Shown one piece after another: positions 1 through 27,519 of a stretch of 27,519 bases of DNA. The translations under genes were made by a program, and so were the position numbers. The DNA is from a virus: IMG/VR virus record IMGVR_UViG_3300023174_002894, positions 1-27,519 of that record; one strand, given 5' to 3'. Below the pieces are notes generated by a model. The model was given only the letters and a program-made list of their open reading frames with translations. It had not been told where the DNA came from and searched no databases. Position 1 is the first letter of the stretch, and each line of letters starts with the position of its first letter.

Positions 1-148
1 TAAGACCATTGCCCCATGCGTCCGACTTGACGTAACGACTTAGAGAGGACTTTTAGATAACTTTATCAACTAAGAACCTTTATTATACGCCACTTTTTAA
101 TAAAAGTAAAGCGATATTTTTAATCCCCTATTGCAAGTATGGTTATTT
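1..148. other. Non-coding stretch left of the tRNA array
   Basis: No supported ORF is seen here. It holds a strong minus-strand promoter (82-110) firing out of the window to the left. An ATG at 17-15 on the minus strand opens a frame that leaves the window after five codons. No Shine-Dalgarno is visible, so I do not call it. No clear terminator hairpin closes the tRNA array here. Confidence 0.6.
82..110 (-). promoter_or_regulatory. Sigma70-like promoter, exits window leftward
   Basis: On the minus strand a -35 TTTACT (110-105) and a -10 TATAAT (87-82) are separated by exactly 17 bases. This is one of five near-identical promoters in the window. It shares the upstream block CGCTTTACTTT and an AGGGGATTA-like element with the promoters at 1811 and 17023. 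The expected start is near position 75, and the transcript would read out of the window. Confidence 0.8.
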
Positions 149-225
149 TGGAGTAGGTGACAGGGATCGAACCTGCATAAATCGGATTTGCAATCCGTAG
201 CCTAACCATTCAGCTTCACACCTAC
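149..225 (-). tRNA. tRNA-Cys (GCA)
   Basis: Cloverleaf on the minus strand with acceptor GTAGGTG/CACCTAC, U73 and encoded CCA. The anticodon loop TTGCAAA gives GCA. The T arm carries GGTTCGATCCC. This is the last tRNA of the array in the direction of transcription. Confidence 0.92.
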
Positions 226-231
226 ATAACT

Positions 232-309
232 TGGTACCCCGAGTGAGATTTGAACTCACAACATTTCTCCTTTTGAGAGAGACGACTTTGCCAATTTGTC
301 CATCGGGGC
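232..309 (-). tRNA. tRNA-Leu (CAA), short variable loop
   Basis: Acceptor GCCCCGA/TCGGGGT with A73 and encoded CCA. The anticodon stem TCTCT/GGAGA encloses loop CTCAAAA, so U33 is followed by CAA (reads UUG). The variable region is only about 6 bases (AATGTT), whereas leucine tRNAs of bacteria and T4 normally have a long class II variable arm. The D stem is only about 3 bp. The identity rests on the anticodon alone. Confidence 0.8.
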
Positions 310-312
310 ATA

Positions 313-387
313 TGGTGGGCTCGCTGAGAATTGAACTCAGACTCAATCGATTATGAGTCGACTGCTTTACCATTAAGCTACAAGCCC
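313..387 (-). tRNA. tRNA with CAT anticodon (Met, or Ile2)
   Basis: Acceptor GGGCTTG/CGAGCCC with A73 and encoded CCA. The anticodon stem GTCGA/TCGAT has loop CTCATAA, giving CAT. The G1-C72 pair argues against an initiator. Elongator Met or a lysidine-modified Ile tRNA reading AUA cannot be told apart from sequence alone; the latter would need host TilS. Confidence 0.88.
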
Positions 388-393
388 AACAAC

Positions 394-468
394 TGGTGCG
401 GCATGCAGGAATCGAACCCACATTCGTAGGGTAGAAGCCTACTGTATTATCCATTATACTAATGCCGC
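394..468 (-). tRNA. tRNA-Arg (TCT)
   Basis: Acceptor GCGGCAT/ATGCCGC with A73 and encoded CCA. The anticodon stem GTAGG/CCTAC encloses CTTCTAC, giving TCT (reads AGA, and AGG by wobble). The T arm is GTGGG/TCCTGC-like. Confidence 0.9.
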
Positions 469-474
469 AAAAAC

Positions 475-551
475 TGGTACGGATGGTGGGACTTGAACCC
501 ACAGAACTCAGATTTTAAGTCTGATATGTATACCTATTCCATCACATCCGC
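475..551 (-). tRNA. tRNA-Leu (TAA), short variable loop
   Basis: Acceptor GCGGATG/CATCCGT with A73 and encoded CCA. The anticodon stem TCAGA/TCTGA has loop CTTAAAA, giving TAA. The variable region is about 5 bases (GTTCT) before T stem GTGGG/CCCAC, so like the CAA gene at 232 it lacks the long arm expected of a leucine tRNA. The D stem is weak (about 3 bp). Confidence 0.82.
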
Positions 552-558
552 ATAACAC

Positions 559-646
559 TGGCAGAGAGTAAGGGATTCGAACCCTTGCGCCGATTTCTCA
601 ACGACAGTTTAGCAAACTGCTGGCTTAACCACTCACCCAACTCTCT
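559..646 (-). tRNA. tRNA-Ser (GCT)
   Basis: Acceptor AGAGAGT/ACTCTCT with G73 and encoded CCA. The anticodon stem GCAGT/ACTGT encloses TTGCTAA, giving GCT. A long variable arm (about 17 bases) is present, as expected for a class II serine tRNA. This contrasts with the two Leu tRNAs of the same array. Confidence 0.92.
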
Positions 647-652
647 ATAATT

Positions 653-744
653 TGGCGGAAAGCAGAGGAGTCGAACCCCATCCCATTTCTGAGAACCCAG
701 TTTTCAAGGCTGGTCGCAGGACCAACCCCGCTGCATTACTTTCC
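653..744 (-). tRNA. tRNA-Ser (TGA)
   Basis: Acceptor GGAAAGT/GCTTTCC with G73 and encoded CCA. The anticodon loop CTTGAAA gives TGA (reads UCA). The last anticodon-stem pair (31-39) is a C/A mismatch. A long class II variable arm is present. Confidence 0.9.
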
Positions 745-750
745 ATAACT

Positions 751-826
751 TGGTACCCAATAGAGGAATTGAACCTCTACCTCTGCGTTCGTAGCACAGT
801 ATGATCATCCATTTCACCAATCGGGC
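751..826 (-). tRNA. tRNA-Arg (ACG)
   Basis: Acceptor GCCCGAT/ATTGGGT with A73 and encoded CCA. The anticodon stem CTGTG/CGCAG encloses CTACGAA, giving ACG. To read CGC and CGA as well as CGU it would need A34-to-inosine editing by a host TadA. Confidence 0.9.
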
Positions 827-831
827 ATATC

Positions 832-906
832 TGGTACCTCGTGACAGTTTCGAACTGCCGACCTTCTCCGTGTAAAGGAGACACTCTACCACTGAGTTAA
901 CGAGGC
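832..906 (-). tRNA. tRNA-Val (TAC)
   Basis: Acceptor GCCTCGT/ACGAGGT with A73 and encoded CCA. The anticodon stem TCTCC/GGAGA encloses TTTACAC, giving TAC. Confidence 0.92.
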
Positions 907-914
907 ATACATTT

Positions 915-989
915 TGGTGGACCGTAAGAGAATCGAACTCTTACCTCTGACGTGCAAAGCCAGCGTGCTCCCATTATCACTAACAGCCC
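915..989 (-). tRNA. tRNA-Ala (TGC)
   Basis: Acceptor GGGCTGT/ACGGTCC (with G-T wobbles at 3-70 and 5-68), A73 and encoded CCA. The anticodon stem CTGGC/GTCAG encloses TTTGCAC, giving TGC. The usual alanine identity pair G3-U70 is present. Confidence 0.9.
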
Positions 990-995
990 AAAACT

Positions 996-1072
<77 letters not shown>

Positions 1073-1080
1073 ATAAAAAC

Positions 1081-1154
1081 TGGTGCCCCATGACAGAATC
1101 GAACTGCCGTAACCTGATTACAAAACAGGTGTAATACCATTATACTAATAGGGC
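1081..1154 (-). tRNA. tRNA-Thr (TGT)
   Basis: Acceptor GCCCTAT/ATGGGGC with A73 and encoded CCA. The anticodon loop TTTGTAA gives TGT. The last anticodon-stem pair is a T/T mismatch. Confidence 0.9.
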
Positions 1155-1163
1155 AAAAACATT

Positions 1164-1237
1164 TGGTCCTCAGAACAAGAATCGAACTTGTGATGGACGC
1201 TTATCAAGCGTCTGTTATACCATTTAACTATCCGAGG
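1164..1237 (-). tRNA. tRNA-Ile (GAT)
   Basis: Acceptor CCTCGGA/TCTGAGG with A73 and encoded CCA. The anticodon stem GACGC/GCGTC encloses TTGATAA, giving GAT. C1-G72 is unusual for tRNA-Ile. Confidence 0.9.
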
Positions 1238-1241
1238 AATA

Positions 1242-1317
1242 TGGTACCAAGAGTTGGACTCGAACCAACCACACCCAGTGCTTCAAACTGGTGCTCTACC
1301 TGATGAGCTACCTTGGC
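1242..1317 (-). tRNA. tRNA-Phe (GAA)
   Basis: Acceptor GCCAAGG/TCTTGGT with A73 and encoded CCA. The anticodon stem CCAGT/ACTGG encloses TTGAAGC, giving GAA. Confidence 0.92.
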
Positions 1318-1322
1318 ATAAA

Positions 1323-1414
1323 TTTTCTTTGGGGTGTCTAATGAGGATCGAACTCATACGGAGGGAATCACAATCCCTAATGCTACCACTACATCATAGA
1401 CACCCCAAAGAAAA
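1323..1414 (-). repeat. 18-bp inverted repeat extending the tRNA-His acceptor stem
   Basis: Bases 1323-1340 and 1397-1414 are perfect reverse complements (18 bp). Eight pairs are the acceptor stem plus G-1:C73. The other ten pair the 5' leader with the encoded CCA and the first seven bases of the trailer. None of the other 16 tRNAs here shows this. Confidence 0.9.
1330..1404 (-). tRNA. tRNA-His (GTG) with encoded G-1
   Basis: Acceptor GTGTCTA/TAGACAC preceded by an extra G (G-1) facing C73, the hallmark of tRNA-His, with encoded CCA. The anticodon stem AGGGA/TCCCT encloses TTGTGAT, giving GTG. Complementarity continues past the acceptor into leader and trailer (see the repeat at 1323-1414), so in the precursor the CCA is itself base-paired. 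Confidence 0.92.
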
Positions 1415-1417
1415 CTT

Positions 1418-1491
1418 TGGTAGAGGTACAGAGAATCGAACTCTGGTTAATAGGTTAAAAGCCTACTACTTTGCCACTAAGTTATACCTCC
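1418..1491 (-). tRNA. tRNA-Lys (TTT)
   Basis: Acceptor GGAGGTA/TACCTCT with A73 and encoded CCA. The anticodon stem GTAGG/CCTAT encloses CTTTTAA, giving TTT. Confidence 0.92.
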
Positions 1492-1496
1492 AAATT

Positions 1497-1570
1497 TGGC
1501 ACCCGAAATAAGAATCGAACTTATACTAACAGAGTCAAAGTCTGTTGTGCTACCACTACACCATTCGGGA
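1497..1570 (-). tRNA. tRNA-Gln (TTG)
   Basis: Acceptor TCCCGAA/TTCGGGT with an unpaired 1-72 (T/T), G73 and encoded CCA. A weak 1-72 pair and G73 are the usual glutamine identity features. The anticodon stem ACAGA/TCTGT encloses CTTTGAC, giving TTG. This is the first tRNA of the array in the direction of transcription. Confidence 0.92.
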
Positions 1571-1621
1571 ACATTTGGTACGCAAATTTTTAAAGAACAA
1601 TAAGCACGATGGCTACAAAAC

Positions 1622-1656
1622 AAAAAACCCTCTAACTTTTCAGGTAGAGGGTTTTG
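1622..1656 (-). terminator. Rho-independent terminator, probable attenuator ahead of tRNAs
   Basis: On the minus strand an 11-bp stem AAAACCCTCTA/TAGAGGGTTTT (1655-1645 and 1634-1624) closes a 10-base loop and runs into a T6 tract. This is a textbook intrinsic terminator between the promoters at 1811/1912 and the first tRNA. An upstream RNA segment, GGGGGTTTTGG (1699-1689), is complementary over 11 bp (one G-U) to CCAAAACCCTC (1657-1647), the 5' arm of this terminator. It could therefore form a competing antiterminator. Confidence 0.75.
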
Positions 1657-1668
1657 GGAAATAAACTT

Positions 1669-1722
1669 TTATTTGTTTACTTTACTTTCCAAAACCCCCT
1701 CGATCAAACGCATATGATACAT
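1669..1722 (-). CDS. Possible 17-aa leader peptide
   Basis: A 17-codon frame (starts MYHM, ends VNK) overlaps the presumed antiterminator strand at 1689-1699 and stops 13 bases before the terminator arms. A ribosome on it would mask the antiterminator strand. The Shine-Dalgarno is weak (AGAG), and no run of a single amino acid is seen, so this is a suggestion from position only. The alternative is that the leader is untranslated. Confidence 0.25.
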   Translation of the reverse strand: MYHMRLIEGVLESKVNK

Positions 1723-1804
1723 TAATCTCTGGGCGTGTGCATGTCCAGCCACTTAAGAGTGGTAGATGCTTATTCAGCTGTCTGGATATGTTTAACGATT
1801 TCAT
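1723..1804 (-). ncRNA. Structured leader RNA
   Basis: Between the expected start of the 1811 promoter (about 1804) and the attenuator, the RNA can fold with outer arms CATATCCAG and CTGGACATG (8 of 9 pairs). These enclose a perfect hairpin CCACT-CTTA-AGTGG. No ORF with a credible start fits here. With the terminator at 1622 this would be a discrete RNA of about 185 bases whenever termination occurs. Confidence 0.35.
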
Positions 1805-1810
1805 AGATTG

Positions 1811-1839
1811 ATTATACTACAGTTTTGATTGAAAGTAAA
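1811..1839 (-). promoter_or_regulatory. Sigma70-like promoter, proximal promoter of tRNA array
   Basis: -35 TTTACT (1839-1834) and -10 TATAAT (1816-1811), 17-base spacer, extended GTATAAT. Preceded by TTTCGC as in the promoters at 82 and 17023. The transcript runs through the structured leader and attenuator into tRNA-Gln. Confidence 0.85.
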
Positions 1840-1911
1840 GCGAAATTTTAATAACCTTACAGTTCGTAGGGTCATAGTTTATTTAGGAGTTTTTTTATCA
1901 CTACAGCACCT

Positions 1912-1940
1912 ATTATACGGTACTATTTGATTAAAGTCAA
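1912..1940 (-). promoter_or_regulatory. Sigma70-like promoter, distal promoter of tRNA array
   Basis: -35 TTGACT (1940-1935) and -10 TATAAT (1917-1912), 17-base spacer. The -35 starts four bases after the stop of the amidotransferase gene. It shares ACTTGACTTTAATCAAAT with the promoter at 11864. About 100 bases upstream of the proximal promoter, it gives the tRNA array tandem promoters. Confidence 0.85.
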
Positions 1941-1943
1941 GTT

Positions 1944-2507
1944 TTATTTTAACAAAGTTGCAACTGCTTCTGGCAAGACTGGAGATTCCATTCTCTCTGG
2001 GTGCCACACAATACCAAAGATTGGCAAATGTTCATGTCTGAATGCTTCAATTGTTTGATCTGGTTCATGTATTGCAAGAGGTATCATACCTTTACCTAAC
2101 TGAGTAATAGTTTGACCGTGATAGCTGTTAACAACAATTTTCTTACCATCCATTATTACTTCATGATCTGTATGATCATGTGCTGGAACTATATCCCAGT
2201 CGATTTGATTCACACCACCCGATAACTCATTGACAGCAAATGCTCCATGACAAACACCGAGGATTGGTTTCTTTAATTTGATTGCGTGATAGAAAAGATT
2301 GTTTTCTGTTATATTACGTGCGATGCTATCCGAACCACCAGATAGAACAAGACAATCAAAATCAATTGTCTCATCTACCTTACCGATATTACCGTGAGGG
2401 ATCAAATGATGATTGCCTAGAAAAGAATACCAGCTTCTCTCTAGGCAATCGAATAAAAAATTATTTGGAGGGATATGGTAATCCCTCTGTGAAATCAAAA
2501 TTTTCAT
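1944..2507 (-). CDS. Class I glutamine amidotransferase-like protein (peptidase C26/PuuD-like)
   Basis: 187 aa, one GATase1 domain over nearly its whole length. The triad is visible and intact: Cys86 in GVCHG, and His169 and Glu171 in WHPERME. LSGG at 56-58 supplies the oxyanion turn. Such domains hydrolyse glutamine or gamma-glutamyl amides to release ammonia or glutamate. No synthase domain is fused. The nearest candidate partner in the unit is the ATP-pyrophosphatase at 6369-7382, which lacks its own glutaminase domain; that pairing is inference. A hydrolase of a gamma-glutamyl conjugate (PuuD type) is the alternative. It is the last protein gene before the tRNA promoters and lies 18 bases after the diiron gene at 2526, probably co-transcribed with it. 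Confidence 0.8.
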   Translation of the reverse strand: MKILISQRDYHIPPNNFLFDCLERSWYSFLGNHHLIPHGNIGKVDETIDFDCLVLSGGSDSIARNITENNLFYHAIKLKKPILGVCHGAFAVNELSGGVNQIDWDIVPAHDHTDHEVIMDGKKIVVNSYHGQTITQLGKGMIPLAIHEPDQTIEAFRHEHLPIFGIVWHPERMESPVLPEAVATLLK

Positions 2508-2525
2508 AACGAATTGTAAATTAAA

Positions 2526-3323
2526 TTACGCTGCTACAGCCTCATTTGGATTTACAGTTGCTGCTTGCTTACCATTGAACGCAACGCAAAGGTCACGATG
2601 TGGTTCGCCATAAGCATTCAACATGATTTCTTGTACTTCAGCAGAAGCAGTTTTGAAGTCACCTAGTGAAGTGCATGAACACTCAAATAGATCCCAAACC
2701 ATTTCTTTAACCAAAGACATACATTCAGCTTGTGCTTCTGGAGTAGTAACGATCTTCTCAAGCATCAAACGACCAATATTGCTGTGGAACTTCTCGTCAC
2801 GTGCAACGCGATCATAACGCTTCTGAATGAACTCATCACCAGCAACTTTAGCCATAGTCTGCCATACAGAAGCAGCACGACCTTCAGCCATATACTGATA
2901 CAAGTGCATCATGATTGGGTTACCATGGGCTTCGTATTTCTGTACTAGGGATGCTCCCATACGTACGTCAACTTTACCATAAGTTGCCCAGATTTTCTCT
3001 AGATCTGGCTTTTCGCCAGTTAGATGCTCAAGAACTTCGTAAACAATACGGAAGTGCTCGGCTTCGTCCCATGCTTGCTTAGAAAGCAAACGGCACTCTT
3101 CTGGATCAGTAAGTGCTGGGAGTTCGGAAACTTTCTTAGAAAGTTCAATCATATTCATACGCTCATTTGATAGGCGGATATGGAAGAAGTTTTCTAGTTC
3201 TTTCTTAGATGGCTTATTAGCAAAGAATTGCTTAGTTTGGATTTCCGCTACTTTATGTAGAGGCATAAACGATTCCCAAAGGTCGTCTAGGAATTCTTTT
3301 GCTGGTTTAGCTGTTGCAGTCAT
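2526..3323 (-). CDS. Ferritin-like diiron protein, copy A
   Basis: 265 aa, all-helical. The four-helix diiron pattern is visible: Glu54 (SNERMN), Glu87-x-x-His90 (DEAEHF), Glu147 (AEGRA) and Glu177-x-x-His180 (DEKFHSN). Two ExxH motifs plus two lone Glu is the ligand set of ferritin-like diiron carboxylate proteins (oxygenases, hydroxylases, R2). The substrate is unknown. It is a diverged paralogue of the protein at 4564-5283, sharing NERMN, DEA-H, AEGRA and FHSNIG, with a longer C-terminal tail. It follows a Bug binding-protein gene, as copy B does. A T4-type late box TATAAATA lies 66 bases upstream and a small hairpin (3368-3380) sits in its leader. MiaE, aldehyde-deformylating oxygenase and heme-oxygenase-fold enzymes were considered, but the surrounding motifs do not fit. 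Confidence 0.75.
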   Translation of the reverse strand: MTATAKPAKEFLDDLWESFMPLHKVAEIQTKQFFANKPSKKELENFFHIRLSNERMNMIELSKKVSELPALTDPEECRLLSKQAWDEAEHFRIVYEVLEHLTGEKPDLEKIWATYGKVDVRMGASLVQKYEAHGNPIMMHLYQYMAEGRAASVWQTMAKVAGDEFIQKRYDRVARDEKFHSNIGRLMLEKIVTTPEAQAECMSLVKEMVWDLFECSCTSLGDFKTASAEVQEIMLNAYGEPHRDLCVAFNGKQAATVNPNEAVAA

Positions 3324-3388
3324 TTTTTTTACCCTTTAAGTATAAAAGTTAAAGATTATTGAAATATGGGAACCATTCCCAATACATT

Positions 3389-3396
3389 TATTTATA
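3389..3396 (-). promoter_or_regulatory. T4-type late promoter box TATAAATA
   Basis: TATAAATA on the minus strand in the only sizeable gap (85 bases) before the diiron copy A gene, 66 bases upstream of its ATG. In T4 this box alone defines sigma-gp55 late promoters. It suggests late expression of copy A independent of the upstream genes. Confidence 0.5.
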
Positions 3397-3408
3397 ACGA
3401 AAATCGCC

Positions 3409-4386
3409 TCACTTTTGGTTAGTTTTAGATAAAACCGACTCAACTAGAGGTTGCCACTGTTTTTCTCTGGATACTATCCAGTTTTTCATTGATTCTGGAT
3501 TCTGTAATTCTGGTCTTTCTAGGAGTAAATTTTCGTAGAAAATCGCCTTTGCTTCTTCCGACTTTATCGCCTTAGTAAACTCACGAGTATACCACTCAAC
3601 TACATCTTTTGCAGTACCTGCTGGAAGCATAAGAGCCCACATTCCTGTAATATTGAAGTTTGGTAGCGCAGTATCCAATAATGGAATTCCAGGAAATTGG
3701 CGCATTGGGGGTGGAGCACTTAGAGCAATAATATTGATACGACCATCTTTGTAAAGAGCATTTGCAACTAGAGATGGAACGATCGCATAACGCACGTTGC
3801 CACTAGCAACATCGACTAGAGCATCGACTGGACCTTTATGGTCAACTCTAACTACTCCATCTTTGCCTTCTGTAAATTTTACTCTGGCAGAAATACCTTC
3901 ATAAACTAAACGTGCGCCACCAGATGCAGCAATGGAAACTTTCTCATTCTTTAAAGAATCTAAGAATTGTTTAGGAGTTTTAGCTGGATCATTTGGGTGC
4001 GATGCAATCACGAATGGACTAGATGCAATGTGTGTTGGGTAAACAAAACTGTCAGTAGTATAACTACGACCATTACCTTGGACTTGAACTTTGTCCATTG
4101 CTGCAATACCTGGAACTGATACATTGGTAACAGAGTAACCATCAGCTGGTTTCTTACTCAACTCCTCAGTGCCGATAACACCACCTGCGCCTGGACGATT
4201 GATGATAATAAACTTAGCACCAGTGTTCTTCTCAACTTCTTTGGCTAATACTCGGAATGACAATTCATTTACACTTCCAGGTGTCCATGCCATTATCGCT
4301 TCAATAGGTTTTGTTGGTTGCCACTGAGCGAATACAGTGGATGATACAACTAATAAACTACCAATAACAATTGTTTTTAAATTCAT
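3409..4386 (-). CDS. Bug/TctC-family periplasmic solute-binding protein, copy 1
   Basis: 325 aa. A signal peptide of about 20 residues (cleavage near VFA-QW) directs it to the periplasm. The family signature is clear: P-x-AIMAWTPG near residues 30-37, NRPGAGGVIGTEELSKKPADG at about 63-83, and a two-lobed layout of normal length. Bug proteins bind small carboxylates and related compounds and normally feed the TctA/TctB membrane components. Neither is in the window, so this protein would have to use host permeases, act in sensing, or sequester ligand. Shine-Dalgarno AAGAAAGAG is present. It is followed by diiron copy A and preceded by diiron copy B. It is a distant paralogue of 5401-6372. Such genes are common in Burkholderiales, which hints at the host. 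Confidence 0.88.
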   Translation of the reverse strand: MNLKTIVIGSLLVVSSTVFAQWQPTKPIEAIMAWTPGSVNELSFRVLAKEVEKNTGAKFIIINRPGAGGVIGTEELSKKPADGYSVTNVSVPGIAAMDKVQVQGNGRSYTTDSFVYPTHIASSPFVIASHPNDPAKTPKQFLDSLKNEKVSIAASGGARLVYEGISARVKFTEGKDGVVRVDHKGPVDALVDVASGNVRYAIVPSLVANALYKDGRINIIALSAPPPMRQFPGIPLLDTALPNFNITGMWALMLPAGTAKDVVEWYTREFTKAIKSEEAKAIFYENLLLERPELQNPESMKNWIVSREKQWQPLVESVLSKTNQK

Positions 4387-4486
4387 TTGGATACTCTTTC
4401 TTCATTCGGATAATAAATGCTTCATCGGATTCATAACTAGTAGACCATACCCAAATTTTCTTTAGGATAGATTTAGTTTTTTCCAT
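4358..4486 (-). CDS. Possible 42-aa small protein
   Basis: A frame starting MEKTKSIL and ending NNCYW lies in the 177-base gap between diiron copy B and the Bug gene, overlapping the start of the latter by 29 bases. It is basic and Trp/Tyr containing, with no membrane segment. There is no convincing Shine-Dalgarno. I do not recognise it. A hairpin with 8-bp arms (4511-4518, 4530-4537) precedes it. Confidence 0.28.
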   Translation of the reverse strand: MEKTKSILKKIWVWSTSYESDEAFIIRMKKEYPNEFKNNCYW

Positions 4487-4563
4487 ATTAATTTAGTCCA
4501 GTGTTCGATGGGTGTTTGTAGATTTCTTTCAAACACCACACCTCCAACCAGAATTCCCTAACT

Positions 4564-5283
4564 TTAAGCAGCCAATGGCTCATATTTATAGTTGTATGCT
4601 TGTTCAACAATTGCAGCTGCTTCTGGAAGATATGAAGTTCCTTTAGCAGAAATTGCGTACAAGTCTTTACGCATTTGATTTGCCATTTCAGTGGCACGTT
4701 CTTGCGCTTCTGGAGTAGTTACTAACTGCTCCAATTTCCATTTACCGATGTTGCTATGGAAACCTTCATCACGAGCGATCTTGGCATAACGATGACTAAT
4801 ATATTCATCTTCGATGGTTTCTGCCATTTGGTTCCAAACTGCTTCTGCGCGACCTTCAGCGATTGTTTGATACAATGCTAATGCTAACTCATCAGTTTGC
4901 GCTTCGTACTTGTCTAACAAACTAGCACCTTTATTATGGATACGTGTTTCCCAAGATGCAGATGCTGCTTCTAAGTCAACTTCTTCACCAGTAATGTGCT
5001 CAATAACTTCTTTTACCATACGGTAGTGTTGGGCTTCATCGAGTGCTTGTTTGCTGAGCAATTGAAGTTCTTCAGTGCTCATGTTTAGAGGTGCTTCTGC
5101 GATTTTCTTGGAGATTTCAATTAGATTCATACGCTCATTAACCATACGACCAGTAAAGTGGTCTACAAGGACTTCCTTGCTTGGTTGGCTTTCGAAATAT
5201 GCCTTAACCTGCATTGCGCTGGCTTTGAATAAGGCTTCGTTTGATGCTGACAATTCTTTGACAAAATCTTTGGCTGATTTCAT
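4564..5283 (-). CDS. Ferritin-like diiron protein, copy B
   Basis: 239 aa. Same diiron ligand pattern as copy A: Glu50 (NERMN), Glu83-x-x-His86 (DEAQHY), Glu143 (AEGRA), Glu173-x-x-His176 (DEGFHSN). The core from NERMN to FHSNIG aligns with copy A without large gaps. Copy B is shorter at the N-terminus and lacks the C-terminal extension. Shine-Dalgarno AGGGAAG lies upstream of the ATG. The 117-base leader between the Bug gene at 5401 and this start carries two copies of a 41-base repeat built on CCCAGCG. A second Bug gene follows. An oxidase or oxygenase role is likely from the ligand set; the substrate is unknown. Confidence 0.75.
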   Translation of the reverse strand: MKSAKDFVKELSASNEALFKASAMQVKAYFESQPSKEVLVDHFTGRMVNERMNLIEISKKIAEAPLNMSTEELQLLSKQALDEAQHYRMVKEVIEHITGEEVDLEAASASWETRIHNKGASLLDKYEAQTDELALALYQTIAEGRAEAVWNQMAETIEDEYISHRYAKIARDEGFHSNIGKWKLEQLVTTPEAQERATEMANQMRKDLYAISAKGTSYLPEAAAIVEQAYNYKYEPLAA

Positions 5284-5316
5284 TTTCTTCCCTTTGTGGA
5301 ATAGTTTAAGTTTTGA

Positions 5317-5396
5317 TCGCTGGGTTATTATTAACGCTGGGATACGGTTAGTAATAGTCGCTGGGTCATCAAAGACGCTGGGATATATGTTATTTA
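5317..5396 (-). repeat. Two imperfect 41-base direct repeats with CCCAGCG boxes
   Basis: CCCAGCG occurs four times on the minus strand (5318-5324, 5335-5341, 5359-5365, 5376-5382), spaced 17, 24 and 17 bases. This makes two copies of a unit of form TATCCCAGCG-n9-ACCCAGCGA. The stretch lies in the leader of diiron copy B, is GC-richer than its surroundings and is not open in any frame. It could be an operator or a protein-binding RNA element. Confidence 0.7.
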
Positions 5397-5400
5397 GTAA

Positions 5401-6372
5401 TTAATTTGGCTTGGGTAGCGACTCTACGTAAGGTTTCCATTGTTTTCTTAAGTCTACCATTTCCTTTAGGGTATTTTCTGGACCAATAGATTTCTTATCT
5501 AAGAAGATATAATTATCTTCCATAAACTTCTTATACTCATCAGTGTTTATCGCCTCAACCACCTGTTTTACATACCATTCTACTATTTCTGGTGGAGTCT
5601 TCGGTGGTAGCATAAAGTTCCAGCATCCATACATATTTAATCCTGGAACATAATCTTTTGCGAGAGGTACATTATCAGGGAGCCCTTTTAATCTACGCTC
5701 TCCTGCAACTGCCAACATCTTAACCTTACCCGAATTTATAATTGTTAGTGCTGGTGCAATTGGCATGATTCCAAACTCTGTTCCTGTCTTTCCATCAAAC
5801 TGTGCAACACTTACTGCTGCTGGGACTGGACCTTTGAATGTTATTGGCATAACTTTGGTTTTATCTATCTTTAGATTTTGTGTAAAGTACTCGAAAGTTA
5901 GATAATGTGCAGATCCACCAACAGCAAAATTAATGTCTCTGCCAGTTTTAACCTCTGCGATTAATTCTTGTAGAGTGTTAACTTTACTTTCTTTGCTGGC
6001 TATAAACACCATTGGACTCTTGCCGATGTTTGTTACAAAGGATAGTTCAAGTGGACTTCTTTTTATTACATGGCTGAAGTGTGAATCTGAAAATAAAAAA
6101 CCACTGACACATGATGGAATACCAACTGTATATCCATCTGGCTTTGCTTCTAGTAAATCTCTAAGCATGATATTACCATCAGCACCTGCTTCATTCTTAA
6201 TAGAAAAATTAGCAATACCTTTACTCTCAATATGTTTAGAAATTAATCGTGCTGTTAGTTCTCCACCAGATCCTGCTGTTGTTGGTAGTAACATAGTTAT
6301 TACCTGCTTTTGATTTGGTTCCCATGCATGCGCAATCAAAGGGAACAACAAAATTAACATAATCTTTTTCAC
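5401..6372 (-). CDS. Bug/TctC-family periplasmic solute-binding protein, copy 2
   Basis: 323 aa with a signal peptide of 16 residues (cleavage near AHA-WE). TctC hallmarks: ITMLLPTTAGSGGELTARL in the first lobe, NEAGADGNIMLRDLLEAKPDG at about 60-80 (the family's N-x-x-GA-x-G...DGY stretch), and GCWNFMLPP in the second lobe. The pocket loop reads TTAGSGGE rather than the TPGSVNE of copy 1, so the two probably bind different ligands. Full family length. Its ATG overlaps the stop of the ATP-pyrophosphatase gene by four bases (ATGA), indicating co-translation. No TctA/TctB is nearby. Confidence 0.87.
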   Translation of the reverse strand: MKKIMLILLFPLIAHAWEPNQKQVITMLLPTTAGSGGELTARLISKHIESKGIANFSIKNEAGADGNIMLRDLLEAKPDGYTVGIPSCVSGFLFSDSHFSHVIKRSPLELSFVTNIGKSPMVFIASKESKVNTLQELIAEVKTGRDINFAVGGSAHYLTFEYFTQNLKIDKTKVMPITFKGPVPAAVSVAQFDGKTGTEFGIMPIAPALTIINSGKVKMLAVAGERRLKGLPDNVPLAKDYVPGLNMYGCWNFMLPPKTPPEIVEWYVKQVVEAINTDEYKKFMEDNYIFLDKKSIGPENTLKEMVDLRKQWKPYVESLPKPN

Positions 6373-7382
6373 AAAAAATCCTTTCTATATAAACTTGTAC
6401 CATTTATCAAGTCCATGACCCACTGATGGTCAACAATATGGTAGTGGGATGTCTGAACTGTTTTATTTGCTGCATAAAATTGTAAACCACAATCTTTTAA
6501 AAATTTCCTGGATGCCCATTTATAAGTCTTTGGATCAGGTGATAAAAACTTTTCTTCATACCTACCAATAGACCATTTCTGGAAATCTATATTGTCATAA
6601 AAAGCAAGGAATCGCTCGGCACCTGGAAGTGCACGTTGACGATTTACCTTACCCATTTGCCACTTAGAATTTAATTCAATGAACGACAAATACTCAGGGA
6701 CAGTTTTTACTGGTTCTCCTGGCCATTTCTCTAACATAGAACCTACTAATTCTACCTGATCATTAGTTAGATAATCTTCCCAAGCCATAGTAAATTCTTC
6801 TGGTTTTAGCGTAAAATATCTACCGTATAATTGATCACCAAGATACCCACTAACAACTAATCCGTCATCAAACAATGGAGTCATTAATGGAACTGACAGA
6901 TGAGCCTCAATACCTCTTGGAAGAATATACTTCTCGAGCATATTGGCAGATTCAATTATAGAACTGTAGTTACAAAAAACTTTAAGTTGTTTTGGATCAG
7001 CAACTTCCATTAATGAAAATAAAGCAGTAGTACTATCCAAACCACCAGACCAAGAAATATTAATCTTCTTACCAGTTGCTACTATTTTCAGAGCAGTCTC
7101 ATGGCAGATCTGTTTAAATGTTTTTCTGAATGATGGATCATACTCAGGAATTGGTTCATATTTTGCTAATTTAAGATAGTGTGGTATAGTATTAGTTCTA
7201 TCCTGAAACATATCCATATTACCTTGATGGATTCTAGCATCTTCCATGTCCCACTGCTCTAGATTTAGTTTTTGATAGATTGGTAGTACTCTATCAAAAT
7301 GCTCTGATTTATACGGATCCAACTTAGGTGAATTAATAATATTATCATCACGTAATCTATGTATAATACAGTTCTGAATCAT
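6369..7382 (-). CDS. Asparagine-synthetase-type ATP-pyrophosphatase without glutaminase domain
   Basis: 337 aa. The PP-loop SGGLDS is at 112-117 (ISWSGGLDSTTALF), the ATP-pyrophosphate binding signature of the AsnB C-terminal domain, with a second conserved stretch SGYLGDQLYG near 178-187. The N-terminal 100 residues are not a glutaminase domain and carry no catalytic Cys2. Enzymes of this type adenylate a carboxylate or carbonyl and transfer nitrogen or sulfur. A separate class I amidotransferase lies at the end of the same unit (1944-2507), a possible ammonia supplier (inference). ATGA overlaps exist on both sides. Function remains open: amide ligase, peptide or lasso-type cyclase-like, or nucleotide/cofactor amidation. 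Confidence 0.75.
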   Translation of the reverse strand: MIQNCIIHRLRDDNIINSPKLDPYKSEHFDRVLPIYQKLNLEQWDMEDARIHQGNMDMFQDRTNTIPHYLKLAKYEPIPEYDPSFRKTFKQICHETALKIVATGKKINISWSGGLDSTTALFSLMEVADPKQLKVFCNYSSIIESANMLEKYILPRGIEAHLSVPLMTPLFDDGLVVSGYLGDQLYGRYFTLKPEEFTMAWEDYLTNDQVELVGSMLEKWPGEPVKTVPEYLSFIELNSKWQMGKVNRQRALPGAERFLAFYDNIDFQKWSIGRYEEKFLSPDPKTYKWASRKFLKDCGLQFYAANKTVQTSHYHIVDHQWVMDLINGTSLYRKDFL

Positions 7383-7690
7383 TCACCCAACCTCAATCTT
7401 ACTGGAAGAATATTGGGGCGCAACCCCCATCTCCCATTATGATCAGTTATAATAACATAATCTCTATTTGAAATAATTCTTTGTTTGTTATCCCTTACAT
7501 ATTTTATAGCGTATTCTGGTGCGTGGATAAGAAACTCAGGAACAAGGATCTCGTAAGCATCAGTGTGTTTTGTAAACTCATCCTCTTGTGATGAGTCATA
7601 CCAGAATATATCTTTCAATATTCTGGTATTCCCATACAAACAAGGATAAAAGGGGATATTCCATATCCATCCTCTAATAAGAGGGTTCAT
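7379..7690 (-). CDS. Unknown 103-aa protein coupled to the ATP-pyrophosphatase
   Basis: Soluble, aromatic-rich protein (WIWNIPFYPCLYGN near the N-terminus, a basic C-terminus ending RLRLGE). I recognise no family. Its start shares one base with the DUF2061 stop (TAATG) and its end overlaps the ATP-pyrophosphatase start by four bases. It therefore probably works with the latter, for example as a small substrate or accessory protein. Too little is visible to say more. Confidence 0.7.
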   Translation of the reverse strand: MNPLIRGWIWNIPFYPCLYGNTRILKDIFWYDSSQEDEFTKHTDAYEILVPEFLIHAPEYAIKYVRDNKQRIISNRDYVIITDHNGRWGLRPNILPVRLRLGE

Positions 7691-7920
7691 TACTCAGCCT
7701 TGATTTCTTTTCCTGCATCAATACGATTCCATGCACGTTCATGGAAGAAGTAAAGAATTGAGTTAACAACAAGAGCAAACGAAACAACTCCCAAGCCAAC
7801 CATCCAAGAACCAGATGCTAGATAACCACCAACAAAGTTAGTGATAGTTACTAAAATACGCCAAGTAACTACCTTACCTAAACTACGCATTGCCTTTTCA
7901 TAAAATTTACTTTGAAACAT
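7690..7920 (-). CDS. DUF2061 small membrane protein
   Basis: 76 aa from the chosen ATG (MFQSKF). GGAG lies seven bases upstream of this codon, while an in-frame ATG four codons earlier has no ribosome site. Two membrane segments (about 20-38 and 42-60) are flanked by the DUF2061 signatures K-V-V-TWRI and YFFHERAWNRI. Members are widespread small inner-membrane proteins of unknown function, often near cell-surface or sulfur-assimilation genes. The start lies inside the end of the dCMP deaminase gene. Confidence 0.85.
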   Translation of the reverse strand: MFQSKFYEKAMRSLGKVVTWRILVTITNFVGGYLASGSWMVGLGVVSFALVVNSILYFFHERAWNRIDAGKEIKAE

Positions 7921-8362
7921 TATACACTCCAATATTACAGTTAGTTAAAAAATGTAATCCACGTGTATCCCGATATGAATTTCGGTAATACACGTTATTT
8001 ATACCTGCGCCATGGACTAGTTTAGCGCAATCGATGCAAGGAGCATGAGTACAGAATAAACTGGAACCATTGCCTGATTCACCATCACGAGCCAATTTGA
8101 TAATTGCATTTGCTTCAGCATGAATAACCTCATCTTTCGTTTTTGTTTCACCAGTAGGATACCAAGATTTTGTAATCTCATTATACTCACTTATATGATA
8201 TTCACATTCGTTTGTCCATCCAGATGGCATACCATTATATCCGATTGAGATGATACGATTGTCTTTTACGACAACCGCACCGACCTGCAATCGCTTTGCA
8301 CTGGACAACTGTGCGAATCTCTCCGCAGTGTCCATGAATGCATCAATCCATTTTTGTTTCAT
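7907..8362 (-). CDS. dCMP deaminase
   Basis: 151 aa zinc-dependent cytidine/dCMP deaminase fold. The zinc site is complete: His81-x-Glu83 (HAEANAI) and Cys109-x-x-Cys112 (PCIDCAK). The early motif AKRLQVGAVVVKDNRIISIGYNG is typical of T4 Cd-like enzymes. It converts dCMP to dUMP, feeding thymidylate synthesis for phage DNA, and fits with nrdA/nrdB at the other end of the window. Its TAA-ATG junction with the upstream gene is tight. A T4-type late box lies inside it (7996-8003). Confidence 0.9.
   Translation of the reverse strand: MKQKWIDAFMDTAERFAQLSSAKRLQVGAVVVKDNRIISIGYNGMPSGWTNECEYHISEYNEITKSWYPTGETKTKDEVIHAEANAIIKLARDGESGNGSSLFCTHAPCIDCAKLVHGAGINNVYYRNSYRDTRGLHFLTNCNIGVYNVSK
7996..8003 (-). 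promoter_or_regulatory. T4-type late box TATAAATA inside the dCMP deaminase gene
   Basis: TATAAATA on the minus strand, 76 bases upstream of the DUF2061 start. Its spacing resembles the boxes at 3389 and 17395 (62-76 bases to the next ATG). Because it is coding sequence, chance is a real alternative. Confidence 0.3.
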
Positions 8363-9118
8363 TTATTTTCCAAACCCAAATGGACATTTACTTTCTGATT
8401 TTTGTTTCTCTTTTACCCACCTAGTATATCGTTCAGGTCTTAGTTCAGAAAACTCATTCGGGATTCCAATTTTTGAATTTTCTTTTTCATCTACTAAATG
8501 ATGTTTAATTGTAACCATATGTTCAGTGATTGGAGTAATATGGGCAATTGGTGTTCCTGATTCAATAGTAAAATTTTCTGAATTTTTATCAATGAAAATA
8601 TTTACATTTGTTTGACATTGATAATTAAAAGAAATTACAGCTGGAACAACAGTGAAGTGTTTTAAGTGATTATGCAAATTCCATATAGGTGAATTCCACA
8701 TAAACTTCACTCCAGTTTTTTCTCTGAATAACCATGGGCTTGTTAGTTTGACGTGGATATAATCTTGAAACATTCCAGGATATTGTTTTCTGTCATGCGT
8801 GTTGTAATAAAAAGGCATCTGAACCATAGCGATCGCAGTTTCTTTTGTCATTGCTGTTTTTGGTTGACAAATAAAATCTGTCCACATTGGTATTATGAAT
8901 CCAGTTTTATAATAATCTATCAACCCAATACATTTTCGAATAGTTCCTGTTGTTCTTGTTATTTTAGTTGATTCATCAACTTCTTCGTAGTAGTTTGGGA
9001 TTGCTTTTATTTCTTCAGGAAAAAATTTGATTGTTCTATCAGGTTTATATAATTCATATACGCTTCGATGGGTTGTAAACGCATCAACAACAATCTCTTT
9101 TCTTTTAAACCAAAACAT
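8363..9118 (-). CDS. Unknown 251-aa phage protein
   Basis: Soluble, rich in beta-strand patterns and aromatics. Visible stretches are GFIIPMWTDFICQP (near 74-87), SPWLFREKTGVKFMWNSP (near 127-144), a strand-turn segment SGTPIAHITPITEH (near 197-210) and a Cys/Pro C-terminus KCPFGFGK. No catalytic motif is certain. It overlaps the api92-like gene end by 14 bases. The beta layout could be a cupin-like fold, but I cannot place it in a family. Confidence 0.75.
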   Translation of the reverse strand: MFWFKRKEIVVDAFTTHRSVYELYKPDRTIKFFPEEIKAIPNYYEEVDESTKITRTTGTIRKCIGLIDYYKTGFIIPMWTDFICQPKTAMTKETAIAMVQMPFYYNTHDRKQYPGMFQDYIHVKLTSPWLFREKTGVKFMWNSPIWNLHNHLKHFTVVPAVISFNYQCQTNVNIFIDKNSENFTIESGTPIAHITPITEHMVTIKHHLVDEKENSKIGIPNEFSELRPERYTRWVKEKQKSESKCPFGFGK

Positions 9119-9803
9119 TAGGATCTTCTCTCAAGCCACGCCATGTGCCAACTTTATATTTCTTACCATCCAGAGTCCATTTCTTACCATCCCAAAGAAC
9201 TTTCTTGTAGAATGGCCAGCTTGGAGATCCTGCTTCAGTAACTTCGTACTCACCAACACGAGCAGGGTTAACATCAACAGGATACCAATCAGTAACTGTC
9301 ATTAGGTATTCTTGATATTCTTCTTCTGCTTGTTCTTCAGCAACCCAGTCTTCATGGCGTTCCATTAATGCTGTAAAATCTAAAATATCTTCGGGGATTT
9401 GTTCTAATGAATCGCGATCACTAATATCATATTCATAAAAGTCATCATATCCATCACGCCATGCTCCACAAAACCCCATACCAGGTTCCCAGTACATTGC
9501 TTCTACAGTATAACCTTCGCCCTGCATAAATTCATATAGAGCAATTGGTGGCGACCATGCAGAATCAAACGAAACCCAAATAGTATTATCATCTTGTCGT
9601 TCCCAGTCATGAACACTAGCGTCCCACTTTGAACCCCAATTATTTACTGACCATTCGTAATCCCATTCACCACTTGGGTTTGGGTAAATGACATTGAATA
9701 GTTGTTGATTATTTGAATCTTTACCAAGACCTTCTGCGATAACATCAAGTTTTGATTTATCTGGATGGGTAATTGTTAATGTGTTGTCACACCAATTGGG
9801 CAT
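9105..9803 (-). CDS. Api92/DUF1281-like protein
   Basis: 232 aa beginning MPNWCDNTLTITHPD, the N-terminal signature (PNWCxNxLxI) of the DUF1281/api92-like ferredoxin-fold family found in phages and plasmids. The middle carries WGSKWDAS and the C-terminal half is acidic and Trp/Tyr-rich. No enzymatic motif is known for the family. It starts after the envelope operon with Shine-Dalgarno AGGAGA, so it may be read from the promoter at 11864. Confidence 0.8.
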   Translation of the reverse strand: MPNWCDNTLTITHPDKSKLDVIAEGLGKDSNNQQLFNVIYPNPSGEWDYEWSVNNWGSKWDASVHDWERQDDNTIWVSFDSAWSPPIALYEFMQGEGYTVEAMYWEPGMGFCGAWRDGYDDFYEYDISDRDSLEQIPEDILDFTALMERHEDWVAEEQAEEEYQEYLMTVTDWYPVDVNPARVGEYEVTEAGSPSWPFYKKVLWDGKKWTLDGKKYKVGTWRGLREDPNVLV

Positions 9804-9812
9804 AATAATCTC

Positions 9813-10826
9813 CTAGTTAATAATGAATTCAAATTTGTCAATTTCTGACAATCTGATGGTTGGAACCATGAATGAATAACTTATATCCATCTCTTGGTTT
9901 GTGTAAATTGCTAACGTACTGTTTTTATAGCGACCACCAAGGTAGCTACTCTTTGTCGCATTCTGTTCGAATTTCTCATAGAACGCAGTTCGATTTATAC
10001 CTATTGCAATGGAGAACTTCTTGACTCCATTACTCATACCAATAGTTTTTATATCCATATAATCAGTGAATGTTTTAAAGTCAATACCAATAATGTAACA
10101 GTCATCAATTATATAGTTTCTGTATGGTGAAAAACAAATAGTGTTATCATCAGTTCTATTAGTTTGTTGCTCTGCCATTTTACTAAGGATTGCAGTAAAA
10201 CCAAACGTGGCTGCAGAAGGAAATGCAGCATTTAATGCACCACCAGCAACACGCTCTGCGAGTTTTAAATCTTCTAAACTTTTCCTATCTATGGTCTGAG
10301 CCAATGAACGAACATCACTTTGCCACTTTGGAATCCAAACTAATTTACCAGAAACGAATACCTGCGTCGATGATCCTTTGTTTACATATTCTATATTAGC
10401 TACATCTAATCTTAATGCTTTGTTTTTATTATCAAGCGATTTTACTGCTTTATAAATTAAATCAGAATTTGCTTGTCGTTCCGCTAATCCAGCACGCATA
10501 GACTCAGGTATATTAGCAGTCTTGGTACCAACTCGATTGTCTTTTATGACATCAACATCGGCTCGTATTTTTATTTCATTATTGTTGTATGAGAGAACCT
10601 CATACTTCTTAATTACACCACCATTGTACTGAACTATATCCTCAGTCAGATTACCATTGCGAATTTTATGTTCACTGTTAATCCAAGTACCTGTTACTTT
10701 CTCAACTGCTGCAACTTTAGCATTACGTAATGCTGATTCAAATGTATCACCATAACCTGTAGTGATAACTTCCTCAGCATTACATAAACTCGCAACTAAG
10801 CAGAGTAGTAGTAACGAATGTTTCAT
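9813..10826 (-). CDS. Periplasmic FlgT/LPP20-like protein
   Basis: 337 aa. Signal peptide of 17 residues (MKHSLLLLC...CNA). Residues about 22-100 read GYGDTFESALRNAKVAAVEKV and then VIKKYEVL. This matches the layout of FlgT N-terminal/LPP20-type domains (G-x-G...A..A...A...G...I..y.v). The C-terminal half has two Cys near CFSP and DDCY, possibly a disulfide, and beta-strand patterns. In Vibrio, FlgT with FlgP/FlgO forms a periplasmic ring at the flagellum; similarity here is fold-level inference only. Its ATG overlaps the 42-aa membrane peptide stop (ATGA). It is the last gene of the four-gene envelope unit from the promoter at 11864. Confidence 0.65.
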   Translation of the reverse strand: MKHSLLLLCLVASLCNAEEVITTGYGDTFESALRNAKVAAVEKVTGTWINSEHKIRNGNLTEDIVQYNGGVIKKYEVLSYNNNEIKIRADVDVIKDNRVGTKTANIPESMRAGLAERQANSDLIYKAVKSLDNKNKALRLDVANIEYVNKGSSTQVFVSGKLVWIPKWQSDVRSLAQTIDRKSLEDLKLAERVAGGALNAAFPSAATFGFTAILSKMAEQQTNRTDDNTICFSPYRNYIIDDCYIIGIDFKTFTDYMDIKTIGMSNGVKKFSIAIGINRTAFYEKFEQNATKSSYLGGRYKNSTLAIYTNQEMDISYSFMVPTIRLSEIDKFEFIIN

Positions 10827-10951
10827 TTTGCTAGTTCTTGAGACTGAGTCTTTACGGTATCTACACCTTTGTCCAACATCTTAGCGATACCACTGAAACC
10901 AACAGTTGCTAGAACCAAACCAAAGATTGTTCCTAAAATAAATGCTTTCAT
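10823..10951 (-). CDS. 42-aa single-pass membrane peptide
   Basis: Reads MKAFILGTIFGLVLATVGFS (one N-terminal membrane segment) followed by a short polar tail ending QSQELAK. It could be an uncleaved anchor or a signal peptide. Its start follows the lipoprotein stop by one base and its stop overlaps the next ATG (ATGA). The tight fit on both sides argues that it is a real translated gene. Confidence 0.75.
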   Translation of the reverse strand: MKAFILGTIFGLVLATVGFSGIAKMLDKGVDTVKTQSQELAK

Positions 10952-10952
10952 A

Positions 10953-11492
10953 TTAGTTCCCCATTGCTACACGTAATTGACGTGCTGCATTCATAGATCG
11001 TTTATCAACTTGAACTGTAACAACAACATACTTTGTATCTGAAGAAACTTTACGTTCTAGAACATAGACACCCTTCAAGATACCATTAGATTCAACTGAG
11101 ATCTTTTCGGTAATCTCTTCAGCGATATTTGCTGCACGTTGTTTACTTGAAACATCATCTTCCGAAATATTCTTCGATAGAGATTTCGTAATTGCATCAG
11201 TCGTTGTTTTAGATTTTAGATCTTGATTAATAAACTCAACGATATTTCGTTTTGCTCGCATATGAGCCACGTTCATACCTTGTTCAAGACCAGCGTCAAC
11301 ATTGATAGGTACTGCTGATGTTGCAGAAGATTTAAGTGATTCCCATTCACCTTTGTCGTTGAATGTTACTTCAACCTTGCCAAAGTCTTGAGTAAACTTA
11401 ACTGCTTCTGATGATGGCGTATCTAATGCTACCTTTGTTGTACTACACGCAGATAACGCTAGAACTGCTGCTACTAAAATCAATTTTTTCAT
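10953..11492 (-). CDS. LPP20-like outer-membrane lipoprotein
   Basis: 179 aa. Signal peptide with lipobox LSAC (Cys16), so a lipid-anchored envelope protein; Ser at +2 predicts outer-membrane sorting. The body has an alternating-strand then helix layout: KVEVTFNDKGEWES, then HMRAKRNIVEFINQDL, then GVYVLERKVSSDTKYVVVTVQVD. This is the A..A...I.........G...v.........y.vtV pattern of LPP20/FlgP-type domains. Function in a phage is unknown. Options are envelope modification, superinfection exclusion or a flagellar-ring mimic. Second gene of the unit from the promoter at 11864. Confidence 0.7.
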   Translation of the reverse strand: MKKLILVAAVLALSACSTTKVALDTPSSEAVKFTQDFGKVEVTFNDKGEWESLKSSATSAVPINVDAGLEQGMNVAHMRAKRNIVEFINQDLKSKTTTDAITKSLSKNISEDDVSSKQRAANIAEEITEKISVESNGILKGVYVLERKVSSDTKYVVVTVQVDKRSMNAARQLRVAMGN

Positions 11493-11498
11493 AATATA

Positions 11499-11843
11499 TT
11501 ATTCCAATGTTAATGAATACACTACTGCATTCGGTTTGTTGTATGCTTCTATTACACGATCCCGCATATTAGGATCTGACAATTTGAAACCAAGTCGGTT
11601 TGGTGACTTAGGATCAACTTGTTGCAATACATTAGATTCAGTGTTCTTATCTAAAAGAACAATCGATCTGTCTTCAACTGGAACTGCAGGGATTGGTGTG
11701 ACTACAACTGGCGAATTGCTCGCAAGCATCACAGGTTTTGATTTGAGTTTTGCAAAGTCGTTATCGAACTTCGCCCACTCAGAATTGAAGTCAAGAGCCA
11801 TTGCATTAGTTGCAACGAAACATAATACTATCACAGGTTTCAT
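11499..11843 (-). CDS. Secreted 114-aa protein
   Basis: Signal peptide of 16 residues (MKPVIVLCFVATNAMA) followed by a mature protein with a Pro/Val-rich middle (VVVTPIPAVPVEDR) and a C-terminal half KLSDPNMRDRVIEAYNKP. I recognise no family. Strong Shine-Dalgarno GGAGG lies seven bases before the ATG, directly downstream of the promoter at 11864. It heads the envelope operon. Confidence 0.75.
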   Translation of the reverse strand: MKPVIVLCFVATNAMALDFNSEWAKFDNDFAKLKSKPVMLASNSPVVVTPIPAVPVEDRSIVLLDKNTESNVLQQVDPKSPNRLGFKLSDPNMRDRVIEAYNKPNAVVYSLTLE

Positions 11844-11863
11844 AATAAATCCTCCATAGTATT

Positions 11864-11892
11864 ATTATACTACAGAATTTGATTAAAGTCAA
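11864..11892 (-). promoter_or_regulatory. Sigma70-like promoter of the envelope operon
   Basis: -35 TTGACT (11892-11887) and -10 TATAAT (11869-11864), 17-base spacer. It shares ACTTGACTTTAATCAAAT with the promoter at 1912. The -35 overlaps the stop of the 74-aa gene at 11889. The expected start near 11857 leaves a leader of about 15 bases containing GGAGG. Confidence 0.88.
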
Positions 11893-12113
11893 GTCATTTT
11901 TGATTTTATTTTTGCAATAACATCAACTGCAGCTTTCATTCCTTCTTTCTCCATCATATCATCAAACAATTCTTCTCTTGCAAGTTGAATGTTGTTTAAC
12001 ACTACCATGGCTTCTCTTTCGTCCATAGAGTTGAGCATCATTTTGAACTCATCCTCTTCAAGACTTAGAAGGAATAAAATAAAGTCTCTGTCTTCATCTT
12101 CAAGATGTCGCAC
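11889..12113 (-). CDS. Unknown 74-aa acidic helical protein
   Basis: Acidic, Met-rich helical protein (MRHLEDEDRDFILFLLSLEE...), no membrane segment or cysteine. The start overlaps the DUF6433 gene by 14 bases. No family recognised. Confidence 0.7.
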   Translation of the reverse strand: MRHLEDEDRDFILFLLSLEEDEFKMMLNSMDEREAMVVLNNIQLAREELFDDMMEKEGMKAAVDVIAKIKSKMT

Positions 12114-12531
12114 TTTCTTTGGCTTTCTTTTCTAATGGAGGAATGAACCCAGCATCAGTTACCAATTTTCGTGTGATCTTTGGATATTTTTTATGTAGTG
12201 TCTGGTCTTTGACTGCAATCAAGACTTCCGCTTCAGTAGGATGACATCCCTCAAGCATAGAGATAAACAAACTCTCACGCTTTAGTGCTGACAAATCTGC
12301 TCGGCAGAAAACATACAACCTGCGCATTTCACTGAACATATTTGTTGGTGTCATACCCAACGGCTCATCTGCAGGTTTAAATGGTGGTGTACCTTCAGGA
12401 AGAATCATTTTCTTTGAAGGATCAAACGCATATTCAAAAATCAATTTCAATACAGCATCACCCTTATATGTTTCAATCGCAGAAGGGTTTGCTTGAATCT
12501 CTTCAAGCATTTGAGTTACATACTTACGCAT
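12100..12531 (-). CDS. DUF6433-like phage protein
   Basis: 143 aa. The layout matches a small family common in T4-like marine phages: a helical N-terminus, then KLIFEYAFDPSKKM, then PPFKPADEPLGMTPTNMFSE, then a C-terminal LLEGCHPTEAEVLI-like segment ending in KITRKLVTDAGF. The function is not known. It lies one base after the RNase H gene, as such genes often do near replication genes. Confidence 0.75.
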   Translation of the reverse strand: MRKYVTQMLEEIQANPSAIETYKGDAVLKLIFEYAFDPSKKMILPEGTPPFKPADEPLGMTPTNMFSEMRRLYVFCRADLSALKRESLFISMLEGCHPTEAEVLIAVKDQTLHKKYPKITRKLVTDAGFIPPLEKKAKESATS

Positions 12532-12532
12532 A

Positions 12533-13426
12533 TTAAAAATCCTCTAGTTCATCTAACAATAAACGACATTTGTGATCAATCAGATATTGCATAATAGCCA
12601 TCTTATCGCCTGTCGGTTTATTATTTAGGTATACATCAATAATGGTTTTAGAAACATCTGGAGGGATAAAGTCAAAGTCAACCAGAGTTGCGTTACGATG
12701 CCAGTTGCGACGTTCTTCGTCATTCTTACAAGCATTGAAACCATTTTCAAAGAATTCTTGAAGACGTTTTGCGCTCATAGGTTTCTGACGTTCACCTTCC
12801 ATGAATACATTGTCTTTACTTAGAATGTTTGGTACTCCATCACCAGCATCACCCTTGACAATATGTTCAATTTTGTGCTCAATGATTTCTTTTTTAGTTG
12901 CAGTAATATATTTCTTCTGCATCGGCGACCACTGCTTCACATTTGGGTAAAGTTGTAGCTGTTTAAAGTCTTTATCAGAAGATAGAATTAGAACCTTCTG
13001 TGATTCTTCAACTAGACCTTCTTGAACCAATTCATTTTCTTGAACATACTTAGTCATTACTGCAATGATATCATCCGCTTCAGCACGATCAATATGTAGG
13101 ACTTTATATGGAAAATATTTGGCAAGATCAGTACGCATCTCTGATAGAGTATCAAAGATCAATCCCCAATCAAGATCAGATTTCTCTCGATTGCTCTTGC
13201 GCATACCTTTGTAGTATTCAAAGAATTCTTTGCGCCAGTACTTACGACCATCGCAACAAATAACTACATCACCATATTCCTTGCCATACTTTTTCTTGTA
13301 TGATTTGATTGTGGATAAGGTTACATGGCGAATGAGATTTTTAACCTCAGACTCAGTACCCTTCAACTCACGTTGAAAAGTTAATATGGCAGCAAGGGCT
13401 ACCTGTGAATAGTCAATTAGAATCAT
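12533..13426 (-). CDS. rnh: T4-type RNase H (5'-3' exonuclease, FEN family)
   Basis: 297 aa. Metal-site motifs of the FEN/RNase H family: MILIDYSQ at the N-terminus, CCDGRKYWRKEFFEYYKG with the arch residues, DRAEADDIIAVM at about 113-124, and LSSDKDFKQLQ at about 147-157. The C-terminal H3TH-like region is GDAGDGVPN. T4 Rnh removes RNA primers of Okazaki fragments. The length is close to T4 Rnh (305 aa). It overlaps the 2OG oxygenase gene by 14 bases. Confidence 0.9.
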   Translation of the reverse strand: MILIDYSQVALAAILTFQRELKGTESEVKNLIRHVTLSTIKSYKKKYGKEYGDVVICCDGRKYWRKEFFEYYKGMRKSNREKSDLDWGLIFDTLSEMRTDLAKYFPYKVLHIDRAEADDIIAVMTKYVQENELVQEGLVEESQKVLILSSDKDFKQLQLYPNVKQWSPMQKKYITATKKEIIEHKIEHIVKGDAGDGVPNILSKDNVFMEGERQKPMSAKRLQEFFENGFNACKNDEERRNWHRNATLVDFDFIPPDVSKTIIDVYLNNKPTGDKMAIMQYLIDHKCRLLLDELEDF

Positions 13427-14069
13427 TTATTGCCTGCTGTTCTCTTGGATCTTTGCTGGTTAAAAACATGGCATTACAATACCTACCATTGCCTGTTAAG
13501 GATTTATCATAATCTGTTTTTATGGGAGTAACTTCATGTATAGTTGATGACAGAATAATAACAGTCCTGTTATGTTTTGGTTCTATTGTTACTTGTTTAT
13601 TTGAATTACATGAATACAATATAATATCACCACCTGTAAATTGTTTTGGTTCTATAAAAAAATAATTTAATAATGTAAAAAAAGTAACATCTTTATGTGG
13701 TTTATAATACTGCGAATTTTCATAATAAGATAGTAAATGAGATCTAACATTACAATCAAATAAACTTTTGAACATTGTATTAAACTCTAGAAGAGGTTTC
13801 TTCAATAATTCTTCAGAAGTTTGCTTCATGCCATGCGCAATTAAAGCTGAATGTTTCCAATTTTTAAAAACAAACTCTAAAAAAACACCACTTTTCTGAG
13901 TTAAAATTTCATTACCTTGCATGGCAGCAATTAATTTTGTTTCATCAGACATTATTGAAGTTTTTGTTAACCACTTCAATTCAAGCATAATTTCTTTTAA
14001 CTGATCTTGTGTATAGAAGTTATCGATAACAACTGCATCTATACCATCAGCGATATAAGTAAACTCCAT
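13413..14069 (-). CDS. 2OG-Fe(II) oxygenase (prolyl-4-hydroxylase-like), first copy
   Basis: 218 aa double-stranded beta-helix protein. Iron ligands His125-x-Asp127 (KPHKDV) and distal His178 (STIHEV). Arg196 (GRYCNAMF) is the expected 2-oxoglutarate ligand. FTGGDI at 144-149 is the usual strand turn of P4H-like phage enzymes. These proteins are frequent in T4-like marine phages; substrates are unknown, with tail or structural protein hydroxylation often suggested. It shares one base with the gene at 14069. It is unrelated in sequence to the second 2OG enzyme at 26370. Confidence 0.85.
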   Translation of the reverse strand: MEFTYIADGIDAVVIDNFYTQDQLKEIMLELKWLTKTSIMSDETKLIAAMQGNEILTQKSGVFLEFVFKNWKHSALIAHGMKQTSEELLKKPLLEFNTMFKSLFDCNVRSHLLSYYENSQYYKPHKDVTFFTLLNYFFIEPKQFTGGDIILYSCNSNKQVTIEPKHNRTVIILSSTIHEVTPIKTDYDKSLTGNGRYCNAMFLTSKDPREQQAINDSN

Positions 14070-15205
14070 TAAAATGCTCCGAGGATAATAGTTTCCTCAT
14101 TAATTCTTCCATTTGGTTGAGATGGTTTAGTCTTGAGTGTTTTAATTGCATTTGATAGAGCACGTTTACCTAGAGCAAGTCCCTTAAAGAATTCTTCTGG
14201 TTTACGTAGGGTATACGCTTTAGATTCAGCAAGAGAGATACCAATAATAGTAGTTCCCTTAACTGAGACAGTACCATTCTCTGCTTTATAGACACCAAAG
14301 CGACGATACTTGGTATTATAGAACCATACTTCGCTTGACCCAATGATTGTTGCTGGAGCCACTGACTTCAATTCAAGTTCTGGAAACTCTCGCATAAACT
14401 TCATTTTAGCAGTCATTTTAGTAGGCGACACTGGTTTCAACTTTCTTGGAGCACGATTGGCTTTGGCAGTTTGAACCATTTGTTGACAGTCAGCAATAAT
14501 CTCTTCGACAAACTCAGCAAACTTCTTGAGTTCACGTTTGGTAAAATGCGAGTAACCTTCTACAAGTTGTTCATCAACCCCTGCAATGGCTTCCTCAATT
14601 TCTTTGGCAGTACCAACAAACAACTCTCCAATGCGTTTAGCAATCGGTCCAGCCACTTGATTCGCCAGCAAATAATTCTTTGTTGAAAACTCGGACTTGC
14701 AACCATTAAGCACAAAGTCATCAATCGCTCCTTCAATTTCACCAGCCAAGTCATGGGCTTTCTCTTCCATTCTTTGTTGAATTGATATTACATTAGATGG
14801 AGCAGCAGCTTTTGCAGCGTCAGCATCTTTCTTATCTTGTTTGTCTTGAGACTTCTGGCGAGTTTTAATCTGAGCCAGTAGTTTTTCAATACCTTCATTG
14901 TAGTGTTTCATCTCGGCATCTTGAAGTTCAGAACCGATATCCATCAAACGAGCAAGGATACCTGGAGTACGGAAATGGTACTCATCAACTTTAAGAAGTT
15001 CAACTGCTACTTTCTTATCGATCTTAGCATAGTGACTAATGAACCACTTCTTCTTATCTTTGTCATCGCTATTAGAGTTGTAATAGTTTAAGACATGGAG
15101 CAAATCACGCATGTAGTTATCTTGTGTGAGTACTCGCTCATCACCTTTCATGAACGCTTCGGCTTTCGCTGTTGCTGCTCTACGCTTTGCTGTATTCACT
15201 GCCAT
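14069..15205 (-). CDS. Conserved T4-like phage protein of unknown function (378 aa)
   Basis: The N-terminal third is helical with a Lys/Gln/Asp-rich linker (about 112-136). The middle is helical. The C-terminal domain, from about residue 255, carries LKPVSPTKMTAKMKFMREFP and later EVWFYNTKYRRFGVYKA. I recognise this C-terminal pattern from large hypothetical proteins of T4-like marine phages, but no function is known. Shine-Dalgarno AAGGA supports the ATG. Confidence 0.75.
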   Translation of the reverse strand: MAVNTAKRRAATAKAEAFMKGDERVLTQDNYMRDLLHVLNYYNSNSDDKDKKKWFISHYAKIDKKVAVELLKVDEYHFRTPGILARLMDIGSELQDAEMKHYNEGIEKLLAQIKTRQKSQDKQDKKDADAAKAAAPSNVISIQQRMEEKAHDLAGEIEGAIDDFVLNGCKSEFSTKNYLLANQVAGPIAKRIGELFVGTAKEIEEAIAGVDEQLVEGYSHFTKRELKKFAEFVEEIIADCQQMVQTAKANRAPRKLKPVSPTKMTAKMKFMREFPELELKSVAPATIIGSSEVWFYNTKYRRFGVYKAENGTVSVKGTTIIGISLAESKAYTLRKPEEFFKGLALGKRALSNAIKTLKTKPSQPNGRINEETIILGAF

Positions 15206-15214
15206 GTTATATCC

Positions 15215-15403
15215 TTATTTTGATTTAAATGAGAGACCAGTTGAGCCACCTACAACACCACCAAGAATCAATGCAGCACACCAAGTGTCAAAACCGATTG
15301 GAATGTTGAGGGCTGGGAATAATGTGTTCAATGACCAAATGGTTGCGACTGGCGCAAGAATAAGCAGAAGAACAACAAACCCAAGTATTAACAAATATTT
15401 CAT
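15215..15403 (-). CDS. 62-aa two-pass membrane protein
   Basis: Two hydrophobic segments (about 3-25 and 40-57) and a short Lys-containing tail (SFKSK). The second is Gly-rich (LILGGVVGGSTG). Starts by ATGA overlap with the stop of the WYL_2-like gene. Similar short proteins occur in T4-like marine phages; a holin role is possible but unsupported. Confidence 0.75.
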   Translation of the reverse strand: MKYLLILGFVVLLLILAPVATIWSLNTLFPALNIPIGFDTWCAALILGGVVGGSTGLSFKSK

Positions 15404-15702
15404 AGTGTAAATTCCACTTTAGTTACTGAGTCCCAGCGGAAAGATCTCCACTCGGATTTTTCTGTATCAAAGACCCGAACTGCGGATCCATCAGACGTGC
15501 TAGGCGACCCTGTAGTTTTGGGGATCTTGTCGGTTGGGATTCGACCTTCGATAAGGGTACATTGCATGGCTCTTTCGGTACCATCTTTCTTGGTGAAAGT
15601 AACGCACAAATCTTTGACGTTGGTGTCATGTAGAACTCCTAGTGTCCATGTTTTAAACTCTTCGAATTCTTTATCTGTTTTGAATACTGTTTGCATTGTC
15701 AT
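15400..15702 (-). CDS. WYL_2 (DUF2693)-type SH3-fold phage protein
   Basis: 100 aa. Core pattern VTFTKKDGTERAMQCTLIEGRIP, then VRVFDTEKSEWRSFRWDSV. This is the signature of the small SH3-like beta-barrel proteins grouped as WYL_2/DUF2693 in phages, probably nucleic-acid or ligand binding. Its start lies 31 bases inside the preceding gene, and an alternative ATG two codons in is possible. Confidence 0.82.
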   Translation of the reverse strand: MTMQTVFKTDKEFEEFKTWTLGVLHDTNVKDLCVTFTKKDGTERAMQCTLIEGRIPTDKIPKTTGSPSTSDGSAVRVFDTEKSEWRSFRWDSVTKVEFTL

Positions 15703-15931
15703 TATCTAATCTCACTTTTAATTCATTAATAATTGGTTCAAAAAATTCTTTGAATTCTCTTGGTTCAAAGAAACATGTATGCCCACCATCAATTATAATT
15801 TTGCCTTTTGCATCGACTAATTTATTCTTGATTGTAAACTCAATCGTTTCATAACTTGTTTTTACATTATGCTCTTTGATTTTAATTGTTCGTGTTAAAC
15901 CTTCTCTGTGAAGTTCATATTCCAAGTCCAT
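15671..15931 (-). CDS. Unknown 86-aa protein
   Basis: I choose the ATG at 15931 (MDLEYELHREG) because AAAGG lies eight bases upstream and the upstream part of the frame overlaps another real gene. The protein is soluble with alternating strands (TRTIKIKEHNV, YETIEFTIKNK) and a basic C-terminus. No family recognised. Overlaps both neighbours. Confidence 0.7.
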   Translation of the reverse strand: MDLEYELHREGLTRTIKIKEHNVKTSYETIEFTIKNKLVDAKGKIIIDGGHTCFFEPREFKEFFEPIINELKVRLDNDNANSIQNR

Positions 15932-16058
15932 GGTCTGCCTTTCTATGCTTTGGTTGACGAATGTACTGAACCTTGCTCTCTTCTCTACGCTGACGGTATT
16001 TCGGAGTGCGCAAATCTTTTGCAATCGGATCTCTAGGTTTCATTCGTTTATTATACAT
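15915..16058 (-). CDS. Small basic phage protein (RDPIAKDLRTPKY type)
   Basis: 47 aa, strongly basic: MYNKRMKPRDPIAKDL... then RTPKYRQRRE. The R-D/N-P-I-A-K-D-L-R-T-P-K-Y core recurs in tiny proteins of T4-like phages, which supports the call despite the size. Function unknown; the charge suggests nucleic-acid binding. Start nine bases after the preceding gene's stop, end overlapping the 86-aa gene by 17 bases. Confidence 0.8.
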   Translation of the reverse strand: MYNKRMKPRDPIAKDLRTPKYRQRREESKVQYIRQPKHRKADHGLGI

Positions 16059-16067
16059 TTCTTTCTC

Positions 16068-16295
16068 TTACAAAGCAAATTTCTTTAAAAGTTCTTTTGC
16101 ATCAGTTGTATCGCGCACTTCATTGTCAAGTTCTGCCATAATGATCAGACGCTGCAACAACTCGGCTTCTTTCTGCAAATTGTCATCAAGGGAATTATAC
16201 CACTCAAAGTAGTCTTCCTCTGAATCAAGATTCCACATGATATTCAACATACGCTTTTGACGCTTACTTACGCCATGAATTTTAATTTCGCTCAT
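16068..16295 (-). CDS. Unknown 75-aa helical protein
   Basis: Charged helical protein (MSEIKIHGVSKRQKRMLNIM...; DYFEWYNSL near 28-36; RDTTDAKELLKKFAL at the end). Four-base overlap with the MazG-like gene. The pattern resembles small conserved proteins of T4-like marine phages; function unknown. Confidence 0.75.
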   Translation of the reverse strand: MSEIKIHGVSKRQKRMLNIMWNLDSEEDYFEWYNSLDDNLQKEAELLQRLIIMAELDNEVRDTTDAKELLKKFAL

Positions 16296-16594
16296 GCTAC
16301 CTTCTTAAAAATACTGGACCATGTTTGAAGTTTCATCATCTTCTCACTCTTTGCGGTCATTACAGCTGACTCGCTGACCATACCTGAATCAATCAGAAGG
16401 TCAATCATGCACATCAAGTCGCCAATTTCTTCTTCTAGGTGTTCACGATTTGAAACACCTTTGTGGTGGTCTTCCATCCCAAACCTAAAAACCTTACTGA
16501 TGGCTTGTGTAACTTCAGCACATTCTTCTTGCGTAATCAACAGGATCTCACGATTCGCTTCATTAATTTCATGCATCTTCATAAATTTATTCAT
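16292..16594 (-). CDS. MazG-like nucleotide pyrophosphohydrolase
   Basis: 100 aa from the chosen ATG at 16594 (MNKFMKMHE). A longer frame exists but would overlap the upstream gene by 74 bases. EECAEV (E-E-x-x-E) and EEIGDLM (E-x-x-D) are the metal-binding motifs of the MazG/PRA-PH all-alpha pyrophosphohydrolases. They cleave (d)NTPs or related nucleotides, and phage MazG has been linked to ppGpp or dNTP pool control. The compact size fits a single-domain member. Confidence 0.8.
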   Translation of the reverse strand: MNKFMKMHEINEANREILLITQEECAEVTQAISKVFRFGMEDHHKGVSNREHLEEEIGDLMCMIDLLIDSGMVSESAVMTAKSEKMMKLQTWSSIFKKVA

Positions 16595-16841
16595 AATTCT
16601 TTTTATCACCAAATCTTTCATTAAACTCATAACCCATAAAGTAAGCACGCATTTCTGCAATGCTCATATCTTTGGATTCAACTCGGTCGCCACGATAAGA
16701 ACCCTCTGGATACCAGTGCGGGTCTTGTGGACGACTGTAATGACTATCAGCTGAACCACGATCAAAAGGACTACCATGAGTGCGATCAAAAATTTCACCA
16801 CGATACTCAACTTTATCAATTTCTTCAATAATCATATTCAT
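16587..16841 (-). CDS. Conserved 84-aa phage protein (RTHGSPFDRGSADS type)
   Basis: The block FDRTHGSPFDRGSADSHY followed by RPQDPHWYPEG is a strongly conserved motif of small proteins in many T4-like and other phages and is recognisable by eye. Function unknown. Coupled by ATGA to the 50-aa gene upstream and by an 8-base overlap to the MazG-like gene. Confidence 0.85.
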   Translation of the reverse strand: MNMIIEEIDKVEYRGEIFDRTHGSPFDRGSADSHYSRPQDPHWYPEGSYRGDRVESKDMSIAEMRAYFMGYEFNERFGDKKNYE

Positions 16842-16990
16842 GCTTCAACCCTTTCATTCCAACGCTGTTCAACAATTTCATTTACCCAATCAATTGGGCA
16901 ACCACAATAATTTGATATCTCTTCGCAAGACCATTTCGTGGTATCTAGAAGATAGTTTATTTCTTCCCAAAGTTCTTTCATTGCAGCCAT
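16838..16990 (-). CDS. 50-aa small helical protein
   Basis: Starts MAAMKELWEE, with CEEISNYCGCPIDW in the middle and a C-terminal helix. The helix-turn-helix-like spacing of EEISNYCGCPIDWVNEIV could be a small DNA-binding unit, but this is weak. A GAGGT Shine-Dalgarno lies five bases upstream and the promoter at 17023 lies just ahead, so it is the first gene of that unit. Ends in ATGA overlap with the next gene. Confidence 0.75.
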   Translation of the reverse strand: MAAMKELWEEINYLLDTTKWSCEEISNYCGCPIDWVNEIVEQRWNERVEA

Positions 16991-17022
16991 ATAAACCTCA
17001 CTTTTTCATCATTTATACAACT

Positions 17023-17051
17023 ATTATACCCCATCATGCAATGAAAGTAAA
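17023..17051 (-). promoter_or_regulatory. Sigma70-like promoter of the 16990-leftward unit
   Basis: -35 TTTACT (17051-17046) and -10 TATAAT (17028-17023), 17-base spacer. Upstream it shares GGGGATTA...TTTCGC with the promoter at 82. The expected start near 17016 leaves a 26-base leader to the 50-aa gene. Confidence 0.85.
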
Positions 17052-17063
17052 GCGAAATGTTGT

Positions 17064-17088
17064 AATCCCCTCAGAAAGTGAGGGGATT
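17064..17088 (-). terminator. Hairpin between two transcription units
   Basis: Perfect 9-bp arms AATCCCCTC/GAGGGGATT (10 bp with one A-T more) around a GAAAG loop, just after the stop of the 73-aa membrane gene and directly upstream of the 17023 promoter. No T-run follows on either strand, so it may be a processing or stability hairpin, or a weak terminator. One arm forms part of the element shared upstream of the promoters. Confidence 0.5.
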
Positions 17089-17111
17089 CGTAAGTTGTTA
17101 ATACTAAAGGG

Positions 17112-17333
17112 TTATTTAGAGGGAAATAGTCGGTCTATGAAGTGAGACTCAAACATCCGATCTATCTTGCGCCCAAGAGCAGGATGCAAGACTAGCAACA
17201 TTTGCAAAGTAATCGCAATGGATAGCGTGCAAACTACCCAAAGAGCACCCATAATTGGGATGGTAAAAAATGCCAGTAGCCAAGCAAGGATCTGACAAAG
17301 TTTTAACAGAATTTTATATAGCGAGTGCATCAT
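17112..17333 (-). CDS. 73-aa membrane protein
   Basis: Two adjacent hydrophobic segments (about 5-25 and 27-50: LAWLLAFFTIPIMGALWVV...) and a basic C-terminus (RKIDRMFESHF). No family recognised. Starts by ATGA overlap with the BPL_N-like gene stop and ends the unit ahead of the hairpin at 17064. A T4-type late box lies 62 bases upstream. Confidence 0.7.
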   Translation of the reverse strand: MMHSLYKILLKLCQILAWLLAFFTIPIMGALWVVCTLSIAITLQMLLVLHPALGRKIDRMFESHFIDRLFPSK

Positions 17334-17977
17334 TCCACCAATTCATTTACAAAGTTTAATAGTAAGTCATGATGTCTTCCATCATGATAGTGTTTATTTA
17401 TATACTGCCAAGGTTTCTCATACCAATACTTTGGTGCTTCTGGATGACAACCAATCAAACCAATCCTACCTTGTATGATTGCCATGGGATCACCATTGGA
17501 ATATCGTGCAACTGTTTTGAATTTAGTTTCATCGCCAATTAACGCACATCCATCATAGAAATACATTTTCTCTTGTTGGTCGTTCCATGTGACTGAAGCT
17601 ACTGTTCCGTAGCTTCTTTTAACATCTGCGTTTGGTTGTTTTATATATTGAACAGGGTTGACATCAGTAAGTATATCGAAATAACGCTGTCCAGCCCAAT
17701 AAGCACCCATGCAAATACCAAGATAGTGACCACCACCTGATATGAACTCGGCGATTCGATTCGCTCTTGTTCTAGTGAAGAAATTAAGATACGAGTCACT
17801 ATCCCCAATCCCACCAGGAAAAGCAATAACATCAAGATTGTCAAAGAAAGTATCATCATCTAATTCCTTCTCTTCGAATATTCGTATTTGATAGTCTTTT
17901 GAAAGCGCATGCACCATTGCATATGCGCAATCTTCAGAACATTCTGGATGGCGCATAAACAATGCGAGGTGTTTCAT
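17330..17977 (-). CDS. BPL_N-like amidotransferase-fold protein
   Basis: 215 aa. GATase-like Rossmann fold: FPGGIGDSDSY (53-63), the nucleophile elbow GICMGAYWA (Cys89) with preceding GGGHYLG, and HPEAPKYW (His178, Glu180), so a complete Cys-His-Glu triad. The PGG...GG-x-YLGIC-x-GAY pattern is that of BPL_N proteins (the domain N-terminal to eukaryotic biotin ligase, stand-alone in bacteria), whose activity is poorly known. It overlaps the Agt-type gene stop by four bases, so it is probably translated with it. It is unrelated in detail to the GATase at 1944. Alternatives are a ThuA-like or PfpI-like protein. Confidence 0.72.
   Translation of the reverse strand: MKHLALFMRHPECSEDCAYAMVHALSKDYQIRIFEEKELDDDTFFDNLDVIAFPGGIGDSDSYLNFFTRTRANRIAEFISGGGHYLGICMGAYWAGQRYFDILTDVNPVQYIKQPNADVKRSYGTVASVTWNDQQEKMYFYDGCALIGDETKFKTVARYSNGDPMAIIQGRIGLIGCHPEAPKYWYEKPWQYINKHYHDGRHHDLLLNFVNELVE
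17395..17402 (-). promoter_or_regulatory. T4-type late box TATAAATA ahead of the 73-aa membrane gene
   Basis: TATAAATA on the minus strand inside the end of the BPL_N-like gene, 62 bases before the next ATG. This is the same geometry as the intergenic box at 3389 (66 bases). Internal late promoters are common in T4; chance remains possible. Confidence 0.35.
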
Positions 17978-18975
17978 GTTTTCTCTACTAGGTTTTCTTT
18001 AAATATTTTCCAAGCATTGTCCCATGTCCAACGCTGACTACCTTCTAATACTCTTTCTCTATCTAGTTGCAAACATGCATCAACTGCATGTTTTAAGTTT
18101 TCGTTCATAAAACCAGTTTCCGCTTGATCAATAACATCAAGTGGACCATCGCATGGATATGCTGCAACTGGAGTACCGCATGCCATTGATTCAATCATAA
18201 CAATACCAAAGGTTTCCCATTGACTAGGAAATACAAACACTTCTGCATTTGCATACCATTTCGCTAGATCAACACCAGTTTTGAATCCAGTAAAAATCAC
18301 ATCAGGATACTGTTTCTTATATGTTTCAAACATAGGTCCATCACCAACCATAACCTTATAGTATCCAGGATATTCAAGTTCAAAAAACTTTTCTAGATTC
18401 TTTTCTTTACTAACACGTGAAACGCACAGCAAATATTTCCCATTGATATTATCATGTCTATGTGATGGATTGAATATTTCTCTATCAACACCACGAGTCC
18501 AAGAAATAACTTCTCCATCGAATCCATGTGATTTTAAATCCTTGACCATAGTGTCAGTAGTAGTTAGAACTTTACCGCTATGCTTATGAAACCAACGAAC
18601 AAATCGCCAAGTGATCCATTCTGGTATACCAAATAACTTTTTTAAACCTTCAGGAAACTTAGTATGATAAGCAGTATTGTGCCTAATATTATGTTTTGAA
18701 AGATATGCTCTAGCCCACAAACCCAAAGTACCTTCTGTGGCGATGTGGATATGATCTGGATTAATCTCCTCGATCTTCTTCCAAATTTTCCACGGGAAGG
18801 TAATCTTGACTTCGTTGTAGCCAGGACAATCAACATAGCGGAAGCACCTGGGATCAATATAATCCACAGTATAACCATCGCGAATCGCACACGATTCAAT
18901 ATTCTTGTAGGTCGTAACAACACCATTGATTTGATCAGGTAAGTTATCAGTTACAATTAAAATCTTTTTGGTCAT
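17974..18975 (-). CDS. agt: GT4 glycosyltransferase, Agt-like (diacylglycerol glycosyltransferase)
   Basis: 333 aa GT-B enzyme. N-terminal acceptor lobe: MTKKILIVTDNLPDQINGVV and HIATEGTLGLWARAY (77-91). C-terminal donor lobe: RGVDREIFNP (161-170), VSRVSKEKNL (185-194), VGDGP (210-214) and the E-x7-E pair Glu254/Glu262 in ETFGIVMIE, then GTPVAAYP and GPLDVI. The HIATEGPLG...YHTxFPEY-like blocks match the single-domain GT4 enzymes that bacteria encode next to plcP. Their proposed role is adding glucose or glucuronate to diacylglycerol when phosphate is short. The plcP-like gene is indeed directly upstream (18 bases). The sugar donor cannot be read from sequence. A lipopolysaccharide or capsule glycosyltransferase is the alternative. 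Confidence 0.78.
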   Translation of the reverse strand: MTKKILIVTDNLPDQINGVVTTYKNIESCAIRDGYTVDYIDPRCFRYVDCPGYNEVKITFPWKIWKKIEEINPDHIHIATEGTLGLWARAYLSKHNIRHNTAYHTKFPEGLKKLFGIPEWITWRFVRWFHKHSGKVLTTTDTMVKDLKSHGFDGEVISWTRGVDREIFNPSHRHDNINGKYLLCVSRVSKEKNLEKFFELEYPGYYKVMVGDGPMFETYKKQYPDVIFTGFKTGVDLAKWYANAEVFVFPSQWETFGIVMIESMACGTPVAAYPCDGPLDVIDQAETGFMNENLKHAVDACLQLDRERVLEGSQRWTWDNAWKIFKENLVEKT

Positions 18976-18993
18976 CGAACTACTTGAGTGTGT

Positions 18994-19851
18994 TTATGCT
19001 TTAGTGATTTTTTCAACGCTTTTAACCACATCTTCTTTTCTTTGATTTTGTCGTGGCTCACACACGCTTGATACATCTTCTTTACTATCTTGCGAACTTT
19101 CATGGTCGTTCTCCTTGGTCCAAGTTATAATTTCCCATTTACCGTCATGATGCTCAACAAGAGCAGTGCATGACTCAACCCAGTCACCATCATTCATATA
19201 TATCACGCCACCAATCTCTTTGATTTCAGCATGATGAATATGACCACAAATGACTCCATCGTAACCTCGTTTCTTACAATAACCAGCAAGATTACGTTCA
19301 AATTGAAACATAAAGTCAGACGCTTTCTTTACTTTATGCTTTAAGTATTTACTCAAAGACCAATAGCCAAATCCTAGTTTATGACGAACCCAATTGAAAC
19401 GAGAGTTCCAGTCAAGAACCAAGTCGTAGAGTTTATCACCAAGAAACGCAAGCCATGGAGCAAGGCGAGTAATACCATCAAATAGATCGCCATGCGTTAT
19501 TAGATAATGTTTACCATCTGCGCCGATATGTTCTGTTTGATTTTTAATTTCAATCAGACCAAAAGAAAATCCGTATGGGATCATTGGTCTTAAGAATTCA
19601 TCATGATTACCTGCAACGTATATAACCCTTGTACCACGTTTAGCGTGACCAAGGATTCTACGAACTACATTAGTATGAGATTGCTTCCAACGCCACTTGT
19701 TCTGCTGAATTTTCCAAGCATCAATAATATCCCCAACCAAATATAGAGTATCACATGTATTATGTTTCAGGAAATTATTTAATTTAGCTGCTTGACAATC
19801 ACGAGTACCTAAGTGAACATCACTTATGAATATCGTGCGGTATTTCATCAT
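18994..19851 (-). CDS. plcP: PlcP-type metallophosphoesterase (phospholipase C / LpxH-related)
   Basis: 285 aa calcineurin-like phosphoesterase. Metal motifs in order: Asp11-x-His13 (SDVHLGTR), Gly40-Asp41 (VGDIIDAW), Gly-Asn82-His83-Asp84 (GNHDEF), His120 (THGD), and Gly-His204-x-His206 (GHIHHAEI), then NDGDWVESCTALVEH. Canonical LpxH instead has DLHL, GNRDF and GHTHRP. The form seen here is that of the PlcP branch, annotated LpxH-like but shown in rhizobia and marine bacteria to act as a phospholipase C during phosphate starvation. No signal peptide, so it acts at the inner face of the inner membrane. A charged tail (about 246-285) goes beyond the usual domain. Overlaps the 76-aa gene by ATGA. 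Confidence 0.8.
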   Translation of the reverse strand: MMKYRTIFISDVHLGTRDCQAAKLNNFLKHNTCDTLYLVGDIIDAWKIQQNKWRWKQSHTNVVRRILGHAKRGTRVIYVAGNHDEFLRPMIPYGFSFGLIEIKNQTEHIGADGKHYLITHGDLFDGITRLAPWLAFLGDKLYDLVLDWNSRFNWVRHKLGFGYWSLSKYLKHKVKKASDFMFQFERNLAGYCKKRGYDGVICGHIHHAEIKEIGGVIYMNDGDWVESCTALVEHHDGKWEIITWTKENDHESSQDSKEDVSSVCEPRQNQRKEDVVKSVEKITKA

Positions 19852-20078
19852 ACCACCATTGCTATTGCATTGGCTGCTGATACAATATAACGAAGTGCTT
19901 GTTCATCAGACGCTAGTTCTTGGGCAGCTTTTACTTCAGCTACTTGTTGAACTAAGAACTGAAATTCTTCTAGGGATAATTCTTGTGATTCATATTGCTG
20001 GCGCAAAACTAAAAGTTCATTTGCCAATACAGCTGCTGGACCACCAAGTCCAGCTACTTCTCTTAATTGTTCTAGCAT
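19848..20078 (-). CDS. Unknown 76-aa helical protein
   Basis: Helical, acidic, Gln/Leu-rich (LANELLVLRQQYESQELSLE). It has a Gly/Ala-rich N-terminal part (AGLGGPAAVLAN) and no membrane segment. Coupled by ATGA to plcP and one base after the lipoprotein gene. The EELSLEEFQFLVQQV pattern suggests a coiled coil. No family recognised. Confidence 0.7.
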   Translation of the reverse strand: MLEQLREVAGLGGPAAVLANELLVLRQQYESQELSLEEFQFLVQQVAEVKAAQELASDEQALRYIVSAANAIAMVV

Positions 20079-20079
20079 G

Positions 20080-20439
20080 TTATCTACCTTTCCATGCGTC
20101 TACTATGACGTCTATTCTAGTTTTATTAATTTTAAGGATTGACTCACAGAACAATTTTTTGTCAGATGCTTTGGCTTTACCAATTGCTTCTTGTAGCTGA
20201 GCAATGGATGTAGCCTGAGGATCTTTTCTCAACTCAGTATATACCTTAAGATGCTGAATTTTAGTTTCTGCGTCTGTCCAGTTTTTATCTTCACAATTCA
20301 ATTTCTCAATTGCAATTTTTGTAGATACTAGATTATCAAACATAACAGGGTCGTGTGGCTTTGGCCAAATGGCAGATATTGCCATAATTGAACAACCATT
20401 TAAACACAGAACTAATGATAGTAGTATAAGTTTTTTCAT
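20080..20439 (-). CDS. 119-aa lipoprotein
   Basis: Signal peptide with lipobox LNGC (Cys16): [17 protein letters not shown]. The mature part is helical, with two further Cys (EKLNCEDKN near 47-55 and KLFCESIL near 135-142 of the gene's codon run), possibly a disulfide. No family recognised. A spanin (Rz1-like) role is possible for a short lipoprotein but there is no Pro-rich segment or Rz partner beside it. Overlaps the iscA stop by four bases. Confidence 0.7.
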
Positions 20440-20747
20440 ACGCTAAATGAACTCCCGCATCCACAAGTAGATTTTGCATTAGGGTTTGATATAACAAACT
20501 GAGAACCTTTTAGTTTGTTGCTTGTATAATCTATTGTAGCATTGTCAAAATACTGCATGCTCATTGGATCAATTAAAAGACTATCAATAACGAGGTCATC
20601 TTCTTGTTTATCTTCTTCAAGAGTAAACCCATAGTTGAACCCAGAGCATCCACCACCAGATATAAATGCTCTTACATATTTCATTGATACATCATCCATT
20701 AAGATTTCATCAATTTGTTTTTTTGCGGATTGTGTTACGGTAATCAT
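20436..20747 (-). CDS. iscA: A-type iron-sulfur carrier protein
   Basis: 103 aa. The three conserved cysteines are present: Cys34 (GGGCSGFNY) and Cys95/Cys97 (STCGCGSSF). I place the start at [10 protein letters not shown] because that ATG overlaps the iscU stop as ATGA. Upstream codons in the same frame belong to iscU's region. A-type carriers pass Fe-S clusters from the IscU scaffold to apo-enzymes. Single A-type carriers are known in marine phages; having it with a scaffold protein is less usual. Confidence 0.9.
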
Positions 20748-21130
20748 GAGCATGAACACTTTAATTGATAGTCGTTTATTGCTGCTTTGATGGCATCTTC
20801 GGCTAGGATAGAACAATGTATTTTAACTGGAGGGAGCGCAAGCTCTTCTGCAATTTCACTATTCTTGATCTGTCCTGCTTGGTCAAGTGTTTTGCCCTTA
20901 ACCCATTCAGTGACCAATGAACTGCTTGCAATAGCACTACCGCAACCATAAGTCTTAAACTTAGCATCCTCAATTATTCCTTGGTCATTGACCTTTATTT
21001 GTAATTTCATCACATCACCACATGCTGGTGCTCCGACCATTCCAGTACCAACCGATGGATCATTTTTATCTAAAGAACCCACATTTCGTGGATTCTCATA
21101 GTGGTCGATAACTTTGTCTGAGTAAGCCAT
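20744..21130 (-). CDS. iscU: Iron-sulfur cluster scaffold protein
   Basis: 128 aa, full length. Ligands Cys37, Asp39, Cys63, His105 and Cys106 are all present ([30 protein letters not shown]). LPPVK at 99-103 is the HscA chaperone recognition motif, so it should interact with the host HscA/HscB and IscS. Cluster assembly on this scaffold would need host cysteine desulfurase, since no iscS is in the window. AAGGA six bases before the ATG overlaps the stop of the 29-aa peptide. ATGA coupling to iscA keeps the pair together. The extra C-terminal Cys pair (KCSCS) is unusual. Confidence 0.93.
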
Positions 21131-21138
21131 TATATTCC

Positions 21139-21228
21139 TTAATTTACAATTTTAACTTGATGTTCTAGCCATATCAAAAATGTAGTAACTACAAGAGTTA
21201 AAATTAAAACCATTTGCGCTAGTCTCAT
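21139..21228 (-). CDS. 29-aa membrane peptide
   Basis: One membrane segment (MVLILTLVVTTFLIW) with a short basic tail. Start overlaps the upstream stop as ATGA and its stop overlaps the iscU Shine-Dalgarno, so the spacing is that of a translated gene. Function unknown. Confidence 0.65.
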   Translation of the reverse strand: MRLAQMVLILTLVVTTFLIWLEHQVKIVN

Positions 21229-21656
21229 ATTTTATACAATTTTAAAAAGTATGTTATTAATGCTGCAGCAGTCATACACCAACAAAAAACATCAAGTTGT
21301 TTATGTCTATCTGCATCCATTGCTGCTAATTCTGCTTGACGCTCTTTTTCCATTTGGGATTTTTCTGCTTCAACTTTAGCCCAAGCATCTTTACCATATT
21401 TACGAATGGTGTCCGCTTTTAATTTCTCAAGTTCCTGCTCATGTTTATGTTTAGTTTCAAACTTCTCAAGTGCCCTTACTTCTAATGATGCTTTACGAGC
21501 AGCTTCAGCTAGTCTAGCTGTAACACGATTCTTATGTTCTTTTTGTACAGTAGCTTCCATATCAGCTTGTTGATCGGAAACAACAGAGCCAAGGTCTTTA
21601 CCTATTTTCTGCGCTTCTTTTAACGTAGTAGAAGCTGTCTTTATTGTATCTAGCAT
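21225..21656 (-). CDS. Coiled-coil protein with C-terminal membrane anchor
   Basis: 143 aa. A long charged helix (about 25-115, KHEQELEKLKADTIRKYG and similar) predicts a coiled coil. It is followed by one C-terminal hydrophobic segment (FCWCMTAAALITYFLKLY), so tail-anchored. No signal peptide. Not recognised. Confidence 0.72.
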   Translation of the reverse strand: MLDTIKTASTTLKEAQKIGKDLGSVVSDQQADMEATVQKEHKNRVTARLAEAARKASLEVRALEKFETKHKHEQELEKLKADTIRKYGKDAWAKVEAEKSQMEKERQAELAAMDADRHKQLDVFCWCMTAAALITYFLKLYKI

Positions 21657-21691
21657 TTTGGTGATTAAACACTCTTTTTGTTATGTTATAT

Positions 21692-22477
21692 TTAGCGTCC
21701 AACATATACCTGTGGTAACGCTTCTCTTCTTCGTTGTTCTTCTGTCTTTGGGAAGAACTCATTACCATATTGTGGGTACATTTCTTGACGAGATTTTACT
21801 ACTAACATCATCATAAAGAAGAAAACAAAAACACAAATTATAACACCAACACCCCACATAGCCTGTTCAGTCATTTGTCTTTTTCTTGCAGCTCTGCGTT
21901 TATCTTCTATAACCTGACGTTTCATTTGCTGAGCAATTAAAACTTTTTGCTCTTTGCCCATTTCGGACATCATTTCTTCAACTTCAGTATATAAAGCACC
22001 AAGTTCAGGTGGGCTTTGATATATCATAATCTCACGCAATTCAGTGCCCATTTGCTCTAACTGTTTTTTCATTAATACACGTTGAAGAGCACGTTTACCT
22101 AAACTAGATTCACCTGTATAGACTTGTGTTTTGGCACGTTTTTCTTCTTCTTCAAATACTGCTATACATTTGTAGTAGTTATCATAATATGCGCCAAGGT
22201 GGTTACCAATCTCTTGATAAATTCCAGTATGCTCTTCAGCATTGGCTTTCTTATTTAATTCTACTACACGATTTTTCTCTTCAATAAATTGTTTCTTTGC
22301 TTCAGGTGGAGGAGATTTACCTTTGGCTTCATACGCATTATGAAATTGATTATCGAGATCCTTGAGAACTTCTTTGACATCGCCAGCTGCGCCTTTAATG
22401 TCTTTATAAAGTTTACACCCTGCCTTGACAGCCGAGACTGCCCCATTCGCTAAAGCAAAGAGTGTTAATGGATCCAT
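21692..22477 (-). CDS. 261-aa coiled-coil membrane protein
   Basis: The N-terminal part is Ala/Gly-rich (LFALANGAVSAVKAG). There is a long charged helical middle, then one strong membrane segment near 210-230 (GVGVIICVFVFFFMMMLVV) and a basic, Arg-rich tail (EEQRRREALPQVYVGR). The pattern KLYKDIKGAAGDVKEVLKDL near 23-42 resembles small helical proteins of T4-like marine phages. Function unknown. Confidence 0.72.
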   Translation of the reverse strand: MDPLTLFALANGAVSAVKAGCKLYKDIKGAAGDVKEVLKDLDNQFHNAYEAKGKSPPPEAKKQFIEEKNRVVELNKKANAEEHTGIYQEIGNHLGAYYDNYYKCIAVFEEEEKRAKTQVYTGESSLGKRALQRVLMKKQLEQMGTELREIMIYQSPPELGALYTEVEEMMSEMGKEQKVLIAQQMKRQVIEDKRRAARKRQMTEQAMWGVGVIICVFVFFFMMMLVVKSRQEMYPQYGNEFFPKTEEQRRREALPQVYVGR

Positions 22478-22519
22478 CTAAGAATGATTTGGTTTTCATA
22501 ACAAAGATGTTCAACAAAA

Positions 22520-23077
22520 TTATAGGGTGAACGGTATCCATAACCAAAGTGCTTGTGACATCAATAATGCACCAAACACACCAACACCAATACTAGCATG
22601 AAACATTCTGTTGTTAACTGCGAGGATAGAAGCAGTTAACAAAACGATAGCAATTTGAAACAAACTACCAGCGTATGTATAAAACGGACTACGATTTTTG
22701 GCTTCTGCTCGATCAGCTTCGAGTTTTCTCGCCTTTGCCATCAATTCTACTTTTCCCTCTCCTGTTTTAGGATCGGATTCATATCTATCAATTTTCTTCT
22801 GTAGGTAATCAACTTTAGATTTATCACTACGAAATTTAGCATCATCAAGTGATTGTTCAGCCAAAGTCTGTTTAATTGACTTGGCTTGATAGAATGCCCA
22901 AGTATTATTGGCTTCGATTGTGTTGTTTAGGATTTTGCTAGAATTAGAACCACCAACTAATGTGTTGATGGCAAGTAATGCTGCAAGAATACAGATTACT
23001 AGCCCAGCTTTGTCTTTTATTTGCGCTTCTCTCTCAGAACGAGAAAGTGGTTTCGCTTCTACTGTAGTTTCTGCCAT
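22520..23077 (-). CDS. DUF4337-like membrane protein
   Basis: 185 aa. One N-terminal membrane segment (LVICILAALLAINTLVGG), a polar helical loop containing NNTWAFYQAKSIKQTLAEQ and KARKLEADRAEAKNRS, and two C-terminal segments (about 130-150 and 158-180). The W-x-x-YQAKS-x-K block and layout are those of DUF4337. Members are bacterial and phage membrane proteins of unknown function. Confidence 0.78.
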   Translation of the reverse strand: MAETTVEAKPLSRSEREAQIKDKAGLVICILAALLAINTLVGGSNSSKILNNTIEANNTWAFYQAKSIKQTLAEQSLDDAKFRSDKSKVDYLQKKIDRYESDPKTGEGKVELMAKARKLEADRAEAKNRSPFYTYAGSLFQIAIVLLTASILAVNNRMFHASIGVGVFGALLMSQALWLWIPFTL

Positions 23078-23108
23078 TTGTAAAACCCATTATAGTTATT
23101 CTTATCAA

Positions 23109-24260
23109 CTATTTAGGTTTTTTGTTTTGCAGATCATCAACTTCTTTTTCAATGGTTTTTACGCCAATACTGGAAAAGACTTCTTTGGCTTTATTTAGAA
23201 ATGATTGAGTTTTTTGAGGTAGTGACTCATCACGCTTTTCAAGGCGATTATAAAGATTTGGTTCCCAGTCTTTACCATCTTCAACAGTGATATTTAATTC
23301 TTCATCAGTAACTACTGCTGGTGAATAACCAGTAACAGTATGCTCTACTGGATGCTCTTCAGGTTTAATGCTGACACGCATTTCTTCCCAAACTGGAACT
23401 TCATCATTTATATTAACTTGAATTGGTTCATTTATTTCTGTTTTATTAATTTCATCAGGTACAGGTGGTAACTCACCTTCATCAATAAAAACTTCTTTTG
23501 GTTCAGTTTCTTCTTTGTTACGTTTTTGTTGCCAGTTTGCAGCTACTAACAATAACACTGCCAGTGGATCGAATACCATAACAATCAGAATGATAACCCA
23601 ACGAACTGCTTTTTCTAATACATCAACTTCTGGATTATCACCATAAAGAAGTGCAGCAATATATTTTATTGGTCCGACTTCTGCTTCGACTTTGCGGACT
23701 TCGCTGGCGATTGGCGCACGTTCTTCGTTGTACTTGGCGATCTTGGCTTGCGCTGCACCGATTTCGTTGAGGATTCTGGCTCTGTCTTTTTGCTGGGCTC
23801 TTCGGATAACGATGGAGCGATCTGCTCCACTGGCTTCGGTAGTTCTGCTGAGGGTTTGATCAACTTGAGCATCCAGTTGAGTAAGTTCTTTACGATTTGC
23901 ATTTATATTCTCCTTTTCGGTTTTAATCTTTTCATCTATTAGCGCAAGTTTTGATTGCACATCACCAGTTGGTATTGCTTGATCCAGATGAGCCTTTGAT
24001 AGATAACCAAATATACCCATTGATGTTAACAACATTAAAATAACCAAAGCTGTAGTAAAGTAATACTTCATTAGCCTTGGAACTTCTTTCCAATTTTGAT
24101 AAATCCACGATGCCACTACAAGTTTAGAAATCTCTAGTAGTGATCCCATAATGAAAATAGGAATGGCTGCAGCTGCGAAAATCGCAACCAATCCCATAAT
24201 AGAATAATAAGCAGCACAAGCTGATAATGCTAATGCTGTACCGAATAGTAGATATGTCAT
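23109..24260 (-). CDS. Large T4-like phage membrane protein (383 aa)
   Basis: Membrane segments in the N-terminal 95 residues (AACAAYYSIMGLVAIFAAAA; LVILMLLTSMGIFGYL), then a coiled-coil stretch (about 100-195; RSIVIRRAQQKDRARIL, EERAPIASEVRKVEAEVG), then another hydrophobic pair (AVRWVIILIVMVFDPLAVLL) and a long acidic tail. Comparable proteins occur in many T4-like marine phages, with unknown function. The coiled-coil part (about 23660-23880) is visibly GC-richer than the rest, and a second frame with its own ribosome site is nested there. Confidence 0.78.
   Translation of the reverse strand: MTYLLFGTALALSACAAYYSIMGLVAIFAAAAIPIFIMGSLLEISKLVVASWIYQNWKEVPRLMKYYFTTALVILMLLTSMGIFGYLSKAHLDQAIPTGDVQSKLALIDEKIKTEKENINANRKELTQLDAQVDQTLSRTTEASGADRSIVIRRAQQKDRARILNEIGAAQAKIAKYNEERAPIASEVRKVEAEVGPIKYIAALLYGDNPEVDVLEKAVRWVIILIVMVFDPLAVLLLVAANWQQKRNKEETEPKEVFIDEGELPPVPDEINKTEINEPIQVNINDEVPVWEEMRVSIKPEEHPVEHTVTGYSPAVVTDEELNITVEDGKDWEPNLYNRLEKRDESLPQKTQSFLNKAKEVFSSIGVKTIEKEVDDLQNKKPK
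23666..23902 (-). CDS. Possible nested 78-aa protein inside the 383-aa membrane gene
   Basis: The frame begins MQIVKNLLNWMLKLIK (an amphipathic or weakly hydrophobic helix), followed by a Pro/Ser/Lys-rich tail (PKPVEQIAPSLSEEPSKKTE). AAGGAG sits exactly seven bases before the ATG, but these bases also encode Lys-Glu in the outer gene. The region has raised GC, as expected for double coding but also for a conserved outer frame. There is no lipobox, so it is not a classical Rz1. Confidence 0.3.
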   Translation of the reverse strand: MQIVKNLLNWMLKLIKPSAELPKPVEQIAPSLSEEPSKKTEPESSTKSVQRKPRSPSTTKNVRQSPAKSAKSKQKSDQ

Positions 24261-24682
24261 AGTTTGTTTTTTATATGAGAACCATGAACACGAACAGATA
24301 TCTGCCCATTATAGTATTCGTCCGATTCTAATACTTTTCTCCCGAATTGCTCTCGTGCTTCAACATATGAACACTCAGCTTTTGATTTACAATAAAAAAG
24401 AATCTCTCGAGTAAAGTTATCTTTCCCCAGAGCCTCAACATCTTTATTTAGTTCTATACTTGACCCATAGTATTCAATCCAGTCGGAGTCAATTTTGCTA
24501 CGTATCTTTTTCTTCTTCTTTACGCCATTCTTTTGAGTTACTGTTTTATAGGTAGTTTTAGCAAACTTGGCTAACTTCTTACCGATATACTTGCGCTGAT
24601 TGACTTTGTTCGTAATTAAATAAACAAAGCCAACGCAGTCTTCTGGCAACTCTTCAACGATTATATTATTAAATGTCCACAT
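24257..24682 (-). CDS. GIY-YIG-like putative endonuclease (SegE-type)
   Basis: 141 aa. The N-terminal strands GFVYLITNKVNQRKYIGKK correspond to the GIY-x10-YIG core (here VYLI...YIG). A basic linker (KKKKKIRSK) and IEYYGSS follow, then the helical ARE-FGRKV segment with the acidic residue expected downstream. No DNA-binding C-terminal module is evident. SegE-like genes in T4 are free-standing homing endonucleases; similar proteins are resident in many marine T4-like phages. It may be a homing enzyme or a domesticated nuclease. Confidence 0.72.
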   Translation of the reverse strand: MWTFNNIIVEELPEDCVGFVYLITNKVNQRKYIGKKLAKFAKTTYKTVTQKNGVKKKKKIRSKIDSDWIEYYGSSIELNKDVEALGKDNFTREILFYCKSKAECSYVEAREQFGRKVLESDEYYNGQISVRVHGSHIKNKL

Positions 24683-24692
24683 AGTGGACTAT

Positions 24693-24842
24693 TTAGTCCT
24701 CTTCGTCAAGGTCCTCTTCTTCGTAAATATCACCAGAACATAAAGGACAATACACAATATCCTCAAATTTGAAATCTTCACCCTTTACGGTAATCTTACC
24801 TTCAGCTTCACATGATGGACATTGAAATTGTTTTACTATCAT
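24693..24842 (-). CDS. 49-aa zinc-ribbon protein
   Basis: Two Cys pairs, CPSC (8-11) and CPLC (32-35), 20 residues apart, form a zinc ribbon. The C-terminal tail is strongly acidic (EEEDLDEED). ATGA overlap with the methyltransferase stop supports translation. Similar tiny zinc-ribbon proteins are common in T4-like phages; role unknown (possibly RNA polymerase or nucleic-acid binding). Confidence 0.78.
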   Translation of the reverse strand: MIVKQFQCPSCEAEGKITVKGEDFKFEDIVYCPLCSGDIYEEEDLDEED

Positions 24843-25384
24843 TTTTCTGCCCTCATTATTATTGTTTTGTTTTCTAACCTTGCTGTTCCACGTCCAGTAC
24901 CATATACATATACCTGTGTCCAGATTTTAGCAAATGGTAATATCTTTTCTACCCACCAATCGAATGATTTTAATGTAATATGAGAATTTCTACCATCAGA
25001 TAAAAATGTATTAGCTGGGATATTACAAATACCAAGGTACACTGCATTATCTGCTTTACTATAAAGATCTTTTAACAAAGTATCTAGATCTTCTTCAGGG
25101 ATATGTTCAAGAACATCAGTACAAATAACTAAATGAAATTTACCTTTTGGTAAGTCACTAAACTGATTGACAGCAGGGTCATACATTGCGGGTTGAATGT
25201 TTCTAAAATACTCTTCATGGATTTTTTCTTCACTATATTGTTTACCTTTACCGCATCCATAATCCAACATAGTTTTTATATTAAACATATCAATAATATC
25301 TTTGATAGATTGAGCATGTAATATCAGAGCAGATCCATTATAAACATCTCGAGTTTCATGGATCTCTTTGTATAATTCTATCAT
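24839..25384 (-). CDS. Class I SAM-dependent methyltransferase
   Basis: 181 aa from the ATG at 25384, which overlaps the nrdB stop as ATGA; a start five codons earlier lies inside nrdB. Motif I is MLDYGCGKGKQ near 39-49. Motif IV-like CTDVLEHIPEEDLD lies near 88-101 and DVLEH is typical of Methyltransf_11/23 enzymes. Target unknown: small molecule, DNA, lipid or protein. There is no target-recognition domain. Confidence 0.82.
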   Translation of the reverse strand: MIELYKEIHETRDVYNGSALILHAQSIKDIIDMFNIKTMLDYGCGKGKQYSEEKIHEEYFRNIQPAMYDPAVNQFSDLPKGKFHLVICTDVLEHIPEEDLDTLLKDLYSKADNAVYLGICNIPANTFLSDGRNSHITLKSFDWWVEKILPFAKIWTQVYVYGTGRGTARLENKTIIMRAEK

Positions 25385-26373
25385 GCTGCTTTGCCCCACA
25401 CGTCATTCCAAGAACCAGACAATGCGCCTTTGGCGTAGTCAGTTACACGATTCTCGAAGAAGTTGCCATGTACTGGCGCATTGATCATCTCCTCAACCCA
25501 TGGTAGTGGATTCTTCTTAACTTTGAAGATACCCTTCATACCCAATGAGATCAGGCGACGATCGGCGATATAACGAATATATTGTTTCACATCTGCTGCT
25601 GATAATTCACGCATGTCGCCATTGGCATAACAAAGGTCAATAAACTTGTCTTCCAGCTGCACCATTTTTTCAGCGATAGAATATATTTTACCTTTAAGGT
25701 CATCATTCCATATTTCATTATTCTCTTTGATAAACTCCTTGAATAAACGAATCATATTTTCTGAGTGCATCGTTTCATCAACGATAGACCAAGTAACGAT
25801 TTGACCCATTCCCTTCATAATTCCGTGACGAGGAAAATTAAGCAACATGATAAAAGAACTAAACAACTGCATGCCTTCAGTAAAGGCACTGAAAACAGCA
25901 ATATGCTCAGCAGTACTAGCGATAGTACCATTGCGACTAGAAATGTCAAGTACATAGTCATGTTTGTCTTTCATCTCTTGGTATTCAAGAAACTCATTGT
26001 AAGTTGATTCAGGCATACCGAGAGTTTCAATCAGATGCGAGTAAGCAGCAATGTGTAATGCTTCACGAGCAGCAAAGCCCATCAGCATCATTCTTATTTC
26101 AGGCTGTGGAAAATAAGGTAGATAATTATTAACATAACCACCAGCAACGTCAATGTCTCCCTGCGTAAAGAATCGGAAGATGTTTGTGAGGAATTGTTTT
26201 TCTTCATTAGTTAGTTTCTTTTTCCAGTCTTTAACATCTTCTGCCATTGGAACTTCCGAATGTAACCAATGCGCTTGTTCATGTTTCAACCAAGCATCAT
26301 ATGCCCATGGGTAGTTGAATGGTTTAAAATACGTGCGTTGATCCATCAAATTAGATTTTGTTTTTGTTATCAT
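25381..26373 (-). CDS. nrdB: Ribonucleotide reductase class I beta subunit
   Basis: 330 aa. Diiron ligands Asp73, Glu104, His107, Glu166, Glu200, His203 (EALHIAAY, SAFTEGMQ, DETMHSEN). The radical tyrosine is Tyr111, four residues after His107 as in E. coli NrdB. It therefore looks like a tyrosyl-radical class Ia-type enzyme rather than a Mn/Fe Phe variant. Together with nrdA it makes dNDPs. A 2OG oxygenase gene is inserted between nrdA and nrdB. ATGA overlaps on both sides. Confidence 0.94.
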   Translation of the reverse strand: MITKTKSNLMDQRTYFKPFNYPWAYDAWLKHEQAHWLHSEVPMAEDVKDWKKKLTNEEKQFLTNIFRFFTQGDIDVAGGYVNNYLPYFPQPEIRMMLMGFAAREALHIAAYSHLIETLGMPESTYNEFLEYQEMKDKHDYVLDISSRNGTIASTAEHIAVFSAFTEGMQLFSSFIMLLNFPRHGIMKGMGQIVTWSIVDETMHSENMIRLFKEFIKENNEIWNDDLKGKIYSIAEKMVQLEDKFIDLCYANGDMRELSAADVKQYIRYIADRRLISLGMKGIFKVKKNPLPWVEEMINAPVHGNFFENRVTDYAKGALSGSWNDVWGKAA

Positions 26374-26966
26374 AATGGAGGTCTCTCTGGGATTTGTGAA
26401 AAGTCTAGTAATACTTCTTCTGCATCACTGGCTTCTTTAATTTTAAATTTAAATGCAATACTTATTCGTTGAGATGTACAGTAAACAGTTGGCTCAGCTG
26501 AAAAATGATTAACCTTAGAATCAAATAATATAGCAGAATTTGTTTTTGGGAAAAATGTATTTGTAATATTCTCAGAATCATCTAAAAAATAGATATTACC
26601 ACCATAAACAGGTTTCCAGTTTTTATGTAGGTAATACACTAATGTTCCAAATTCTCCTCGCTGATCCTTTTCAATATCTCTGTGTATCCATCCAGATTGA
26701 CTATGGGCTTGGCCATTACCATACAATCTCTCTGTAATAATTTTATTGTTTAGGAATTGTTCAGTTTTTATTTTAAATAAAGACCTAGTATAACCAGCAC
26801 CACTTAATTCTTTGTACCAAAATTTCCTTTGGACATCATCTTCTGGTTTATCTGCGAACCCAGAAAGTGTCCAATTATAATATTCAAATTCTTCCCAAAC
26901 TGCGTTGTATTCTTCTTGAGTTAGAAATGAATCCCAATGATATAATTGATCTATAGATTTAATCAT
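26370..26966 (-). CDS. 2OG-Fe(II) oxygenase, second copy
   Basis: 198 aa from the ATG at 26966, which follows GAGGGG and the nrdA stop. Iron ligands His95-x-Asp97 (WIHRDIE) and His154 (NHFSAEP). Arg167 (RISIAFKF) binds 2-oxoglutarate. YGGNIYFLD near 121-129 is the conserved central strand. It lies between nrdA and nrdB, tightly coupled to both. It is not closely related to the 13413 enzyme. Substrate unknown; location suggests expression with early nucleotide metabolism. Confidence 0.85.
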   Translation of the reverse strand: MIKSIDQLYHWDSFLTQEEYNAVWEEFEYYNWTLSGFADKPEDDVQRKFWYKELSGAGYTRSLFKIKTEQFLNNKIITERLYGNGQAHSQSGWIHRDIEKDQRGEFGTLVYYLHKNWKPVYGGNIYFLDDSENITNTFFPKTNSAILFDSKVNHFSAEPTVYCTSQRISIAFKFKIKEASDAEEVLLDFSQIPERPPL

Positions 26967-26967
26967 A

Positions 26968-27519
26968 TTACCCCTCACAAGCCAAACAATCATTACCTTC
27001 AGTCAAAGCATGAAGGTCAATTTCTTTAATTACTTCACGCTCAATACGCTTGGAAACTTTATCTGCCTTAGCAATCTTATCACTACGACAGTAGTACATA
27101 GTCTTCAATCCTTGCTTCCATGCTTGGAAGTGAACAGCATGAATGTATTTGATATGACTATCTGGTCTAAAGAATACATTCAATGACTGGGCTTGGTCTA
27201 TATATACTTGCCTGTCTGCTGCATGCTGGACGACCCAACGCTGGTCGATTTCCATAGAAGTTTTGAAAACATCTTTTGACCAGTCGTCCATCCAATCCAA
27301 GTGCTGAACTGAACCATCGTTCGCAATGATGCTTGACCACACTTCATCTGCCCAACCTTCTTTATTATTGGTTGATTCCTTTTGAATAATTTCATCGAGC
27401 CACCTGTTCTTATTTAAGTGAGAACCCGATAGAGTATCCTGGCGATAAGCATTGGCACGGTAAGGTTCAATAGAAGGACTAGTATTGCCCATGAGAATGG
27501 AAGAAGAAGCATTGGGAGC
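26968..27519 (-). CDS. nrdA: Ribonucleotide reductase class I alpha subunit (C-terminal part)
   Basis: The gene is cut by the right edge of the window; 183 codons are visible (open from 27519). APNASSSILMGNTSPSIEP is the strongly conserved C-terminal active-site region of class I NrdA, followed by YRANAYRQDTLSGSH and, further on, YCRSDK. It ends with a Cys-x-x-Cys pair (DCLACEG), the mobile redox pair reduced by thioredoxin or glutaredoxin. The visible part is intact. Confidence 0.93.
   Translation of the reverse strand, partial: APNASSSILMGNTSPSIEPYRANAYRQDTLSGSHLNKNRWLDEIIQKESTNNKEGWADEVWSSIIANDGSVQHLDWMDDWSKDVFKTSMEIDQRWVVQHAADRQVYIDQAQSLNVFFRPDSHIKYIHAVHFQAWKQGLKTMYYCRSDKIAKADKVSKRIEREVIKEIDLHALTEGNDCLACEG

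Follow-up and report, generated by a model that had tools for sequence, protein, structure and literature searches.

What would a virus with T4-like genes do with two periplasmic solute-binding proteins whose genes alternate with those of two ferritin-like diiron proteins? A preliminary description of this locus proposed that a receptor of the Bug/TctC type and a diiron protein had been duplicated as a pair and that the partners act together. The stretch of DNA that we analysed, referred to here as the window, is a complete viral record of 27.5 kb, which carries T4-like genes for RNase H, DUF6433 and dCMP deaminase, and an array of 15 tRNA genes beside the island under study.

In order of transcription, the island comprises a PP-loop ligase-like gene, Bug1, diiron A, Bug2, diiron B and GAT. 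The four-gene arrangement first described at positions 2526 to 6372 is correct in its coordinates and gene calls: Bug1 (5401..6372; 323 aa, with a GTG start), diiron A (4564..5283; 239 aa), Bug2 (3409..4386; 325 aa) and diiron B (2526..3323; 265 aa) are all intact and all on the minus strand. The unit extends past these limits at both ends. On one side lies GAT (1944..2507, minus strand), a class-I glutamine-amidotransferase / peptidase C26-like hydrolase (Pfam Peptidase_C26, 1.3e-17), and on the other the PP-loop gene (6369..7382, minus strand), which overlaps the start of Bug1 by 4 bases and encodes a candidate ATP-dependent ligase of the asparagine-synthetase/QueC/LarE-like kind. Its SGGLDST motif is invariant in 14 relatives except for one L/I/V position, and its profile matches, to QueC, LarE and NAD-synthase, are weak. 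This gene is present in 21 of the 22 loci of the window lineage, as is its companion (7379..7690, minus strand), which encodes a 103-aa protein of unknown function with no Pfam match.

Both receptors exceed the cut-off of 27 bits for Pfam TctC (PF03401), with scores of 80.8 and 72.4 (E-values of 1.6e-22 for Bug1 and 5.8e-20 for Bug2), and they are 29-31% identical to each other, far above chance. Each is full length, with an N-terminus that reads as a Sec-type signal sequence ending in AHA-W or VFA-Q, in agreement with the preliminary description. The structure prediction that it had called for gives, for Bug2, a confident model (pLDDT 91) with a two-domain Bug fold and TM-scores of 0.74-0.81 to TphC, Bug27, BugD and MatC. 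The TctC score, the fold and the export signal are thus the points of likeness to known Bug/TctC proteins such as BugD, Bug27, AdpC and TphC. The differences lie in ancestry and in the pocket. In a tree with 27 bacterial Bugs, the 31 viral Bugs form one group (100%), which leaves a recent acquisition from a host unsupported among the bacteria sampled. The pincer motif P-F-x-A-G-G-x-x-D is almost ubiquitous in Bugs, as a signature rather than an absolute requirement (PMC5812351); both Bugs of the window lack it and have TAGSGGE and TPGSVNE instead. Glu41 of Bug2 occupies the position of the family Asp, and the same replacement is found in 31/31 viral Bugs, against Asp in 27/27 bacterial ones; in a second viral set, which overlaps the first, 76 of 77 have Glu. 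With Glu in place of the near-universal pincer Asp, this virus-only clade looks new as judged from its sequences, and its ligand class could differ. The pocket loops of Bug1 and Bug2 do differ, as first noticed, and each is conserved inside its own clade; other pocket loops are also consistently different between the two proteins, in line with two ligands.

Diiron A and diiron B are paralogues, 46% identical and far above chance, and the reading that both hold all diiron ligands stands: E54, E87xxH90, E147 and E177xxH180 (diiron B numbering) are present in both and invariant in 83/83 relatives. Nine residues of the second shell (R50, N57, Q83, D86, Y142, W154, D163, Y170 and D176) are also invariant. 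AlphaFold2 predicts diiron B to be a helical bundle (pLDDT 91), so that the protein would carry the ferritin-like set E, ExxH, E, ExxH on the expected scaffold. Against the PDB, this model has no fold match at E <= 0.001, and its nearest distant folds are Dps-like proteins, UndA, TenA, ADO and PaaA/C. Profile similarity across 55 members is weak and points to PaaA_PaaC (23/55, best 1.7e-5) and DUF455; diiron B itself reaches 15.9 bits for PaaA_PaaC against a cut-off of 28.5. For the aldehyde-deformylating oxygenase family TIGR04059, the score is 13 bits against 222.65. Identification as ADO, PaaA, RNR or ferritin was rejected, every score being under its cut-off, and our search for a curated family found none. 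The family and fold matches are too weak for a reaction to be named.

The proteins share the ligand order and the helical bundle with the PaaA/PaaC, DUF455 and ADO branch but differ from it in scoring below the family cut-offs and in being nearly confined to viral contigs. We found 96 relatives in viral contigs and 2 in about 85,000 prokaryote genomes, a contrast that is approximate because the peptide patterns were not quite the same in the two scans. The two cellular matches (L083 and L084) carry the same island gene types and may therefore be phage contigs binned into MAGs. With its invariant ligands, no curated family and no close fold, the viral diiron family looks new, as far as alignments and a predicted model can tell.

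The duplication of a Bug-diiron pair is the part of the preliminary description that our analysis does not support. A careful tree, built from 41 sequences, places diiron B in one group with the second diiron protein of phages L024, L025 and L048 (bootstrap/SH-aLRT 100/99), in which the two diiron genes are immediate neighbours and no Bug intervenes. The same tree rejects a clade uniting the A and B proteins of the window lineage (AU p = 0.001). The grouping recurs in a quick tree of 83 sequences, although there the A + B clade is not rejected (p = 0.12); the Bug tree favours neither view (p = 0.57). The diiron trees have long branches, and the tested group was named only after the first tree had been seen; the tree evidence against pair duplication is accordingly good rather than final. 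Synteny points the same way. Tandem diiron genes without an intervening Bug also occur in L055, L056, L058 and L065, and in deep members of the window lineage (L003, L015 and L018) the array is interrupted by a sulfotransferase-like gene, by a methyltransferase gene or by both. On the careful tree and the synteny we reject the duplication of a Bug-diiron unit; the diiron duplication appears from the sequences to be older than the window lineage and common to phages with side-by-side diiron genes. Taken together, the tree grouping, the tandem pairs and the genes inside the array suggest that the alternating Bug-diiron-Bug-diiron order is a compact and derived one.

The diiron gene has a near-obligate partner in GAT, not in Bug. 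Of the 79 viral loci identified through GAT alone, 78 had a diiron gene within five genes. The putative catalytic triad of GAT (C86, H169 and E171) is invariant in 27/27 relatives, and with the C26 profile it places the protein among the class-I glutamine amidotransferases. Its best NCBIfam match is gamma-glutamyl-CDP-amidate hydrolase (NF045546; 5e-20, below cut-off), which is the best family for the GATs of three phages in all (E 5e-20 to 1e-29). The class-I triad is thus shared with the Cj1417-type enzyme, but the scores of 72.4, 86.9 and 103.8 bits are less than half the equivalog cut-off of 250, and no partner glutamine kinase was found. The pathway for O-methyl phosphoramidate is expected to include a PPDK_N-type glutamine kinase; this was found in 0/16 phage records, some of which are fragments, and a complete Campylobacter-type phosphoramidate pathway was therefore rejected.

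Receptors are looser companions. Outside the window lineage, a receptor or the permease TctA lies within six genes in 35 of 61 GAT loci and in 17 of 57 diiron loci. The receptors near diiron or GAT belong to at least three groups: the viral Bugs, divergent TctC-like proteins that occur with TctA, and a TRAP DctP protein (E 1.8e-32), which is found near diiron genes that lack GAT. Phage TctA genes adjoin diiron or GAT in L058 (E 6.6e-91, with the divergent TctC-like group) and in L025, L026, L046, L048, L179, L188, L194 and L196. Some phages with TctA have the order TctA, porin-like barrel gene, TctC-like gene; TctB was considered for the middle position and rejected, the intervening gene encoding an outer-membrane barrel, and TctB is absent from the nine phage records tested. 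The window itself, as first noted, contains no TctA, and the complete tripartite tricarboxylate transporter, TctA and TctB with TctC, was not found in it. TctA was not found in a 174-kb relative either, so transport in the window lineage would rest on the host.

The view that Bug and diiron act together, and the search for adjacent pairs in phages proposed with it, gave a mixed result. Receptors of three kinds recur beside diiron genes. L009 and L010, which share 99% and 98% identity in their flanks, differ in a single large feature, a block of about 2 kb that holds Bug1 and diiron A. On the other side, separate occurrence in relatives, which the preliminary description had named as evidence against the pairing, is found in part: outside the window lineage, 14 of 70 viral Bugs have a diiron neighbour and 56 have none, many diiron genes lack a Bug, and receptors are missing from the neighbourhood of many marine diiron loci. 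A search for Bug1-type receptors returned 78 loci, whose neighbours within six genes, named from motifs and weak matches, are methyltransferase-like (63), sulfotransferase-like c4 (61), 2OG-oxygenase-like c16 (55), P-loop c3 (35), GAT (24) and diiron (22, of which 8 belong to the window lineage); the usual order is methyltransferase, optional diiron-GAT, Bug, c4, c16, c3. All these counts are of loci and not of independent events, IMG/VR contigs being redundant and fragmentary and genes having been called as simple longest ORFs. The recurrent receptor linkage and the L009/L010 block lead us to favour a real receptor-diiron link, though each is often found without the other. Variants of the island are present in hundreds of uncultured viruses.

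Candidate regulatory signals were found within the island. The octamer TATAAATA, which matches the T4 late-promoter consensus, lies upstream of diiron B (3389..3396, minus strand). Among 78 distinct diiron genes, 27 have it in the 150 bp upstream; the figure for the unlabelled genes of those loci is 9 of 564. For the 78 diiron upstream regions, the reverse strand gives 1/78 and a Markov model a mean of 2.1. The diiron gene would thus often have its own predicted T4-type late promoter. The gap between Bug1 and diiron A (5318..5382, minus strand) holds four CCCAGCG heptamers, a possible regulatory element; five are observed in the window against 0.48 expected, a number reached in 0/100 shuffles.

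We tentatively read the island, with a little less than an even chance of being right, as a late-expressed uptake-and-tailoring set carried by T4-like phages that infect uncultured bacteria. Exported to the periplasm, Bug1 and Bug2 would each capture a different small carboxylate and pass it to a TctA permease, which would be that of the host in this case and is phage-encoded in some relatives. The two diiron proteins, expressed partly from late promoters, would carry out an O2-dependent oxidation of the acid or of a conjugate in the cytoplasm, GAT would remove or transfer a gamma-glutamyl or amide group, and the PP-loop protein may activate the acid. The gene content and the virus-specific Bug clade are direct observations, as are the points that speak for this reading: the diiron-GAT association in 78/79 loci, the linkage to receptors or TctA, the L009/L010 block, the enrichment of late promoters and the intact catalytic residues. 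We infer from them that the acid is transported through host TctA and oxidised, what GAT and the PP-loop protein do, what the substrate is, in which order the steps follow and how the phage benefits. A parallel in bacteria is offered by orphan Bugs, which have no nearby permease gene and of which some lie beside enzymes that presumably act on the acid taken up (PMC5812351); the organisation of these Bordetella receptors is also seen here. Against uptake and tailoring stand the many viral Bugs without a diiron neighbour, the marine diiron loci without a receptor, the lack of TctA in the 174-kb relative and of TctB in the nine records, the viral pincer Glu and diiron matches too weak to name a reaction.

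The main rival, which we consider unlikely and which is partly compatible with uptake and tailoring, is that the island decorates a glycan of the cell surface or the virion. Diiron, GAT, methyltransferase, sulfotransferase-like, 2OG-oxygenase-like and APS-kinase-like enzymes would make a modified group (phosphoramidate-, sulfate- or carbamoyl-like) and attach it late in infection, with the Bugs supplying a precursor. The closeness of GAT to a Campylobacter hydrolase that serves in making O-methyl phosphoramidate (E 5e-20 to 1e-29) suggests this, but its 72-104 bits compare with an equivalog cut-off of 250, and the glutamine kinase was missing from all 16 phage records. Sulfotransferase-like, methyltransferase, APS-kinase/nucleotidyltransferase and NodU-like carbamoyltransferase genes are indeed neighbours, and marine phages have the diiron gene near genes that are presumably of the gp13/gp14 type; yet the window lineage is without most of these partners and glycosyltransferases were not seen as constant neighbours. 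The late-promoter match upstream of diiron genes is consistent with decoration as well.

It is more doubtful still that the Bug, diiron/GAT and other genes are independent auxiliary cargo gathered at permissive sites with no common pathway. Highly variable gene order and content, Bugs mostly without diiron and the adjoining 15-tRNA array are what such a hotspot would produce, but the nearly obligate diiron-GAT pairing, the different receptor groups that recur beside diiron/GAT and the presence or absence of Bug1-diiron A as a single block argue against it. Finally, Bugs acting as periplasmic sensors or decoys (blocking uptake or superinfection, for instance), with diiron proteins that scavenge iron or O2 and tailor nothing, would suit a lineage without a permease and a ferritin-like ligand set, but we hold this to be very improbable, since such receptors are accompanied by TctA and a porin-like gene in other phages, and the invariant second-shell residues and the active-site-intact hydrolase as fixed partner look enzymatic.

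The nearest earlier mention, in the portion of the source considered here, is of tctA and 2OG-Fe(II) oxygenase auxiliary genes in the same set of SUP05 viral contigs (PMC4164917). That tctA is likewise a phage-borne gene of the tripartite tricarboxylate transporter; in the same portion it is a domain match of unknown role, and a diiron, GAT and Bug array is not described (PMC4164917). The statement that no phage system of this form had been described agrees with our searches, which found none, and neither the diiron proteins nor Bug2 had a match among 50,697 deposited phages. Each component is of a known kind; for the viral diiron family, its GAT partner, the Glu-type Bugs and their combination, no description was found in the literature searched.

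Phage auxiliary genes are usually single genes borrowed from the host. The island is a multi-gene set that is mainly viral, made up of an uncharacterised family of diiron proteins, the hydrolase that constantly accompanies it and a receptor branch confined to viruses, and it recurs in many uncultured phages while its diiron gene is absent from the deposited ones. A bolder version of the preferred reading, which we think rather unlikely, is a virus-specific oxidative pathway in which dedicated uptake (receptors, sometimes with permease and porin) would bring in an unrecognised class of acid through the Glu-type pocket, and paired diiron oxygenases of a new family and a gamma-glutamyl hydrolase would turn it, late in infection, into a compound required for virion production or host takeover. 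If the coupling of uptake and oxidation is true, these phages would reprogramme the organic-acid uptake of the infected cell and oxidise the acids with chemistry of their own.

The 117-bp gap separating Bug1 from diiron A contains four CCCAGCG heptamers (window 5318-5382, minus strand), and the count of this heptamer in the whole window, five copies against 0.48 expected, was matched by none of 100 shuffles. A hairpin, GGTGTTTG/CAAACACC, lies on the minus strand in the gap separating diiron A from Bug2 (window 4387-4563). The same gap also holds a mini-ORF of about 39 codons on this strand, which overlaps the start of Bug2.

Several phages of the window lineage possess, upstream of the PP-loop gene, a third and shorter Bug-like receptor, represented by L011:2456-3328 (Pfam TctC 7.9e-6, slightly under the cut-off), with homologues in L008, L012-L014, and L021. 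Other relatives encode a porin-like outer-membrane barrel flanked by the phage TctA permease and a TctC-like gene (L090:4129-4683, L092:9449-10036, and L096:9442-10026); matches were obtained for two of these three barrel genes. Enzyme genes are also found near the island. In three relatives, a gene adjoining it encodes a fusion of APS-kinase-like and NMN-adenylyltransferase-like domains (L305:9862-10737, L313:9874-10674, and L058:1906-2754). The 96-kb phage contig L046 encodes a NodU-like carbamoyltransferase (4726-6273; E 1.6e-43) near its diiron, GAT, and TctA genes.

The only matches in cellular genomes were L083 and L084, from one Rhodobacteraceae MAG and one Nitrosopumilaceae MAG; both have the island gene types seen in the phage loci, and they may be phage contigs binned into MAGs.

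Elsewhere in the window, on the minus strand at 20436-21130, a NifU-N (IscU-like) gene overlaps with an Fe-S_biosyn (IscA-like) gene; the two are a phage Fe-S cluster scaffold pair, which is possibly relevant to iron supply.
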